Source: Catenulispora acidiphila DSM 44928
GTDB lineage: Bacteria; Actinomycetota; Actinomycetes; Streptomycetales; Catenulisporaceae
Reading direction: 5' to 3'
Assembly (NCBI RefSeq): GCF_000024025.1
Contig: NC_013131.1
Span: 2,046,001 to 2,110,000 of the forward strand
Length of the DNA stretch: 64,000 bases
Shown: positions 1 to 64,000 of the stretch, in pieces
Position numbering within the stretch: position 1 is the stretch's first letter
How the letters are laid out: each line of letters opens with the position of its first letter
The notes under the pieces: generated by a model
Databases searched by the model: none
The model's input: the letters and a program-made list of their open reading frames with translations, nothing else
What the model was told of the DNA's origin: nothing
Translations under genes and position numbers: made by a program

Positions 1-504
1 GACTACCTCGCGGGCATCGACCCGACCGTCAGCAAGGTCTACGCCGTCGGCGGCCCGGGCGTCACCGCGGTGGCCACCGGGGAGCCGAGCTGGCACGGCA
101 AGGTCACGAACCTGTCCGGCAGCGACCGGTACGCCACGGCCGCGGCGGTGGCCAACAGCGCGATGTTCCAGACGCAGAACGGCGGTCCGGTGGTTCCGGG
201 CATCGCCACCGGCCGGAACTGGCCGGACGCGCTGTCCGGCGGGGCGCTGACCGGCCGCTGGGGCTCGCCGCTGCTGCTGGCCGACGGCGGGACGCTGCCG
301 GCGTCCGAGCTGGGCTGGCTCAAGCAGCACGCGCCGCTGACCAAGACCGGACTCAGCGGGCTGGTGGGCGCGCTGCCGGTGTTCGGCGGCCCGGTCGCCG
401 TGCCGGACAGCGTGGTCAAGCAGGTCGGCGTCGCGCTGTACGGGGCGGGCAAGTACGACGTTTTCGACAACCGGCACCTGGCGACGATCCTCGGACCGTT
501 TTAA
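1..504 (+). CDS. Cell wall-binding repeat 2 protein, C-terminal end (partial)
   Basis: The frame is open from the first base to TAA at 502-504, so only the last 167 residues are present and the 5' end lies outside the window. The pattern SGSDRYATAAAVANS, then WPDALSGGALTGRWGSPLLL, then a VFGGPVAVPDSV segment, is typical of the cell wall-binding repeat 2 family (PF04122), which anchors secreted proteins to the envelope. About one and a half repeats are visible; a GG-P-G-V-T segment at the very start is the end of an earlier repeat. The catalytic or adhesive part, if any, would be upstream and cannot be judged. A hairpin follows the stop. Confidence 0.85.
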   Translation, partial: DYLAGIDPTVSKVYAVGGPGVTAVATGEPSWHGKVTNLSGSDRYATAAAVANSAMFQTQNGGPVVPGIATGRNWPDALSGGALTGRWGSPLLLADGGTLPASELGWLKQHAPLTKTGLSGLVGALPVFGGPVAVPDSVVKQVGVALYGAGKYDVFDNRHLATILGPF

Positions 505-546
505 TGCGTTCTGAGCGGTACTGATCTGATCTGATACATGTTCTCG

Positions 547-583
547 AGTGAGGGGCTTCTCCCATGGGGAGGGGTCCCTCACT
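547..583 (+). terminator. Hairpin terminator after the cell wall-binding gene
   Basis: Perfect 8-bp arms AGTGAGGG (547-554) and CCCTCACT (576-583), with a second inner stem CTCCC/GGGAG around ATGG. It lies about 43 bp after the stop codon. No clear T-run follows, which is common in high-GC actinomycetes. Confidence 0.6.
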
Positions 584-662
584 TCGTTACGTGGCGCGCG
601 GGTCGCGCTGCCGCGTCCGCGCTGGGCGTGTCGGTGGTCCGCGCTTGTGATCACGCGCGGGA

Positions 663-684
663 GAATCACTGGCGGTAGTGATTC
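663..684. promoter_or_regulatory. Inverted repeat upstream of the siderophore promoter
   Basis: GAATCACT (663-670) and AGTGATTC (677-684) form a perfect 8-bp dyad with a 6-bp spacer, ending 4 bp before a TTGACT box. It could be a second operator or activator site. The protein that would bind it is unknown. Confidence 0.4.
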
Positions 685-687
685 AGG

Positions 688-725
688 TTGACTTCCGTGA
701 CGGGAGTTAGGTAAGCCTTACCTGA
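688..725 (+). promoter_or_regulatory. Siderophore operon promoter with DmdR/IdeR iron box
   Basis: TTAGGTAAGCCTTACCTGA at 707-725 is a 19-bp near-perfect palindrome (one mismatched pair) matching the actinobacterial iron box bound by DtxR-family repressors (DmdR1, IdeR). A possible -35 element TTGACT lies at 688-693; the iron box would cover the -10 position, so iron-loaded repressor should block transcription. A ribosome site GGAG (741-744) precedes the ATG at 752 by 7 bases. This is the only iron box I found in the window. Confidence 0.85.
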
Positions 726-751
726 TCTCTTGCCACGGATGGAGAACCGCT

Positions 752-2206
752 ATGCCCTCGCCCGCCGCCCCGCCCGCCGTTCCTTCGACCTCCCCGGCCG
801 CCGCACCCGGCGACGACGGGCCGACGGGCCCGGCCCGGCCCGCCCCGGCCGCGAAGATCCTGGCCCGGCAGGCGGCGCGCGAATCGGCGGCCCGGACCTA
901 CGCGCGCCACCTGCCGATCGTCCCGGTGCGGGCGCAGGGCTCGTGGATCACCGGCGCCGACGGCCGCGACTACCTGGACTGCCTGTCCGGCGCCGGCACC
1001 CTCGCCCTCGGCCACAACCACCCGGCGGTGCTCGCCGCGATCCGCGAGGTGCTGGACAGCGGCGCCCCGCTGCACGTCCTGGACCTGGCCACGCCGGTGA
1101 AGGACGACTTCACCTCGGCGCTGCTGGAGGCGCTGCCGCCGGAGCTCGCGGCCGACTGCCGCGTCCACTTCGCCGGGCCCACCGGCGCCGACGCGGTCGA
1201 GGCGGCGGTGAAGCTGGCGCGGACGGCGACCGGGCGGCGTGGCGTGTTCGCCTTCACCGGCGCGTATCACGGCATGACCGCCGGTGCGCTGGCGCTGACC
1301 GGGGCGAACGCGGTGCGCGAGCCGGCGGTGGCGGGCGACGCGTTCCTGACCCGGCTGCCGTTCCCGCATCCGTACCGGTGCCCGTTCGGGCTGGGCGGGG
1401 CGCTTGGCGAGGGGGCGTCGGCGGCCTATGTACGTACTTTGCTGTCCGACCCGCACTCGGGCACGGCGGTCCCGGCGGCGGTGGTGGTCGAGCCGGTGCA
1501 GGGTGAGGGCGGCGTGGTGCCCGCGCCGGACGGGTGGCTGCGCGCGCTGCGGGCGACGACGGCCGAGCACGGCGTCCCGCTGATCGCCGACGAGGTCCAG
1601 ACCGGCTTCGGCCGCACCGGCACGCTGTTCGGCGTGGACCACGCGGGCGTGGTGCCGGACGTCATGGTCCTGTCGAAGGCGGTCGGCGGCGGCCTGCCCC
1701 TCGCGGTGGTGGTCTACCGCGCCGAGCTCGACCGCTGGTCCGAAGGCGCGCACACCGGCACCTTCCGCGGCAACCAGCTCGCCATGGCAGCGGGAGCGGC
1801 GACAATCCGCCACATCCTCGCCGAGAACCTCGCCGCCCGAGCAGCAGAGCTCGGAGAGCGACTCACCACCCGTCTGACCAGATATCAGGCCCGCCACCCC
1901 CTCCTCGGCCAGATCCGAGGCCGCGGCCTGATGCTCGGCATGGAGATCGTCGACCCCCACGCCACCCCCGACGCCCTAGGCGCCCTCCCCGCAGCACCCC
2001 TGACAGCACGCAGGCTCCGCGCCGAACTCCTCTCCCGAGGCGTGATCGCCGAACTAGGCGGCCGCCACGCCGCAGTCCTCCGCCTCCTCCCACCCCTCAC
2101 CCTCGCCGACGACGAAGCCGACCACCTGATGACCACCCTGCACCAAGCCCTCGACGCAGTCGCCGACCACACCACCACCCGCAACCTGGAGGCAGCCGGT
2201 GTCTGA
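752..2206 (+). CDS. Diaminobutyrate--2-oxoglutarate aminotransferase (siderophore operon gene 1)
   Basis: A class III PLP aminotransferase of 484 residues, RhbA-like, expected to make L-2,4-diaminobutyrate from aspartate semialdehyde as the siderophore backbone precursor. Visible features are the phosphate-binding GPTGADAVEAAVKLAR (142-157), YHG (172-174), the cofactor-ring Asp in LIADEVQTGFGRTG (277-290) and the Schiff-base Lys309 in VLSKAVGGG. About 40 N-terminal residues are Pro/Ala-rich and precede the fold. It is the first gene behind the iron box, and the next gene's GTG overlaps its stop by 8 bases. The last third (from about 1,780) switches to A-ending codons (GCA, GGA, CGA) that are rare earlier in the gene. 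Confidence 0.92.
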   Translation: MPSPAAPPAVPSTSPAAAPGDDGPTGPARPAPAAKILARQAARESAARTYARHLPIVPVRAQGSWITGADGRDYLDCLSGAGTLALGHNHPAVLAAIREVLDSGAPLHVLDLATPVKDDFTSALLEALPPELAADCRVHFAGPTGADAVEAAVKLARTATGRRGVFAFTGAYHGMTAGALALTGANAVREPAVAGDAFLTRLPFPHPYRCPFGLGGALGEGASAAYVRTLLSDPHSGTAVPAAVVVEPVQGEGGVVPAPDGWLRALRATTAEHGVPLIADEVQTGFGRTGTLFGVDHAGVVPDVMVLSKAVGGGLPLAVVVYRAELDRWSEGAHTGTFRGNQLAMAAGAATIRHILAENLAARAAELGERLTTRLTRYQARHPLLGQIRGRGLMLGMEIVDPHATPDALGALPAAPLTARRLRAELLSRGVIAELGGRHAAVLRLLPPLTLADDEADHLMTTLHQALDAVADHTTTRNLEAAGV

Positions 2207-4568
2207 GCACATCAACGAAGACCCCAGCACCGCCCCCCACCCCCCCACCCGCCCCGGCGCCCCGGTAGACATCGGCGAAATGAGCGGCATCGAAGCCGAC
2301 GTCCTCCGCGGAGTCCTCCGAGCCGAACCCGTAGGACACCTGGCGACGACGAACACCGCCGCCACGCAAGACGCGACCGGCCTCGCGATGAGCATCACGG
2401 CGAACCAGGCCGCGAATCTCGGCGCTCTGCCCGCCACACAAGCCGATCGCCGCACGCCGCAGAGCCTTGCCAGCGCCGATCTGGCCACCGCCGGCCTGGT
2501 CAGCGCCGGCAGCCTCGCTACCAGCCAGATCGCCGAACTCGGTGCCGCACCCGACACGCAAGTCGATCGCCGGATGCAGCAGAGCCTTGCTATCGCCGAT
2601 CTGGCCAACCCCGGCAGCCTCGCTGCCAACCAGATCGCCGAGCTCAGTACCGCACCCGCGCCGCCTCTCGCCCATCTGGCGCCGCCGAACTTGACCGCTG
2701 CCGAGCCGAACTCCGACCTGGCCAGCCCCAGCAACCTCGCCCCCACCCCCGAGCCGCCGCTCAGCCACCTCGCACCGCCCGCCGATCTGACCAACCCCGG
2801 CAGCCCTGCTGCCAACCAGATCGCCGAGCTCAGTACCGCACCCGCGCCGCCTCTCGCCCACCTGGCGCCGCCGAACTTCACGGCTGTCGAGCCGAACTCC
2901 AACCTGCTCAGCCCCGGCAGCCTCGCCCCCACCCCCGAGCCGCCGCTCGCCGACCTCGCCTCCCCGAGCCCTCCGGCCTTCGAGCTGGCGGGCGGCTCGG
3001 CGGGCGCGATCGCCGCCACTCTCGCTGCGCACGCCGGTGCCCCTGCCGTCGACGCCGCCGCCCTGGCCTCCGGTCCCGCCGGTACCGGCGCCCTCGCCCT
3101 CTTCCTCGCGACCGTGCTCGACGGTCTCGACCGCGGCCGCGCCGACTGGCTTGGTCCCCTCCCGCCCGGCGGGCCGCAGGCCGTGCGCGATGCGGTCGCC
3201 GCCAGCGGCTTCGGCGTGCTCCCGGACAAGGGTCAGGACCCCTTCGAGACCCTCGCTTCCCTCGGTCGTCTCCTCGCCTGGGGTTCCGCCGATCCCGCGC
3301 ACCCGCACTGCGCCGCGCATCTGCACTGCCCGCCGCTCGCGACCAGTGTCGCGGCCGAGACCGCTGTCGCCGCGCTGAACCAGTCGCTCGACTCCTGGGA
3401 TCAGTCGCCGGCTGCCGGTGAGATCGAGGAGCGCGTTGTGCGGACCCTGACTCGTGCCGTCGGTTACTCCGGCTCCAGTGCGGGGGTCCTCACCTCCGGC
3501 GGTACCGAGTCCAATCTCATGGGCCTGCTGCTCGCCCGCGACGATGTCCTGCGCCGGCGCTTTGATGCCGATCCTGACCTCGACGGCGTTCCGCCTTTCG
3601 CCGCCGGGCGGCTTCGCATCGTCGCTTCCGAGCAGGCGCACTTCTCCATCGCGCGCAATGCCGCGATCCTCGGTCTCGGTGAGCGCTGCGTCGTGCCCGT
3701 GGCCTCGGACGCCGTGGGGCGGATGCGGCTGGATGCCCTGGCTGAAGCGCTGGACGCGGTCGCGGAGCGGGATGAGATCGCGCTGGCCGTCGTCGCCACC
3801 GCCGGGACCACCGACCTCGGGGCGATCGATCCGCTGGCGCCGATCGGCAAGCTCGCGGCGCGGCACGGCGCCTGGTTCCACGTCGACGCGGCGTACGGCG
3901 GCGGGCTGCTGCTCGGCTCCGATCCCGACGCGCGCCTGCTCGGGCTGGATGCCGCCGACTCCGTCACCCTCGACCTGCACAAGCTCGGGTGGCAGCCGGT
4001 GCCGGCGGGGTGCTTCCTCGTCAAGCGCGCCGCGTCGCTCAGGACGCTGGAGAAGCGCGTCTCCTACCTCAACTCCGTGGACGACGAGCAGGCCGGCTAC
4101 CCCAGCCTGCTCGGCCGCTCGCTGCGCACCACGCGCCGGGCCGACGCGGTGAAGCTCGCCGCCGCCTTCCAGGCGCTGGGGCGCGAAGGCTTCCAGCAGC
4201 TCATCGACCGCTGCCTGGCACTGACGCGCTATGCGGCGGCGGCGGTCCGGCAGCACGCGGACCTGGAGCTCACCGCCGAGCCGCAACTGACCACCGTGCT
4301 GTTCCGCTACCTGCCGCCGGATCTCCGCGACACCGATCGCGTCAACGGGGTCCTGCGGCGGCATCTGCTCGAGGCCGGACGCGCCGTCCTCGGGCGCACC
4401 GAGCTGGCGCGCGAGCGGCCGGGGACGCCTCCCGGCCGGGTGCGGCTCAAGCTCACCCTCCTCAACCCGCACACCACCGAGCACCAGATCGACGCTCTGC
4501 TGGCCGCCGTCCGCGCCGCCGGCGGCGCCGCTTCCTCCTCCTCGGCTTTCGTCAGGGGCCCGTCATGA
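2199..4568 (+). CDS. Diaminobutyrate decarboxylase with a repeat-rich N-terminal extension
   Basis: A group II PLP decarboxylase, RhbB-like, predicted to turn diaminobutyrate into 1,3-diaminopropane. The catalytic core runs from about residue 270 to the end and shows LTSGGTESNLMGLLLAR, HVDAAYGGG (H561, D563) and the PLP lysine K595 in DLHKLGWQPVPAG. The protein has 789 residues against roughly 500 for usual family members: residues 1-260 are an extra Ala/Pro/Leu-rich region with DRRxxQSLAxADLA motifs and a 62-residue tandem duplication (136-197, 198-259). The GTG start is supported by GGAGG at 2188-2192. A later ATG at 2281 is possible but would still keep the repeats. The stop overlaps the next ATG as ATGA. 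Confidence 0.9.
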   Translation: MSEHINEDPSTAPHPPTRPGAPVDIGEMSGIEADVLRGVLRAEPVGHLATTNTAATQDATGLAMSITANQAANLGALPATQADRRTPQSLASADLATAGLVSAGSLATSQIAELGAAPDTQVDRRMQQSLAIADLANPGSLAANQIAELSTAPAPPLAHLAPPNLTAAEPNSDLASPSNLAPTPEPPLSHLAPPADLTNPGSPAANQIAELSTAPAPPLAHLAPPNFTAVEPNSNLLSPGSLAPTPEPPLADLASPSPPAFELAGGSAGAIAATLAAHAGAPAVDAAALASGPAGTGALALFLATVLDGLDRGRADWLGPLPPGGPQAVRDAVAASGFGVLPDKGQDPFETLASLGRLLAWGSADPAHPHCAAHLHCPPLATSVAAETAVAALNQSLDSWDQSPAAGEIEERVVRTLTRAVGYSGSSAGVLTSGGTESNLMGLLLARDDVLRRRFDADPDLDGVPPFAAGRLRIVASEQAHFSIARNAAILGLGERCVVPVASDAVGRMRLDALAEALDAVAERDEIALAVVATAGTTDLGAIDPLAPIGKLAARHGAWFHVDAAYGGGLLLGSDPDARLLGLDAADSVTLDLHKLGWQPVPAGCFLVKRAASLRTLEKRVSYLNSVDDEQAGYPSLLGRSLRTTRRADAVKLAAAFQALGREGFQQLIDRCLALTRYAAAAVRQHADLELTAEPQLTTVLFRYLPPDLRDTDRVNGVLRRHLLEAGRAVLGRTELARERPGTPPGRVRLKLTLLNPHTTEHQIDALLAAVRAAGGAASSSSAFVRGPS
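2604..2975 (+). repeat. Tandem duplication of 186 bp inside the decarboxylase gene
   Basis: Two in-frame copies, 2604-2789 and 2790-2975, each encode 62 residues beginning xNPGSxAANQIAELSTAPAP and ending near TPEPPLxxLA. The DNA is nearly identical over long stretches, so the duplication looks recent. Shorter, older repeats (GSLAxxQIAEL, DRRxxQSLA) occur just upstream at about 2430-2600. Confidence 0.85.
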
Positions 4569-6370
4569 ACACATTCGCCGCCGACGAGCTGTCGGCCGAA
4601 GTCCTGCTCCGCTGCTGGGTCCGCGAGGCGCGGATCCCGGTGCCGACCGGCGGCCCGATGCGGCTGACCTTCCCGGCGACCGGCGTCACCGTCGAGGTGG
4701 ACGTCGACGCCTGGTCCGCGGTCGGCTGGCACCGCTTCGGCCCGGCGTACCCGCTGGCGCTGCCGCACGCCAACCGCAAGTCCGCCACGCCCAAGAACAA
4801 GGTCTTCGGCCGGCCCGCGGGCGAGGAGATCGAGGCCGACAGCGCCTGGAGCGCGGAGTCCTGGCTCCCGCCGGCCGCCCCGCCGCCGCTGGACGCCGCG
4901 ACCCTGGCCGCGCTCATCGCCCGCGAGGCCGGCGGCGGGGTCCCGGCGGTCGCCGAGCTGGTCGGACGGGTCGTCGACTCCTCCCGCAGGATCGCCGCGC
5001 ACCTGTCGCACGGCACCTCCCAGGGCGAGACCCGCTTCCTGTGGGCGGAGAAGGCGCTGGTCGCCGGACACCCGTTCCACCCGGCGCCGAAGGCCCGCGA
5101 GGGCTGGTCGGAAGAGGAAGCCTCACGCTACTCGCCCGAGCTCGACGGCGCCTTCCAGCTGCACTGGTGGTCGGTGGACCCGGCGATCGCCAGCCACGAC
5201 TCCGCCGAGTCCGACACCGCGCCGACCCTGGTCCACAAGCTCCTCGGCGGCGACCTGCCGCGCGGCGCGACGCCGAACAGCATCCTGATCCCCACGCACC
5301 CCTGGCAGTCCCAGGACCTGCGCCAGCGCCCCGAGATCCGGGCCCTGACGGACCAGGGCCTGCTCGCCGACCTCGGCCCGCACGGCCGCCCCTGGCACGC
5401 GACCAGCTCGATCCGCACCGTCTACCGCGCCGACGCCCCCTACATGCTCAAGCTGCCCCTGGCTCTGCGCATCACCAACTCCAAGCGCGAGAACCTGCGC
5501 AAGGAGCTGCGGCGCGGCATCGAGGTCCGCCGGATGCTGGACGCCGGCCTGGCCAAGGCCATCGCCGCGGCGCATCCCGGCTTCGGCATCCTCGGCGACC
5601 CGGCGTGGATCGCCGCCGAGACCGGCGGCCCGGGCCTGGACGTCCTGCTGCGCGAGAACCCCTTCGGCCCGATGGACCGCGTCTACTGCGTCGCCGCCTT
5701 CGCCGACCTCGGCTACGGCCCGTCCCGCAACGGCCACCTGCGCGAGAACCTGCTCGCCGACATCGTGGTCGGCTCGGCCGAGCGGACCGGCGTCCGCCCC
5801 GCCGAGGCGGTGCTGGACTGGTTCACCCGCTACCTGGAAGCGGTCGTGCTGCCGATCCTGTGGCTGGACTCGGCGCACGGCATCACGCTGGAGGCGCACC
5901 AGCAGAACACGCTGGTCGTGCTGGACCCGCACGGTCTGCCCGAGGGCGGCCGCTACCGCGACAACCAGGGCTACTACTTCCGCGAGTCGGCGCTGGCGCA
6001 TCTGGCGGACTTCGCCCCGCGCCCCGGCGAGGACAGCGACACCGTGGTCGCCGACGCCATCGTGGACGAGCGCCTGACCTACTACGTCGGCGTCAACAAC
6101 TTGATCGGCATGATCGGCGCGCTAGGCGCCACCGCGCTGGTCGACGAGCGCCAGCTGCTGCGCCGGGCCCGCGAGGTCCTCGGCCGGTTCGCCGCCTCCC
6201 GGCAGGCCGCCGGCCGCGTGCACCGCGTCACCGAGGCGCTGCTGGACAGCCCGACGCTGCCCTGCAAGGCCAACCTGCTGACCCGGGTCGCGGGACTGGA
6301 CGAACTGATCGGCCCGCTGGAGACGCAGAGCGTCTACGTGCAGATCCCGAACCCCCTGGCGGTGCCCTGA
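4565..6370 (+). CDS. IucA/IucC siderophore synthetase 1 (NIS synthetase, RhbC-like)
   Basis: This 601-residue ATP-dependent NRPS-independent siderophore synthetase should condense citrate with the hydroxamate amine to form the first amide. Family landmarks are GHPFHPAPKAREG (168-180, nucleotide binding), PTHPWQSQDL (243-252), TSSIRTVYR followed by LPLALRITNSKREN, and EAHQQNTLVVLD near residue 440. ATG 4565 is chosen because it forms an ATGA overlap with the upstream stop and gives the usual family length; the same frame stays open much further upstream, but that part is the antisense-like shadow of the decarboxylase gene. Which of the two synthetases acts first cannot be settled by eye. Confidence 0.92.
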   Translation: MNTFAADELSAEVLLRCWVREARIPVPTGGPMRLTFPATGVTVEVDVDAWSAVGWHRFGPAYPLALPHANRKSATPKNKVFGRPAGEEIEADSAWSAESWLPPAAPPPLDAATLAALIAREAGGGVPAVAELVGRVVDSSRRIAAHLSHGTSQGETRFLWAEKALVAGHPFHPAPKAREGWSEEEASRYSPELDGAFQLHWWSVDPAIASHDSAESDTAPTLVHKLLGGDLPRGATPNSILIPTHPWQSQDLRQRPEIRALTDQGLLADLGPHGRPWHATSSIRTVYRADAPYMLKLPLALRITNSKRENLRKELRRGIEVRRMLDAGLAKAIAAAHPGFGILGDPAWIAAETGGPGLDVLLRENPFGPMDRVYCVAAFADLGYGPSRNGHLRENLLADIVVGSAERTGVRPAEAVLDWFTRYLEAVVLPILWLDSAHGITLEAHQQNTLVVLDPHGLPEGGRYRDNQGYYFRESALAHLADFAPRPGEDSDTVVADAIVDERLTYYVGVNNLIGMIGALGATALVDERQLLRRAREVLGRFAASRQAAGRVHRVTEALLDSPTLPCKANLLTRVAGLDELIGPLETQSVYVQIPNPLAVP

Positions 6371-6372
6371 CC

Positions 6373-6957
6373 ATGACGATCACGAACCCGGTGCAGACCC
6401 GCGCCGGCTGGCTCCTGCCCACGCCCTTCGGCCGCTTCGAGATGGAGCAGCTGCGGCCGCTGAAGGACCTACCCGTCCTGCACCGCTGGATGAACGACCC
6501 GGAGGTCGCAGCCTTCTGGGACCTGGACGGACCGCGCGAAGTGCTCGACCGGCACATCGCCGCGCAGCTCTCCTCGGCGCACTCCGAACCCTGCCTCGGC
6601 CGCCTCGACGGCGAGCCGATGAGCTACTGGGAGGTCTACCAGGCCGACCAGGACCCGCTGGCCGCCTACTACTCGGCGCGGCGCGGCGACGTCGGCATCC
6701 ACGTCCTGATCGGTCCCGGCGCCTACCGCGGCCGCGGCGTCGGCTCGACCCTGATCCGCGCCGTCGCCGACTGGGCCCTGTCCCGGACCGCGTCCTCGCG
6801 CGTGGTCGCCGAGCCCGACCTGCGCAACCGGCGCTCGATCCAGGCCTTCGCCAACGCCGGGTTCGCCCCGCGCGGCGTCCTGGATCTGCCGGACAAGCAG
6901 GCGATGCTCATGGTCTACGACCGGACCCTGATCCCCGAGACCCGGAGGGCGGGCTGA
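6373..6957 (+). CDS. Siderophore N-acetyltransferase (GNAT, RhbD/IucB-like)
   Basis: A 194-residue GNAT-fold protein of the siderophore acyltransferase type, predicted to acetylate the hydroxylated amine of N-hydroxy-1,3-diaminopropane and so complete the hydroxamate. Features are WMNDPEVAAFWD (39-50), typical of the IucB/RhbD group, and the acetyl-CoA loop YRGRGVGSTLI (118-128) after GDVGIHVLIG. The ATG lies 2 bases after the preceding stop, and the TGA overlaps the next ATG by one base, so translation is probably coupled. The acyl donor could be another short acyl-CoA; acetyl is the default from family knowledge. Confidence 0.9.
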   Translation: MTITNPVQTRAGWLLPTPFGRFEMEQLRPLKDLPVLHRWMNDPEVAAFWDLDGPREVLDRHIAAQLSSAHSEPCLGRLDGEPMSYWEVYQADQDPLAAYYSARRGDVGIHVLIGPGAYRGRGVGSTLIRAVADWALSRTASSRVVAEPDLRNRRSIQAFANAGFAPRGVLDLPDKQAMLMVYDRTLIPETRRAG

Positions 6958-8285
6958 TGCAGCACTACGACGTGGTCGGGGTCGGGATCGGCCCGTTCAA
7001 CCTGTCCTTGGCGGCGCTGGCCGAGCCCTTGCGGGAGAACCACAGCCTGCAGCCGCTGTTCCTGGAACGGCAGCCGGTGTTCGCCTGGCACCGCGGCATG
7101 ATGCTCGACGGCGCCACGCTCCAGGTCCCCTTCCTGGCGGACCTGGTGTCGCTCACCGATCCCACGAGCCGCTTCTCGGTGCTGAACTGGCTGCGCGAGA
7201 CCGACCGCCTCTACAGCTTCTACTTCGCCGAGAACCTCTTCTTGCAGCGCCGCGAATACGAGGCCTACTGCCAGTGGGTCGCCGCGCAGCTGCCGTTCTG
7301 CCGCTTCGGCACCGCGGTCACCAAGATCCGGCGCTCGGAGGCCGGATTCGAGATCGAATACACCGCGCCGAGCGGACCGGTGCTGGTGTCGGCGGCGAAC
7401 ATCGTGCTGGGCATCGGGACCGAGCCGGTGATGCCGTTCGAGGTCCCCGGCGCTCCGCCGCACGCCGCGCTGCACAGCGCGGACTACATGGTGCACCGCG
7501 AGCGCCTGCGGACCCTGGACGACGTGACCGTGATCGGCTCGGGGCAGTCCGGCGCCGAGATCGTGCTGGACCTGCTGCGCTCCGGCGCCCCGGGGCAGCG
7601 GGTCCGCTGGCTGACGCGCAGCGCGGCGTTCGAGCCGATGGAGTACTCCAAACTCGGGCTGGAGCACTTCACGCCGGACTACACGCGCTTCTTCCACGGC
7701 CTGCGCGAGGACGTGCGCGCCGACCTGCTGCGCGGCCAGGGCCGGCTGCACAAGGCGATCAGCTTCGAGACCATCGCCGAGCTGCACGCCGAGCTGCACA
7801 TGCGCTCCTTCGACAGCCTCTACGGCGGGACCCTCGGCCTGGCCGGGGACACCGGCGCCACCCTGCTGCCCGGCGTGTCGGTGACCGGGGGAGCGTGGCG
7901 CCCCGGCGGTCCCGGCGCGGTCGAGCTCACCTGCCTGCACGAGCGGCAGAAGCGGGAGTTCGGCGTCCTGACCGACGCCGTCGTCCTGGCCACCGGCTAC
8001 CGCGAGCGGGTCCCGGGGTTCCTGGACGCCGACCTGGAGCAGCTGCTCGGCGCGGCCGATCTGGACCACCGGATCGCCCCGGGGGTGTACGCGCAGAACG
8101 CCGAGCGGCACACCCACGGCGTCGGCGCCCCGGACCTGGGCCTGGGCGCCCACCGGGCGGCCGTCATCCTGAACGCGCTCACCGGCAGGACCGTCTACGA
8201 CCTGCCCCGGCGTGCCGCGCACACCGCCTTCGACCCGGAGGCGGCCGCGGAGCGTGATCCCGGAATTCGAATCGAGGTGCCCTGA
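6957..8285 (+). CDS. Siderophore amine N-monooxygenase (RhbE/IucD family)
   Basis: A flavin N-hydroxylating monooxygenase of 442 residues that should use FAD, NADPH and O2 to hydroxylate the terminal amine of 1,3-diaminopropane. The FAD motif GVGIGPFNLSLAAL is at 8-21, the family segment LQVPFLADLVSLTDPTS at 55-71, the NADPH motif TVIGSGQSGAEIV at 191-203 and the closing ATGYRERVP motif near 347. Length and motifs match lysine/ornithine N-hydroxylases; the diamine substrate is inferred from the neighbouring aminotransferase and decarboxylase. It begins on the last base of the acetyltransferase stop codon. Confidence 0.93.
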   Translation: MQHYDVVGVGIGPFNLSLAALAEPLRENHSLQPLFLERQPVFAWHRGMMLDGATLQVPFLADLVSLTDPTSRFSVLNWLRETDRLYSFYFAENLFLQRREYEAYCQWVAAQLPFCRFGTAVTKIRRSEAGFEIEYTAPSGPVLVSAANIVLGIGTEPVMPFEVPGAPPHAALHSADYMVHRERLRTLDDVTVIGSGQSGAEIVLDLLRSGAPGQRVRWLTRSAAFEPMEYSKLGLEHFTPDYTRFFHGLREDVRADLLRGQGRLHKAISFETIAELHAELHMRSFDSLYGGTLGLAGDTGATLLPGVSVTGGAWRPGGPGAVELTCLHERQKREFGVLTDAVVLATGYRERVPGFLDADLEQLLGAADLDHRIAPGVYAQNAERHTHGVGAPDLGLGAHRAAVILNALTGRTVYDLPRRAAHTAFDPEAAAERDPGIRIEVP

Positions 8286-8287
8286 GT

Positions 8288-10087
8288 ATGTCCCCTTCGG
8301 CCCGCAATCTCCGTGCCGAGACCGGCGCGGCTTCCGAATCCTGGCGCAAGGCGGCGCGCGCGCTGCTGGCGAAGTGCGTCGGCGAGTTCTGCTACGAGGG
8401 ATTGCTCGCCCCCGATCCCGATCCCGAAGCCGAGAGCGCCGACCACTACCGCCTGGACCTGGACCAGGGTGTCTGCTACCGGTTCCGCGCGGACCGCGGC
8501 GACTACGGCTCCTGGTTCGTCGACCCCGAGTCCCTGCGCCGCTCCGAGCGCGGCGCGGACAGCACGCCGCACGACCCGCTGCTGTTCGTCCGCGACGCCC
8601 AGGGCCGCCTGGAGCTGCCCGGCGACACCGCCGGCCACCTGGTGCGCGAGCTGGCGGCGACGCTGGCGGCGGACGTGTGCCTGGCGCGCTCTGCGCTCAC
8701 CGCGGCCGAGCTCGCCGACCTGTCCTACGCCGAGCTCGAGGGCCACATGACCGGCCACCCCTGGATCGTGTTCAACAAGGGGCGGTTCGGCTTCTCGGCT
8801 TCCGACGCCCTGCGCTACACCCCCGAAGCCCGGCACCACATGCGCCTGCCCTGGATCGCGGTGGACCAGGACCTCGCGGAGTTCAACGCGGTCCGGAACC
8901 TGACCTCGCAGCGCCTGTACACCACCGAGCTGGACTCCAACACCCGCATCCGCTTCGGCTCCGAGCTGGTCCGCAACGGCTTCAACCCGGCGCGCTACTG
9001 GTGGCTGCCGGTCCACCCCTGGCAGTGGGACGAGATGATCCAGCCCTTGTACGGCGCCGAAGTGGCCGCCGGGCTGATCGTCCCGCTGGGGTACGCCGAC
9101 GACGAATACCTGCCGCAGCAGTCGATCCGGACGTTCTCCAACATCACGCATCCCCAGCGCCACCACGTGAAGCTGCCGCTGTCGGTGCTGAACACGATGG
9201 TCTGGCGCGGGCTGCCGACCGAGCGCACCGTGGCGGCGCCGGCGGTGACCTCCTGGCTGCTGGACATCGCCGACGCGGACCCGTTCCTGAACGACGAGTG
9301 CCGCGTGATCCTGCTCGGCGAGGTGGCCTCGGTGGCGGTGCGCCACCCGGTGCTGGACCAGATGCCGGACGCGCCGTATCAGTACCGCGAGCTGCTCGGC
9401 GCGATCTGGCGCCAGCCGCTGCCGCCGCGCCTGGAGCCGGGGGAGCGGGCCCGCACGATGGCCTCGCTGCTGCACACCGACAGCGAGGGGCGCCCGCTGG
9501 TGGTGGAGCTGGTCAAGCGCTCTGGGCTCGACGGCGCGGACTGGCTGGACAAGCTGTTCGCCGCGGTCCTGCCGCCGCTGCTGCACTTCCTCTACAAGTA
9601 CGGCATCGTCTTCTCCCCGCACGGGGAGAACGCGGTGCTGGTCAACGACGAGCGGGAGTGGCCGAGCCGGCTGGCCGTGAAGGACTTCGTCGACGACGTG
9701 AACATCTCCGCCAAGGACCTCCCCGAACTGGCGGAGATCCCCGCCGAGGTCTCAGCGGTCATGCTCCGCGAGATGCCGGACTATTTGTGCCAGTTCATCC
9801 ACGCGGGACTGTTCGTCGGCCATTTCCGCTACCTGTCGCGGATCGCCGAGCAGCACCTGGGCGTCGACCCGCGGCTGTTCTGGGGTCTGGTCGCCGACCG
9901 GATCCTGGACTACCAGGCCACCTTCCCCGAGCTCGCCGACCGCTTCGAGGCCTTCGACCTGTTCACCCAGCGGATCGACCGGCTGTGCCTGAACCGGAAC
10001 CGGCTGCTGCTGGACGGATACCGCGACCGCGCGGAGCGGCCGCACGTCGAGGCGTACGGAACGGTGGCCAATCCGCTGAGTCTGTAG
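8288..10087 (+). CDS. IucA/IucC siderophore synthetase 2 (RhbF/IucC-like)
   Basis: The second NIS synthetase of the operon, 599 residues, predicted to attach the second hydroxamate arm to the citrate monoamide. It shows GHPWIVFNKGRFGFSASD (156-173), PVHPWQWDEM (241-250), LPQQSIRTFSN and SPHGENAVLV. It differs clearly from synthetase 1 (GHPWIVFNKGR instead of GHPFHPAPKAR), as expected for the two functional classes needed to build a symmetric citrate siderophore. The ATG is 2 bases after the upstream stop. This is the last gene of the operon; no exporter or receptor gene follows, so transport must be encoded elsewhere. Confidence 0.92.
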   Translation: MSPSARNLRAETGAASESWRKAARALLAKCVGEFCYEGLLAPDPDPEAESADHYRLDLDQGVCYRFRADRGDYGSWFVDPESLRRSERGADSTPHDPLLFVRDAQGRLELPGDTAGHLVRELAATLAADVCLARSALTAAELADLSYAELEGHMTGHPWIVFNKGRFGFSASDALRYTPEARHHMRLPWIAVDQDLAEFNAVRNLTSQRLYTTELDSNTRIRFGSELVRNGFNPARYWWLPVHPWQWDEMIQPLYGAEVAAGLIVPLGYADDEYLPQQSIRTFSNITHPQRHHVKLPLSVLNTMVWRGLPTERTVAAPAVTSWLLDIADADPFLNDECRVILLGEVASVAVRHPVLDQMPDAPYQYRELLGAIWRQPLPPRLEPGERARTMASLLHTDSEGRPLVVELVKRSGLDGADWLDKLFAAVLPPLLHFLYKYGIVFSPHGENAVLVNDEREWPSRLAVKDFVDDVNISAKDLPELAEIPAEVSAVMLREMPDYLCQFIHAGLFVGHFRYLSRIAEQHLGVDPRLFWGLVADRILDYQATFPELADRFEAFDLFTQRIDRLCLNRNRLLLDGYRDRAERPHVEAYGTVANPLSL

Positions 10088-10134
10088 GGCTTCGGGTCCA
10101 TCGTGTCGGCCCCGCCAAGTACTCTGGTGCGACC

Positions 10135-12255
10135 ATGCCGAACTCTGGCGGGGCCACCCCCGAGACTCCCACAGACGACCTGACGCCCCTGCTCGACGCG
10201 GCAGTGGAGGCGTTGGGCGGACAGACGCGCCCGGGCCAGATCGCGATGGCCAAGGCCGTCGCGGCCAGCCTTGACGACCGGGTGCACCTGCTGGTGCAGG
10301 CCGGCACCGGAACCGGCAAGTCGCTGGCGTACCTGGTCCCGGCCCTGGCGCACCACAAGCGCGTGATCGTGGCCACGGCGACCCTGGCGTTGCAGCGCCA
10401 GCTGGTCGCGCACGACCTGCCGCGGCTGGCCGCGGCGATAACGCCGCTGATCAAGCGCGAGCCGGCGTTCGCGCTGCTCAAGGGGCGCAACAACTACGTC
10501 TGCCTGAACAAGGTCGAGGGCGGCGCCGCCGAGGACCCCGGGCAGGACGTGCTCTTCGACCCGCTCGCGGTCGGCAAGCTCGGCGCCGAGGTGCTGCGGG
10601 TCCGGGAATGGGTCGAGGAGACCGAGTCCGGGGACCGCGACGACCTCTCGCCGGGCGTGTCGGACCGGGCGTGGGCGCAGGTGTCGGTCTCGGCGCGGGA
10701 GTGCCTGGGATCCAAGTGCCAGTTCTTCGAGGACTGCTTCGCCGAGCAGGCCAAGGAGCTGGCGCGCTCGGCGGACGTGGTCGTCACCAACCACGCGCTG
10801 CTGGCCATCGCGGCCATGGACGGGGATGTGCAGGTGCTGCCCGAGCACGACGCCGTCATCGTCGACGAGGCGCACGAGCTGGTGAACCGCGTGACCTCGG
10901 CGGCGACCGGCGAGCTGACCAAGACCGCGGTCGAGCGCGCGCACCACCGCACCGACAAGTTCGTGAAGGAGGCGACGGCCGCGAACCTGGCCGTGGCGAC
11001 CCTGGACTTCACCGAGGCGCTGGAGAACACCCCCGAGGGCCGCTTCCAGCGCGGGCTGCCCGAGGAACTGGGCATGGCGCTGGTCGCGCTGCGCGACGCC
11101 AGCCGCTCGGCGTTGACCGAGCTGTCCAAGAACAAGGGCGGCGACCTGGACATGGACGGCGCCCGGAAGCAGGCGCGGGCCGCGACCGAGGCGGTGCACC
11201 AGGTCGCCGAGCGCGTGCTGGAAGGCGCCGAGCAGGACGTGGTCTGGCTGGAGCGCAGCGAGTTCAAGGGGATCAAGAACTCCACCCTCAAGATCGCCCC
11301 GCTCGGCATCGAGAACCTGTTGCGCTACAAGATGTTCGCGCGCACGCCGGTGGTGCTCACCTCGGCGACGCTGAAGCTCGGCGGCGACTTCACCGGCGTG
11401 GCCGGCAGCGTCGGGCTCCACGGCACCGAACGCGTCGAGCTGGACTTCAAGCCCGAGCTGCCCGAGGAGATCTACGACGCCGCGGTGAAGCTGCTGCGCG
11501 AGGGCGACAGCGACGGCGAGGAGTTCCTGGACACGGTCCAGAACCTGCCGCAGTACTGGCGCGCCCTGGACGTCGGCTCGCCGTTCGACTACCCGAAGCA
11601 GGGAATCCTTTACGTCGCGCGGCATCTGGACCCGCCGGGCCGCGACGGCATCCGCGACGATCAGCTGGACATGCTCGCCGACCTGATGGACAACGCCGGC
11701 GGCCGGACGCTCGGACTGTTCAGCTCGATGCGCGCGGCGCAGACCGCGGCGGAGAAGCTGCGCACGAAGATCGACCTGCCGATCCTGTGCCAGGGCGAGG
11801 ATTCGCTGGCCGAACTGCTCCGCAAGTTCGCCGAGGACCCCGAGACCTGCCTGTTCGGCACGCTGTCGCTGTGGCAGGGCGTGAACGTCCCCGGCGCCTC
11901 GCTGCAGCTGGTGGTGATCGACCGCATCCCGTTCCCGCGTCCGGACGACCCGGTCTCCGCGGCGCGCACCGAGGCGGTGGGACGCAGCGGCGGCAACGGC
12001 TTCATGGCGGTCTCCGCCTCGCACGCCGCACTGCTGCTGGCGCAGGGCGCGGGCCGGCTGATCCGGGCGATCGACGACAAGGGCGTCGTCGCGGTGCTGG
12101 ACTCGCGGCTGGCGACCAAGCCCTACGGCAGTTTCCTGCGCGCGTCGATGCCGGCGTTCTGGCAGACCGACGACACCGAGCGGGTGCTGAAGTCGCTGCG
12201 GGCGATCGACGCGATGGCGAAGACGGCCGAGGAAAGCCTGGCCGAGCAGAACTGA
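10135..12255 (+). CDS. DinG/XPD-type ATP-dependent DNA helicase
   Basis: A superfamily 2 helicase of 706 residues, DinG/YoaA-like, that unwinds DNA 5'-3' in repair. The Walker A motif is QAGTGTGKS (55-63) and the Walker B/DEAH box VIVDEAHEL (241-249). Cysteines 123, 190, 195 and 201 have the spacing of the XPD-family 4Fe-4S cluster, with TNHALL just after them. The C-terminal part has SLWQGVNVPGASLQ and QGAGRLIR, the motif V/VI region. ATG 10135 is chosen because the protein starts just before the fold; the frame stays open far upstream only as a shadow of the siderophore genes. It lies 47 bases after the siderophore operon but is probably a separate function. No SOS box is visible here. Confidence 0.9.
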   Translation: MPNSGGATPETPTDDLTPLLDAAVEALGGQTRPGQIAMAKAVAASLDDRVHLLVQAGTGTGKSLAYLVPALAHHKRVIVATATLALQRQLVAHDLPRLAAAITPLIKREPAFALLKGRNNYVCLNKVEGGAAEDPGQDVLFDPLAVGKLGAEVLRVREWVEETESGDRDDLSPGVSDRAWAQVSVSARECLGSKCQFFEDCFAEQAKELARSADVVVTNHALLAIAAMDGDVQVLPEHDAVIVDEAHELVNRVTSAATGELTKTAVERAHHRTDKFVKEATAANLAVATLDFTEALENTPEGRFQRGLPEELGMALVALRDASRSALTELSKNKGGDLDMDGARKQARAATEAVHQVAERVLEGAEQDVVWLERSEFKGIKNSTLKIAPLGIENLLRYKMFARTPVVLTSATLKLGGDFTGVAGSVGLHGTERVELDFKPELPEEIYDAAVKLLREGDSDGEEFLDTVQNLPQYWRALDVGSPFDYPKQGILYVARHLDPPGRDGIRDDQLDMLADLMDNAGGRTLGLFSSMRAAQTAAEKLRTKIDLPILCQGEDSLAELLRKFAEDPETCLFGTLSLWQGVNVPGASLQLVVIDRIPFPRPDDPVSAARTEAVGRSGGNGFMAVSASHAALLLAQGAGRLIRAIDDKGVVAVLDSRLATKPYGSFLRASMPAFWQTDDTERVLKSLRAIDAMAKTAEESLAEQN

Positions 12256-12310
12256 ACTGGGCAGCATTGAGCCGAGCTGAACTCGGCCGAGGAACACCGA
12301 GCCGGACCGA

Positions 12311-12335
12311 GGCGGGCAGCTGTCGTCTGCCCGCC
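12311..12335. terminator. Bidirectional terminator between the helicase and lipoprotein genes
   Basis: GGCGGGCAG (12311-12319) and CTGCCCGCC (12327-12335) make a perfect 9-bp stem with a 7-base loop between two convergent genes, so it can serve both. Confidence 0.7.
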
Positions 12336-12349
12336 CCTCGGCCGCGGGC

Positions 12350-13117
12350 TCAGCTCTCCGGAGTGTTCGAGTACTGCAGCGCGTCGATCGCGCTGCTGGG
12401 GTTGGTCGTGTAAACGCCGAGCTTCGGACCGGACACGTTCGCCGTCATCGGCAGCTTGACGTCCTGGACGTCCTTGCCGCTGGTGTTCTTCGAGGGGTTC
12501 GCGGTCACTTCCAGGTAGTTGTAGCCCTGGGGGGTGTCCGGGACGGAGTTCGGGTTCACGTCGACCGCCGCGTAGAGCGTCGTGTTGGTCAGAATGGTCT
12601 GGAGCTTCGCGGTGCCGGGGGTGCCGCCGGGGACCAGCGGTCGCAGCTCGTCGGAGGGATCGGTCGGGCTCTTCACGATCCACACATAGGGGATCGGGTT
12701 GATCAGACAGGTGGGCCCGGTGTTCTTCACCGCGATGATGGCGATCGCGGGACTCTGCCCGTCGCCCTGCGCCAGCGAGGCGTTCAGCTGGGCGTTGGCG
12801 CAGGCGGGGTGGCTGACCGGCGGGGCGGACGCGGCGGTGGTCGCGCCGCCCGCGGCCGGGGCGCCGGTCGAGGGCGCGCCCGCGGCGCTGCTGGAGGCGC
12901 CGCCCGAGGGCGCGGAGACGCTGGAGGAGGCAGAGCCCGGCGCGGACGGCAGGGACGTCGTCGACGTGCTGGGAGCGCCCGGAGCGCCCAGAGTACTCGA
13001 GGAACCGGCTGCCGGGCCCGCCGCGGCGGACTTGGCCGGGTTCGAGGAGCACCCGGTGGCGGCGACCGCCACGAGGACGCCGCCGGCCAGGAGTGCGATG
13101 CTGTTCAGTCGATTCAT
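12350..13117 (-). CDS. Secreted lipoprotein with a DUF4232-like domain
   Basis: A predicted lipoprotein of 255 residues. The N-terminus has Arg3, a hydrophobic stretch and a lipobox-type VAATGC with lipidation Cys23. Residues 24-100 are a Ser/Ala/Pro-rich linker, as is usual between membrane and folded domain. The remainder has paired cysteines (near CANAQLN and GPTCLINPIPYVWI) and an all-beta look resembling DUF4232, but the match is by eye only and the function is unknown. It converges with the helicase gene and is followed upstream, on the same strand, by lexA. Confidence 0.75.
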   Translation of the reverse strand: MNRLNSIALLAGGVLVAVAATGCSSNPAKSAAAGPAAGSSSTLGAPGAPSTSTTSLPSAPGSASSSVSAPSGGASSSAAGAPSTGAPAAGGATTAASAPPVSHPACANAQLNASLAQGDGQSPAIAIIAVKNTGPTCLINPIPYVWIVKSPTDPSDELRPLVPGGTPGTAKLQTILTNTTLYAAVDVNPNSVPDTPQGYNYLEVTANPSKNTSGKDVQDVKLPMTANVSGPKLGVYTTNPSSAIDALQYSNTPES

Positions 13118-13268
13118 GCCAAGGTGACGTGCGTCGGCCTCAGCAGGTTGCTGACAACCCTAAAACGTTGAGGAAGCGCTCTGACCTGCTCGGCGCCGCC
13201 GTCGACCCGATCGCCTCACCCGCGAGGGCGACGACGGCGACGGCGGCGCCGAGCCGGTGCGGAGGTCC

Positions 13269-13955
13269 TCAGAGCCGCCGCAGGACCGTCACGACCCGGC
13301 CCAGGATGACCGCGTCGTTGCCCGGGATCGGCTCGTAGGCGGCGTTGCGCGGCATCAGCCACACCGCGTTCGCCTCCTTCTTCAGCTCCTTGACGGTCGC
13401 CTCGCCGTCGATCATCGCGGCCACGAACTCGCCGTTCTCGGCCTGCTTCTGCTGGCGGATGACGACCACGTCGCCGTCGCAGATCGCGGCCTCGATCATC
13501 GAGTCGCCGACCACCCGCAGCGCGAAGAACTCGCCCTCGCCGACCATCTGCTTGGGGATCGGGATCAGTTCCTCGACGCGCTCCTCGGCCAGGATCGGCC
13601 CGCCGGCGGCGATCCGGCCGACCAGGGGCACGTACGCGGGCTCGGGCTCGGAGCCGTTGGCGGCGCGCCCGGCGTTCTCGGCACCGCGCACGATGTAGGC
13701 GCGCGGGCGGTTGGCGTCGCGGTGCAGGAAGCCCTTGCTCTCCAGGGTGACCAGCTGGTGCCGGACGCTCGAGGTGGACTGCAGGCCGACGGCCTCGCCG
13801 ATCTCGCGCATCGACGGCGGGTAGCCCCGGCGCCGGACCGAGTCGCGGATGACGTTCAGGACCGCGGTCTGGCGTTCGGTCAGGCGCGGGGACGGCACAT
13901 GTCCGTCATGCGCGGCCTCTCGATTGTCGGTCGGGGTAGTGCTCCGGACGGCCAT
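13269..13955 (-). CDS. lexA: LexA repressor
   Basis: The SOS repressor, 228 residues. The winged helix-turn-helix domain covers 25-90 ([30 protein letters not shown]). The self-cleavage site is Ala117-Gly118 in GRIAAGGP, and the catalytic dyad is Ser152 (GDSM) and Lys189 (ATVKEL). ATG 13955 is chosen because it sits 69 residues before the HTH tyrosine-proline segment, as in other actinobacterial LexA; the frame runs 61 codons further upstream without homology-like sequence and across the SOS box. A perfect SOS box about 97 bp upstream implies autoregulation. It is divergent from nrdR. Confidence 0.96.
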
Positions 13956-14051
13956 GGCTTGCGGCTCCTTCGCCAGTGAGCTGGGCGGTGGCAGGGGATG
14001 TGAAAGTTTGTTCGCTTGGATCAACCGTAGCGGGTGCCACCCCCACAGTGA

Positions 14052-14065
14052 CGAACGGCTGTTCG
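14052..14065. promoter_or_regulatory. LexA-binding SOS box
   Basis: CGAACGGCTGTTCG is a perfect match to the actinobacterial SOS consensus CGAAC-N4-GTTCG. It lies in the 527-bp divergent region between lexA and nrdR, nearer lexA, so lexA itself is the likely target. Confidence 0.92.
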
Positions 14066-14355
14066 ACAACCCGTGAGGGGAGCGGGCGTACGGAATGTCT
14101 AACGCGGCACCGGCGGGAAGGTAACGGCCTGTTTCCATAACTCTGTTCGGCGGACCGCGCGCGGACTCCCGCCGGACCTGCCCGGCGCGTTGGTCCGGTT
14201 GGGCGAAACCCCTGAGAATCTTGGGGATTCGAACAGGGCTCCGGGCTTGCCCCTGTAGCTGGGGCGATCGCGAACAGTAGTCCCACGAACCTCGCGCACC
14301 CCTTACGCGACACGCCGATCCGGGTTGCGAGCGATGGGGCGAAGTGGCTAACGTA

Positions 14356-14404
14356 CCCCTACATCTTGTGATTGGAATAGCGTCAACGCTCCATAAGTTG
14401 TGGT
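14356..14404. promoter_or_regulatory. Candidate pair of NrdR boxes upstream of nrdRJ
   Basis: Two related 16-bp segments, CCCCTACATCTTGTGA (14356-14371) and CTCCATAAGTTGTGGT (14389-14404), share a TTGTG core. The cores are 32 bp apart, about three helical turns. NrdR boxes are known to be paired at whole-turn spacing upstream of nrd genes in Streptomyces. The match to consensus is judged by eye and is imperfect. Confidence 0.45.
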
Positions 14405-14482
14405 TAGTACACCACAGCGGAGGGTGACGCCATCCCGTCGCGCTCGGGAGAAGTCACGCTGTGAGAAGGAGGCCGGAGAACC

Positions 14483-14938
14483 GTGCACTGTCCCTTCTGC
14501 AAGCATGACGACAGCCGGGTCGTGGACTCCCGCAGCTCCGAGGACGGCACCTCGATCCGCCGCCGCCGTCAGTGCCCCGAGTGCGGGCGCCGCTTCACCA
14601 CGGTGGAGAGCGCCCAACTCCTGGTGGTGAAGCGCTCCGGGGCGACCGAGCCGTTCAGCCGCGACAAAGTCGTCGGCGGCGTGCGCAAGGCGTGTCAGGG
14701 CCGACCGGTGACCGAGGGCCAGTTGGCCGTGCTCGCCCAGCGGGTGGAGGACGTGCTGCGGGCCGCAGGGTCGGCGGAGATCGCCGCCCACGAGGTCGGG
14801 CTGGCGATACTCGTCCCGCTCCGGGAGCTCGACGAGGTCGCCTACCTGCGCTTCGCTTCGGTGTACCGGGCCTTTGAGTCCTTGGAGGACTTCGAGGCCG
14901 AGATTTTGATGTTGCGCGCGGAGCGCGAACGGGCCTGA
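14483..14938 (+). CDS. nrdR: Transcriptional repressor NrdR
   Basis: The regulator of ribonucleotide reductase genes, 151 residues, the normal length. A zinc ribbon is formed by Cys3, Cys6, Cys31 and Cys34 (HCPFC and QCPECGRRF), followed by an ATP-cone domain from about 46 to 136 ([20 protein letters not shown]). The ATP cone senses ATP/dATP. The GTG start has AAGGAGG at 14466-14472, 10 bases upstream. It is directly upstream of nrdJ, with a 158-bp gap holding a hairpin; co-transcription, as in Streptomyces, is likely. Confidence 0.96.
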
Positions 14939-14951
14939 CCGCCCCCCAAGA

Positions 14952-14969
14952 CCCGCCGGGACCGGCGGG
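14952..14969 (+). terminator. Short hairpin between nrdR and nrdJ
   Basis: CCCGCCGG and CCGGCGGG are perfect complements almost back to back (7-bp stem with a 4-base loop). It could weaken read-through into nrdJ or stabilise the nrdR end. I see no T-run and no riboswitch-like structure. Confidence 0.4.
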
Positions 14970-15096
14970 GACATGATGAAGACTTTCGCAGAGCTCCTCA
15001 CCTGGGGCCCGGCGATCCAGAGCTTGCTCAATCCCGTAGACGGCGAACCGTCTCGGGGTGTCGGAATGGTTTCCCAGGACGGGAGAGGGAAGAAGA

Positions 15097-18081
15097 ATGA
15101 CGGAGACGGCTAGCGGACCGCGCGGCGCGGCGTCGGCCCGCGGCAACGGGAAGGCTCCCATGAAGCCCGGGCAGGTCGTGCCCGCCCCGGGTGTTTCCCA
15201 TGAGGCGAAGGCTCCCGCCAAGGGCGGCAAGGGCATGACGATCCAGCGGATCCACACTAAGCCCGGCGTGCACCCCTACGACGAGGTCGTCTGGGAGCGC
15301 CGCGACGTCGTGATGACCAACTGGCGCGACGGCTCGGTCAACTTCGAGCAGAAGGGCGTGGAGTTCCCCGGCTTCTGGTCGGTCAACGCCGCGAACATCG
15401 TCACCACCAAGTACTTCCGCGGCGCCGTGGGCACCCCGGTCCGCGAGTGGTCGCTCAAGCAGCTGATCGACCGGATCGTGAAGACCTACCGCAAGGGCGG
15501 CGAGGACCACGGGTACTTCGCGACGCCGCAGGACGCGGAGATCTTCGAGCACGAGCTCGCCCACGCGCTCCTGCACCAGATGTTCGCCTTCAACTCCCCG
15601 GTCTGGTTCAACGTCGGCACCAAGTCCCCGCAGCAGGTCTCGGCGTGCTTCATCCTGTCGGTCGACGACTCGATGGACTCGATCCTGAACTGGTACCGCG
15701 AGGAGGGGCTGATCTTCAAGGGCGGCTCCGGCGCCGGCCTGAACCTGTCCCGCATCCGCTCCTCCAAGGAGCTGCTGTCCTCCGGCGGCAACGCCAGCGG
15801 CCCGGTCTCCTTCATGCGCGGCGCCGACGCCTCGGCCGGCACCATCAAGTCCGGCGGCGCGACCCGCCGCGCGGCCAAGATGGTCGTGCTGGACGTGGAC
15901 CACCCGGACATCGAGGAGTTCGTCCAGACCAAGGCGCGCGAGGAGGACAAGATCCGCGCGCTGCGCGACGCCGGGTTCGACATGGACCTCGGCGGCAAGG
16001 ACATCACCAGCGTCCAGTACCAGAACGCGAACAACTCGGTCCGCGTCACCGACGAGTTCATGCACGCGGTGCAGAACACCGAGCGCTTCGGGCTGCGCGC
16101 CCGGCAGACCGGCGAGGTCATCGAGACCCTCGACGCCAAGCAGCTGTTCCGCGACATCGCGAAGGCCGCGTGGGAGTGCGCGGACCCCGGGCTGCAGTAC
16201 GACGACACCATCAACGCCTGGCACACCAACCCCGAGACCGGCCGCATCACCGCGTCCAACCCGTGCTCGGAGTACCTGTCGCTGGACAACTCCTCGTGCA
16301 ACCTGGCCTCGCTGAACCTGATGAAGTTCCTGCGCGAGGACGACACCTTCGACACCGAGACCTTCGTGAAGATGGTCGAGCTGGTCATCACCGCGATGGA
16401 CATCTCCATCAGCTTCGCGGACTTCCCGACCCCGGAGATCGGCCAGACCACCCGCGACTTCCGCCAGCTGGGCATCGGCTACGCCAACCTCGGCGCGCTG
16501 CTGATGGCCACCGGCCACGCCTACGACTCCGAGGGCGGCCGGGCCATCGCCGCGGCGATCACCTCGCTGATGACCGGCGTGGCCTACCGCCGCTCGGCCG
16601 AGCTGGCCGGCGTGGTCGGCCCGTACAACGGCTTCGCCCGCAACGCCAAGCCGCACGCGGCCGTGATGCGCAAGCACGCCGACGCCGCGGACGCCTACGT
16701 GCCCTTCGAGGACTTCGACAAGCAGATCCTCGAGCTCTCGCGCACCGAGTGGCAGCGCGGCAACGAGATCGGCGCGGCCAACGGCTGGCGCAACGCCCAG
16801 GCCTCGCTCCTGGCGCCGACCGGCACCATCGGCTTCATGATGGACGTCGACACCACCGGCGTGGAGCCCGACCTGGCGCTGGTGAAGTTCAAGAAGCTCG
16901 TCGGCGGCGGCTCGATGCAGATCGTGAACAACACCGTCCCGCGCGCCCTGAAGCGCCTGGGCTACCAGCAGGAGCAGATCGAGGCCATCGTCGAGTACAT
17001 CGGCGAGCAGGGCCACGTCGTCGACGCACCGGGTCTGAAGCCCGAGCACTACTCGGTCTTCGACTGCGCGATGGGCGAGCGCTCGATCGCCCCGATGGGC
17101 CACGTCCGCATGATGGCGGCGATCCAGCCCTTCCTGTCCGGCGCCATCTCCAAGACGGTGAACATGCCGGAGGAGGCCTCGATCGAGGACGTCGAGGAGA
17201 TCTACTTCGAGGGCTGGAAGCTCGGCCTGAAGGCCCTGGCGATCTACCGCAACAACTGCAAGGTCGGCCAGCCGCTGCAGGACGCCAAGGGCCAAAAGGC
17301 CGCCGCGGCCGCCGCCGCATCGGTCGCCGCCGCCACCGCGCCGGCCGCCGCAACCGCCACCGGCACCTCGCCCGCAGCCGCCACCCTGTACGCCCAGCCG
17401 GTCCGCAAGCGCCTGGGCAAGAACCGCCGCGGCATCACCAGCTCCTTCTCCGTGGGCGGCGCCGAAGGCTACATGACGGCGAACTCCTACACCGACGGCG
17501 ACCTCGGCGAAGTCTTCCTGAAGATGTCGAAGCAGGGCTCAACCCTCGCCGGCATGATGGACGCCTTCTCCATCGCCATCTCAGTGGGCCTGCAATACGG
17601 AGTCCCCCTCGAGACCTACGTCGCCAAGTTCACCAACATGCGCTTCGAACCCGCCGGCATGACCGACGACCCCGACGTCCGCATGGCCCAGTCGATCATC
17701 GACTACATCTTCCGCCGCCTAGCCCTGGACCACCTGGACTTCGACACCCGAGCCGCCTACGGCATCTACACCAACGAAGAACGCCAGCGCCAGCTCGAAA
17801 CCGGCAGCTACCTCCCCGACGAGGACCAGCAACTAGACCACGAAACCCTCGCCCAATCCGCCCCCATAGAGCACCGGACCGAACCGGCCGCCCCGGCAAA
17901 AAAGACCGACCCCACCACCCTCCCCGCCCCCAAGAGCATCGGCTCCTCCACAGAACTCCTGGAGGCCAAGCTCGGCTACGCCGCCGACGCCCCGCTCTGC
18001 CTGACCTGCGGGACGAAGATGCGCCCTTCGGGCAGCTGCTACGTGTGCGAGGGGTGTGGGTCTACGAGCGGGTGCAGCTGA
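15097..18081 (+). CDS. nrdJ: Vitamin B12-dependent ribonucleoside-diphosphate reductase (class II)
   Basis: Makes deoxyribonucleotides using adenosylcobalamin, without oxygen dependence. It has 994 residues, close to actinobacterial NrdJ. Active-site segments are SACFILSVDDSMD (redox Cys184), NPCSEY (C390, E392) and NSSCNLASLN (Cys401). The C-terminus has CLTCGTKM and YVCEGCGSTSGC, the redox-active Cys-rich tail. An Ala/Thr-rich linker at about residues 732-765 separates the body from the last domain. ATG 15097 has GGGAGAGGGA just upstream; an in-frame start 13 codons earlier lacks one. Codon use changes from about 17,470 onwards to more A-ending and CTA codons. cobU/T/S in the same window supply late steps of its cofactor. 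Confidence 0.96.
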   Translation: MTETASGPRGAASARGNGKAPMKPGQVVPAPGVSHEAKAPAKGGKGMTIQRIHTKPGVHPYDEVVWERRDVVMTNWRDGSVNFEQKGVEFPGFWSVNAANIVTTKYFRGAVGTPVREWSLKQLIDRIVKTYRKGGEDHGYFATPQDAEIFEHELAHALLHQMFAFNSPVWFNVGTKSPQQVSACFILSVDDSMDSILNWYREEGLIFKGGSGAGLNLSRIRSSKELLSSGGNASGPVSFMRGADASAGTIKSGGATRRAAKMVVLDVDHPDIEEFVQTKAREEDKIRALRDAGFDMDLGGKDITSVQYQNANNSVRVTDEFMHAVQNTERFGLRARQTGEVIETLDAKQLFRDIAKAAWECADPGLQYDDTINAWHTNPETGRITASNPCSEYLSLDNSSCNLASLNLMKFLREDDTFDTETFVKMVELVITAMDISISFADFPTPEIGQTTRDFRQLGIGYANLGALLMATGHAYDSEGGRAIAAAITSLMTGVAYRRSAELAGVVGPYNGFARNAKPHAAVMRKHADAADAYVPFEDFDKQILELSRTEWQRGNEIGAANGWRNAQASLLAPTGTIGFMMDVDTTGVEPDLALVKFKKLVGGGSMQIVNNTVPRALKRLGYQQEQIEAIVEYIGEQGHVVDAPGLKPEHYSVFDCAMGERSIAPMGHVRMMAAIQPFLSGAISKTVNMPEEASIEDVEEIYFEGWKLGLKALAIYRNNCKVGQPLQDAKGQKAAAAAAASVAAATAPAAATATGTSPAAATLYAQPVRKRLGKNRRGITSSFSVGGAEGYMTANSYTDGDLGEVFLKMSKQGSTLAGMMDAFSIAISVGLQYGVPLETYVAKFTNMRFEPAGMTDDPDVRMAQSIIDYIFRRLALDHLDFDTRAAYGIYTNEERQRQLETGSYLPDEDQQLDHETLAQSAPIEHRTEPAAPAKKTDPTTLPAPKSIGSSTELLEAKLGYAADAPLCLTCGTKMRPSGSCYVCEGCGSTSGCS

Positions 18082-18117
18082 GCCTGCTCGCTGTTGAACA
18101 GTAAGAGGCCCGCCTCA

Positions 18118-18151
18118 CGGGGGAAGTCGACGATCGCGTCGGCTTCCCCCG
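18118..18151 (+). terminator. Strong hairpin terminator after nrdJ
   Basis: CGGGGGAAGTCGAC (18118-18131) pairs with GTCGGCTTCCCCCG (18138-18151) with one G-T pair and a 6-base loop, 37 bp after the nrdJ stop. Confidence 0.8.
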
Positions 18152-18221
18152 GTTCGATCTCCGGGCGTGTTCGTCTAACGCAGAACCACCTGCCGGTCGT
18201 GTCGCAACTGCGGGCTTCCGT

Positions 18222-18246
18222 CTACTTGATAAGTTCAATTAAGTAG
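18222..18246. promoter_or_regulatory. AT-rich palindrome in front of the Fic gene
   Basis: CTACTT (18222-18227) and AAGTAG (18241-18246) flank a TTGA/TCAA inner repeat in an unusually AT-rich 25-bp stretch, 49 bp before the Fic start. It may contain the promoter and an operator. No binding protein can be named. Confidence 0.45.
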
Positions 18247-18294
18247 CAGGATGGTGTATCAAAAGAGGCGTCCGGCCAGATAGGAGCGCGTGCG

Positions 18295-19332
18295 GTGGTA
18301 GGCAGAGGACGTCCGAGCCGAGCGACCGTGTACGAGCGTCTCGATCGGGCATTGACGGAGCTCAATGACCGATTCGGCGGGCTGCCGAGTCCGAAGGAGG
18401 CCCAGTCGATCTGGGACGACATCTGGCATCTGGAAGCACACCACTCCACGGCGCTGGAGGGGAACACGCTCGTCCTTCGCGAGGTGCAGACGCTTTTGGA
18501 ACAGGGCCGGGCTGTCGGAGCCAAGCCGCTCAGGGAGTACAACGAGGTGCGCGGTTACGCTGATGCCGCGCAGTGGGTCTACGGCCAAGCTTTGGAACCG
18601 GGGGATTGGCACGACGGCCGACTTCTCACGCTTGCCGAAGTCCGCCAGGTGCATCACGCAGCCATGACCCCCGTATGGGATGTGGCGCCGCACCCGGATG
18701 CGAAGAGCAGCGAAGGACCGGGAAGCTTTCGCGAGCACGACATCCATCCATTCTCGGCGGGCATGATCCCGCCTGCGTGGCCGCTTGTGCCTGAGAGAAT
18801 GCAGGGGTGGGTCTCGGAGGTGTGCCTCGCCGGTGAACGGCTCGCAGTCGCGGCGCCGGATCAACCGCTCCCGGAAGTGTTGGCGCGCTTGCACAACGAG
18901 TTCGAGCGGGTGCATCCGTTCATCGATGGGAATGGCCGAACAGGGCGGCTGGTCCTGAACCTCGTGCTTGTCAGGCTTGGGTACCCTCCGGTTGTCATCT
19001 TCAAGCGACAACGCGAGGCATACCTGTCGGCGATGCAACGCGCCGACACCGGCGACTACGGTTCGCTGGGAGAGCTGATCGCCCGAGCGATGATCGACAG
19101 CCTCAACAGCTTTATTGTGCCGAACGTCGCCGGCCCGGCTCGCTTGGTACCGCTCGCGGCTTTGGTTGACAGAACGACAACCCTGGCCGCCTTACGGCAG
19201 GCGGCCCAGCGAGGTCGGCTCGACGCTGTGCAGGGGTCCGACGGCGTATGGAGAAGTTCGCGCAAAGCGGTCGACGCCTACAAGGCGTCCAAACATCAGC
19301 GACGCCCGACAAATACCGCGGCTTCCGAATAA
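18295..19332 (+). CDS. Fic family protein with N-terminal inhibitory motif (likely AMPylator)
   Basis: A 345-residue Fic protein predicted to transfer AMP from ATP to a target hydroxyl. The active-site motif HPFIDGNGRTGR (207-218) is complete, including His207 and the two arginines. STALEGN (51-57) matches the autoinhibitory motif (S/T)xxxE(G/N) placed N-terminal to the Fic core, so the protein should be self-inhibited (class II). After the core comes a C-terminal segment of about 80 residues (VDRTTTLAALRQAAQRGRL, then VWRSSRKAVDAY) that looks like a winged-helix or HTH-type domain. GTG 18295 has TAGGAG 8 bases upstream. It is a single gene between nrdJ and a convergent dioxygenase; no antitoxin gene is present. 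Confidence 0.92.
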   Translation: MVGRGRPSRATVYERLDRALTELNDRFGGLPSPKEAQSIWDDIWHLEAHHSTALEGNTLVLREVQTLLEQGRAVGAKPLREYNEVRGYADAAQWVYGQALEPGDWHDGRLLTLAEVRQVHHAAMTPVWDVAPHPDAKSSEGPGSFREHDIHPFSAGMIPPAWPLVPERMQGWVSEVCLAGERLAVAAPDQPLPEVLARLHNEFERVHPFIDGNGRTGRLVLNLVLVRLGYPPVVIFKRQREAYLSAMQRADTGDYGSLGELIARAMIDSLNSFIVPNVAGPARLVPLAALVDRTTTLAALRQAAQRGRLDAVQGSDGVWRSSRKAVDAYKASKHQRRPTNTAASE

Positions 19333-19345
19333 GGCGCCGCCCCGA

Positions 19346-20155
19346 TCACCCCACCTGCACCGACCGCTTAGCCAACCCCATCCAAAACCCATCGATCACC
19401 GACCGCTGCGTCCCCAACTCCGCCTCCGCAGCGCCGAGCGTCACGAACAGGGGCGCGAAGTGCTCGGTTCGCGGGTGCGCCAGCTTTCCGGCCGGTGCCT
19501 TGTTCTCGAAGTCGAGGAGGGCGTCGACGTCGGCGGCGGCGAGGGCTTGGTGGCCCCAGTCGTCGAATTCGGACATCACCGAGTGGACTTTGCCGTCCTG
19601 GCTCAGGGCTCGGAGGTTGTGGGTGAAGAAGCCGCTGCCGATGATCAGGACGCCTTCGTCGCGCAGGGGTGCGAGGCGGCGGCCGATGGCCATCAGCTGT
19701 GAGGGCTCCAGGGTCGGCATCGATACCTGCAGGACCGGGACGTCCGCCTGCGGGTACATCTCCACCAGGGGGACGTACGCGCCGTGGTCGAGTCCGCGGG
19801 CCGGCTCGTCCTGCACCTCCAGGCCCGGGGCGTGCAGCATCTTGCGGACCGAGTCCGCTAGGGCCGGCGCTCCTGGGGCGCGGTACGTGACCTCGTAGTA
19901 GTGCTGCGGGAAGCCCCAGAAGTCGTAGACCAGGGGGACGGTCGTGGTGGCGCCGAGTGCCAGCGGCGCCTCCTCCCAGTGGGCCGACACCATCAGGATC
20001 GCCTTCGGCTTCGGGAGGTTCGCCGACCAGGCCGCGAGCTGGCTCGGCCACAGGGGGTCGTCGGCCAGGGGCGGTGCGCCGTGGCTCAGGTAGATCGCGG
20101 GCATCCGTTCGGGGGACGCGGTGGACGCGGTGGACGTGTTCATGTCGGCGGTCAT
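19346..20155 (-). CDS. DODA-type extradiol ring-cleavage dioxygenase (LigB superfamily)
   Basis: A class III extradiol dioxygenase-fold protein of 269 residues, similar to bacterial YgiD/4,5-DOPA dioxygenases. Metal and catalytic positions are visible: YLSHGAPPL (His25), SAHWEE (His59), GLDHGAYVPL (His124), FFTHNLR (His179) and EHFAPLF (His232). The substrate is presumably a catechol but cannot be read from sequence. The first 17 residues are Ser/Thr-rich and ATGs at residues 5 or 18 are alternative starts. The gene lies 33 bases after a GTP cyclohydrolase II gene and probably shares its MarR-controlled promoter. Confidence 0.88.
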   Translation of the reverse strand: MTADMNTSTASTASPERMPAIYLSHGAPPLADDPLWPSQLAAWSANLPKPKAILMVSAHWEEAPLALGATTTVPLVYDFWGFPQHYYEVTYRAPGAPALADSVRKMLHAPGLEVQDEPARGLDHGAYVPLVEMYPQADVPVLQVSMPTLEPSQLMAIGRRLAPLRDEGVLIIGSGFFTHNLRALSQDGKVHSVMSEFDDWGHQALAAADVDALLDFENKAPAGKLAHPRTEHFAPLFVTLGAAEAELGTQRSVIDGFWMGLAKRSVQVG

Positions 20156-20188
20156 GGCCTCTTGCCTCTCCCGGGGTTCGTCGGTGCC

Positions 20189-20878
20189 TCAGGCCACGGA
20201 CAGCACGTCGTCCAGCACGATGCTGTGCCGCGTGTGCTCGACCTTGGCCCGGAGGTAGCGGAGGTTGTGGGCGGTGGCGTGGGCGCCGGTGGGCACGCGC
20301 TCGGTGACGGTCACGTGCAGACCGGCCAGTTGTGCCTCTTTGTCCGGATTGTTCGACAGGAGGTGCACGCTGTCCACACCGAGCGCGGTCAGCATCTGTG
20401 CTGCGACGGTGTAGTCGCGCGCGTCCTCCGGCAGGCCGAGGGCGACGTTGGCCTGGTAGGTGTCCAGTCCCGCGTCCTGGAGGGCGTAGGCGTCGAGCTT
20501 GTTGTACAGGCCGATGCCGCGTCCCTCCTGCCGCAGGTAGAGCAGGTAGCCGCCGGCCTCGGCGATGCGCTCGACGGATTCGCGCAGCTGGGGACCGCAG
20601 TCGCAGCGGGCCGAGCCGAAGACGTCGCCGGTCAGGCACTCCGAGTGCATCCGCACCAGGGGCGTGCGGCCGGGCTCGCCGAGCACGACGGCCAGGTGTT
20701 CCCCGCCGTCGACCAGGCCGTGGAAGGTCACCAGCTCGGCCTCGACGCTGTAGCCGTCGCCGAATCGGAGCGGCACGCGCACGCGGGTGCGGATCGTCGC
20801 CTCCGGCGTCGCGTGCTCCACGCTCGCGGCCTCGGCTGTCTCAGGCTCCGTCGTGGCGGCCTCGGGTGTCTGGTTCAT
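20189..20878 (-). CDS. ribA: GTP cyclohydrolase II, monofunctional
   Basis: Catalyses the first step of riboflavin and related pathways (GTP to a diaminopyrimidine, formate and pyrophosphate). It has 229 residues, covering only the RibA domain and no RibB domain. The zinc cysteines are C81, C92 and C94 in CLTGDVFGSARCDCG, followed by LRQEGRGIGLYNKLDAYALQ and the catalytic RDYTVAAQML segment. Residues 1-30 are a Glu/Ala/Thr-rich extension. Being next to a MarR regulator and a ring-cleaving dioxygenase rather than other rib genes, it may supply an inducible pathway or extra flavin. Two palindromic sites lie within 84 bp upstream. Confidence 0.92.
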   Translation of the reverse strand: MNQTPEAATTEPETAEAASVEHATPEATIRTRVRVPLRFGDGYSVEAELVTFHGLVDGGEHLAVVLGEPGRTPLVRMHSECLTGDVFGSARCDCGPQLRESVERIAEAGGYLLYLRQEGRGIGLYNKLDAYALQDAGLDTYQANVALGLPEDARDYTVAAQMLTALGVDSVHLLSNNPDKEAQLAGLHVTVTERVPTGAHATAHNLRYLRAKVEHTRHSIVLDDVLSVA

Positions 20879-20900
20879 GGCACGGGTCCCTCCGTGGCGA

Positions 20901-20961
20901 GTTGTTCCAATTCGAACAACCGGCGTTCGGCGCGAGCTTAGACCGTCGTTCGAATTTGAAC
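20901..20961. promoter_or_regulatory. Paired MarR-type operators upstream of ribA
   Basis: GTTGTTCCAATTCGAACAAC (20901-20920) is an 18-of-20 palindrome, and GTTCGAATTTGAAC (20948-20961) is a related one. Both contain TTC-N-AATT-N-GAA and are 44 bp apart. They sit between marR and ribA, just upstream of ribA, so the adjacent MarR protein is the obvious candidate ligand. Confidence 0.7.
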
Positions 20962-20981
20962 AAACCCCACCCGCCCCGGGG

Positions 20982-21440
20982 CTATTCCCGCAGCCGCCGC
21001 GCGACCTCGCCGAGCCCGTCGGCCAGCACCGCGAGCTGCTCGGGGGTCAGCACGTCGATGAGCGCCTCCCGCACCACCGCAACGTGTCCGGGTGCCGCCT
21101 GCTCCAACTTCGCGCGCCCGGCGTCGGTCAGCACCGCGAACACCCCGCGCACGTCGGTCGGGCACGACCGCCGCTCGGTCAGCCCCGCCTTCTCCAGCTG
21201 CGTCATCTGGTACGTCAGCCCGCTCTTGGAGTTCAGCAGCGCTTCGGCGAGCTCGGTCATCCGCAGCGACCCGTCAGGCGCCGCGGAGAGCCGCACCAGA
21301 ATCTCGTACTGGGTATGCGACAACCCCGCGTCCTCACGCAACTGGTGGTCGATCCGCCGCTCCACCAGAGCACTCGCGGCCAGGAAGCCCGTCCAGGCCG
21401 TCATCTCCTGATCGGACAGCCACCGCGGTTCGTCACCCAT
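20982..21440 (-). CDS. MarR family transcriptional regulator
   Basis: A 152-residue winged-helix repressor. The core reads HTQYEILVRLSAAPDGSLRM, TELAEALLNSKSGLTYQMTQLEKAG, then RRSCPTDVRGVFAVLTDAG, the usual MarR helices and wing. ATG 21440 is chosen because family members start about here; the open frame 34 codons further upstream is Arg-rich and overlaps the tetR end. It is the gene upstream of ribA and the dioxygenase on the same strand, and two matching palindromes lie between it and ribA. The ligand is unknown; phenols or quinones would suit a dioxygenase target (inference). Confidence 0.9.
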   Translation of the reverse strand: MGDEPRWLSDQEMTAWTGFLAASALVERRIDHQLREDAGLSHTQYEILVRLSAAPDGSLRMTELAEALLNSKSGLTYQMTQLEKAGLTERRSCPTDVRGVFAVLTDAGRAKLEQAAPGHVAVVREALIDVLTPEQLAVLADGLGEVARRLRE

Positions 21441-21484
21441 GCGGCGATTGTAACGACCGTGGATCCGCTGACGTCGCGGCCTCC

Positions 21485-22303
21485 TCAGTGCCGTGCGAGC
21501 CCCATCCCCACCGCCATCTCCCGCACCTGCCGGTCGAACCACTCGCCCCGCTCGGTGAAGACCCGGTTGAGCCGTCCGAACACCTCGAAATTGACCGCGC
21601 CGAAGACGTGCGTGATGGCGCTCACGGCCGCCTCGACGGCCCGCGAATCCTCGGCGAACCCGATGCCGGCCGCGACGGCGCGGAGTTCCTCGGCATAGAC
21701 GGAGTTCTCCGTCGCGGGAAGCGCCGCGACTCCTTCAGCGGTGTGGAGCTTGCCCGCCGCTTCGGCTTCCGCGATGCACCGCGCCATGATGACGACGGTC
21801 CGCGACCCCGGTTCGACGGTGTCGTCGGGCGCCAGGTAGCCGGGAATCGGGCTGCCGTAGATGAGCGCGTACTCCGCCGGCTTGGCGATGGCCCAGCGCC
21901 GGACGGCATGGCAGACCGCGAACCAGCGCGCCAGGTACGCGTCGCGGCGGTCCACGCCGCCGTCCGCCTGCTCGACGACCCCGCTGAGGTCGTTGTACGC
22001 GTCGATGATCAGTGCGGTCAGCAGCTCGTCGCGACTCGGGAAGTACCGGTAGATCGCCGAGGAAACCATGCCCATGTCCCGGGCGACCGCGCGCAGCGAC
22101 AGCGCCGAGCCGTCGCGGGCCAGGTGGACCAGCGCGACTCGTTTGATCTCCTCCAGCATCTCCGCGCGGACTCTGGCCCGGATGGACGGTGCCGGGGTCT
22201 GTGCTGGATTCGGGGTCTGCGCTGGATTCGGGGTCTGTGCCGAGTTTGAGGACTGCGCTGAATCAGGAACTTGTGCTGACTTCGAAGTCTTCGCCGCGTC
22301 CAT
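21485..22303 (-). CDS. TetR family transcriptional regulator
   Basis: A 272-residue TetR-type repressor. After an unusual N-terminal tail with repeats of SAQTPNPAQ (residues 3-35), the HTH domain spans about 40-85 (RVALVHLARDG, LSLRAVARDMGMVSSAIYRYF). The C-terminal ligand domain resembles the WHG type. ATG 22303 is followed directly by the repeat tail; ATG or GTG codons upstream lie across the operator region and are unlikely. It is divergent from an NAD-dependent epimerase gene, and two identical 13-bp palindromes lie between the starts. The tail DNA is itself a short tandem repeat (about 22195-22260). Confidence 0.92.
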   Translation of the reverse strand: MDAAKTSKSAQVPDSAQSSNSAQTPNPAQTPNPAQTPAPSIRARVRAEMLEEIKRVALVHLARDGSALSLRAVARDMGMVSSAIYRYFPSRDELLTALIIDAYNDLSGVVEQADGGVDRRDAYLARWFAVCHAVRRWAIAKPAEYALIYGSPIPGYLAPDDTVEPGSRTVVIMARCIAEAEAAGKLHTAEGVAALPATENSVYAEELRAVAAGIGFAEDSRAVEAAVSAITHVFGAVNFEVFGRLNRVFTERGEWFDRQVREMAVGMGLARH

Positions 22304-22327
22304 ACCGGTGATTATCGCACACAGGCG

Positions 22328-22394
22328 AGAGCAGTGCTCTTGACAGCGTGCGGCGCTCCGGTGCACAGTGATGTCAACAGAGAGCAGTGCTCTC
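22328..22394. promoter_or_regulatory. Two identical operators in the tetR/epimerase divergent promoter
   Basis: AGAGCAGTGCTCT occurs at 22328-22340 and again at 22381-22393 (extended to GAGAGCAGTGCTCTC at 22380-22394). Each is a perfect palindrome around a central G, 53 bp apart (about five turns). The position between divergent genes is typical of TetR autoregulation plus control of the partner. Confidence 0.82.
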
Positions 22395-22443
22395 AAGGGG
22401 AAGCAACGCACACCGCATCGCCGGTGCAAGAGGAGTGGACATC

Positions 22444-23349
22444 ATGACGCTGCACGTCATCGTGGGTGCGGGACCGGTCGGCACGGCCACCGCGAAGCTG
22501 CTGGCCGACCGCGGCGAGCGGGTGCGCGTCGTGACGCGCAGCGGCTCCGGGCCCGAGCACGCGAGCATCGAGCGGGTCGCCGCCGACGCCACCGACGCCG
22601 AACGGCTCAGCGCGCTGACCGAGGGCGCCGCCGCGCTTTACAACTGCGCGAACCCGGCCTACCACCAGTGGCTCACCGACTGGCCGCCGCTGGCCGCGGC
22701 CCTGCTCACGGCGGCTGAGCGCAGCGGCGCGGTGCTCACCGTCGCCAACAACCTCTACGGCCACGGTCCGGTCACCGGCACGATCACCCCCGAGACCCCG
22801 CTGGCGGCGACGCACCCGAAGCTGAAGCTGCGCGCCGACATGTTCCGCGACGCGCTCGCACTGCACCAGGCCGGGCGGATCCGGATGACCGAGGTCCGCG
22901 CGAGCGACTACGTGGAAGCGAACTCAATCTTCTCTTACGTGCTGGCCAAGCCGCTGGACAACGGCAAGCGCGCCTACGTGCCGACCCCGCTGAACGTGAA
23001 GCACAGCTGGACCTCCATCGCCGACGTGGCCCGCACGCTGGCCCTGGTCTCCGGCGACGAGCGCGCCTGGGGGCAGGCGTGGCTGGTGCCGACCTCCGAG
23101 CCGCTGACCGTCAGGGAGCTGGCGGACCGGTACGTGGCCGCCAAGGGTCTGCCGCCGGCGAAGCTGACCAAGCTGCCGTACCCGGTGCTGTGGAGTGCGG
23201 GCCTGTTCGACAAGATGGCGAAGGAGCTGCGCACCACGCACTACCAGTTCGCCAAGCCCTTTACCTTGGACAGCACCCTGACTGAGAAGACCTTCGGTCT
23301 GGCGCCGACGCCGATCGACGAGGTGCTGCGGACGATGACCGTCGCGTGA
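22444..23349 (+). CDS. NAD(P)-dependent epimerase/reductase (atypical SDR)
   Basis: A 301-residue Rossmann-fold protein. The nucleotide-binding motif is VGAGPVGTATAKLLADRG (6-23), and the Lys/Tyr region is replaced by an atypical SDR pattern (ANNLYGHGPVTG, then YVEANSIFSYVLAKPL). It resembles NAD-dependent epimerase/dehydratases that are often controlled by a divergent TetR. The substrate is unknown. ATG 22444 places the Rossmann motif at the very N-terminus as expected; an in-frame start 19 codons upstream would overlap the second operator. Confidence 0.83.
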   Translation: MTLHVIVGAGPVGTATAKLLADRGERVRVVTRSGSGPEHASIERVAADATDAERLSALTEGAAALYNCANPAYHQWLTDWPPLAAALLTAAERSGAVLTVANNLYGHGPVTGTITPETPLAATHPKLKLRADMFRDALALHQAGRIRMTEVRASDYVEANSIFSYVLAKPLDNGKRAYVPTPLNVKHSWTSIADVARTLALVSGDERAWGQAWLVPTSEPLTVRELADRYVAAKGLPPAKLTKLPYPVLWSAGLFDKMAKELRTTHYQFAKPFTLDSTLTEKTFGLAPTPIDEVLRTMTVA

Positions 23350-23447
23350 ATCCCGACGTGCGCGTTCACCGTGCGTCGATCAAGGTGTCAGTGGTGATCC
23401 GTATCGTGAGGAACTCCTGATCGACCACGGTAAAAGGAGCGCGTGCC

Positions 23448-24767
23448 ATGTCTGAGGCTTCCCTGCTGTCCTTGCGCGACGTCATCCGGGGCGACGTCCT
23501 GCTCCCCGGCGAAGAGGGCTTCGACGCCGCGCGCAAGCCCTACAACCTGGCGGTCGAGCAGGACGTGCGCGCCGTGGTGACCGCCGCCGACGCCGCCGAC
23601 GTCGCCGCGCTGGTCCGCTACGCCAATGACGCCGGGGTGCCGATCGCGGTCCAACCCACCGGCCACGGCGCCTCGGGCACCGCGGCCGGCGCGATCCTGC
23701 TGCGCACCGGCCGCCTGGACGAGCTGACCGTCGACCCCGAGGCGCGCACCGCCCGTGTCGGCGCGGGCGTCCAGTCCGGCGCGCTCAACACCGCAGCCGC
23801 CGCCCACGGCCTGATCCACAAGCCCGGCAGCTCGCCGACCGTGTCCGTGGCCGGATACACCCTCGGCGGCGGCGTGGGGCTCTTCGCGCGCAAGTACGGG
23901 ATGTCCTCGGACCACGTGATCGAGTTCGAGGTCGTCGACGCCGCCGGCGAGCACCGCACGGCGAACGCGCAGGAGAACCCCGACCTGTTCCACGCCCTGG
24001 TCGGCGGAGGCGGCGACTTCGCGATCGTGACGGCGCTGACCGTGCGCCTGCACGAGGAGCCCGAGCTGTTCGGCGGCACGGTGTTCTGGCCGGAGGCCCG
24101 CACCGCCGAGGTGTTCGCCGCGTTCCGGGACACCACCGCGACGGCGCCGCCGGAGCTGAGCCTATGGGCGACCCGGGTACAGCTCCCGGGCGGCGCGCCG
24201 GCGATGGTGGGCGTGACGGTCGCCTATCTGGGCTCGGAGACGGACGGCCGCGCACTGCTCAAGCCCTTCGACGCGATCGACGGCGCGGTGAACGGCGCCT
24301 GGCAGCCGATGCCCTTCGAAGACCTCGCAACCATCACCAACGACCCCGTCGACCCCGGCCCGAGCCGCTCCCGCGCCGAACTCCTCGGCCGCCTCGACGC
24401 CGACACCATCGCCACCCTCCTCGCCGCACCGATCGCCCCCCTCCTAGCCCTCCAGATCCGCCACCTCGGCGCCGCCATGACCAACACCCGCCCCGGCCCC
24501 CGCGGCCCGGTCACCGAGGAATACCTCCTCTACCTCCTGGGCCTGGCCTTCACCCCAGAGGTCGGCACCGCCGTAGCCGCAAAGCAGGCAGAAGTGGTCG
24601 CAGCACTCGGCGACGCCGTAACCGGCGCCAAGCTCGCGACCTTCCTCGGCCCGACGGACACGCTGGCCGACACCGTGACAGCAGCCGAGGCGCAGCGCCT
24701 GCGCGAGGTGAAGGCGACGTGGGACCCGAAGGGTCGGTTCGTGGCGAACTATCCGGTGGGGAAGTAG
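23448..24767 (+). CDS. FAD-binding oxidoreductase (PCMH-type, berberine bridge enzyme-like)
   Basis: A 439-residue flavoenzyme of the FAD-linked oxidase group (PF01565 with a BBE-like tail). FAD contacts are PTGHGASG (70-77), where His73 may be covalently bound to FAD, and GSSPTVSVAGYTLGGGVG. The second covalent Cys of true berberine bridge enzymes is not evident, because the usual GRC region reads LGGGVG. The end, FVANYPVGK, is a variant of the family tail. The start has AAAAGGAG nearby. No pathway partner is adjacent, so the substrate (sugar, alcohol or natural product) is open. Codon use shifts towards A/C-ending codons after about 24,330. Confidence 0.88.
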   Translation: MSEASLLSLRDVIRGDVLLPGEEGFDAARKPYNLAVEQDVRAVVTAADAADVAALVRYANDAGVPIAVQPTGHGASGTAAGAILLRTGRLDELTVDPEARTARVGAGVQSGALNTAAAAHGLIHKPGSSPTVSVAGYTLGGGVGLFARKYGMSSDHVIEFEVVDAAGEHRTANAQENPDLFHALVGGGGDFAIVTALTVRLHEEPELFGGTVFWPEARTAEVFAAFRDTTATAPPELSLWATRVQLPGGAPAMVGVTVAYLGSETDGRALLKPFDAIDGAVNGAWQPMPFEDLATITNDPVDPGPSRSRAELLGRLDADTIATLLAAPIAPLLALQIRHLGAAMTNTRPGPRGPVTEEYLLYLLGLAFTPEVGTAVAAKQAEVVAALGDAVTGAKLATFLGPTDTLADTVTAAEAQRLREVKATWDPKGRFVANYPVGK

Positions 24768-24831
24768 GCGCTGGCGGGTTGATGCGGCGGTGGGGTGGTG
24801 GGTTGGGCGCTGCTGGCGACCGTCGCCTACC

Positions 24832-25221
24832 TCACGCAGCTTCGCTGCCCCCGACCCCGTCGTACTGATCCCGAGCAGCGCGCATTGTCTCCAGGTTCGC
24901 GAAGGCCCACTCGCGGCAGGCGGCGATCGCCGGTAGCAGGCTGCGGCCGAGGGGGGTGAGTGCGTACTCGACGTGGGGTGGGTTCTCGTCGAAGACGGTG
25001 CGGGTGATCAGGCCGTTGCGTTCCATGGAGCGGAGGGTTTCGGTGAGGACCTTGGGGGCTAGGCGGGGGAGGGGTGTGCGGAGTTCGGTGAAGCGGCGGG
25101 GTCCTGCTTCGAGGCAGAGGACGATCATGCCGCCCCATTTGTCGGCTATGCGGAACGGCGACTCGGTTGAGGGGCAGGCGGGGTCGAACATGTTCGGGCT
25201 CAGGGGTGCTGGCTCATCCAC
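24832..25221 (-). CDS. HxlR family transcriptional regulator
   Basis: A 129-residue winged-helix regulator: RIADKWGGMIVLCLEAGPRRF, FTELRTPLPRLAPKVLTETL, then RTVFDENPPHVEYALTPLGR are the three HxlR signatures. Cys16 (DPACPST) is at the N-terminal position that senses redox or electrophiles in some HxlR proteins. It is divergent from the NAD(P)H-binding protein at 25278 with a 56-bp gap, a common pairing in which the HxlR protein controls its neighbour. Confidence 0.92.
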   Translation of the reverse strand: MDEPAPLSPNMFDPACPSTESPFRIADKWGGMIVLCLEAGPRRFTELRTPLPRLAPKVLTETLRSMERNGLITRTVFDENPPHVEYALTPLGRSLLPAIAACREWAFANLETMRAARDQYDGVGGSEAA

Positions 25222-25277
25222 AGGTCGAGCCTAGTTACGTTGCAGTGAGCGGGTCCACCGGTCTTAGCGTCGCGGGC

Positions 25278-25901
25278 ATGGTGAACATCATTGTTTTCGG
25301 AGCCGGCGGTCGTGCCGGGCGGCCCGCGGTGGCCGAGGCGGCGCGGCGCGGGCACACGGTGACGGCCGTCGTCCGTGACCCCGCCAAGTATCCAGACCTC
25401 GCCGCGGACGGAGTGACCGTCGTCGCCGGCGACGTCACCGACGCCGCGAGCGTCGCACGGCTCGCGCCCGGCCACGACGTCGCGGTCAACACCGCCGCGG
25501 CCATGGACGAGGGCCACTTCGTCGCCGCCGCACGCGCGCTGGTCGAAGGCCTCGCCGTCGCCGGGGTCGGCCGCCTCGTCGCGGTCGGCATCGGCGGCGC
25601 GCTCGAAGTGGCGCCCGGCGTCGCGGCCCACGACAGCGACGGGATCCCCGAAGAAGCGCGCGCCTTCTCCCGCAACCACGCCGCGCAGCTCCCGCTGCTG
25701 CGCGCCTCCGACCTCGACTGGGTCGTGCTCGCCCCGCCGCTGGTGTTCCTCGACGAGGGTCCCGGGACCGGCGCCTACCGCCTCGGCGGCACGCAGGTCG
25801 TCCCCGGCGCCGACACCTTCGCCTACGCCGATCTGGCGCTGGCGCTCGTCGACGAGGCCACGGCGCCGACCCGCTCGCGCGAGCTGGTCGCCGTGGCCTG
25901 A
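25278..25901 (+). CDS. NAD(P)H-binding protein (NmrA/YwnB-like SDR)
   Basis: An atypical SDR of 207 residues beginning with a dinucleotide-binding motif, VFGAGGRAGRPAVAEAARRG (5-24), then AVVRDPAKYPDLA and GDVTD. It resembles YwnB-type and BLVR-like NAD(P)-binding proteins. ATG 25278 is chosen so that the Rossmann strand begins at residue 2; upstream sequence in this frame has no protein character and spans the promoter. Its activity is not predictable. The divergent HxlR gene is the probable regulator. Confidence 0.85.
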   Translation: MVNIIVFGAGGRAGRPAVAEAARRGHTVTAVVRDPAKYPDLAADGVTVVAGDVTDAASVARLAPGHDVAVNTAAAMDEGHFVAAARALVEGLAVAGVGRLVAVGIGGALEVAPGVAAHDSDGIPEEARAFSRNHAAQLPLLRASDLDWVVLAPPLVFLDEGPGTGAYRLGGTQVVPGADTFAYADLALALVDEATAPTRSRELVAVA

Positions 25902-25964
25902 CGGCACGTCACCGCCTGCGGCGAACGCGCCGGCGCAAAGACCTGCGAAAGACGCCCCTACCCC

Positions 25965-27266
25965 TCAGGCGGTGACCAGTTCTCCGGTGCGAAACGACAC
26001 CCCGAGATCGGCCAACACGGACCGCGCGGCACGCTGTCCCGACTCCATCGCCCCGTCGATCCCGGCCGTGCCGCGGTGGTCTCCGCACACGTACAACCCG
26101 TGCAGCAGCCGTACCGGCCGCCGGAAGTTGTGCGGCGAGGTCATCGCCGGTACCGCGTGCGGGAAGTGGTGCACCGCCACGCACTCCCAGCGGTCGTCGC
26201 CGCCCGGGTACAGCTCCGCCAGCCGGGCGCGGACCGCCGCCTCAAGTTCGGACGTGCGGGTCCCGGTGTGCCCGACCACGTTCGTGGACACCAGCGTCCG
26301 GCCGTCGGGGCTCCGGGCGGGCACCGCGTGGCTGACCGCCGCCGTGCGCGCGACCGGGGAGTGCGGGTCGGCGTCGATCAGGACCGCGGGTTCGGCGCGC
26401 GGCGGCGGCAGCACGGTCGCGTGGTGGAACGCGGTCACCGACCGCGACTCCGGCTCGTGCAGTCCCGGCAGCAGCTCCACCGCCGTCGCCGCGTCGGTCG
26501 CCACCACCACCGCCGAGCTGCGCAGCACCTCGTCGGCGGTGACCACGCCGTTCGCGTAGACCATCAGGACCTCGGTCTCCAGCCGCACCGCCCCGGTCGG
26601 CAGCCGCTCGGCCAGCCGCTGCGGGATGGCGGCGATCCCGCTGGCCGGCAGGCACCACCGCCCCCGGACCAGCTGGCGCAGCGCGAGCTCCATCGCCCGG
26701 CCCGACACCGACAGGTCCGGGTCCGGCTCGGCGGCGAAGGCCTCCAGATACGGCCGCAGGAAGCCGTCTATCACCCGGCGTGAGAGCCCCACCTCGGCCA
26801 CCAGCTCCGCGGCCGTGCGCTCCGGGCAGTCCAGAATGCTCTCGGGACGGTTCAGCGCGACCCGCAGCAGCCAGCCGGTCTGGCGGCGGCGCTCGGCGGG
26901 GGAGCCGAGCGGGGTGCGCAGGACGTTGCCCGCTCCCAGGGCTCCGTCGCTGCCCGCGCGGTCGCCGTAGCGGATGCGCTTGCCGTCCAGCTGCAGGTCC
27001 ACGCCGGGGGCGAAGCACCCCAGCTCCAGCTTCGCGTTCTCCCCGTTCTCGCCGGAGTTCATCAAGTGGAATCCCTTGTCCACGACGAACCCCGAGACCC
27101 TCTCGGTGCCGGCCCTGCCCCCCACCCGGTCCGACGCCTCGACGACCAGGACGTCCAAACCCGCCTCGTGCAGCCGTCCCGCGGCGTGCAATCCGGCGAC
27201 CCCGGCACCGACGACGATCACGTCGGCGTCCAGGTGATGCCGGTGGCTCGGACTTTGTGCTGTCAC
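25965..27266 (-). CDS. FAD-dependent amine oxidase/phytoene desaturase-like protein
   Basis: A 433-residue flavoprotein. The FAD-binding motif IVVGAGVAGLHAAGRLHEAG (17-36) is followed by VVEASDRVGGRAGTE (41-55), the signature of the flavin-containing amine oxidase superfamily. The C-terminal FAD motif is LYVCGDHRGTAGIDGAMESG. Carotenoid genes are absent nearby, so a desaturase role is not supported by context; bacterial relatives are usually called NAD(P)/FAD-dependent oxidoreductases. It converges with the SDR gene at 25278. The 210 bp upstream (27267-27476) hold no gene or clear signal. Confidence 0.87.
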   Translation of the reverse strand: MTAQSPSHRHHLDADVIVVGAGVAGLHAAGRLHEAGLDVLVVEASDRVGGRAGTERVSGFVVDKGFHLMNSGENGENAKLELGCFAPGVDLQLDGKRIRYGDRAGSDGALGAGNVLRTPLGSPAERRRQTGWLLRVALNRPESILDCPERTAAELVAEVGLSRRVIDGFLRPYLEAFAAEPDPDLSVSGRAMELALRQLVRGRWCLPASGIAAIPQRLAERLPTGAVRLETEVLMVYANGVVTADEVLRSSAVVVATDAATAVELLPGLHEPESRSVTAFHHATVLPPPRAEPAVLIDADPHSPVARTAAVSHAVPARSPDGRTLVSTNVVGHTGTRTSELEAAVRARLAELYPGGDDRWECVAVHHFPHAVPAMTSPHNFRRPVRLLHGLYVCGDHRGTAGIDGAMESGQRAARSVLADLGVSFRTGELVTA

Positions 27267-27476
27267 GTGAGCCCCTCCACCCTCTACGGCCGGTCTCGCC
27301 GGCGGCGCCTTGTGGGCCCGCGCGGTTCGCGCAGGGCAGGGTGAAGCCGGCCGAGCGTCGGCGCTTGTGGAGGGATGCCTACCCCTGGGCCGGTGGCGTA
27401 CTCTTGCGAAACGCCTGCTGTCTCAGCATTCGAGAACTCTCGGTGGTCGGACCGTCACGCATTGAAGAGGTCTGAT

Positions 27477-28379
27477 TCACTCGAGCGCCGCGGCCAGCGC
27501 CGAACGCGGATCCGGGGTGCTGAACGCGAATCCCGACTCGGTCAGGCGAGCTGGCAGCACGCGCTGGCTCCCGGTCAGCTCGTCCGCCATCTGGCCGAAC
27601 AGCACGCGCAGCGCGAATCCCGGCACCGGCATGACCGTCGGCCGGTGCAGCACGTGCCCCAGAGCCTTGGTGAAGGCCCGGTTGGTGACCGGCAGCGGAC
27701 CGGTGACGTTCACCGCGCCGGTCATGTTCCCGTCCACGGTCAGGGCCATGATGTGCTGGAGCGCGGCGAGGTGGTCCGCCATCCCGATGAAGGAGAAATA
27801 CTGCCGGCCGCTCCCGATCGGGCCGCCGATCCCGGCCTTGAAGAACGGCAGCATCCGGGCCAGCGCGCCGCCGGAGCCGCCCAGGACGACGCCGTTGCGC
27901 AGGTGCGTCACCGGGATCCCGGCGTCCTCGGCGGGCTTCGTCGCGGCCTCCCAGTCCCGGCACAGCGCGCCCAGGAAGTCCTCGGAGCCGGCCGAGTCCT
28001 CGGTGACCGGCGTGCTGCCGGTGTCGCCGTAGAAGCCGATCGCCGAGGCCGACAGCAGCGCCTTGGGCGGCTCGGCGAGCTGGGCCAGCGAGCGCGCCAG
28101 GGTGTCGGTGCCGTGGACCCGGCTTTCCCTGATCTCCCGCTTGTAGGCGGCCGACCAGCGCTTGTCGCCCAGGCCCGCGCCAGCCAGGTGGACCACGACG
28201 TCGCAGCCCTCGTACGGCTTGGGGTCCGGCTCGCCGAACGGCGACCAGTGGCGCTCTCCGGCGGTCTCGTCCGGGTGCGTGTGGCGTACCAGGCGGACGA
28301 TCTCGTGGCTGTCTTCGGTGAGCGCGGCGGACAGCGCCGTGCCGATCATTCCCGTGGAGCCGGTGATGGCGATCCGCAT
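27477..28379 (-). CDS. TIGR01777 family epimerase (SDR39U1-like)
   Basis: A 300-residue extended SDR of unknown substrate. ITGSTGMIGTAL (5-16) is the nucleotide-binding motif; SASAIGFYGDTGSTPVTED carries the Tyr-type active-site region. The C-terminus has the DUF1731-like segment PVPGFALRVLFGQMADELT typical of this family. ATG 28379 is chosen because the strand IAITG must begin the protein; the frame upstream runs through the sucB terminator. It lies downstream of sucB on the same strand, separated by a strong hairpin. Confidence 0.92.
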   Translation of the reverse strand: MRIAITGSTGMIGTALSAALTEDSHEIVRLVRHTHPDETAGERHWSPFGEPDPKPYEGCDVVVHLAGAGLGDKRWSAAYKREIRESRVHGTDTLARSLAQLAEPPKALLSASAIGFYGDTGSTPVTEDSAGSEDFLGALCRDWEAATKPAEDAGIPVTHLRNGVVLGGSGGALARMLPFFKAGIGGPIGSGRQYFSFIGMADHLAALQHIMALTVDGNMTGAVNVTGPLPVTNRAFTKALGHVLHRPTVMPVPGFALRVLFGQMADELTGSQRVLPARLTESGFAFSTPDPRSALAAALE

Positions 28380-28447
28380 AGCAGCAGCATAGACCTGTGA
28401 TCCCGGCTGTTCCGGAGGGCGCGGGCGCCGGCCGGGTCGGGAAAACG

Positions 28448-28481
28448 CCGATGGCCCGGTCCGCGAGGACCAGGCCATCGG
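28448..28481 (-). terminator. Terminator after sucB
   Basis: CCGATGGCC (28448-28456) pairs with GGCCATCGG (28473-28481), with an inner GGTCC/GGACC stem around GCGA. On the minus strand, GTTTT follows the hairpin, giving a near-classical intrinsic terminator 50 bp after the sucB stop. Confidence 0.85.
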
Positions 28482-28530
28482 TTCGTTCAAGAGCCTTGAC
28501 AAGCGCTCCAGGCTCTACGTGCGCTCCAGG

Positions 28531-30534
28531 CTACAGACCGAGGTCCGAGTCGAACTTGCCCTCTTCCAGCCGCTCCTTGATCGTGACCAGGAAGCGGGCG
28601 GCGTCCGCGCCGTCCACCAGGCGGTGGTCGTACGTCAGGGCCAGGTAGACCATCGAGCGGACCGCGATGACCTCGCCGAGGTCGGGGTCGTTGATGACCG
28701 CCGGACGCTTCACGACCGCGCCGGTCCCGAGGATGCCGACCTGCGGTTGGTTCAGGATCGGGGTGTCGAACAGCGCGCCGCGGCTGCCGGTGTTGGTCAG
28801 CGTGAACGTGCCGCCGGCCAGCTCGTCGGGCAGGACCTTGTTGGTGCGGGTCCGCTCGGCCAGGTCCGCGATCCCGCGGGCCAGGCCCGCCAGGTTCAGG
28901 TCGCCGGCGTTCTTGATGACCGGGGTCATCAGGCCCTTCTCGCTGTCGACCGCGATCGCCAGGTTCTCGTAGTCGTGGTAGGTGACCGTGCCGGCCTCGG
29001 TGTCGATGACCGCGTTCAGGTTCGGGTGCTGCTTGAGCGCCTCGATCGCGGCCAGGGCGAAGAACGGCATGAACGAGAGCTTCACGCCCTCGCGCGCCTC
29101 GAACTCGTTCTTGGCGCGGGTCCGCAGGCGGGCGACGTTGGTGACGTCCACCTCGACCACCGTGGTCAGCTGCGCCGAGGTCTGCAGCGACTCGAGCATG
29201 CGCTTGGCGATCAGCGCGCGCATCCGGGTCAGCTTCTCGGTGCGGCCGCGCAGCGGGCTCGGGGTGACCGGCGCCTTGGCGGCCGGCGCGGAGCCGGTGG
29301 ACGCCGCGGCCGGAGCCGGAGCGGCGGCGGCCGCGCTGGCCTGGGCCGCCTTGGCCGCGTCGATCACGTCCTGCTTGCGGATCCGGCCGCCGACCCCGGT
29401 GCCGGTGACGCTCGCCAGGTCCACGCTGTGCTCGGCGGCCAGCTTGCGGACCAGCGGGGTGACGTAGGCCGCGGCCGGCTCGCTGCCGGCGCCGGGGGCG
29501 TCGACGCGGGCGGCGGTCTGGGCCTGCGCGACGACCGCCGGGGTGCCCGGACGGAACTCGCCGCCGGCAGCCGGGGCGGACTGCTGAGCCTGGCCGTTCG
29601 GCGCCGGGGCGGTCGCGGTGTAGGACGGCGCGTTGGCCACGGCCGGGGCCGGAGCCTGCGGAGCCGGGGCGGACGGCGCGACCGGCGGGGTGCTGGGCAG
29701 CGACGCCGGCTGCTGGGCCTGCGGCTGCGGAGCCGGGGCGGCCTGCTGCTGCGGCTGGGCCTGCGGGGCCGGGGCGGCCTGGGGCGCGGGCGCCGCCTGC
29801 TGCTGCGGCTGCGCCGGAGCGGCCGGAGCCTGCTGCTGCGCCGGAGCCGACGAGCCCGGGGCGCCGATCACCGCGAGCTGCGCGCCGATGTCGATCGTCT
29901 CGTCCTCGGCGACGCTGATCTCCAGCAGCACGCCGGCGACCGGCGAGGGGACCTCGGTGTCGACCTTGTCCGTGGAGACCTCGAGCAGCGGCTCGTCGAC
30001 CTCGACGGTGTCGCCGACGGCCTTCAGCCAGCGGGTGACGGTCGCCTCGGTGACCGACTCGCCCATCGCCGGCAGCGTGATCGGGGTGCCGGAGGCCGAG
30101 CCGCCGCCGGACGGCGCCTGCGCCTGCTCCTGCGCCGGAGCCTGAGCCTGCGGAGCCGGCTGCTGCTGAGCCTGCGGCTGCGGAGCCGGGGCGGCCTGGG
30201 GCGCGGGCGCCGCCTGCTGCTGCGGCGCCGGAGCCTCGGCCTGCGCCGGGGCGGCCTGCGGCGCGCCGCCGCCGTTCCCGCCGCCGGCCGCGTCCGCGGT
30301 GTCGCCGATGACCGCCAGCTCCGCGCCGACCTCGACCGTCTCGTCCTCGCCGACCTTGATCGACACCAGGAACCCGGCCGCCGGGGACGGGATCTCGGTG
30401 TCGACCTTGTCGGTGGAGACCTCGAGCAGCGGCTCGTCGACCTCGACCCGGTCGCCTTCCTTCTTCAGCCAGCGGGTGATGGTGGCCTCGGTGACCGACT
30501 CACCCATCGCGGGCAGAACTACTGAGACCGACAT
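28531..30534 (-). CDS. sucB: 2-oxoacid dehydrogenase E2, dihydrolipoamide succinyltransferase, two lipoyl domains
   Basis: The acyltransferase core of a 2-oxoglutarate or pyruvate dehydrogenase complex, 667 residues. Two lipoyl domains carry lipoyl lysines K43 and K190 in identical STDKVDTE contexts. Long Ala/Pro/Gln linkers (80-150 and 228-350) tether them. The E1/E3-binding domain is at 357-394 ([17 protein letters not shown]), and the catalytic domain follows with the active-site [14 protein letters not shown] near the C-terminus. Actinobacterial E2 of this type often serves as the shared E2 of pyruvate dehydrogenase as well, so both substrates are possible. lpdA (E3) is immediately upstream on the same strand, 90 bp away. 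Confidence 0.95.
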
Positions 30535-30624
30535 GAGCGCTCTCTATCTCCTTCGCAGAACATTCCGTGCAGAATTCTTCGGCTTCCGCAGGCGGTGTCC
30601 TGCGGTGTGCATACAGCAGGCTTA

Positions 30625-32025
30625 TCAGTCGTGGACGTGGAGCGGCTTGCCGGCCAGGGCCATCATGGCCTCGCCCATCGCCTCGGTCTGCGTCGGGTGC
30701 GCGTGCACGAGCTGGGCGACCTCCTGCGGCAGCGCCTCCCAGTTGAAGATCAGCTGCGCCTCGCCGACGAGTTCACCCATCCGGTCGCCGACCATGTGGA
30801 TTCCCAGCACCGGTCCGTCGACCTGCTGGACCACCTTGACCTGGCCGGAGGTCTTGAGGATCTTGCTCTTGCCGTTGCCGGCGAGGTCGTAGTTGAAGGT
30901 CTTCACGGCGTCCTCGCCGTGCTTGCCCTTCGCCTGCGCCTCGGTCAGGCCCACCGAGGCGACCTCGGGGTGGGAGTAGGTCACGCGCGGCACGCCGTCG
31001 TAGTCGATCGGCGCGGGGTTCAGCCCGGCGATGTGCTCGGCGACCAAAATGCCCTCGGCGAAGCCGACGTGCGCCAGCTGCAGGGTCGGGATCAGGTCGC
31101 CGACGGCGTAGACGCCGGGGACCGAGGTGCGGCAGTACTGGTCGACCTTGACGTAGCCGCGGTCCATGGCGACCCCGGCCTCCTCGTAGCCCAGGCCCGC
31201 CGAGACCGGGCCGCGGCCGACGGCCACCAGCATCAGGTCGGCTTCGACGGTCTTGCCGTTGGCGATCGAGGCGCGCACGCCGTTCTCGGTGTACTCCACG
31301 CCGGAGAAGAAGTTGCCCAGTTCGTACTTGATGCCGCGGCGGCGGAACGCGCGCTCCAGCAGCTTGGAGGAGTTCTCGTCCTCCAGCGGGACCAGGTGCG
31401 GCAGGCCTTCGATGATGGTCACGTCGGTGCCGAAGGACTTCCAGACCGAGGCGAACTCGCAGCCGATGACGCCGCCGCCGAGGATGATCGCCGAGGCCGG
31501 CACGTAGTCCAGCTTCAGGGCGTGGTCGCTGGAGATCACGCGGTTGCCGTCGATCTCCAGGCCGGGCAGCGACTTGGGCACCGAGCCGGTGGCCAGCACC
31601 ACGTTCGAGCCGGTGACGTTCTGGCCACCAGATCCATTATTAGTACTGACCTGGACCGTGTTGGCCGAGACCAGCTTGCCCTCGCCGGCGATGAACTCGA
31701 TCTTGCGCGCCTTCACAATGCCCTGCAGGCCCTTGTACAGCTGGCCGACGACGCCGTCCTTGTAGGAGTTGACGGCCGCCATGTCGATGCCGTGGAAGGT
31801 GGCCGCGACGCCGAACTGCGCCGCCTCACGGGTGTTGTCGGCGATCTCGCCGGCGTGCAGGAGCGCCTTGGTGGGGATGCAGCCGCGGTGCAGACAGGTC
31901 CCGCCCACCTCGGCCTTCTCGATCAGAGCCACGCTCATGCCGAGGTCCGCCGCGCGGAAGGCGCAGGCATAGCCGCCCGAGCCGCCGCCGAGGATGACCA
32001 AGTCGAACTGGTTGTCGCCTGCCAC
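30625..32025 (-). CDS. lpdA: Dihydrolipoyl dehydrogenase (E3)
   Basis: The FAD disulfide reductase that reoxidises lipoyl groups, 466 residues. The FAD motif is ILGGGSGGYACAFRAADLG (11-29), the redox disulfide C44/C49 in GGTCLHRGCIPTKALLH, the NAD motif ILGGGVIGCEFASVW, and the C-terminal dimer active site HAHPTQTEAMGEA. CLHRGC in place of CLNVGC is a known variant. The GTG start is preceded on the minus strand by AGAGGAA. It heads the lpdA-sucB pair. Confidence 0.95.
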   Translation of the reverse strand: MAGDNQFDLVILGGGSGGYACAFRAADLGMSVALIEKAEVGGTCLHRGCIPTKALLHAGEIADNTREAAQFGVAATFHGIDMAAVNSYKDGVVGQLYKGLQGIVKARKIEFIAGEGKLVSANTVQVSTNNGSGGQNVTGSNVVLATGSVPKSLPGLEIDGNRVISSDHALKLDYVPASAIILGGGVIGCEFASVWKSFGTDVTIIEGLPHLVPLEDENSSKLLERAFRRRGIKYELGNFFSGVEYTENGVRASIANGKTVEADLMLVAVGRGPVSAGLGYEEAGVAMDRGYVKVDQYCRTSVPGVYAVGDLIPTLQLAHVGFAEGILVAEHIAGLNPAPIDYDGVPRVTYSHPEVASVGLTEAQAKGKHGEDAVKTFNYDLAGNGKSKILKTSGQVKVVQQVDGPVLGIHMVGDRMGELVGEAQLIFNWEALPQEVAQLVHAHPTQTEAMGEAMMALAGKPLHVHD

Positions 32026-32236
32026 GTGCGTTCCTCTCGCTGCCTGCTTCTCGCTTTAGCCGGTCCCGTTCCGCCCCACACTGACACACTGCTGTGGAAG
32101 GGTCAGCGAACGGACGGACGCGGAGTCGCGGGTAGCGCATCCACGACCGGAACGCCAGTCTAGTCCGCGTGCGGGCCCGACTTTCGCCGAGCCCCACGGC
32201 CCGGCGTGAGGGAGCAACGATCTTCCGGGAGTGGTT

Positions 32237-32611
32237 ATGCCCCTGTTCCGCCGACGCCGTCCCCCGATGCCCGGTGCGGCACCCGGACCGATGACGCCGC
32301 CGCCCAGCAGGAGATCCACAGAGGATCTGGCCGCCGCCGAAGCGCACCTGAGCGAGTTCGCCCGAAGCCGGGCCGGCGTCGAGGCGTACATAGAGCCGCG
32401 CACCTCTGTGACCGACACCACAGTGGTCTTCATCGCGGCGTCCGGGGAGTGGACACGGCGGCGCGTGCGCAGCCCGCAGCAGGCGCACGCGCTGGCGCGG
32501 GCATTGGGGATTCCCGCCTACGACGCGGGAGTGGTCGGCTACCCGCAGCGCATGCGCGACTGGACGCGCAAGCGCGCCGAGGAGGACAAGCGGCGGTTGG
32601 ACGGCGTCTGA
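32237..32611 (+). CDS. Small conserved actinobacterial protein, function unknown
   Basis: A 124-residue protein with a basic Pro-rich N-terminus (FRRRRPP) and a folded part from about residue 29: STEDLAAAEAHLSEFARSR, VEAYIEPRTSVTDTTVVF, then GEWTRRRVRSPQQAHALARAL. It has no membrane segment. I do not recognise a named domain, but a similar short gene divergent from lpdA is familiar in Streptomyces. ATG 32237 is preferred over GTG 32231 because GGGAG ends at 32231. It is divergent from lpdA with a 211-bp gap. Confidence 0.75.
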   Translation: MPLFRRRRPPMPGAAPGPMTPPPSRRSTEDLAAAEAHLSEFARSRAGVEAYIEPRTSVTDTTVVFIAASGEWTRRRVRSPQQAHALARALGIPAYDAGVVGYPQRMRDWTRKRAEEDKRRLDGV

Positions 32612-32668
32612 CCGCCGAGGCGCGGGCTGACGGTGCGGGCGGCCTCGGCGGGCTCGGTGTCCTAGACG

Positions 32669-32741
32669 GGCTCGGCGATCTCAACAAACCTCAGCGATCT
32701 CGGCGGTTTCAGCGGTCTTCGCGATCTCAGCGATCCTCGAC
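32669..32741. repeat. Degenerate GCGATCTC repeats
   Basis: Imperfect copies of CTCGGCGATCTC / CTCAGCGATCTC / TTCGCGATCTCAGCGATC run through the gap between the small protein gene and the Sel1-repeat gene. The spacer 32612-32789 otherwise holds nothing I can identify. Confidence 0.5.
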
Positions 32742-32789
32742 GGACTCATGGCCTCGACAAACTCGAAGGCCGCGACAAGCTCGCCGCTC

Positions 32790-33146
32790 TCAGGAACTGT
32801 CGTCGTCCGCGGAGACCTTGCAGAACCAGGCGTCCGCGCCCTCGAGGTCCCCGCGCCGCTCGCAGAACTGCCCCATCGTGGCGATCGCGTCCTGATAACC
32901 GCCGATCGCCGCGCGGTGGACGAAGTCCTCGCCGGTCTCGGGGTCGCCGCGATGGCACAGCATCACGCCCAGCTTGTGCGCCGCCTCCAGGCTGCCGAGG
33001 TCGGTGGCCGTGCGCAGCCAGCGCTCTGCTTCGGCGGGGTCGTGGTGCTTGGCCGCGTGCGCGAGGTGCAGCATCGCCTCGATGTCCCCGTCCGCGGCGG
33101 CCGCCTGCCACCGCGCAATATGTTCTTGCTCGTGCAAGTGCCACAT
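32790..33146 (-). CDS. Sel1-repeat/TPR-like small protein
   Basis: A 118-residue, all-helical protein with two to three Sel1-like units: AMLHLAHAAKHHDPAEAERWLRTA-type, then EAAHKLGVMLCHRGDPETGEDF and DAIATMGQFCERRGDLEGADAW (each begun by a short hydrophobic helix). Such repeats bind protein partners; no catalytic feature is present. It starts 11 bases after the VIT1/CCC1 transporter stop on the same strand, so the two may be co-transcribed, but a shared role is not evident. Confidence 0.75.
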   Translation of the reverse strand: MWHLHEQEHIARWQAAAADGDIEAMLHLAHAAKHHDPAEAERWLRTATDLGSLEAAHKLGVMLCHRGDPETGEDFVHRAAIGGYQDAIATMGQFCERRGDLEGADAWFCKVSADDDSS

Positions 33147-33157
33147 GGCGCCCTAGG

Positions 33158-33886
33158 CTAATCCACTTTCCCGATCAGGGTGCCGACGAGATAGGTGATC
33201 CCCATCGCCAGCGCGCCGCCGATCACGTTGCGCAGAATCGCCCGTCCCGGCGCCGCGCGGCCCAGGCGCGCGCTGATGAAGCCGGTCGCGACGAGCGCGA
33301 TCAGCACGCTGACCACGGTCACCGGGACGCGCCACTCGCGCGGCGGCAGCACGATCGCCAGCAGCGGCAGCAGCGCGCCGACACTGAACGCCACGAAGCT
33401 GGCGATCGCCGCGCTCCAGGGGTTCGCCAGGGAGTCGGGGTTAATACCGAGTTCGGTCTGCGCGTGGGCGCTGAGGGCGTCGTGCGCAGTCAGCTCCTCG
33501 GAGACGCGGCGCGCGGTGTTCTCCGTCAGGCCCTTGTCGCGGTAGAGGCCGACCAGTTCCTCGAGCTCTTCCTCCGGTGCCTCGGCCAGCTCCTTGCGTT
33601 CCAGCGCCAGAGCCGCGATCTCGGTGTCGCGCTGCGTGGACACCGACACGTACTCCCCGGAGGCCATCGACAGCGAGCCGGCCAGCAGTCCGGCGATGCC
33701 GGAGGCCAGCAGCGTGGACTTGGTGTCGGTGGCGCCGGCGACGCCGACGACCAGGCCGGCGGTGGAGACGATGCCGTCGTTGGCGCCCAGCACGCCGGCG
33801 CGCAGCCAGTTCAGCCGCGCCCCGAGCCCTTCGTGCGGGTCGTGGGCCGGATGCGCGGGGGAGTCGGTGCCCTCGTCGGCGCTCAT
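33158..33886 (-). CDS. VIT1/CCC1 family iron/manganese transporter
   Basis: A 242-residue membrane protein of the vacuolar iron transporter family. Diagnostic segments are LRAGVLGANDGIVSTAGLVVGV (TM1; metal site Asp/Asn), LAGSLSMASGEYVSVSTQRDTE (TM2 and the start of the metal-binding helix), and an acidic helix EAPEEELEELVGLYRDKGL. Three more membrane helices follow. The bacterial role is metal efflux or detoxification. No iron box lies upstream of it. Confidence 0.93.
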   Translation of the reverse strand: MSADEGTDSPAHPAHDPHEGLGARLNWLRAGVLGANDGIVSTAGLVVGVAGATDTKSTLLASGIAGLLAGSLSMASGEYVSVSTQRDTEIAALALERKELAEAPEEELEELVGLYRDKGLTENTARRVSEELTAHDALSAHAQTELGINPDSLANPWSAAIASFVAFSVGALLPLLAIVLPPREWRVPVTVVSVLIALVATGFISARLGRAAPGRAILRNVIGGALAMGITYLVGTLIGKVD

Positions 33887-33910
33887 GGCGACACGTCTAC
33901 CCGCAAACGC

Positions 33911-33947
33911 GAAGCGGTCACCTCCCGGTTGGGGAGATGACCGCTTC
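33911..33947 (-). terminator. Terminator after pepA
   Basis: GAAGCGGTCA (33911-33920) and TGACCGCTTC (33938-33947) form a perfect 10-bp stem with an inner CTCCC/GGGAG stem. It is about 110 bp after the pepA stop and also 25 bp upstream of the transporter start. Confidence 0.78.
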
Positions 33948-34056
33948 GGGTCAGCGCGAGCCGCCTCGGATCAGCGCTTTCATGCTTCAGAGCAGGTGCA
34001 CCTGCCGGTGATCGCCCGCGCGGTGCTTCACCTGATCGGTGCGTGCGTGCCGGTGC

Positions 34057-35577
34057 CTACTTGCCGGCGCCCAGGTCCTCGGCCAGCTTCACCAGCGTGC
34101 GCACCGCGGCGCCGGTGCCGCCCTTCGGGGTGTCGCCGTAGGGCGCCTTCTCGTTGAACGAGGCGCCGGCGATGTCCAGGTGCGCCCACTTGATGCCCTC
34201 GCCCACGAACTCGCGCAGGAACAGGCCGGCGACCAGCATGCCGCCCATGCGCTGGCCCATGTTCGAGATGTCGGCGCTCTGGGTGTCGATGGTCTCGCGC
34301 AGGTACTCCGGCAGCGGCATCGGCCACATCTCCTCGCCGGCGGCCTTCGCGGTCTCCACGATGCGGGTGCGCAGCTCCTCGTCGTTGGCCATGACCGCGG
34401 AGAGCCGGTCCAGCGCCAGGACCTGCGCGCCGGTCAGGGTCGCCACGTCCAGCAGCAGGTCCGGGCCGTCCTCGCTGGCCCGGGCCAGCGCGTCGGCCAT
34501 GACCACGCGGCCCTCGGCGTCGGTGTTCATGATCTCGACGGTCTTGCCGCCGTACATGGTGATGACGTCCGAGACCTTGATCGCGCCGCCGCCGGGCATG
34601 TTCTCGGCCAGCGACAAGTAGGTGGTGACGTTGACCGGCACCTCCTGGCGGGCCACCGCCACGGTCGCGGAGAACACCGCGGCGGCGCCGCTCATGTCCG
34701 ACTTCATGGTGTCCATCGCGTTCGCCGGCTTCAGCGAGATGCCGCCGGTGTCGAAGGTGATGCCCTTGCCGACCAGCGCCAGGTGCTTCTTGGCCTTCGG
34801 GTGCCGGTAGGTCACGCGCACCAGGCGCGGCGGCTTGGCCGAGCCCTTGCCGATGCCCATGATCCCGCCGTAGCCGCCCTTGGTCAGTGCCTTCTCGTCC
34901 AGCACCTCGATGCTGAGCGTGGCCAGCGCCGCGTCCTTCACCTCGGCCTGCGCGCGCTCGGCGAAGCTGGCCGGGTACAGGTGCGAGGGCGGGGTGTTGA
35001 TCAGGTCGCGGGCCAGGTTCACGGCGCCGGCGACGGTGCCGGCGCGCTCCACGGCCTTCTTCGCCGGCGCCTGCTTGGCCGCGCCGGTGGCCAGCACGAC
35101 CTCGCCCAGGGCGCCCTTGGCGTCCTTGCGCGGGGTCTTCAAGCCCTGCCAGGCGTAGGTGCCCAGCAGCACGCCCTCGGCGATCGCGCCGACCTGCTCG
35201 GCGTCCTCGGCCGGCAGCGCGAAGACCGCCTTGGCCTTGCCGGCCAGCGAACGCGCCGCGGCGGCGGCGGACTTGCGCAGGGTGTCGGTGTTCAGGGCCG
35301 CGCCCTTGCCGGGCTTCTTGCCCAGACCCACGGCGACGATCAGCGGCGCCTTGACGTCGCCCTGCGCCGGCACCCGGGTCAGCTCGCCGTCCTTGCCGGC
35401 GGCGCCGAGCAGGTCCAGCGCCTTGGCCAGGGCTCCGCCGTAGGCCGCGTCCACGGCCTCGGCGCCGGGTGCCAGGGCGACGCCCCTGACCCCCTTGGCG
35501 GTCTCGGTGGCGTACACACCGACTACGACGGCGTCCGCCTTGCCGGTCGCGGTAGCGGACAGGGAGATCGAGGTCAT
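34057..35577 (-). CDS. pepA: Leucyl aminopeptidase (M17)
   Basis: A cytosolic two-metal aminopeptidase of 506 residues. The metal ligands are visible in VGKGITFDTGGISLKP, the MKSDMSGAAAV segment (catalytic Lys/Asp), and the family signature NTDAEGRVVMADAL. The N-terminal macro-like domain covers about 1-170. Length is normal. It is a single gene, bounded by a terminator downstream and divergent from gcvT. Confidence 0.95.
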   Translation of the reverse strand: MTSISLSATATGKADAVVVGVYATETAKGVRGVALAPGAEAVDAAYGGALAKALDLLGAAGKDGELTRVPAQGDVKAPLIVAVGLGKKPGKGAALNTDTLRKSAAAAARSLAGKAKAVFALPAEDAEQVGAIAEGVLLGTYAWQGLKTPRKDAKGALGEVVLATGAAKQAPAKKAVERAGTVAGAVNLARDLINTPPSHLYPASFAERAQAEVKDAALATLSIEVLDEKALTKGGYGGIMGIGKGSAKPPRLVRVTYRHPKAKKHLALVGKGITFDTGGISLKPANAMDTMKSDMSGAAAVFSATVAVARQEVPVNVTTYLSLAENMPGGGAIKVSDVITMYGGKTVEIMNTDAEGRVVMADALARASEDGPDLLLDVATLTGAQVLALDRLSAVMANDEELRTRIVETAKAAGEEMWPMPLPEYLRETIDTQSADISNMGQRMGGMLVAGLFLREFVGEGIKWAHLDIAGASFNEKAPYGDTPKGGTGAAVRTLVKLAEDLGAGK

Positions 35578-35807
35578 CGTTGATCCAGTTCTCGCTAGGA
35601 CATCTGCAGATTCTGGCGGGGAAGGGGTTCGCCCTTCACAGCGGTCGAGGCGGCCGTCACCCGAGTCATCGTTACTTTAGGCGACTGTATTCCGTACCGG
35701 CATGCCGGGCGATACGCCGGGATGACCTTCCCCGCCGCCGGTGGTCCGGCGCGCACCGCCTTGAGCACGGCTCGCCCGACCGCTTTGCTCGGGTATCGTC
35801 TCGGCCT

Positions 35808-36917
35808 GTGACCAGCGATCCCCTCACCTCGCCCCTGCACGCCCGCCACGTCGCCCTCGGCGCGAAGATGTCCGATTTCGGCGGCTGGGACATGCCGATC
35901 GAGTACAGCAGGACAGGCGGGGTGCTCAAGGAGCACGCCGCGGTCCGCGAGCAGGTCGGCGTCTTCGACGTCAGCCACCTGGGCAAGGCCTCGGTCACCG
36001 GTCCCGGCGCGGCGGCGTTCGTGAACTCCGTGCTGGCCAACGACCTGCAGCGCATCGAGGACGGCCAGGCGCAGTACACGCTGTGCTGCGACGACGCGAC
36101 CGGCGGCGTGGTCGACGACCTCATCGCCTACCTCAACGGTCCCGAGGACGTCTTCCTGATCCCCAACGCGGCCAACACCTCCGAGGTCGTCCGCCGCCTG
36201 CGGGAAGCGGCGCCCGAAGGCGTCACGGTCCAGAACCGGCACCGCGACTTCGGCGTGCTCGCGGTTCAGGGCCCGAAGTCCGCCGCGGTCCTGGCCGAGC
36301 TCGGGCTGCCGACCGACCACGACTACATGTCCTTCACCGTCGCCTCCTTCGAGAACGCCCCGCTCACCGTCTGCCGCACCGGCTACACCGGCGAGCACGG
36401 CTATGAGTTGGTGGCGCCGTGGGACAAGACCGAGGCGCTGTGGGACGCGCTGCAGGCCGCCGGCGAGGAGTTCGGCATCCGCCCCTGCGGCCTCGGCGCG
36501 CGCGACACGCTGCGTACCGAGATGGGCTACCCGCTGCACGGCCAGGACCTGTCGATGGAGATCACGCCGAACATGGCGCGCGCCGGCTGGGCCGTCGGCT
36601 GGAAGAAGCCGGCCTTCTGGGGACGCGAGGTCCTGCTGGCCGAGCGCGAGGCCGGCGCCAAGCGTCTGCTGCGCGGCATCCGCGCCGTCGACCGCGCCAT
36701 CCCGCGGGCGCACATGGTGGTGAACGACGCCGACGGCAAGCAGATCGGCGAGGTCACCTCTGGAACTTTCTCGCCGACCCTGCGCGAGGGAATCGGCCTG
36801 GCGCTGTTGGACCGCGAGTACACCGAAGGCGACACCGTGTACTTGGACGTGCGCGGAAAAGCCGCGGCGTTCACTGTCGTGAAGCCTCCGTTCGTGGACG
36901 TCCGCACCCGCGGCTGA
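35808..36917 (+). CDS. gcvT: Glycine cleavage system T protein (aminomethyltransferase)
   Basis: Transfers the aminomethyl carbon from H-protein to tetrahydrofolate. It has 369 residues with FGGWDMPIEYSRTGGVLKEHAAVR and the folate site NDLQRIEDGQAQYTL near the N-terminus, RTGYTGEHGYEL in the middle, and VTSGTFSPTLREGIGLALLD in the C-terminal barrel. GTG 35808 (VTSDPLTSPLHARH) matches the usual family start; no ribosome site precedes it, so the mRNA may be leaderless. The partner genes gcvH and gcvP are not in the window. Confidence 0.94.
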   Translation: MTSDPLTSPLHARHVALGAKMSDFGGWDMPIEYSRTGGVLKEHAAVREQVGVFDVSHLGKASVTGPGAAAFVNSVLANDLQRIEDGQAQYTLCCDDATGGVVDDLIAYLNGPEDVFLIPNAANTSEVVRRLREAAPEGVTVQNRHRDFGVLAVQGPKSAAVLAELGLPTDHDYMSFTVASFENAPLTVCRTGYTGEHGYELVAPWDKTEALWDALQAAGEEFGIRPCGLGARDTLRTEMGYPLHGQDLSMEITPNMARAGWAVGWKKPAFWGREVLLAEREAGAKRLLRGIRAVDRAIPRAHMVVNDADGKQIGEVTSGTFSPTLREGIGLALLDREYTEGDTVYLDVRGKAAAFTVVKPPFVDVRTRG

Positions 36918-36935
36918 TCAAACTCTCAGACGATC

Positions 36936-36961
36936 CGCCCCCGGCCCGAGCGCCGGGGGCG
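36936..36961 (+). terminator. Terminator after gcvT
   Basis: CGCCCCCGGC and GCCGGGGGCG form a perfect 10-bp stem with a 6-base loop, 18 bp after the gcvT stop. Confidence 0.82.
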
Positions 36962-36982
36962 CCTTCGTGGGAGCATGGCGGC

Positions 36983-37930
36983 ATGATCAGCATCCCCCAT
37001 ACAGGCAGTGGTGGCGAGCGGCCGACCGGACAGCAGTACACGATCAAGGCAGGGGAGTACGCCGCCACGGTGACCGAGGTCGGGGCGGCTCTCAGGGCCC
37101 TGCGGCTGAACGACCGGGAACTGATCATGGAGTTCCCCGAGGACGGCGTCCCGGTCGGCGGCAGCGGCCAGCTGCTCATCCCCTGGCCCAACCGCATCCG
37201 CGACGGCAAGTACACCTTCCGCGGCGTCGAACGCGAGCTGGAGATCAGCGAGGCCGCGCGCCACAACGCGATCCACGGCCTGACCCGGCTCGCCCACTGG
37301 ACGCCGGAGACCCACACCGACTCCTCGCTCCGCATGACCGTCCGCCTGGAGCCGCAGCCCGGCTACCCGTTCGCGCTCGACGTGGCGGCGGAGTACACGC
37401 TGGACGCCGACGAGGGCCTGACCGTCTCGGTGACCGCGCGCAACGCCGGCGAGTGGGAAGCGCCGTACGGCATCGGCTCGCACGCCTACCTGAAGACCGA
37501 CGGCGGCCTCGACGGCCCGCAGGGTCTGGCGCAGGTCCCCGCCGGCCGCTGGCTGATGGTCGACGAGCGCATGATCCCGCAGTGCGAGGTCCCGGTCGCC
37601 GGCACGCCGTACGACCTGCGCGACCGCCGCCCCCTGCGCGGACTGACGCTGGACACGGCGTACACCGACATCGTCCGCGACAACGACGGCCGCGCCCGCG
37701 TGACCCTCGGCCAGGGCGCGGACGGCGTGACGATGTGGTTCGGCGAAGGCCTGGAGTGGGTGCAGCTGTTCTCCGGCGACCCCCTGGACCCGCCCTACCA
37801 CCGCTCCGCACTGGCCGTCGAGCCGATGAGCTGCCCGCCCGACGCGTTCAACAGCGGCAAGGGCCTCATCGCCCTGGAGCCCGGCGCATCGGTGACGCAC
37901 ACCTGGGGGATCGTGAGCGGGGCGGCGTAA
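36983..37930 (+). CDS. Aldose 1-epimerase family protein
   Basis: A mutarotase-fold enzyme of 315 residues that interconverts anomers of a hexose or related sugar. Key residues are in IPWPNRIRDGKYTF, NAIHGLTR (first His), GIGSHAYLK (second His) and AVEPMSCPPDAFNSG (catalytic Glu). It is of the YihR/GalM-like group. ATG 36983 follows GGGAG at 36968-36972. Four bases separate it from the next gene, so they probably form an operon. Confidence 0.92.
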   Translation: MISIPHTGSGGERPTGQQYTIKAGEYAATVTEVGAALRALRLNDRELIMEFPEDGVPVGGSGQLLIPWPNRIRDGKYTFRGVERELEISEAARHNAIHGLTRLAHWTPETHTDSSLRMTVRLEPQPGYPFALDVAAEYTLDADEGLTVSVTARNAGEWEAPYGIGSHAYLKTDGGLDGPQGLAQVPAGRWLMVDERMIPQCEVPVAGTPYDLRDRRPLRGLTLDTAYTDIVRDNDGRARVTLGQGADGVTMWFGEGLEWVQLFSGDPLDPPYHRSALAVEPMSCPPDAFNSGKGLIALEPGASVTHTWGIVSGAA

Positions 37931-37934
37931 GACG

Positions 37935-38834
37935 TTGGCCAGCCCGCTGGACCTGCACTGGAACCACGGAGTACGCCGCTGGAGTTCGGCAACGGAGCCA
38001 CCGATCCAGGTGCACGCCTACGACGAACGCACGGTGATCCTCCGCCAGAGCAAGAGCACGAACTACGAGGCGCCGTTCATCTACCTGCTGTTCGGCGCCG
38101 ACCGCGCACTCCTGCTCGACACCGGCGCCACCGCGGACCCGGCGGTCTTCCCCCTGCGCGCGACGGTCGACGAACTGATCACAAACTGGCTCCAGCAGCA
38201 TCCGCGCGACGGCTACGAACTGGTCGTCGCGCACACGCACAGCCACGGCGACCACGTCGCGGCGGACGCGCAGTTCACCGGACGCCCGGACACACTGGTG
38301 GTCGCGAAGGAACCAGAAGCGGTCCGCCACTTCTTCGGCTTCGACGACACACGCTGGCCCGACCAGGAAGTCGAGGTCGACCTCGGCGACCGCGTCCTCC
38401 GCGCGCTCGGCGCCCCAGGCCACCACGCCGCGGGAGTGGTATTCCACGACCCCGCAACCGGCTTCCTCCTCACCGGCGACACCGTGTACCCGGGCCGCAT
38501 CTACGTCGCGGACTACGCGCAACTCGTCGCCACCCTCAACCGCCTGGTGGCCTTCTGCGCCGCCCACAAGGTGACCTGGGTGATGGGCTGCCACGTCGAG
38601 ATGACCGACCGCCCCTACCGCGATTACCCCATCGGCTCCACGTATCAGCCACGCGAGCGCGCGCTACCGATGACAGTGGCGCAGCTGACCGCTCTGCGAG
38701 ACGCGGCGGTGCAGGTCGACGGCCGTCGCGGGGAGCACAGGTTCGAGGACTTCATCGTGTTCCACGAGCCCGCGGGGTGGGCAGCGATCCTGTTCCGGAT
38801 GCGCGGATTCCGGGCTCGAATGCTCGGGCGTTAG
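37935..38834 (+). CDS. MBL-fold metallohydrolase
   Basis: A metallo-beta-lactamase-fold protein of 299 residues. The metal site is AHTHSHGDHVAAD (99-111), followed by GAPGHHAAGVVFHDP and LLTGDTVYPGRIYV, giving the full HxHxDH-H-D set. The C-terminal region VTWVMGCHVEMTDRPYRDYP holds the last His. The reaction is unknown (hydrolase or glyoxalase-like). The TTG start is inferred from the 4-base gap to the aldose epimerase gene; no better start precedes the fold. Its stop overlaps the convergent gene's stop by 4 bp. Confidence 0.87.
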   Translation: MASPLDLHWNHGVRRWSSATEPPIQVHAYDERTVILRQSKSTNYEAPFIYLLFGADRALLLDTGATADPAVFPLRATVDELITNWLQQHPRDGYELVVAHTHSHGDHVAADAQFTGRPDTLVVAKEPEAVRHFFGFDDTRWPDQEVEVDLGDRVLRALGAPGHHAAGVVFHDPATGFLLTGDTVYPGRIYVADYAQLVATLNRLVAFCAAHKVTWVMGCHVEMTDRPYRDYPIGSTYQPRERALPMTVAQLTALRDAAVQVDGRRGEHRFEDFIVFHEPAGWAAILFRMRGFRARMLGR

Positions 38835-40075
38835 CAGCCGGCGAGGAAGTCCTCGGTACGGACTGCGAAGGTGTGTGGCTCCGGATCTCGCAGGACGCTG
38901 ATTCGCCACGGGTCGTTGCTTTCGAGGCCGCCGATCGGTACCGGTATCGGTACCGCGTAGTGGCGAAGCAGTTCCTCCGCCACCGGACGCCCATACCGTT
39001 CGTGGTCCGCTCTGTACTTGACCATGCGGAGTTCGGCTGTCGATACGGCGGGCCGACGCCCAGGTTCGACCTTCGGGCGCGGCTCGAACGGGTTTTGCGC
39101 GGCGTCGGTCAGGGGGCGGAGGATGGCGGCGCGCTGCCGTGTTGTCCGCCGGTCGGCCGCGGCAAGGAGTATCGCTCCGGCGCCCGCATAGCGTCGGCAA
39201 CTCTCGGATACACCTGGGAGATCGACCAGCACGGGATAGCGCATGACGCGTATCTCGCGCATCGTCTCGGCGAACCCGCGTGACGCGGCTCTGCCGACGT
39301 CGTACCGTACGACGTCCGGTCGCGGGTGCCCCTTCTCCTCGGGGCCCGGCGGGACCACGGCGTCGGCACGGCGACCGGCGGCTGACTCGTGCCAGGCCTG
39401 GTCGGTGACGTCCAGGTGTCCGGAAGCGGCGTGCACGAATCCTCGGGTGCCCAGCGCGATCTTCGGTCCGTCATCGGTGACGGTGACTGCGGCGCCGTGG
39501 AGGTCGGAGGCGGCGACTTCGACGCGGGTGACGTCCTTCAGGTGGAAGGCCAGCGCAGCGGGTTCCGACGTGTCGGCTGGGAAGCGGCGCGGGACGCGGA
39601 TGGTGACGTGGGCGTCGAGACGGCGCCCGGCGCGTTCGGCCCGGAAGCTGATCACGCGTGACGCGGCGAGATCGTAGTCTGCGGCCACTTCCTCTACGGC
39701 GTCCGTGGTGAGGGGCTGCGGCCAGGGCTGGACTCTGCCGGAGTAGTCGCGATAGGGACCTCGGAACGGGGTCGGTGGGAGCGAGTCCTCCAGGGCGAAT
39801 CCTGCGATGGCAGCCTGCTCGACCATCCACTCGCGGTGGAAGTCCGCCATCCACAGCAGAGCGGCCGCTGCTTGACGCCTGGAATGTCGGCGCTTCGTGC
39901 CGACGGCGGCAGCGAACAGCGGTGAGGTGCTGTTGTCCCAGATGTCTGAGACGCGGATGATGAGTCCCCGGTCGAAGGTGCGCGCGTCGGCGGATGCCTC
40001 GGCGATCTGCGTGACGGATCGGTCGAGTAGGGCGCAGAGGACGGCGAGTGGGTCAGCGACGGGCATTGCGCTCAC
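38831..40075 (-). CDS. Uncharacterised protein coupled to cobS
   Basis: A 414-residue soluble protein I do not recognise. The N-terminal third is helical (PLAVLCALLDRSVTQIAEAS, then AAAALLWMADFHREWM). The middle is beta-rich with RxxxHVTIRVPRRFPADTS, and the C-terminal part has VMRYPVLVDLPGV and AILLAAADRRTTRQRA. There is no membrane segment or clear metal motif. GTG 40075 forms a GTGA overlap with the cobS stop, so it is probably translated with cobS; ATG 40066 is the alternative. A cobalamin role is only suggested by that coupling. Confidence 0.72.
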   Translation of the reverse strand: MSAMPVADPLAVLCALLDRSVTQIAEASADARTFDRGLIIRVSDIWDNSTSPLFAAAVGTKRRHSRRQAAAALLWMADFHREWMVEQAAIAGFALEDSLPPTPFRGPYRDYSGRVQPWPQPLTTDAVEEVAADYDLAASRVISFRAERAGRRLDAHVTIRVPRRFPADTSEPAALAFHLKDVTRVEVAASDLHGAAVTVTDDGPKIALGTRGFVHAASGHLDVTDQAWHESAAGRRADAVVPPGPEEKGHPRPDVVRYDVGRAASRGFAETMREIRVMRYPVLVDLPGVSESCRRYAGAGAILLAAADRRTTRQRAAILRPLTDAAQNPFEPRPKVEPGRRPAVSTAELRMVKYRADHERYGRPVAEELLRHYAVPIPVPIGGLESNDPWRISVLRDPEPHTFAVRTEDFLAGC

Positions 40076-40851
40076 CGGGCCAGGACGAGTAGCGAGACCG
40101 TGAATCCTGTCTCGACGAGCGCTCCCAGTACATCGCCGGTGATGCCTCCGAAGCGGCGATTCGTGTGGCGCAGCACCAGTGTCGCGCTGCCGATCGCGGC
40201 CACGATCGCGGCGGGCCAGAGCAGCCAGCGCGCGCCGTCGGTCACGCAGAGCCCTGCGATAGTTGCCGCGACCAGTGCGCCGGTGGATGCGATGGCGACC
40301 GCCACCTGCGACACGCTCCCCGCGACCCAGGCGCCGAGGCCGTCGGGGCGTGCCGAGGGGACGCCGGGGCGGCAGGCCCATGGCACGGCGAGGCGTCCGG
40401 CGACGCAGGACACTGCGATGGCGCACGCTCCGTACCACGCGCCGTGGCGCCCCCAGGCGCTCGTGAGCAGCAGGACCTGGCCGAGGAGGGCCAGGACCAG
40501 CGTGATGACGCCGAACGGGCCGATGTCCGAGGCCTTCATGATGCGCAGCGCGTCCGGGGCGGGCTTGGCCGAGCCGAGGCCGTCGGCGGTGTCGGCGAGG
40601 CCGTCGAGGTGCAGGCCGCGGGTCAGCGCGGCCAGCGTCGCGATGCCGCCGACCGCTGCGGCGACCGGGCTGGTGGTCCACCACCCGAGTGCGGCGCCGA
40701 CTGCTCCCGCCGTCGCGCCGAGTACGCCGCCGACCACCGGTGCGCACGCCATCGCGCGCCCCGCGACCGTCCGATCGACCTGCTGCGGCGGGCCGATCGG
40801 GAGCGCGGTGAGGGTGGAGAAGGCGAGGCGGAGGCCGGGGAGGATGCTCAT
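40072..40851 (-). CDS. cobS: Adenosylcobinamide-GDP ribazoletransferase
   Basis: The membrane enzyme that joins adenosylcobinamide-GDP to alpha-ribazole, the last assembly step of adenosylcobalamin. It has 259 residues, with the family motif HLDGLADTADGLGS (81-94) and several hydrophobic helices over the whole length. It follows cobT with a 96-bp repeat-filled gap and its stop overlaps the start of the unknown gene. Confidence 0.93.
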   Translation of the reverse strand: MSILPGLRLAFSTLTALPIGPPQQVDRTVAGRAMACAPVVGGVLGATAGAVGAALGWWTTSPVAAAVGGIATLAALTRGLHLDGLADTADGLGSAKPAPDALRIMKASDIGPFGVITLVLALLGQVLLLTSAWGRHGAWYGACAIAVSCVAGRLAVPWACRPGVPSARPDGLGAWVAGSVSQVAVAIASTGALVAATIAGLCVTDGARWLLWPAAIVAAIGSATLVLRHTNRRFGGITGDVLGALVETGFTVSLLVLAR

Positions 40852-40857
40852 GGTGCG

Positions 40858-40933
40858 GTGATCGGGAGTCCTTCGGTGATCGGGAATCCTTCGGCGATCA
40901 AGCGATCAAGCGATCAGGCGATCAGGCGATCGA
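40858..40933. repeat. Short tandem repeats between cobT and cobS
   Basis: Two copies of GGTGATCGGGARTCCTTC are followed by five 8-bp units (GCGATCAA twice, GCGATCAG twice, GCGATCGA) at 40894-40933. Clean head-to-tail units suggest slippage; the length is likely variable among strains. Confidence 0.8.
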
Positions 40934-40947
40934 GGATCAGAGGCAGG

Positions 40948-42321
40948 TCAGATCCGCGACCGCAGCGTCGGCTCCGGAATCCCGGTCTCGGCGAACGTCG
41001 ACAGCTCCGTGGCGAGCGCGGCGGCGGCCTTCAGCATCGGCAGCGCGAGGAGTCCCAGCGCGCCTTCGGCCTGGCGCACGTCGTAGCCCTCGACCAGCGG
41101 CTCGAGCGACAGCCGGTCCAGCGCCGCCTTGTGCGCGGGCTCCGGCGACAGCGCGCCGGCCAGCACCCACTGCGGCGCGCGGTAGGCGATGCGCTGCACC
41201 AGCATCGCGCAGGCGGTGGTGGTCACACCGTCCAGCAGGACCGGCACGCGCCGGATCGCCGCCTGGAGCAGGAAACCGGTCAGCGCGGCGAAGTCGCGTC
41301 CGCCGACCTTCGTCAGCAGCTCCAAATGGTCGCCGAGGACAGGGCGTCCACGCCGCATCGCGTCACGGACCGCCGCACACTTGCGCATCCACGCCGTGTC
41401 GTCGATCCCGGAGCCGCGGCCGGTCACAGCCGCCGCGTCCTTGCCGGTCAGGATGCCGGACAGCGCCGAGGCGACCGTGCTGCCGCCCACGCCGACCATG
41501 GCGGGGATCAGCACGTCGGCACCGGAGTCGGCCTCGGCATCGGCGATGGACATGCCGAGCCGGAACGCTTCCTCGATCTCCTCGCGGGTCGCCGCGTCTT
41601 CCCTGTCGATGCTGCCGGACGGGCTGCCGACCGAGATGTCGATCACGCGCACGGTCGCGCCATGCAGCCGCGCCAGCACGCCGACCGCACCGCCGCCGTC
41701 CTCGATCTGCCGCACCCGCGCCGCGGTGACAGCCTGAGTCTGCTCCGACGCCGTGGCCGACACGCTATGCGCCGCCACCCCGTGATCACCGGCGAACACC
41801 ACAACCCGAGCGCGCTCAACCGGCCGCGCCAGCCCGCTCCCGCGCGCGCCGGCAAGCCAAATCGCCAGCTCCTCCAACCGTCCCAGCCCCGCAGCGGGCA
41901 CGGCCAGCCCCGCCAGCCGCGTACGCATCTCATCGCGCGCCGCCTCATCCGGACGCTCAGCCTGATCGGCGAGCTTGTCCAGGTTCAACGGCTCGGGCCC
42001 GGCGGGAGTGTCGGTGGCCTCAGCGGTGTCGCCGGATTCGGCGGCCTCGGTGGCGACGGTGGAGTCGGCGTCGGTGGCGGCATCGGTGACGGCATCGGTG
42101 ACGGCATCGGTGGCGGCATCGGCGTCAGCGTTGGCATCGGCGTCAGCGGTGGAGTCGGCCGCCTGAGCGACTTCGGCGACTTCAGCGACCTCCGCGGACT
42201 CTGCGACCTCAGCAGCGTCGTCGGCCGGCGTGGCTTCGGCGAGGTTCTCGGTCTCAGCCGCCGCCACGCTGGGCTCGGGCTGATCGGCCGACTCGGGAGT
42301 GGGGTTCTCGGGCGCGTCCAT
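40948..42321 (-). CDS. cobT: Nicotinate-nucleotide--dimethylbenzimidazole phosphoribosyltransferase with acidic N-terminal tail
   Basis: Makes alpha-ribazole phosphate for the lower ligand of cobalamin. The catalytic part (about 116-457) has VVFAGDHGVAAHSVSA, GVGGSTVASALSGIL, KVGGRDFAALTGFLLQAA and LDGVTTTACAML. The first 115 residues are an Ala/Asp/Glu-rich low-complexity tail (AEVAESAEVAEVAEVAQA, DAVTDAVTDAATDAD) absent from typical CobT of about 350 residues; its DNA is a 12-bp tandem repeat near 42080-42120. The catalytic Glu of the family lies near the C-terminus and was not pinned down. Confidence 0.9.
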   Translation of the reverse strand: MDAPENPTPESADQPEPSVAAAETENLAEATPADDAAEVAESAEVAEVAEVAQAADSTADADANADADAATDAVTDAVTDAATDADSTVATEAAESGDTAEATDTPAGPEPLNLDKLADQAERPDEAARDEMRTRLAGLAVPAAGLGRLEELAIWLAGARGSGLARPVERARVVVFAGDHGVAAHSVSATASEQTQAVTAARVRQIEDGGGAVGVLARLHGATVRVIDISVGSPSGSIDREDAATREEIEEAFRLGMSIADAEADSGADVLIPAMVGVGGSTVASALSGILTGKDAAAVTGRGSGIDDTAWMRKCAAVRDAMRRGRPVLGDHLELLTKVGGRDFAALTGFLLQAAIRRVPVLLDGVTTTACAMLVQRIAYRAPQWVLAGALSPEPAHKAALDRLSLEPLVEGYDVRQAEGALGLLALPMLKAAAALATELSTFAETGIPEPTLRSRI

Positions 42322-42380
42322 GGTGCGAACAGCCTAGCGGCGGTGCACTGTCGATGGGGAAGCCCCGGCGCTCGCACCCC

Positions 42381-42470
42381 GCACCCAAGCACCCCGCACC
42401 CAAGCACCCCGCACCCAAGCACCCCGCACCCAAGCACCCCGCACCCAAGCACCCCGCACCCAAGCACCCC
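42381..42470. repeat. 15-bp minisatellite, six perfect copies
   Basis: Six identical head-to-tail units of GCACCCAAGCACCCC fill 42381-42470, with a partial unit before them. The array lies between the cobT start and the cobU stop. It has no spacers, so it is not a CRISPR array. Confidence 0.95.
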
Positions 42471-42520
42471 GCACTGCGCCGCCGAATCCGCGCTCCGCAC
42501 CGCCAAACCCACGCCGTCCC

Positions 42521-43129
42521 CTACTTCACCACCACCGCGATCCCCGCCACCATCAAAACCACTCCCTCGGAAGCCGCCGCCATCCGCTGGTTCAGCCGCC
42601 CCTGCTCGTCCCGGAACCGCCGTACGCCGGCGCTCTCCGGCACGATGCCGAGCCCGACCTCGTTGCTCACCGCCAGCACCGGTACCGTCGCCGCCCGCCA
42701 GGCCGCCTCGAGCTCGTCGAAGCGCGCCGCGAGTTCGCGCTCCCCGGTGTCGTGCCAGGTCTGGTCGTCCCAGGCGCCGACGTCGTCCATCATCGCGGTC
42801 AGCCACAGGGTCAGGCAGTCCACCAGGACCGGCTGCGTCGCGGCGCGCAGGACCGCGGCCACGTCCGTGGTCTCCGCTGTGGTCCAGGAATCCGGGCGGC
42901 GCTCGCGGTGGCGGCGTACCCGCTCGGCCCAGTCGGCGTCGCCGTCGCGGCGGCCGCCGGTCGCGACGTAGAGGGCCGCGTGCGCGGTGCCCGCGTCGTC
43001 AGCCAGGCGGGTGAGGCGGCGCTCGGCCTCGGAAGACTTCCCGGAGCGCGCGCCGCCAAGGATCAACGTCCGCGTTATGTTATTCAGCGATGGCTGGGCG
43101 ATCGAAGGGGTCAACACCGTGACTTTCAT
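42521..43129 (-). CDS. cobU: Bifunctional adenosylcobinamide kinase/phosphate guanylyltransferase
   Basis: Phosphorylates adenosylcobinamide and adds GMP. It has up to 202 residues: the P-loop GGARSGKSSEAERRL (25-39), VATGGRRDGDADWAERVRRH, VLVDCLTLWLT and VSNEVGLGIVP are all family landmarks. The start is uncertain: ATG 43129 gives 18 residues before the first strand, has no ribosome site and overlaps the divergent gene's start by 11 bp. A GTG four codons in is the alternative. Confidence 0.9.
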   Translation of the reverse strand: MKVTVLTPSIAQPSLNNITRTLILGGARSGKSSEAERRLTRLADDAGTAHAALYVATGGRRDGDADWAERVRRHRERRPDSWTTAETTDVAAVLRAATQPVLVDCLTLWLTAMMDDVGAWDDQTWHDTGERELAARFDELEAAWRAATVPVLAVSNEVGLGIVPESAGVRRFRDEQGRLNQRMAAASEGVVLMVAGIAVVVK

Positions 43130-43328
43130 GTGGCGTTATGAGGACACCGCCGGCGGCGAGAAGGACGCCGGTGCCAAACCGGAGGAGTTCTCCACGCAGT
43201 CCGACGCCGAGAGCTGGATCGGGGAGAACTGGAAGGACCTGCTGGAAGCCGGCGTCGACCAGGTCACGCTGATGGAGGACACCTCCGTCGTCTACGGCCC
43301 GATGTCGCTGCACCCGGTGGAGCAATAG
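43119..43328 (+). CDS. Small conserved acidic protein, function unknown
   Basis: A 69-residue protein with core MWRYEDTAGGEKDAGAKPE, AESWIGENWKDLLEAGVDQV and YGPMSLHP. I recall very similar small proteins of unknown function in Streptomyces, which supports it as a real gene. GTG 43119 is favoured because AAGGGG at 43105-43110 is 8 bases upstream; ATG 43128 is the alternative. It is divergent from, and slightly overlaps, cobU. It converges with the NUDIX gene, with a 2-base gap. Confidence 0.8.
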   Translation: MTFMWRYEDTAGGEKDAGAKPEEFSTQSDAESWIGENWKDLLEAGVDQVTLMEDTSVVYGPMSLHPVEQ

Positions 43329-43330
43329 TC

Positions 43331-43819
43331 TCACCCGGCCGGCGACGGCTGACGGGTGTACGAGGCCACTTTGCTGCGGCCGGCGTAGGTGACGTCCATC
43401 ACGACGTGCTCGCCGGCCAGCACCGGTGGCAGCCACAGCCGTGAATCGTCCCACATCCGCTCATAGGGCAGCTCCGCCTCGGCCAACCACCCCGCGGCGA
43501 ACTCCTCACTCTCCTGCGGCTCCCCGGCGAACCTCGTCGCGGTGAAGTAGTGCAGGCGCAGGTCCTCCCACTCCGGCACGTCCGGAAACCGGAAGACCAG
43601 CTCGGCAGCCGGCGTCAGGTCGCCCGCCGCCAGCGTCATGCCGGTCTCCTCCATGAACTCGCGCACGACCGCCTCCTCCGGACTCTCCCCGGGCTCGAGC
43701 TTGCCGCCGGGGCAGTTGACGAGCCCGGCGCCGAAGCCGGTCTTCTTCAGCCCGACCAGCACTTCGGGACGTCCGTCGGAGCCGGTGCGCCGCAACAGCG
43801 CGGAGGTGGCGATCAGCAT
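43331..43819 (-). CDS. NUDIX hydrolase (MTH1/MutT-like)
   Basis: A 162-residue pyrophosphohydrolase. The complete NUDIX box runs from Gly38 to Gly60 (GGKLEPGESPEEAVV then REFMEETG). NCPGGK before the box and LRLHYFTATRF after it resemble 8-oxo-dGTP diphosphatases of the MTH1 group. No ligand-specific residue can be assigned with confidence. Confidence 0.92.
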   Translation of the reverse strand: MLIATSALLRRTGSDGRPEVLVGLKKTGFGAGLVNCPGGKLEPGESPEEAVVREFMEETGMTLAAGDLTPAAELVFRFPDVPEWEDLRLHYFTATRFAGEPQESEEFAAGWLAEAELPYERMWDDSRLWLPPVLAGEHVVMDVTYAGRSKVASYTRQPSPAG

Positions 43820-43911
43820 CCCGCGAGCCTAGCCAGTCACTCTGTCACTCGTTGAGGTGATCAAAGCGTGCGCCCCGCGCGCCGATCGGATATTCAGGGG
43901 AACTCTCTGAT

Positions 43912-44208
43912 GTGAGTGGATCGCAGGATCTGGTGAAGCTGCCGCGAAACTGGAACCGACTCGTCCGCAAGGTCATGCGGCGCTGTGGACGGCGCTGCGA
44001 ATGGAAGCACGCCCACTTCAGTGTCGGCTGCTCCCGCGAAGCCGGCATGGTCGTCCACGACGGCGCGAAGGACGACCACTCTCTCGGCAACCTCCTGGGC
44101 CTTTGCACATGGCACGCCGCGCAGAAGGCGGCACTGGAGTGGGAAGCCAGTCTTGTCGTCGCGATCAAGGTCCGACCGCCGGTCGAGGACAGGAAGGGTA
44201 AACCCTAG
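43912..44208 (+). CDS. Small HNH-like zinc protein
   Basis: A 98-residue basic protein. RCGRRCEW (Cys25, Cys29), then HDGAKDDHSLGNLLGLCTWHAAQK (written in parts: HDGAKDDH and NLLGLCTWHAAQK) resembles the HNH nuclease pattern C-x-x-x-C ... DH ... NL-x-x-LC-x-x-H-x-x-K. The N-terminus LPRNWNRLVRKVMRRC also fits small HNH proteins of actinobacterial phages and chromosomes. The first conserved Asp-His reads DDHSLGN, so catalytic competence is uncertain. GTG 43912 has AGGGGA upstream. It is isolated; no terminase or methylase neighbours. Confidence 0.6.
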   Translation: MSGSQDLVKLPRNWNRLVRKVMRRCGRRCEWKHAHFSVGCSREAGMVVHDGAKDDHSLGNLLGLCTWHAAQKAALEWEASLVVAIKVRPPVEDRKGKP

Positions 44209-44287
44209 CCGCGCCACGAGATGCTCAAGTCTCTCAAATCTCTCAAGTCGCCGTCGCGCGGGCGCGAGCACACCGTTCAGGGCGCGA

Positions 44288-44890
44288 TCAGGGCGCGATC
44301 CAGAAGCACGCCAGCCCGATCGCGACCGCGCACACATGCCCGATCGCCGTGAAATCCCGCCGGTTCTTGACCCAGCCGTACCCGTAGAACGCGATCAGCG
44401 CCGCGAGATAAAGCAGCCGCCACGGCTCCGGGATCCGGTACGTCAACACCGCGGCCGCCCCGGCCTGCGCATAGCTGACCCCGTAGTCGGCCGCCATCCG
44501 CTCCGACCGCGGCAGCCGCCCGGCGCGGATCTCCCGCGCGACCCAGCCCTCGCTCAGCAGCGTGGCGCCGACGTGTGCCAACCCCAGCACCACCAGCCAC
44601 CGCCACGTCCCCAGCCAGTGCTCGGCCGGCGCGTGGAAGACGCTGTAGGTCACCGCATAGAACAACCAGCTGGTCCCGGTGGTGAAGAACAAGCTGGTGA
44701 CCATCACCTTGAGCGGCGCCTGCCGCAGCCGCGCCAGGTTCGTGGAGTTCGCCTCCAGCAGCTTCGTCGCGCGCTCGGCCGGCAGCCGCCTGACGTACCG
44801 CGACACGCCGAACAGGGCGACCAGCCACAGATACGTCCCAGGGGCGTCGCGCACGTAGTCCCACACGTCGGCGGGCAGACGGCTGAGCAC
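44288..44890 (-). CDS. Rhomboid-like membrane protein (paralogue A)
   Basis: A 200-residue protein with about six membrane helices. DAPGTYLWLVALFGVSRYV begins TM1; FFTTGTSWLFYAVTYSVFHAPAEHWLGTWRW (in parts: GTSWLFYAVTYSVFHAP and EHWLGTWRW), YGVSYAQAGAAAVLTY and FTAIGHVCAVAIG follow. The Ser of GVSYAxAG and the His of IGH occupy the places of the rhomboid Ser-His dyad, though the classical GxSG is altered to GVSY. A clear paralogue lies at 53058-53759. Proteolytic activity is therefore possible but unproven. Confidence 0.82.
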   Translation of the reverse strand: MLSRLPADVWDYVRDAPGTYLWLVALFGVSRYVRRLPAERATKLLEANSTNLARLRQAPLKVMVTSLFFTTGTSWLFYAVTYSVFHAPAEHWLGTWRWLVVLGLAHVGATLLSEGWVAREIRAGRLPRSERMAADYGVSYAQAGAAAVLTYRIPEPWRLLYLAALIAFYGYGWVKNRRDFTAIGHVCAVAIGLACFWIAP

Positions 44891-44946
44891 ACCGTGACGA
44901 TTACCGCGCCCGGGCGTCGCTAATCCGAAGCAGCCGCTGATCCGGC

Positions 44947-45004
44947 GCTGTCACTCGTCCGAGGCCGCCGCTCATTCGAAGCTGTCACCCCTTCGAGGCC
45001 GTCG

Positions 45005-45014
<10 letters not shown>
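44947..45014. repeat. Degenerate 34-bp direct repeat at the ftsH end
   Basis: Units 44947-44980 and 44981-45014 begin GCTGTCAC and end ATTCGA with CGAGGCCG inside. The second unit contains the stop codon of the ftsH-type gene. Confidence 0.6.
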
Positions 45015-46610
<1,596 letters not shown>

Positions 46611-47606
46611 GAGCGACCGCCACTTGATGGTTTAGGGGAGTCGGCGGCTGGTCGGTCGGGTGTCCCAGCGGTAGCGCTTGCGGGCTCGGCGGATGAGTGC
46701 ACGGACGGTGACGAACGCGGCGGCGAGGTAGAGGTAGAAGTCGACGATCTCGCCGTCGCGTTCGAAACAGCGGCGGATCTTGCCGTAGCCGTTCATCCAG
46801 CTCTGGCTGCGTTCCACGACCCATCGCTTGCCGACCTGGATCGGAGCCGGCACCCCCTTGGCGGCTATCTCGCCGATCAGGTGGTGGTCGTCGAGGACCT
46901 TGCGGCACGGTTTGCCGTTGTAGGCGGAGTCCAGGTGGATCGTGGCTCTGTCCGGTAGGTGTCCGACCTGCTGTTTCGCTGCCTCGATGGTGGGTTCCAG
47001 CAGCTTTGAGTCGTGTCGGTTGGCGCCGGCCGAGGCCAGGCCGAGCGGAACGCCGTCGCCGTCGACCAAGGTGGAGCGTTTCAAGCCCTGCTTGGCGCGG
47101 TCGACCGGTGAGGGTCCGGCCTTGTCGCCTTTGCATGGGGCTTTGGTGTGGCAGCCGTCGGCGGACAGGTCGTGGAGGTCCAGGCCGATCATCGTGTCGT
47201 AGGCGGCCAGCACAATCCGGTGGAGTTCCTGTGCCAGGCCTATGTGGGCCCATTGCTTGACGCGGCGGCGGATGGTGGTCGCGGAGCACCCTTGCGAGGC
47301 GATCCGCTCGTACCCCGAACCGTGGACCAGGGCGTCCACGACGTGCCGGAACACGACCAGGTCCGGTATCCGGCGGCGGTGGCATCCCCACGGATGGGCC
47401 GGGTCGAACTCGGGCCGTTCGGGCAGCAGAGCTGCGAACTGGTCCCACAACACATCGAACAGAGATGATGGGACTGCAGGCACGGATCCTCCGGCGGTTA
47501 CGAAGCGTAGAGAACTCCGAGATCACCGGGATCCGTGCCTGTCTGTCAATCCCCTCAATCACTTGCCGTCCACAGCCAGCTGCACCCCATCAAGTGGCGG
47601 TCGCTC
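46611..47606 (-). mobile_element. IS5-family insertion sequence, 996 bp, inserted in ftsH
   Basis: Perfect 20-bp terminal inverted repeats GAGCGACCGCCACTTGATGG (46611-46630) and its complement (47587-47606) bound the element. The target duplication is TAA (46608-46610 and 47607-47609), fitting the TNA-type 3-bp duplications of some IS5 subgroups. It contains one transposase gene. Both ends and the gene look intact, and the host gene is otherwise undamaged, so the insertion looks recent. Confidence 0.96.
46632..47483 (-). CDS. IS5-family DDE transposase
   Basis: A 283-residue transposase. The N-terminal part has the IS5-type DUF4096-like HTH (FDVLWDQFAALLPERPEF, then RHVVDALVHGSGYERI). The DDE residues are in LSADGCHTKAPCKG (first Asp), HLDSAYNGKPCRK (second Asp) and ERSQSWMNGYGKIRRCFER (Glu of the Y-(2)-R-(3)-E-like signature). 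It is a single uninterrupted frame without a frameshift site, reading in the same direction as ftsH, and starts about 104 bp inside the right end. Confidence 0.94.
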   Translation of the reverse strand: MPAVPSSLFDVLWDQFAALLPERPEFDPAHPWGCHRRRIPDLVVFRHVVDALVHGSGYERIASQGCSATTIRRRVKQWAHIGLAQELHRIVLAAYDTMIGLDLHDLSADGCHTKAPCKGDKAGPSPVDRAKQGLKRSTLVDGDGVPLGLASAGANRHDSKLLEPTIEAAKQQVGHLPDRATIHLDSAYNGKPCRKVLDDHHLIGEIAAKGVPAPIQVGKRWVVERSQSWMNGYGKIRRCFERDGEIVDFYLYLAAAFVTVRALIRRARKRYRWDTRPTSRRLP

Positions 47607-48016
47607 TAAGTGTCGTCGCCGTCATCGGGGACCGGCGCCTTCTCCTTCAGGTCGCCCTGGATGGCGTCGCCCTTGGAGTAGACGTCCTTGACGTTGTTGG
47701 CCGCGACCTGCTTGGTGAACTCCGTATATGGGACCTTCGAGGAGGACGCGCCGGCGTTGAACAGCGAGAGCAGCAGGTCGGTGACCAGGAAGACCAGCAG
47801 CATCGTGAGCAGCAGCCGCGGCCACCCGCCGGGCACGTTCGGCCCGCGCTGCGGCTTGTTCGGCGGACCCGGCTTCTCCGGCGGCCGACCCTCGGCGCGC
47901 CAGGGCTGCCCGGGGTCTTGGCGCGGCGGCACCGGGGGTTCACTCACGGGTGAGTGGTCGGTCGGCGGACCGGATCCGAAACGCCGGTACATCTGTATGG
48001 GTATATACGGATCCAT
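47607..48016 (-). pseudogene. ftsH: FtsH-type protease, N-terminal fragment (split by IS)
   Basis: 136 residues remain: a Pro/Gly-rich cytoplasmic tail (PPVPPRQDPGQPWRAEG), the first membrane helix RLLLTMLLVFLVTDLLLSLF, and the start of the extracytoplasmic domain with VPYTEFTKQVAANNVKDVYS, ending ...VPDDGDDT. The frame meets a TAG created at the IS junction. Joined to the other fragment with one TAA copy, the codons read DGDD-T-Y-T-KFN without interruption. ATG 48016 is the first start; ATG 47992 is an alternative. No good ribosome site is seen at either. Confidence 0.92.
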
Positions 48017-48058
48017 ACGGGCTAAAGTCGCACCCCTTTTGTTCCGAAGGACAGGGGT

Positions 48059-48751
48059 ATGCGGACCATGATGCGCAGCGCTGCGGCAGTCGGCGTGGTC
48101 GTCGCGGCGGCGATGACCGTCGGGACCATGTCCACGCTCGCGGCCCGGGCCGGCTCCGGCGCCCTGCCCACGCTTCCCACCGACGCCAGCGCGAGCAGCA
48201 CCGGCAACGGCGTGCGCGTGGAGATCAGCGACGACACCCGTTCGGCCCATTCCGGCGACGTCGTGGATTACACGGTCCGGGTGGACAACGACTCGCCGAC
48301 CTCGTACCCGGCCCTCGAGGTCTACCACCTAGTCCCCGCGGGCTTCCAGCTCGTGGACTCCAGCCCCAACGCTACGCAGCAGGACCGCACGATGCGCTGG
48401 ACCGCCAACGTCCCCTCCGGCCACACAGTGGTCTTCTCCGACCAGGTCATGGCCGGCACCGTCGAGGAATCCGACCACCTGACACCCCACGTCCGCGACG
48501 CCAAGACCGGCACCCGGACCGACCAGTTCACGTCCACGGCCTGCGCCCGCAGCTCGTCCACCGGCCCGGCCCTGGCCTGCGGCACGGTCCGCGAGCAGCT
48601 GACCGACGGACCCGACGCCATCGCCGGCGTCGCGGGCCCGAACGGCAAGCACTGGCAGCCCGGCCTGCTGGGCATCGCGCTGCTGGTGGCGCTGTACGCG
48701 GGCTTCCGGAGCTTCTTCCGCAAGCGAGGGGAGCAGGGCGAAGAGGCCTGA
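48059..48751 (+). CDS. Secreted DUF11-domain surface protein with C-terminal membrane anchor
   Basis: A 230-residue exported protein. A signal peptide covers about 1-32 (MMRSAAAVGVVVAAAMTVGTM). The DUF11-like beta-sandwich (about 58-160) has VDYTVRVDNDSPTSYPALEV and MRWTANVPSGHTVVFSDQV. A C-terminal helix (LLGIALLVALYAGF) with a basic FFRKR tail anchors it. Cys181 and Cys194, near TACARSS and ACGTVRE, could pair. It is divergent from the disrupted ftsH with a 42-bp gap and converges with the ThrE-type gene. Confidence 0.82.
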   Translation: MRTMMRSAAAVGVVVAAAMTVGTMSTLAARAGSGALPTLPTDASASSTGNGVRVEISDDTRSAHSGDVVDYTVRVDNDSPTSYPALEVYHLVPAGFQLVDSSPNATQQDRTMRWTANVPSGHTVVFSDQVMAGTVEESDHLTPHVRDAKTGTRTDQFTSTACARSSSTGPALACGTVREQLTDGPDAIAGVAGPNGKHWQPGLLGIALLVALYAGFRSFFRKRGEQGEEA

Positions 48752-48760
48752 CAGGGGTCC

Positions 48761-50383
48761 CTACCGCACAGCCGCCCCCTCCTCAGCCGGCAGCACCTCC
48801 AGCCGCGTCTTCCGCCGCAGCGACGCCCCGGCCAGCACCCCGAGCGCGATCGAACCGACCGTGAGCATCACGTTCAGCAGCGTCTGCCAGCCGGCGGAGC
48901 TGTGCGCCACCAGCAGCTGCTGCACGCCGGACAGCCCGTGCGCGCCGGGCACCACCATCCAGAACGCCGGCAGGAAGATCACCTGGTCCGGGATCGTCGC
49001 GCGCTTGCCGATCCAGGACGCGGTCGGCGGCAGCGCCATGCCGGCCACGAACGCTCCCAGCGCCTGGCCGCCGACCAGCGTCCCGGCGGTCTGCACCACG
49101 CGCGTGACCAGCAGGGCCACCGTCAGCCAGGCCAGCGAGCGGCGCGGCGCGTCGTGGTTGAGCGTGAAGCCGACCGCCAGCAGCAGCACCGAAACCCAGC
49201 CGACCCAGGCGCCCAGCACCGCCGGGACCGGCGTGCCGACCGGGTGCGGGCGCACGGTGTCGGTCGCGACCAGGATGCCGAGGGCCAGCATCAGCAGCAC
49301 GTTGACCGCCCCGGCCAGCCGCGTCACGCCGGACAGCGTGGAGTCGGTCGCCAGCTCGATCGCGCCGAGGGTGAGCGCGGCGCCGGGCAGGAAGCCGATC
49401 AGCGGCGGGATGTAGAGGAAGCCCGGGTCCTGATGCAGGATCGGCCCGGCGAAGCGCAGCGCCAGCGCCGTGACCATGATCGCCGCAGCGACCGGGAACA
49501 GCGTCAGCAGGTTCGGCAGGTAGCGGCGTACCAGGTACTGCATCACGCCGACCGCCGTCCCGGCCGCGAGGTAGCCGGCGGCGGCGTTCCACGTCGGGTG
49601 CTGCAGCATCCCCAGCGCCAGCGTCAGCAGCGCGTAGCCGGAGATCACGGTGGCGGGCTTGAACCGCCGCGGCAGGCTCTGCTCCTCCCGCAGCGCCTTG
49701 CGCACCTCCTCGAACGGCAGCGCCTCGTCGAGCATTCGCTGGACCAGGACCTGGATCGCCTCGACCTGGTTGAGCTGCATGCCGCCGGCGCCGACGGGCG
49801 CGAAGTCCAACTCACCGGCGCTGTCGCCGAAGGCGGTCTGGACCCGGACGAAGATCCCGGTCGGCAGCGCGAAGCAGCGTGCGGTGACGCCGTAGCGCGC
49901 GGCGATGTCCGCGATCTGCGTCTCGGTGTCGTTGGTGTTCGTCCCGGAGCGCAGGATCTCCGCGCCGACCGTGCTCAGCAGCGAGGCCAGCTGCCGCAGC
50001 CACTCGGCGGTCGGCTGGTCGGCGGCCCGGACGCCGACCCGGCGGCGGTCGCGGAACATGGCGCCGACGTTCTTCAAGCCCTGCCACGCGTAGTCGACGC
50101 CGCCGCCGAAGGAGTCCATGGAACCGGCGATGGCTTCGCCGAAGGCGCCGCCGGGGCGGGGACGCGGGGACCTGACGGGCCTGGCGGGCAGGGCGGCGGC
50201 TCCGGACGCTGCGTTCTCGCGCTCGTCGTTGTCGTCGCGCTCATCGCGGGCGTCATCGCTATCGCCGCTGCCGCTGCTGCCGCCGGCGCTGCTGCCTCCG
50301 CTGCCCCCGCCAGGCTCGTCGCCGGCTTCCCGACCGCCGCCCGCACCGTCCCGCACGTCCCTGCGCTTCCTGAAGAAGGGCAC
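48761..50383 (-). CDS. Threonine/serine exporter family protein (ThrE)
   Basis: A 540-residue inner membrane protein. After a Gly/Ser/Asp-rich cytoplasmic tail (1-85), the ThrE-1 domain (PF06738) contains LLSTVGAEILRSGTNTNDTE and ATRCFALPTGI-like YGVTARCFALPTGIFV, with about five helices. The ThrE-2 domain (PF12821) follows, with five more from AWVGWVSVLLLAVGF to the end. The family exports threonine and serine, but substrates differ. GTG 50383 is preferred because AAGGGGAGGAAC lies just upstream; an earlier frame start at 50434 lacks one. Confidence 0.9.
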   Translation of the reverse strand: MPFFRKRRDVRDGAGGGREAGDEPGGGSGGSSAGGSSGSGDSDDARDERDDNDERENAASGAAALPARPVRSPRPRPGGAFGEAIAGSMDSFGGGVDYAWQGLKNVGAMFRDRRRVGVRAADQPTAEWLRQLASLLSTVGAEILRSGTNTNDTETQIADIAARYGVTARCFALPTGIFVRVQTAFGDSAGELDFAPVGAGGMQLNQVEAIQVLVQRMLDEALPFEEVRKALREEQSLPRRFKPATVISGYALLTLALGMLQHPTWNAAAGYLAAGTAVGVMQYLVRRYLPNLLTLFPVAAAIMVTALALRFAGPILHQDPGFLYIPPLIGFLPGAALTLGAIELATDSTLSGVTRLAGAVNVLLMLALGILVATDTVRPHPVGTPVPAVLGAWVGWVSVLLLAVGFTLNHDAPRRSLAWLTVALLVTRVVQTAGTLVGGQALGAFVAGMALPPTASWIGKRATIPDQVIFLPAFWMVVPGAHGLSGVQQLLVAHSSAGWQTLLNVMLTVGSIALGVLAGASLRRKTRLEVLPAEEGAAVR

Positions 50384-50530
50384 GGCGTTCCTCCCCTTCG
50401 CTGACACCGAAGCCGCCGCTGGGCGGGGCACCAAGAGCCCAACGACGGTATCCGATCACGATCACGCCCGGCTCACCCGTTCGGGCGTCGCCCGGGGGCG
50501 CCGGGAGCGTGTACGGGATCAGATGCTCGT

Positions 50531-52228
50531 GTGCTGAAGCTCATGCAGGAGAACGCCGTCCTCGCGCTGTTCGCGTGCCTGGCGCTGGGTTACCTCGTCG
50601 GCAGACTGCGGGTCGGGCCGATCACGCTGGGCGGCATCTGCGGAGTGCTGATCGTGTCGATGCTGATCGGCGCGCAGACCGTCAACGGCAAGCACATCAC
50701 GGTGAACAACGATGTGAAGAACGTCGCCTTCGCGCTGTTCATCTTCTCCCTGGGCTACATCGCCGGACCTGGATTCGTCGCCAACCTCAACCCCAGAGGC
50801 CTGCGCTTCGGCGCGCTGTCGCTGATGGAGATGGTTGTCGTCCTGCTGATGGCGATCGGGATCACCAAAGCGGCGGGCCTGGACACCGGCACCGGCGCCG
50901 GCATCCTGGCCGGCTCGGCGACCGAGTCCGCGGTCGTGGGGACCGCGCAGGACGCCATCAGCAAGCTGCCGGGCATCACGCCGAGCCAGGTCACGACGAT
51001 GTCGGCGCACGTCGCGACCGCGTACTCGGTCTGCTACCTGTTCGGACTGATCTCGATCGTGCTGCTGACCAGCCAGATCTTCCCGCGCCTGCTGGGCATC
51101 AACCTGGCGGAGGCCTCGCACGCGCTGTGGGCGAAGATGCGCGGCGGCAACGCGACCCTGGACGCCGACGAGGAAGCCTCGATGCCCAAGCTGGTCGGGC
51201 GCACCTACCAGATCACCAAGGGCGACGGCGTCACCGTGCAGACCCTGGAGGACTCGGTCGGGGAGCACGCCTCGATCGAGGGCGTGAAGCGCGGTACGAA
51301 CGTGCTGACCGTCGACCCGGCGCTGCGCCTGATGCTCGGCGACCGGGTCCTGGTCGTCGGGCAGCGCGAGGCGGTCATGACCGCCGGGCGCGAGCTGGGC
51401 CCGGAGACCAACGCCGTCCCCGGCCTGGACAGCCCGATGCAGGCCCGCGAGCTGGTGGTCACCGACAAGAAGATCAACGGCAAGACCGTCGACACCATCA
51501 ACCAGGAGTACCCGGTCCCCACCGAGGGCGTGTACCTGACCGGCGTCAACCGCCTCGGCAACGACCTGCCCGCCACCGGCAGCACCGAGGTCCACATCGG
51601 CGACACGCTGAACGTGGTCGGCATGAAGTCGAAGGTGGACCGCTTCCAGAAGGCCTTCGGCGCCAAGGTCCGCACCGAGAGCGCGGACTGGATCTACATC
51701 GGACTGGGCATCTGCCTGGGCGTCCTGCTCGGCGAGATCGTGATCCACCTCGGCTCGGCCAACCTGACCCTGGGCACCGGCGGCGGCTGCCTGATCAGCG
51801 GCCTTGTCTTCGGCTGGTTCCGCTCCACCAAGCCCACCTTCGGCGCCTACCCCCCGATCGCCGCCGCCACCATGAAGGACCTGGGACTGGCGGTGTTCAT
51901 CGCGGTGACCGGCCTGTCGGCGGGCCCGGACGCCGGCCCGCTGCTGAAGAAGTACCCGCTGCTGCTGCCGCTGTCCGGCATCGCGATGGTGCTGATCCCG
52001 GCGTTCCTCGGGCTGTGGATCGGCCGGAGGTTCCTGAAGATCGAGAAACCGATCCTGATCGGCGCCATCGCCGGCCAACAGTGCTCGACGCCGGCGATCA
52101 CCGCGATCACGAACACCGCGCAGAGCAGCGTGCCGATGATCGGGTACACGATCACGTACACGTTGTCGAACTTCTTACTGCCGCTGACCGGGCCGATCTT
52201 CGTCGGGGTGATCGGGCTGCATACCTAG
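50531..52228 (+). CDS. AspT/YidE-family transporter with two RCK-C domains
   Basis: A 565-residue membrane protein of the aspartate:alanine exchanger family (TC 2.A.81). Five helices (1-190; ITLGGICGVLIVSMLIGAQ, FALFIFSLGYIAGPGF, GAGILAGSATESAVVGTAQ) are followed by two soluble TrkA-C-like domains (about 205-380), then five more helices with GGGCLISGLVFGWF and GQQCSTPAITAI, the repeated half. The true substrate is unknown; many actinobacterial members are annotated only as transporters. GTG 50531 is first; ATG 50543 is possible. Confidence 0.9.
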   Translation: MLKLMQENAVLALFACLALGYLVGRLRVGPITLGGICGVLIVSMLIGAQTVNGKHITVNNDVKNVAFALFIFSLGYIAGPGFVANLNPRGLRFGALSLMEMVVVLLMAIGITKAAGLDTGTGAGILAGSATESAVVGTAQDAISKLPGITPSQVTTMSAHVATAYSVCYLFGLISIVLLTSQIFPRLLGINLAEASHALWAKMRGGNATLDADEEASMPKLVGRTYQITKGDGVTVQTLEDSVGEHASIEGVKRGTNVLTVDPALRLMLGDRVLVVGQREAVMTAGRELGPETNAVPGLDSPMQARELVVTDKKINGKTVDTINQEYPVPTEGVYLTGVNRLGNDLPATGSTEVHIGDTLNVVGMKSKVDRFQKAFGAKVRTESADWIYIGLGICLGVLLGEIVIHLGSANLTLGTGGGCLISGLVFGWFRSTKPTFGAYPPIAAATMKDLGLAVFIAVTGLSAGPDAGPLLKKYPLLLPLSGIAMVLIPAFLGLWIGRRFLKIEKPILIGAIAGQQCSTPAITAITNTAQSSVPMIGYTITYTLSNFLLPLTGPIFVGVIGLHT

Positions 52229-52257
52229 TGTGCTCTGTGCGGTTTCTAGCGCCGCGC

Positions 52258-52971
52258 TCACAGGTGCAGCAGCCAGCGTCCTCCAGCCACCGCGCACCCC
52301 ACCGCCACCAGCCCGAACACGAACAGCCAGCCGCCCGCCGGAAACCCGGTCAGCCGGTGCAGCTGGTCGGCGTCGGAGTCGCGGGCGCCGGTGCGCGAGC
52401 GCGTCCGGCTCAGCTCCAGCACCGGCTTCACCCCGGCGAGCAGCAGGAACCAGACCATCAGGTAGGCGAACCCGGCCTGCACGTTCGTGTTCGTGGTCCA
52501 CGACGCGGCGACCACCGCCCCGCCGGTGAGCACCACCGTCAGCACGCCGTAGACGTTGCGGATCTCCAGCAGCAACAGCGCCAGCAGCAGCACGCTCGCC
52601 CACAGCAGCATCGTGATGTGCTGCGCCGCCAGCAGCCACGCCCCGCCGAGGCCGATCAGGCTCGGCGCCGTGTAGCCGGCCGCGACGGTGAGGACCATGC
52701 CCAGTCCGCGCGGCTTGCCATAGGAGACCGTGACGCCGGAGGTGTCGTGGTGCAGCCGCACCCCGGACAGCCGGCGGCCGCACAGCAGCGCCACGACGGC
52801 GTGCCCGCCCTCGTGCGCGATCGTCACGGCGTTGCGCGCTATCCGCCACACCGGCCGCCACAACACCGCCACCAACGCCGCCGCGCCCAGCGCGATGATC
52901 AAGTTGCGCGGTGGATCGGGCTGCGTGCCGGTCACTCGGTGCCAGACGTCGTCCAGGTTGGAAATGCTCAT
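52258..52971 (-). CDS. M50-like membrane metalloprotease
   Basis: A 237-residue protein of the M50B-type peptidase group (PF13398). TIAHEGGHAVVALLCGRRL carries the HExxH zinc motif, followed by a beta-hairpin VRLHHDTSGVTVSYGKPRG and a run of helices (GMVLTVAAGYTAPSLIGLGG). The third ligand, an Asp/Asn near LEIRNVYGVL, is likely Asn. About six hydrophobic segments are present. ATG 52971 is chosen; the extra 35 codons upstream overlap the divergent rhomboid-like gene's promoter. It is divergent from that gene by 86 bp. Confidence 0.85.
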   Translation of the reverse strand: MSISNLDDVWHRVTGTQPDPPRNLIIALGAAALVAVLWRPVWRIARNAVTIAHEGGHAVVALLCGRRLSGVRLHHDTSGVTVSYGKPRGLGMVLTVAAGYTAPSLIGLGGAWLLAAQHITMLLWASVLLLALLLLEIRNVYGVLTVVLTGGAVVAASWTTNTNVQAGFAYLMVWFLLLAGVKPVLELSRTRSRTGARDSDADQLHRLTGFPAGGWLFVFGLVAVGCAVAGGRWLLHL

Positions 52972-53057
52972 GCTCACGGCCACGCAGCCTCCCACGATTC
53001 GCCCGTTCGGCGGTACCCGTCGGGACACGGCTGTGACGCGCCGGTGACGCTTGGGAC

Positions 53058-53759
53058 ATGCTGAAGCGGGCGGCACGCGGCACCGAGAGCTACCTCCGCA
53101 GCGCCCCCGGCACCTACCTCTGGCTGCTGATCCTGCTGGTCACGACCGCCATCCTCAGGCACGTCAGCCCGCACACCGAGCACTGGATCCTGGAACGCCG
53201 CAGCACCAACATCCACTACCTGATGGAGGACCCGCTCCGCGTCCTGATCCAGTCGGCCCTGTGGATCGACGGCGGCAGCTGGCTCTTCTACGCCGCCCTC
53301 TACACCCTCTTCCACGCCCAAGCCGAACGCTGGCTGGGCACCTGGCGCTGGCTCGCGGTGGCCCTCATCAGCCACGTCCTGGCGACCTACGTCAGCGAAG
53401 GCGCCCTGGCCTGGGCGATCCACAACGGCACAGTCCCGCAGTCCAAGCGCTACACCCTCGACTACGGCGTGAGCTACGCCCTGGCCGGCGTGATCGCAGT
53501 CCTCGCCTACTGGTGGCCCCGCGGCTGGATGCGCTGGGTCTACGCAGCCGCCGTCCTGGCCTTCTACGGCCAGGCGATGCTGCGCGGACGCACCTTCACA
53601 GACGTGGGCCACTTCACCGCCACCCTGGTCGGACTGGGGTGCTACCCCCTGACGCGCGGCTGCCCGTCGCCGATGCGGCGCGGGTGGCGCTGGCGCGGGT
53701 TGGTGGCGCCGCCGCCTTTCGGGGTGGTCGGTGGTCGGGGCTTCGGCGGTCAGAACTAG
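53058..53759 (+). CDS. Rhomboid-like membrane protein (paralogue B)
   Basis: A 233-residue protein closely similar in pattern to the 44288-44890 protein: APGTYLWLLILLVTTAI, STNIHYLMEDPLRVLIQSA, GSWLFYAALYTLFHAQAE, RWLGTWRWLAVALISHV, DYGVSYALAGVIAVLAY and FTDVGHFTATLVGLG. The Ser in GVSYALAG and the His in VGH are kept. The last 35 residues are a basic Gly/Arg tail absent from paralogue A. Its stop overlaps the convergent pseudokinase gene's stop by 4 bp. Confidence 0.82.
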   Translation: MLKRAARGTESYLRSAPGTYLWLLILLVTTAILRHVSPHTEHWILERRSTNIHYLMEDPLRVLIQSALWIDGGSWLFYAALYTLFHAQAERWLGTWRWLAVALISHVLATYVSEGALAWAIHNGTVPQSKRYTLDYGVSYALAGVIAVLAYWWPRGWMRWVYAAAVLAFYGQAMLRGRTFTDVGHFTATLVGLGCYPLTRGCPSPMRRGWRWRGLVAPPPFGVVGGRGFGGQN

Positions 53760-56700
53760 TGGGTCGAGGTGGCGGTGCTGGTCGGCCCGCCGGCGCCGCC
53801 GCTGGTCCCGCCGCCGGTGCAGTCGGGCAGCCCCAGAATCCCCGTGGAGCAGGTGCTCGAGGGCGTGGAGGCGCTGCTGCTCGAGTTCTGGGACGAGCTG
53901 GTCGGCCCTGTCGACGTCTCGCTGGAGGAACTGTGCGTCGGCGTCTCATCGCTGGAAGAGTGCGATGAGCTGCTGGGGGAGGACGTGTGGCTCTTGCTGC
54001 GCGTCGGAGTGGTGGTCGAGTGGTGAGCACTCGGCGCGCTGCTGACCGACGTCGTGTCGGAGCCGTTGCTGGTCCCCGTCGGCGTCGTCGGCGCGGCAGT
54101 GGCCGCCGGCACACTGGCGGAGGGCGTATCGCCCGGCGCCCCACCCGTCCCCTGCGGAGCCTTCCCCGACCCGCCGAGCACCACCGCGGTGGCACCCGCC
54201 ACGAGCAGCACGGCAGTCGTCACCGCCCCGACCAGCGTCTTCCGCCGAGGCCCGCCGGCACCGCCGGGACCCCCCGGCGCACTGCGACGGGGGACGTCGA
54301 AGTCGTCATCGTCATCATCGTCGTCCGCGACGGCAGCAGCAGCACTCGCGGCAGCCGCACCCTTCCCGACATCCCCGTCAACCTCCGCGGGCACCTCATC
54401 GAGCGTCCGCGTCGCCTCCGACTCGAGCGTGTTGTCCCGATCAGGATTGAGCACCTGCGTATGGTGCGCATCAACACCCACCGGCTCGGCAACCCCCGGC
54501 CGGAACCAGTCATCCGGCGCACTGGTCTGCACCGGCGCCTTCGGCTCCTCAACATCCGGCCGCGGCATACTCGGCAGACTCACAGCGAAGGCGGACAGCG
54601 AGCGCGGAATCGTCGGACTCGGCTTGGCGGGGATGACCCAGTCGTCTTCGAAGTCAGAGGGGCTGGAGGATTCGGGCTCCGGTTCCGGCTCCGGATCCGC
54701 TTCTGAACCTGCTTCAGCCTCGGCCGACTCAGACGCTTCGGCTTCGGCCTCAGCCTCAGCTTCCGGCTCGCCCTCAGCTTCTTTCGCCTCGCCCTCAGCC
54801 TTAGCTTCCGCCTCGACCTCAGCTTCCGCCCCCAGCTCGGGCTCAGCTTCCGGCTCAACATGCGCCGCCGGAGCAAACGCATCAAACGCAGAAAGAAGCT
54901 CGCTGCTGTCCTCGATCAGCGACACATAGTCGGAGTCGGCATCCTCATCGGCGAGCACATCGGACTCGGAGTCGGCCTCGGCCTCGGACTCCGACTCGGA
55001 TTCGGACTCGGACTCGGATTCGGACTCCGACTCGGATTCGGACTCCGCCGCCACCGGATCGCTCGACTCAGCGACCACATCATCGCCCGCCTCAGCCTCA
55101 GCCTCAGCCTTTGCTTCAGCTTCAGCCCCAGCTTCAGCCCCAGCTTCAGCCCCAGCTTCAGCCCCAGCTTCAGCCCCAGCTTCAGCCCCAGCTTCAGCTT
55201 CAGCTTCCTCAGGCTCCTGCTCCACGAAAGCGTCGGACCAGACACCCGAACCGACCTCAGCACCGCTCTCGTCCCCAGCCGCCTCCGCACTCGGCGAATC
55301 GGCATCCGGCGTCAGCTCGTCCGCAGCAGCATCTTCCGGCTCGGCACCATCAGTCTCCGGCTCATCCCAGTGCCCACTCACCGGCTCGGCATCGACCTCC
55401 GCAGCCGCTCCCCCCGACCGGTCGGCAAACACGTCGAACCCACTCGGCGTGTAAGGGGCACCCCCCGCATCCGTCGCCCGCACAGCCCGCGCACCATCGA
55501 ACGCCGCCAGCACATCCGCCTCAGCGCCGCCCTCAGGCTCCGCCTTGCCGGCCCTCGAGAACCAGTCATGGTCCTCATCGCCCTCGGACTCACCCTCCGC
55601 AAGCGATTCAGCTCCAGCGACCTCGTCAACTCCCGCAGCCTCATCAGCCCCGACGCCCGATCCGGCTCCGCTGACCTCGCCAGATCCCGCGCCCGCACCA
55701 ACTCCGGCGCCCTCGTGGACCTCCGCGACCTCATCAGCCGCGTCCTCAGCCCTCACAGCTTCAGCCGCCTCGGCCTCGGCGCGCGCCACCTCTGCCGCCT
55801 CGGCCTCGACCCTCGCAGCTTCAGCCGCTGCCGCCTCGGCCGCTGCCACTTCAGCCCGCTCTACCTCGGCTCCCGCCGCCTCGACTCTCGCAGCTTCAGC
55901 AGCTGCCTCGGCCCGCGCGACCTCGGCCGCTTCAGCTGCCGCCGCCTCGACCCGCGCAGCTTCAGCCGCCGCCTCAGCTCGCGCCACCTCGGCTGCCTCG
56001 GCCGCAATCCTTGCCGTCTCAGCTGCCTCAGCCTCAGCCCGCGCCGCTTCAGCTGCCGCCGCCTCGACCCGGGCAGCTTCAGCCGCCGCCTCAGCCCGCG
56101 CTACCTCCGCTGCCTCAGCCTCAGCCCGCGCCGCCTCAACCTCCGCACCCTCGCCGCCGAAGCCCTCGCCCGCAGCCTCCTCGCCCCCGCCCAGCAGCGC
56201 CTCATCGATCGGCTCGCCCATCGGCGGCGGCATCTCCGCCTCGCCGTCAGCCGCAGCCGCAGCCAAAGCCCCAGCCTCCGCCACCGGCGCGCCGTCCCCC
56301 ATTCCGAGCAACGCCTCGTCGATCGGCTCCCCGACCGGCGGCGCCTCGGCCCGCCCCGCCGCTCCCGCCAGCTCGACGCCCTCGGTGCGCGCTGCCGCCG
56401 CGGCCCAGCCGCTCAGCAGCGCGCGCCCGCGCTGCTGCCAGTCGGTGCCGTAGAGGGTGCCGGCGGTGGCGGTGACCTCGTCGAGGAAGGTGTGGGGGGT
56501 GGCCGGGCGGTGGGTGGGGTCGGCGGCCATGCCGTGTTGGACCAGGGGGCGGAGTTCTTGGGGGGCGAATTCGGCGATGATCTCCGCGTATTCGTGGAGG
56601 GCGGCGAGGTCGTCGCGGGTGGCGGCGACGAAGGGGGCCTCGTTGGTCAGGCATTCGAAGAAGACGGCGGTGGCGCTGAAGACGTCGCTGACTTCGTCGG

Positions 56701-56959
56701 CTGTGGCGCCTTGGAGGCGCTCGGGTGCCAGATAACTGGGGGAATTGGGGATGAAGGGGGCGCCTGATTCGTTGAATCCGGTCAGGGCGATGCCCCCGGA
56801 GCCGTCCACGCGGACGTGCTCGGGGCGCACGTCGCCGTGCACCGCGGCCAGGGTCACCAGCATCCCGGCCAGCACCGAGGCCGCGGCCTCCGGCGCCATC
56901 GCTTCTGACTCCCGCAGCACCGCGCGCAGCGACACGCCCTCGACCAGCCCGTTCCTCAC
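53756..56959 (-). CDS. Giant low-complexity pseudokinase-like membrane protein, N-lobe missing
   Basis: A 1,067-residue protein. Residues 1-175 look like the C-lobe of a bacterial Ser/Thr kinase: AAVHGDVRPEHV (39-50) for the catalytic loop, TGFN (60-63) where DFG should be, YLAPERL (76-82), SDVFSATAVFFECLTNEAPF (91-110). With no N-lobe, no VAIK lysine and no metal-binding Asp, ATP-dependent catalysis is unlikely. Residues 240-400 are Ala/Glu-rich coiled-coil-like repeats, 560-760 are EAGA and ESES repeats, a membrane helix (LVGAVTTAVLLVAGATAVVL) lies near 900, and a Ser/Thr-rich tail ends the protein. A GTG starts the frame; TGA closes it about 60 bp upstream, so the N-lobe is truly absent. 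Confidence 0.75.
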   Translation of the reverse strand: MRNGLVEGVSLRAVLRESEAMAPEAAASVLAGMLVTLAAVHGDVRPEHVRVDGSGGIALTGFNESGAPFIPNSPSYLAPERLQGATADEVSDVFSATAVFFECLTNEAPFVAATRDDLAALHEYAEIIAEFAPQELRPLVQHGMAADPTHRPATPHTFLDEVTATAGTLYGTDWQQRGRALLSGWAAAAARTEGVELAGAAGRAEAPPVGEPIDEALLGMGDGAPVAEAGALAAAAADGEAEMPPPMGEPIDEALLGGGEEAAGEGFGGEGAEVEAARAEAEAAEVARAEAAAEAARVEAAAAEAARAEAEAAETARIAAEAAEVARAEAAAEAARVEAAAAEAAEVARAEAAAEAARVEAAGAEVERAEVAAAEAAAAEAARVEAEAAEVARAEAEAAEAVRAEDAADEVAEVHEGAGVGAGAGSGEVSGAGSGVGADEAAGVDEVAGAESLAEGESEGDEDHDWFSRAGKAEPEGGAEADVLAAFDGARAVRATDAGGAPYTPSGFDVFADRSGGAAAEVDAEPVSGHWDEPETDGAEPEDAAADELTPDADSPSAEAAGDESGAEVGSGVWSDAFVEQEPEEAEAEAGAEAGAEAGAEAGAEAGAEAGAEAEAKAEAEAEAGDDVVAESSDPVAAESESESESESESESESESESEAEADSESDVLADEDADSDYVSLIEDSSELLSAFDAFAPAAHVEPEAEPELGAEAEVEAEAKAEGEAKEAEGEPEAEAEAEAEASESAEAEAGSEADPEPEPEPESSSPSDFEDDWVIPAKPSPTIPRSLSAFAVSLPSMPRPDVEEPKAPVQTSAPDDWFRPGVAEPVGVDAHHTQVLNPDRDNTLESEATRTLDEVPAEVDGDVGKGAAAASAAAAVADDDDDDDDFDVPRRSAPGGPGGAGGPRRKTLVGAVTTAVLLVAGATAVVLGGSGKAPQGTGGAPGDTPSASVPAATAAPTTPTGTSNGSDTTSVSSAPSAHHSTTTPTRSKSHTSSPSSSSHSSSDETPTHSSSSETSTGPTSSSQNSSSSASTPSSTCSTGILGLPDCTGGGTSGGAGGPTSTATSTH
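54983..55192. repeat. Coding tandem repeats (Ser-Glu and Glu-Ala-Gly-Ala) in the pseudokinase gene
   Basis: Two arrays: at 54983-55046, 6-bp units alternating GACTCG/GATTCG (Ser-Glu dipeptides), and at 55121-55192, six 12-bp units of TTCAGCCCCAGC (Glu-Ala-Gly-Ala on the minus strand). Both are in frame and prone to length change. Confidence 0.9.
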
Positions 56960-57035
56960 GCAGGCCTGTTTACCTGATTGCGGGCCGCAACCACAACGTC
57001 TGACCGAACCGGCACGTCACAGACCCGCCCGCGAA

Positions 57036-57066
57036 CGCCCGAGCGCCGTGATCATCGGCTCGGGCG
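57036..57066 (-). terminator. Terminator after the PNPOx-like gene
   Basis: CGCCCGAGC (57036-57044) and GCTCGGGCG (57058-57066) form a perfect 9-bp stem with a 13-base loop, 35 bp after the 57102 stop and upstream of the pseudokinase gene. Confidence 0.7.
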
Positions 57067-57101
57067 CGCGCCGGAGAGCGAAAAACTCCGATCGGCGCCC
57101 C

Positions 57102-57614
57102 TTACCTCAGGACGCTGAGCTCCAGATAGTTCCGCCGTCCGAGGTGCGGCTCGTCGACCAGCCGCAGCCGCGCCACCCGCAGCCGGTACAGACTCGCCGC
57201 TCCCGTCCCCTCCAGATAAGCGGCACGCACCGCCGGGTCGCCCCCGAACGACGGGAACCGCTCCCGATACGCCTCGAACGCCGCCTCCCCCTCCGCCCCG
57301 ACGACCGCCCCGCACTCCCCGCTCAGCTGCATCCCGCGCAAGCCCTCGCCGAACTCCGGCGGCGGCAGCCAGATCGCCGCCGCGGCCTCGGCCCGCTCAG
57401 AGGAGTTCTGCCCGTGTTGCGTACTCGGCTCGCTGACGAAGAAGAGGTCGAATTCACTCCCCACCGCGAAGAACGCCATGTTCGCGTGCGGAGTACCCGC
57501 GGCATCGGCGGTGGCCAGCGACAGGACCATGGTCCCGGCGGCGATCGCCTCGATGCTGGAGGCGATGACGGAAGAGGGTTGCTCAGTGCCTTCGAAACCC
57601 ACGGAGAGCGCCAC
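57102..57614 (-). CDS. Pyridoxamine 5'-phosphate oxidase-like flavin-binding protein
   Basis: A 170-residue split-barrel protein. TMVLSLATADAAGTPHANMAFFAV and FDLFFVSEPSTQHGQN are the FMN-binding strands of the PNPOx-like superfamily; RLVDEPHLGRRNYLEL ends the fold. Whether it binds FMN, F420 or heme is not clear. It is 38 bases downstream of the phosphopantetheinyl transferase gene on the same strand. Confidence 0.83.
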   Translation of the reverse strand: MALSVGFEGTEQPSSVIASSIEAIAAGTMVLSLATADAAGTPHANMAFFAVGSEFDLFFVSEPSTQHGQNSSERAEAAAAIWLPPPEFGEGLRGMQLSGECGAVVGAEGEAAFEAYRERFPSFGGDPAVRAAYLEGTGAASLYRLRVARLRLVDEPHLGRRNYLELSVLR

Positions 57615-57652
57615 GGCCGGAACCTGCCCGGCCCGTCACGAGGGCAAACCGG

Positions 57653-58363
57653 TCACACCGTGACGGCAGTGAGCACGAGCCCTGATTCGATCGTCCAACG
57701 TCCGGTCATCCGCGTGATCGGCGCCCCGCTCTGCAGAATCCGCGCCGAGAACGTGCCGGACATTCCCTCGGCCGCCGGCACGAACTCCACCGAAGCCTCC
57801 CCGAACCCCAGCCACCGCCGCGCCACAGGGAACCACGCCTTGTAGACCGATTCCTTCGCGCTGAACACCAAACGGTCCCACCGCACCTGCGGACGCTCCG
57901 CCGCCAACGCGGCCAGCCCCGGCATCTCATCCGGACGCGCGATGGTGTCGAAGACGCCCTGCGGCAGCGGACCGTGCGGCTCGGCATCGATGCCGATTCC
58001 CGTGACGGGACCAACGAATCCGCCGCCGACGACACGCCCGACGTCCCCGACACGCCCAACACCCCCGCCGCCCCCACCCCGCGCGACCGCCGCCGCCCGA
58101 TACCCCCGGCAGTGCGTCATGCTCCCCACGATCCCCGCCGGCCACAACGGCTCCCGATTGCCGCCAGTCAGGATCGCCACCGGCGGCAACCCCAGCCGCC
58201 CCAACGCGACCCGCGCCAAATGCCGCGTCGTCGTGTACTCCAGCCGCCGCTTCTCCACGGCCCGCGCGACCACCGCCTCCTCACCCGGAAGCAGCACCGC
58301 GTCCTCGGGATCGCCGAAGACCTCTTCGACCGCCACCTCCGGCGGGAGCAGACTCGCCAGCAC
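57653..58363 (-). CDS. 4'-phosphopantetheinyl transferase (Sfp/EntD type)
   Basis: A 236-residue enzyme that loads phosphopantetheine on carrier proteins. The motifs are complete: GSMTHCRGYRAAAV (P1b), GIGIDAEPH (Mg-binding Asp and Glu) and FSAKESVYKAWFP (P3). Between the first two lies an unusual Gly/Val-rich insertion (RGGGGGGVGRVGDVGRVVGGG, about 95-115, quoted in part). The window holds no NRPS or PKS; the siderophore operon is NRPS-independent, so its partners are elsewhere. Confidence 0.92.
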   Translation of the reverse strand: MLASLLPPEVAVEEVFGDPEDAVLLPGEEAVVARAVEKRRLEYTTTRHLARVALGRLGLPPVAILTGGNREPLWPAGIVGSMTHCRGYRAAAVARGGGGGGVGRVGDVGRVVGGGFVGPVTGIGIDAEPHGPLPQGVFDTIARPDEMPGLAALAAERPQVRWDRLVFSAKESVYKAWFPVARRWLGFGEASVEFVPAAEGMSGTFSARILQSGAPITRMTGRWTIESGLVLTAVTV

Positions 58364-58489
58364 GCCGTGCGTCTCCGTTCTGCGTCAGCCCGAGCCGCCT
58401 TGTCAGGCTTCTGATAGAGCGGGCGGCGGCAGCCCGGGCACCCCGGACCGCCGCCACCGCCGCCGCTGTAACCGACCTCGCGCCAGCAG

Positions 58490-59491
58490 CTACGGCCGCG
58501 TCGCCGGCGACACCGTCCGCGCCGGGTCCCGCACGACGTGCGCGCCGAGCACCTCGTCGATCTGCTTCATCACGTCCTCGGGCAGCTTCACGCCGGCCGC
58601 CTTGACGTTCTCGGCGACCTGCTCCGGACGCGAGGCGCCGATAATCGCCGCCGAGACGTTCGGGTTCTGCAGCACCCACGCCACGGCCAGCTGCGCCATG
58701 CTCAGGTCGACCGCCTCGGCGATCGGCTTGAGCTGCTGCACCGCCTCCAGCAGGTCCCGGTTGGCGACCAGGTCGCGCATCACGTTCGCGCCGGAGTTCT
58801 CATCGGTCGCGCGGGAGCCGGCCGGCAGCTCGGCGCCGGGCAGGTACTTGCCGGTCAGGATGCCCTGGGCGATCGGGGACCAGACGATCTGGCCCAGGCC
58901 CAGCTCCTCGGAGGTCGGGACGACCTCGGCCTCGATGACCCGCCACAGCATCGAGTACTGCGGCTGGTTGGAGATCAGCTGGACCTTCAGCTCGTCGGCC
59001 AGGGCCTTGGCGGCGCGGATCTCCGAGGCCTTCCACTCCGACACGCCGATGTACAGCGCCTTGCCGCTGTGCACGACGTCGGCGAAGGCCGCCATCGTCT
59101 CCTCAAGCGGCGTCGAGTAGTCGTACCGGTGCGCCTGGTACAGGTCGACGTAGTCGGTCTGCAGCCGCTTCAGCGAGCCGTTGATCGACTCCATGATGTG
59201 CTTGCGCGACAGGCCGCGGTCGTTGCGGCCCGGACCGGTGGGCCAGAACACCTTGGTGAAGATCTCCAGGCCCTCGCGGCGCTCGCCGGTCAGCGCGCGG
59301 CCCATCACGGCCTCGGCGCGGGTCCCGGCGTAGACGTCCGCCGTGTCGAAGGTGGTGATCCCCGCGTCCAGGGCGGCCCGCACGCAGGCCAGCGCGGCGT
59401 CCTCCTCCACCTGCGAGCCGTGGGTGATCCAGTTGCCGTAGGCGATCTCGCTGATGATCAGGCCGGAGCGGCCGAGATGACGGAATTCCAT
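58490..59491 (-). CDS. Aldo/keto reductase (KvB/YghZ-like)
   Basis: A 333-residue NADPH-dependent TIM-barrel oxidoreductase. MEFRHLGRSGLIISEIAYG starts the fold; the catalytic tetrad is in FDTADVYAGTRAEAVMG (Asp, Tyr), IFTKVFWPTG (Lys) and YQAHRYDYSTP (His). The C-terminal cofactor loop IIGASRPEQVAENV is present. It resembles potassium-channel beta-subunit-like reductases such as YghZ. The substrate is unknown. Confidence 0.93.
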   Translation of the reverse strand: MEFRHLGRSGLIISEIAYGNWITHGSQVEEDAALACVRAALDAGITTFDTADVYAGTRAEAVMGRALTGERREGLEIFTKVFWPTGPGRNDRGLSRKHIMESINGSLKRLQTDYVDLYQAHRYDYSTPLEETMAAFADVVHSGKALYIGVSEWKASEIRAAKALADELKVQLISNQPQYSMLWRVIEAEVVPTSEELGLGQIVWSPIAQGILTGKYLPGAELPAGSRATDENSGANVMRDLVANRDLLEAVQQLKPIAEAVDLSMAQLAVAWVLQNPNVSAAIIGASRPEQVAENVKAAGVKLPEDVMKQIDEVLGAHVVRDPARTVSPATRP

Positions 59492-59618
59492 GACCTCAGA
59501 CTACGACCCGCCGTAAGGAGCCCAGACCGGAGTGACCTTGACACCCGAACGGAGGCACACGGGCGCGCCGGTTCGCCGAGCCGATCACCCGGGAGCCTTT
59601 CGTGCGTGCCGGAAGCCC

Positions 59619-60170
59619 TTACGGCTTCTCGCCGCGCTTCAGCCGCGGCTTGGGCAGCCGCCACTTGCGGAACTGCATCGACCGCATGAGCGAGTACCAG
59701 CCGATCCGTCCCAGGTCGGCGTCCGGGAAGCGCCGGTGCGCCTCCTTCTTCACGCCGCGCACCAGCAGCACCGAGTCGACCACGATCGCCACCAGCATCA
59801 CCAGCCACAGCACCACCGACAGCAGCGCCACCGACGGGACCGAGGCGACGACGAACAGCAGCACCGCGAAGACGATGAAGAACTCGGCGATCCGGAAGCG
59901 TGAGTCGACGTAGTCGCGGGCGAACTGCTTGACCGGCCCGCCGTGCTGGCGCTCGGTCGCGGCCTTGAAGTCGCGGTCGCGCGCCTGGCGTTTGGCCTTC
60001 TTGGGATCGGAACTGATCCCGGACAGCCGCTGCTTGCGGGCGAGCTCGGCCTCGCGGCGGGTGGGCGTGGCACGGCCCTTTTTGGCGGCCTGCGCCTCTT
60101 CCAGCAGGAGCTGCTCCTGCTCGGACGCGGCCCGCTCGGCCTCATCAGTGGATTTCTGCTTCCGGAACAC
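59619..60170 (-). CDS. DUF3043 membrane protein
   Basis: A 183-residue protein typical of the actinobacterial DUF3043 family. A long basic N-terminal region (KKGRATPTRREAELARKQRL, then KAKRQARDRDF) precedes two close membrane helices (FIVFAVLLFVVASVPSV and VVLWLVMLVAIVVDSVLL) and the tail DADLGRIGWYSLMRSMQFR. Function unknown. It is divergent from pspA. Confidence 0.9.
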   Translation of the reverse strand: MFRKQKSTDEAERAASEQEQLLLEEAQAAKKGRATPTRREAELARKQRLSGISSDPKKAKRQARDRDFKAATERQHGGPVKQFARDYVDSRFRIAEFFIVFAVLLFVVASVPSVALLSVVLWLVMLVAIVVDSVLLVRGVKKEAHRRFPDADLGRIGWYSLMRSMQFRKWRLPKPRLKRGEKP

Positions 60171-60280
60171 GGGATGACTCTAAGGCCACCGCCCCGCCGG
60201 GACGAAAGCCGCGACCTCCGGCCGCCGTGAAGCCATGACCTTCAGTAGGTGCCGGGAAGGGGTGGCGGGCCGTATGGTAA

Positions 60281-60294
60281 GTCCTGACCAGGAC
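60281..60294. promoter_or_regulatory. Palindrome in the pspA upstream region
   Basis: GTCCTGACCAGGAC (6-bp arms, 2-bp spacer) is flanked by ATGGT and ACCAT one base off symmetry, giving a dyad of about 26 bp, 85 bp before pspA. It could be an operator of pspA or of the divergent DUF3043 gene. It does not look like a standard ClgR site. Confidence 0.4.
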
Positions 60295-60378
60295 ACCATC
60301 GTTGGACGACATTCAGGGCGATTCGCTAGACGGGTCGCGTCGGACACATGAAGACGTGAAGGGGGCGCGGCAGAGCCC

Positions 60379-61200
60379 ATGAGTGGCGTCATGAAGCGCA
60401 TGAAGTTGATCTTCCAGGCCAAGGCCAACAAGGCGCTGGACAAGTACGAGGACCCGCGCGAGACGCTCGACCTTTCGTACCAGAAGCAGCTGGAACTGCT
60501 GCAGAAGGTACGCCGGGGCGTCGCCGACGTGGCCACCTCGCGCAAGCGCCTGGAGCTGCAGATGAAGCAGCTGCAGGACCAGGCCGACAAGCACGAGACC
60601 CAGGCCCGCCGGGCGCTGGAGGTCGGCCGTGAGGACCTGGCCCGCGAGGCCCTGTCCCGCCGCGGCGGCATCCAGCAGCAGATCACCGACCTGCAGACCC
60701 AGTACGCGGCGCTGCAGGGCGAGGAGGAGAAGCTCACCCGGGCCTCCCAGTCGCTGCAGGCCAAGGTCGACGCCTTCCGGACCAAGAAGGAGACGCTCAA
60801 GGCCACCTACACCGCGGCCGAGGCGACCACCCGGATCGGCGAGGCGTTCTCCGGCATCTCCGAGGAGATGTCCGACGTCGGCATGGCGATCCAGCGCGCC
60901 GAGGACAAGACCCTGCAGCTGCAGGCCCGCGGTTCGGCCATCGACGAGCTGCTGGCCTCCGGCGCGCTCAACGACCCGACCGGCATGGCCAAGGACGACA
61001 TCACCACCGAGCTGGAGCGCCTGTCGTCCGGCTCGGACGTCGACAACCAGCTCGAGGCGATGAAGCGCGAGCTGACCGGCGGTCCGTCGGCCAAGCAGAT
61101 CGAGGCGGGCAAGACCGTCGGGAACGCGTCCGACCAGGGCGTTTCCGACGCTGAGGAGGTCAGCGCCAGGGGGCAGGACAGAGAGGGAGAGGCGCGATGA
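60379..61200 (+). CDS. pspA: PspA/IM30 family membrane-stress protein
   Basis: A 273-residue ESCRT-III-like coiled-coil protein that polymerises on and protects the inner membrane. MSGVMKRMKLIFQAKANKALDK is the amphipathic helix; EDPRETLDLSYQKQLELLQKV starts the long coiled coil to about residue 220. The Ser/Glu/Gly-rich end is disordered. AAGGGGG precedes the ATG. It overlaps pspAA by an ATGA. Confidence 0.95.
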   Translation: MSGVMKRMKLIFQAKANKALDKYEDPRETLDLSYQKQLELLQKVRRGVADVATSRKRLELQMKQLQDQADKHETQARRALEVGREDLAREALSRRGGIQQQITDLQTQYAALQGEEEKLTRASQSLQAKVDAFRTKKETLKATYTAAEATTRIGEAFSGISEEMSDVGMAIQRAEDKTLQLQARGSAIDELLASGALNDPTGMAKDDITTELERLSSGSDVDNQLEAMKRELTGGPSAKQIEAGKTVGNASDQGVSDAEEVSARGQDREGEAR

Positions 61201-61475
61201 TCGTCCGCATTCTCACCGAGGGCCAGCTCGAGGTCCCGGACGACACGATCGAGGAGCTCAACGCCCTGGACACCAAGGTCCTGGAGACCTGCCAGGCCAA
61301 GGACCCCGAGGCGTTCCGCACCGCGCTGGACACCCTGCTGGCCCGCGTTCGCGAGGTCGGCACCCCCATCCCGCTGGACCGGCTGGTGGAGAGCGACTTC
61401 GTGCTCCCGATGGCCGACTCCACGCTGGAGGAGGTCGAGGCGATGATGTCCGAGGAAGGGCTCATCCCCGGCTGA
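61197..61475 (+). CDS. pspAA: PspA-associated protein PspAA
   Basis: A 92-residue protein always found beside pspA in actinobacteria. IVRILTEGQLEVPDDTIEELNALD is the conserved N-terminus; FVLPMADSTLEEVEAMMSEEGLIPG ends it (in part DSTLEEVEAMMSEE). It shares an ATGA overlap with pspA. Its presumed role is as a cytosolic partner of PspA. Confidence 0.93.
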   Translation: MIVRILTEGQLEVPDDTIEELNALDTKVLETCQAKDPEAFRTALDTLLARVREVGTPIPLDRLVESDFVLPMADSTLEEVEAMMSEEGLIPG

Positions 61476-61691
61476 GTCACCCGCACGGGCGCATCCCCGC
61501 TGGTCCTGGACTGCCGCCGCCCCGGACGCCGGTACCACCGGCTCCGGTGTGGCGGTAGTCTCTTTGCCCCGCGCGGACCGCGCCCACGGGGAACCTCTGA
61601 AGTGCTTTTCGCGTTGCACCGGTTAACGGATCGATCACCGGATCGGTCCACAGGTTGACCGCCCGGGCGGTCGAACAGGGAGAGACCACCA

Positions 61692-62621
61692 GTGGCAAGG
61701 ACCCGTTTCGCGCCGGACCGGCAGCTGACATCGCGGATGGTCATGGTGATGTTCCTGCTCGGTCTGGTCTACGTCGCCGCGATCGGCGTGGCCGTGGCCC
61801 TCGCCCCGAAGGGCCTGCTGGCGATCCTGATCATCGTCATCGGGGGATTCTTCTTCGCGCAGTGGTTCCTGTCGGACAAGATCACGCTGTTCTCGATGAA
61901 CGCCAAGATCGTCCAGCCCGAGGACAACGAGTACGCGCGCCGTCTGCACGGGGTGCTGGACCGGCTGTGCGCGCTGGCCGACATGCCCAAGCCGCGGGTC
62001 GGCCTGGTCGACACCGAGGCGCCCAACGCCTTCGCCGCCGGCCGCAGCCAGAAGAACACCGTGATCTGCGCGACCACCGGGCTGATGCGCAAGCTCCCGG
62101 ACGACCGCCAGCTGGAGGCGGTGCTCGCCCACGAGCTCTCGCACGTGGCGCACAAGGACGTCGTGGTGATGACCATCGCCTCGTTCCTGGGCATCCTGTC
62201 CGGTCTGATCACCCGCATCACCTTCGAGATGGGGCTGTGGGGCGGCTTCTCCGACCGCGGCCGCGACGACGATGAGAGCCCGGCCGCCGTGCTGTTCTTC
62301 GTGATGATCGTCTCCGGCCTGACCTACCTGCTGTCCTTCCTGCTGATCCGTGGCCTGTCCCGGTATCGCGAGCTGGCCGCGGACCGGTCCGGCGCGCTGC
62401 TGACCGGCAACCCCTCGGCGATGATCGCCGCGCTGACCGAGATCACCGGCGACCTGGGCCGGATCCCGACCCAGGACCTGCGCAAGCAGCAGGCGTTCAA
62501 CGCGTTCTTCTTCGCCCCGGCGATCAAGGGCGCGTCCGTGTCGAACCTGTTCGCCACGCACCCGACGCTGCAGGTCCGCCAGGAGAAGCTGGCTCAGCTG
62601 GCCGTCGAGATCGGCCGCTGA
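61692..62621 (+). CDS. htpX: Zinc metalloprotease HtpX
   Basis: A 309-residue membrane M48 protease for membrane protein quality control. Two N-terminal helices (MVMVMFLLGLVYVAAIGV, LLAILIIVIGGFFFAQWFL) precede the zinc motif VLAHELSHVAHKD (His, Glu, His), with the third ligand Glu in YRELAADRSGALL. It fits between pspAA and pspAB, as in other actinobacteria. GTG 61692 has GGGAGAG upstream. The 216-bp gap before it has no further gene. Confidence 0.95.
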   Translation: MARTRFAPDRQLTSRMVMVMFLLGLVYVAAIGVAVALAPKGLLAILIIVIGGFFFAQWFLSDKITLFSMNAKIVQPEDNEYARRLHGVLDRLCALADMPKPRVGLVDTEAPNAFAAGRSQKNTVICATTGLMRKLPDDRQLEAVLAHELSHVAHKDVVVMTIASFLGILSGLITRITFEMGLWGGFSDRGRDDDESPAAVLFFVMIVSGLTYLLSFLLIRGLSRYRELAADRSGALLTGNPSAMIAALTEITGDLGRIPTQDLRKQQAFNAFFFAPAIKGASVSNLFATHPTLQVRQEKLAQLAVEIGR

Positions 62622-62889
62622 GCGAGCGGTCTGACTCCCCGCGGGTGTCAGGGGCGTCAGTGTTCTTCCTCGCCGTCCGCCCTCCCCGGAACCGTTGCTC
62701 GAACCGGCGCGCCTGTCGGACCGGCGAACCATCCACGATGCGAGCCGTATGCGTCCGACAGGCGTCGCGTACGGCCGCGCCGGGAAGGATCCCGGTTAGT
62801 CACGGGGATCTGCACAAGACGATCACGATAAGCGAACGGACCGTGGGACCTCCCGCGGCGACCGTCGCGGACAAGGCAAGCTGGTAGCC

Positions 62890-63459
62890 ATGGGATTCCT
62901 GGACACGCTGCTCGGTCGGACCAAGCCGGTCAAGCCGGACCTCGACCAGCTCTTCGGCCTGCCGTCGGCGGCCCTGACCCTGCAGGCGGCGACCCACTTC
63001 CGTCCCACGGGTCTGGGCTCGGTGTGCTTCAAGCGCGCCGAGGGCCGGGCCTTCGACGACGTCGAGTCGGACATCACCACGCTCCTGGCGGCCGGCAACG
63101 GTCCGAAGGTCGAGGCGCGCGACGACTCCTACGGCTACACCTGGCTGGTCTCGCACCACGAGCCGGACGACACCGCCGGGCTGGTGACCGACCTGCACGC
63201 GGTGAACAGCTCGCTGCAGGACACCGGCTTCGGCCCGCAGCTGCTGTGCTCCCTGGTCTCCTTCACCGACGACCGGGACCGCCGCCTGGCGCTGGTGTAC
63301 CTGTACAAGCGCGGCACGTTCTACCCCTTCGCCCCGCAGTCCGGCGAACAGCGCGACGGCGCGTTGGAACTCCAGATCAAGGCCCTGCTGGGGAACGACC
63401 TGCGTCTGGAGCAGGACCTGAGCCGCTGGTTCCCGGTGTGGGGCGCGCCCGGTCTGTGA
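62890..63459 (+). CDS. pspAB: PspA-associated protein PspAB
   Basis: A 189-residue soluble protein. MGFLDTLLGRTKPVKPDLDQLF is the well-kept start of this family; the middle has DDSYGYTWLVSHHEP and FGPQLLCSLVSFTD, and the end DLSRWFPVWGAPGL. No enzymatic motif is seen. The gap from htpX (62622-62889, 268 bp) has no recognisable gene, so it may have its own promoter. Confidence 0.9.
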   Translation: MGFLDTLLGRTKPVKPDLDQLFGLPSAALTLQAATHFRPTGLGSVCFKRAEGRAFDDVESDITTLLAAGNGPKVEARDDSYGYTWLVSHHEPDDTAGLVTDLHAVNSSLQDTGFGPQLLCSLVSFTDDRDRRLALVYLYKRGTFYPFAPQSGEQRDGALELQIKALLGNDLRLEQDLSRWFPVWGAPGL

Positions 63460-63621
63460 GATGTGAAAAGGTTGGCTGTCTCAGGAAGTTGTGACACGGT
63501 TGTTGCCCTAGTCGCCAGACCGTGACCGAACGACTCGTTTGTTGGTAGTAACCTGTGCCGGTGCACGCGTCACGGACGCGCGCGAAGGTCGGGTCTGATC
63601 ACGGCGAGCGGACGAGAAGAC

Positions 63622-64000
63622 TTGCGTTTCGATCAACTTCAGGCCGGTTCGGCCGGATCCGGCGTGGGCGCGGACCCGGCGGACGGCGACGGGCCGATGG
63701 GCCAGGGGGCGGCAGCTGTGGGGGCTTCGGAGGACGACGGCGCGGACGCCGCCGCCGACGGCGCTCCGATATCCGGCGAGAGCCCCGCACCCGCCGCGGA
63801 GGCGGGTACCGCATCCGTTCCGCAGAGCACTGGTGCGCAGAACGCTGTGGCGACTGCTCCGGCGAAGACGCCGCCGGTCGCGCCGCCCGCCACCACGCCT
63901 GTACTGGCGATCAGCGACCTTCTCCGTTCGGCTGCCGATCAGGCGTCGGCGACGTGGAAGACCGCGGCGGTGCCCTCGCAGCGGCGGGAGAGTTCTGCGA
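63622..64000 (+). CDS. Ala/Pro/Asp-rich protein, N-terminal part (runs off the window)
   Basis: From TTG 63622 the frame stays open to the window end, giving at least 126 residues. The first 90 are low complexity (ADPADGDGPMGQGAAAVGAS, then KTPPVAPPATTP), followed by VLAISDLLRSAADQASATWK, where a folded part may begin. Start is uncertain; ATG 63697 in frame is an alternative. Other frames here are Arg-rich and look non-coding. No family can be assigned from this portion. Confidence 0.55.
   Translation, partial: MRFDQLQAGSAGSGVGADPADGDGPMGQGAAAVGASEDDGADAAADGAPISGESPAPAAEAGTASVPQSTGAQNAVATAPAKTPPVAPPATTPVLAISDLLRSAADQASATWKTAAVPSQRRESSA

Follow-up and report, generated by a model that had tools for sequence, protein, structure and literature searches.

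In the window, the 64,000-nucleotide stretch of the Catenulispora acidiphila DSM 44928 genome analysed here, an open reading frame on the minus strand (53756..56959) begins with GTG and encodes a protein of 1067 residues, and its orthologs show that the frame is a real coding sequence. An ortholog, in a single copy per genome, is present in all ten genus genomes searched; eight are open from the GTG to the tail, and the frames of the other two end at a contig edge inside the gene. An in-frame stop lies 20 codons upstream of the GTG; a sequence-only reading of this DNA had noted a stop just upstream. The terminator that the same reading placed there did not appear in our scan of positions 56900-57150 (0 found). 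Against Pfam, the full 1067 residues matched two kinase families and nothing else, and residues 7-153 corresponded to positions 81-253 of the 263 in the Pkinase profile (E 4.5e-6, below the gathering score). When the solved PknB was aligned, residue 5 of the pseudokinase fell on PknB chain residue 97, which we take to be the kinase hinge. The chain thus begins at the hinge of a kinase fold, as had been read from the letters, and the N-lobe is absent.

Residues 1-198 (56366..56959; this and all features below are on the minus strand) constitute a kinase C-lobe, from alpha-D to alpha-I with a further helix at residues 174-193, as judged from the PknB alignment and a structural model. This region contains a degenerate catalytic loop, HGDVRPEH (residues 41-48, 56816..56839), and GFN replacing DFG (residues 61-63, 56771..56779), both as first read, and also APE (residues 78-80), which is invariant in 10/10 orthologs together with two other C-lobe hallmarks, D92 (the alpha-F Asp) and R151 (the late Arg). 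The search for HRDxKxxN and DFG returned altered forms: HRD is HGD and the catalytic-loop Lys is Arg in every ortholog (HGDxR, 10/10), the Asn occurs in 3/10, and the DFG Asp is Gly in 6/10 and kept in 4/10; the Asp of HRD is retained in 10/10. Compared with relatives that have an N-lobe, six residues are deleted before HGD, and the residue that we equate with the adenine-floor Leu (L173 in PKA) is Arg or Ser in 7/10 orthologs and is other than Leu in 2/11 of those relatives. The C-lobe was modelled with pLDDT 91.4 and pTM 0.90 (Z 20 against PknB) from an alignment including three ordinary kinases, and with pLDDT 42 from seven orthologs alone. Since confidence came solely after the ordinary kinases joined the alignment, the model partly restates kinase homology, and stability of the isolated lobe is not implied by it.

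The glycine loop, the beta-3 Lys and the alpha-C Glu, all N-lobe elements, are missing from the pseudokinase, and 10/10 orthologs have an identical GTG start and no N-lobe, whereas the other kinase matches listed in this genome all have one (31/31). An N-lobe hidden upstream or in another frame was rejected, in line with the earlier reading: none was seen by eye when the 151 bases upstream were translated in all six frames, and none in the orthologs. A frameshift or assembly error at this place, to which relatives with a full N-lobe would have pointed, is excluded because the orthologs share the start and are without the N-lobe. In PMC12599244, a pseudokinase is described as a kinase fold without at least one of the beta-3 Lys, the HRD Asp and the DFG Asp. 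Judged by its sequence, the protein is a pseudokinase, since the beta-3 Lys is gone with the N-lobe and the DFG Asp is lost in 6/10 orthologs; with glycine loop, beta-3 Lys and alpha-C all missing, the protein should be unable to hold ATP in the way that kinases do.

The C-lobe is followed by a long acidic tether. Its first linker motif, PPVGEPIDEALL (56306..56341), has a GEPID core in 8/8 complete orthologs, and the second copy, PPMGEPIDEALL (56192..56227), is absent from the three MAG orthologs, with a partial GEPIS in one of them. Further on we observed an Ala/Glu-rich stretch (residues 264-415, 55715..56170), largely private to this genome, a (GAEA)6 run (55118..55189), private to this genome among complete orthologs, and an (ES)10 run (54986..55045), represented in complete orthologs by shorter runs alone. 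Then come a conserved juxtamembrane motif, DWVIPAKPSP..PRSLSAFAVSLPSMPRP..PVQTSAPDDWFRPGVAEP (54482..54643), which is present in 8/8 complete orthologs, is single in the genome and was found in one of 396 phylum genomes, this genome itself, and a membrane helix, KTLVGAVTTAVLLVAGATAVVL (residues 907-928, 54176..54241), preceded by GGPRR and also seen in orthologs. The Ser/Thr-rich tail (53759..54175), with a CSTGILGLPDC loop, is kept in 8/8 complete orthologs and is probably extracellular. The Ala/Glu, GAEA (read as EAGA) and ES runs, the helix and the tail are all present as first described; the low-complexity repeats, given prominence in that description, occur mostly in this genome alone and stand outside the conserved core.

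A near-invariant block of 64 nucleotides covers the start codon (56937..57000) in 9/10 orthologs, with a -35-like TTGTGG at 56991-56996 and a -10-like TAAACA at 56967-56972. It is perhaps the promoter of a leaderless mRNA, a reading drawn from conservation and spacing, since a sigma-70 consensus scan gave 0 promoters. Coding sequence was considered and rejected for this block: in 9/10 orthologs the kinase frame runs through 19 codons without a stop, but it has no start codon in the window, in one ortholog (L017) a stop lies just four codons ahead, and an alternative 12-codon frame shows solely amino-acid replacements, at three sites, among the nine orthologs without the indel. For these reasons we prefer a DNA-level element. 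The RNA of the block showed no unusual stability (z -0.95 in this genome, +1.38 in L016) and matched nothing in Rfam up to E 1. In the search for a regulon, TTGTGG-N16-20-GGTARAC and a 13-base inverted repeat each occurred at one genome site, a weak test, since the reversed control also gave one match. Seven neighbouring genes matched Rhomboid_2, M50B, Asp-Al_Ex, PNPOx-like, 4PPT, aldo-keto reductase and DUF3043 in Pfam; gene order is conserved, neighbours included, and points to no partner. In a search for a syntenic ancestor in three genomes of sister genera, none of the other window proteins tested had a match in the 17-19 kb around rhomboid relatives, and in viral contigs 45 pattern matches included 0 relatives.

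The dN/dS values of the C-lobe in eight pairs (0.18, 0.22, 0.24, 0.27, 0.32, 0.33, 0.34 and 0.54) indicate that it is under purifying selection. Of 102 invariant residues, 31 are shared by at most one of the 11 relatives that have an N-lobe; those outside the termini include G42, V44, R45, D117, E123, Y124, I128, E130 and F131, and alpha-G and the alpha-G/alpha-H region hold invariant residues that are absent from relatives. Within the C-lobe, residues 1-30 and 91-120 are identical in a mean of 6.7 and 5.8 of 7 orthologs, respectively, and conservation is lowest at residues 61-90, which include the activation segment. From the ortholog comparison, the conserved core is formed by the C-lobe, the juxtamembrane motif, the membrane helix and the Ser/Thr tail.

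By tree, and by architectures read by eye, its nearest relatives combine an entire kinase domain with a membrane helix and a Ser/Thr tail and carry an additional segment at the C-terminus, which supports a relationship to receptor-type kinases, as the sequence-only reading had proposed. Receptor-type Hanks Ser/Thr kinases of the same order and wider family (L003, L018, L054 and L055) resemble the pseudokinase in the C-lobe (40-46% identity), in the post-kinase signature YGxDWxxRG and, by eye, in having one membrane helix and a Ser/Thr stretch, but they have a full N-lobe, VAxK, HRDYKPxN, DFG and the extra C-terminal segment, all missing here, and they are without the long acidic tether. Other Catenulispora pseudokinases (L002, L022, L024 and L025) belong to the same wider family and genus and also have altered catalytic motifs, but in them the N-lobe is still present, V-x-(I/V)-T stands where VAIK would be, the other motifs read HRDYQPS or HRDFQPS and GFG, and they group in a clade of their own.

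We hypothesize, with a probability of about 0.5, that the protein is a membrane-anchored docking hub built from a kinase C-lobe alone. The C-lobe would act as docking surface through alpha-G and the alpha-G/alpha-H region and would hold at the membrane a protein from the cytosol, for which a sibling receptor kinase, the substrate of such a kinase and an FHA-type reader are possible candidates. Precedents for such docking are the recruiting pseudokinases MviN and YukC/EssB and the binding of a partner kinase by the HER3 C-lobe, all described below. The acidic tether would supply reach, its conserved short motifs may be a second docking site, and the Ser/Thr tail would sit in the cell envelope. 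The retention of catalytic Asp residues (HRD in all orthologs, DFG in four) and the variability of the activation segment count against a docking hub, and the gene order shared with the neighbours was also counted against it.

The pseudokinase could instead regulate sibling receptor kinases, its C-lobe pairing with an intact kinase and blocking, biasing or activating it, in the manner of a truncated receptor. This genome also encodes three relatives, 42-43% identical over the C-lobe, which have receptor architecture and, like the half-kinase, keep YGxDWxxRG or a close form, and an analogy exists in HER3, a pseudokinase that, according to PMC3014569, retains of the activator role solely the C-lobe residues and binds its partner kinase through the C-lobe. 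Yet siblings (at E 1e-20, in draft assemblies) vary from 1 to 5 per genome and the half-kinase is always one, and we regard this role as possible, on the unlikely side. A purely passive role of the C-lobe, as a folded plug, with selection acting on membrane anchor, acidic tether and envelope tail, seems improbable to us: the juxtamembrane motif and helix are conserved to roughly the same degree as the C-lobe (5.0-6.2 versus 3.5-6.7 of 7 orthologs identical) and the tail is in every complete ortholog, but residues 1-30 and 91-120 of the C-lobe reach the means given above, and residues absent from relatives are fixed. A split kinase, made catalytic by an N-lobe on another polypeptide, would agree with the retained Asp residues and is very improbable given the deletion before HGD, the Arg or Ser at the adenine floor and the lack of a free partner: a family N-lobe search of the genome gave 15 matches at E 1e-5, none of them in a frame shorter than 351 aa, of which 13 adjoin C-lobe matches (in a listing that does not include every kinase) and the other two are complete kinases with HRD and DFG, distant free N-lobes being able to escape such a search. 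A decaying pseudogene or a sequencing or assembly error, suggested by the long repeats and the two frames that run off contig ends, is refuted, repeat copy numbers apart, by the eight intact orthologs, purifying selection and the conserved start block.

Among known systems, PMC12599244 describes the mycobacterial MviN/MurJ pseudokinase (ActPs3), which is phosphorylated by PknB and recruits FhaA, and EssB/YukC, which recruits secretion parts. MviN is likewise an actinobacterial pseudokinase tied to the membrane, with possibly comparable phospho-dependent recruiting, but it has an N-lobe, on which its mechanism partly rests (pocket filling, and dimerisation through an interface located there), whereas the window pseudokinase has neither N-lobe nor MviN fusion. 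EssB/YukC of Firmicutes is also a pseudokinase on a membrane protein recruiting other parts, but it serves type VII secretion, of which nothing was found among the seven neighbours, and it has an N-lobe, as the degraded glycine loop of its pseudokinase shows; as far as that source goes, both membrane-linked bacterial pseudokinases thus have this lobe. Exact-phrase searches of the open literature, largely titles and the beginnings of abstracts, found no report of a kinase without an N-lobe, which does not imply absence from print, and exact phrases found no paper joining pseudokinase and Catenulispora.

This membrane-anchored half of a kinase in a soil actinobacterium and its relatives suggests that such a half can be kept for protein binding rather than catalysis. 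We propose, as a tentative idea that could well be wrong, that the C-lobe became a free-standing, selected interaction domain, kept across the genus, that docks sibling kinases or targets at the membrane with a reshaped catalytic loop and alpha-G/alpha-H surface, so that the N-lobe would be dispensable for kinase-fold signalling in bacteria. If so, a conserved protein with the C-lobe only would show that evolution can separate and keep the docking half of a kinase, and it would offer a simple natural construct to test what C-lobe surfaces recognise.

The half-kinase of the window is a frame of 1067 residues (53756-56959, minus strand) with a GTG start and an in-frame stop 20 codons upstream, and in the 151 bases preceding it, translated in all six frames, no kinase N-lobe was seen by eye. 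Its residues 7-153 align with positions 81-253 of the 263 in the Pfam Pkinase profile at a score below gathering, a score that is passed by the C-lobes of the four scanned orthologs, each starting at profile position 79. Mycobacterium tuberculosis PknB was matched by a ten-ortholog profile at E 4.4e-15, with PknB chain residue 97, which we take to be the kinase hinge, opposite residue 5; beta-1 to beta-5, the glycine loop, the beta-3 lysine and alpha-C are therefore missing. The N-lobe-less kinase frame noticed in the sequence-only reading is real, and that reading was right except for the upstream terminator, which a scan of 56900-57150 did not find, and for the weight given to the repeats, which was too great.

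A frameshift or an assembly error had been named as what would overturn the finding. All ten genus genomes searched, this one included, match from residue 1, in one copy each and with 67-82% identity (six of the orthologs are from Catenulispora species or Catenulispora/Catenulisporales MAGs); the other nine have the same GTG start and none has an N-lobe upstream. The frame is open through the end of the tail in 8/10 orthologs, the other two meeting contig ends about 220 codons in. Order-wide, 10 of 147 genomes match at 364-395 bits, the next best match being a complete kinase at 168 bits, and among the genomes searched the half-kinase is limited to one genus. Eight pairs compared over codons 8-198 gave dN/dS values of 0.18 to 0.34, apart from the window's half-kinase with the ortholog L041, at 0.54. 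Judged from these sequences, the half-kinase is neither an error nor a relic.

Structure prediction of the kinase part gave a mixed answer. From seven orthologs alone, the AlphaFold2 model was poor (pLDDT 42), yet it had the helix order of a C-lobe; after three ordinary kinases were added to the alignment, a confident C-lobe was obtained (pLDDT 91.4, pTM 0.90), which matches PknB with Z 20 and a Foldseek E of 1.3e-8. Because this confidence owes much to the added kinases, the model speaks for the fold by homology and not for the stability of an isolated lobe.

The catalytic motifs are degenerate. HxD is HGD in the ten orthologs, the catalytic-loop lysine is replaced by arginine in all ten and the asparagine by histidine in seven, and the aspartate of DFG is glycine in six and aspartate in four, while APE, the alpha-F aspartate and the late arginine are invariant. 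Compared with relatives that have an N-lobe, in four aligned orthologs six residues are missing directly ahead of HGD and the activation segment is about four residues shorter; the other six orthologs are equal to these four in length at HGD. The residue that probably corresponds to Leu173 of PKA, which forms the adenine-pocket floor, is arginine or serine in 7/10 orthologs and leucine in 3/10; of 11 N-lobe-bearing relatives, nine have leucine there, one valine and one arginine, the last two both in a pseudokinase clade that bears the N-lobe. Of 102 residues invariant in the orthologs, 31 occur in none or one of these 11 relatives, and among them D117, E123, Y124, I128, E130 and F131 map to alpha-G and the loop that joins it to alpha-H; 31 is an upper figure, because others sit at the termini, which the cut stretches of the relatives hardly cover.

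Relatives with complete kinase domains, a check proposed by the sequence-only reading, do exist: a C-lobe search of this genome at E 0.001 gave 32 places, the half-kinase among them, and by eye all 31 other listed matches have N-lobe sequence in frame upstream, the beta-3 lysine being absent in two (VAVR in L067 and VVIT in L002). In a tree of 28 C-lobes, rooted for drawing only and not telling the parent complete kinase, the ten half-kinases form one clade (100/99), neighboured by a group of complete kinases and by a separate Catenulispora pseudokinase clade with an N-lobe. The members of this second clade (L002, L022, L024 and L025) have lost the beta-3 lysine and have GFG for DFG.

After the C-lobe come a conserved GEPID motif and tandem repeats, namely an Ala/Glu stretch (264-415), (GAEA)6 and (ES)10. 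The other complete orthologs, seven in number, have no counterpart of such length and carry shorter acidic low-complexity segments of their own. A conserved juxtamembrane stretch ends in DDWFRPG (DNWFRPG in the ortholog L044); it is single in this genome (next match at E 0.14) and, among 396 phylum-drawn genomes, was found in the window's own only, the draw seemingly holding no other member of the genus. A conserved membrane helix follows GGPRRK (GGPPRK in the MAG locus L039), and the Ser/Thr-rich tail is conserved as well. By the positive-inside rule, basic residues flanking a membrane helix tend to mark its cytosolic side, and those before this helix suggest that the C-lobe lies inside and the tail outside the cell. 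The tail contains a short cysteine loop, CSTGILGLPDC (53819-53851, minus strand); a loop with two cysteines is present in 5/8 complete orthologs and absent in the three from MAGs.

A near-invariant 64-base block (56937-57000, minus strand), containing TTGCGG-C-CCGCAA, lies over the start codon, in a single copy per genome; nine genomes agree at 97-100% identity, the remaining one at 88%. Without the ortholog L017, which has an indel, 37/42 bases before GTG and 18/18 after it are invariant, as are 11/20 at -62 to -43 and 1/40 at -102 to -63; with ungapped anchoring of all ten, invariance before GTG drops to 12/42 because of L017. Silent variation is absent from the first six codons, start codon included, but occurs in 68 of the 93 degenerate codons with an invariant residue beyond them (Fisher p 0.0007). 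TTGTGG (-35-like), an 18-base spacer and TAAACA (-10-like) end seven bases before GTG, and we infer that the block likely serves a leaderless mRNA as its promoter or operator; this putative promoter was not detected by a sigma-70 scan. A 12-codon GTG frame (56956-56994, minus strand), whose TGA overlaps the half-kinase start (GTGA), has three changes among nine orthologs, all replacements, and loses its stop in L017.

The next gene upstream, PNPOx-like (57102-57614, minus strand; 142 bases between), is present in the same 10/14 family genomes as the half-kinase and adjoins it in the nine orthologous loci compared; a contig end cuts it in L044. The convergent Rhomboid_2 gene (53058-53759, plus strand) overlaps the half-kinase stop by four bases and is beside it in 7/8 loci reaching far enough, the exception being L039; its copy in genome G009 has one TAG within the match. 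Gene order is conserved genus-wide and names no partner, because the neighbours move together. By tblastn, an Asp-Al_Ex permease appears in broken pieces at L036 3821-4580 and L037 12174-12905; either the gene is disrupted there or the search produced the breaks.

Docking is the most probable use of the half-kinase, as a candidate role. MviN with FhaA and EssB/YukC are pseudokinase docking precedents (PMC12599244), both carrying the N-lobe that the half-kinase lacks, and HER3 works on its partner kinase through its C-lobe (PMC3014569). The strongest rival is that the half-kinase regulates the sibling receptor kinases of the same genome, which are related to it over the C-lobe. A split kinase, with the N-lobe supplied by another polypeptide, is unlikely, because all 15 matches of an N-lobe search of this genome lie beside listed C-lobe matches (13) or, on reading, in complete kinases (two, which the C-lobe search at E 0.001 had missed). 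A search of open papers by exact-phrase matching found no description of a C-lobe-only pseudokinase; the half-kinase is a pseudokinase reduced to its C-lobe. In a docking role, this C-lobe, which lacks the lobe that holds ATP, and the fixed short motifs of the acidic tether would keep cytosolic partners at the membrane; the other parts of the chain are a membrane anchor and the Ser/Thr tail.
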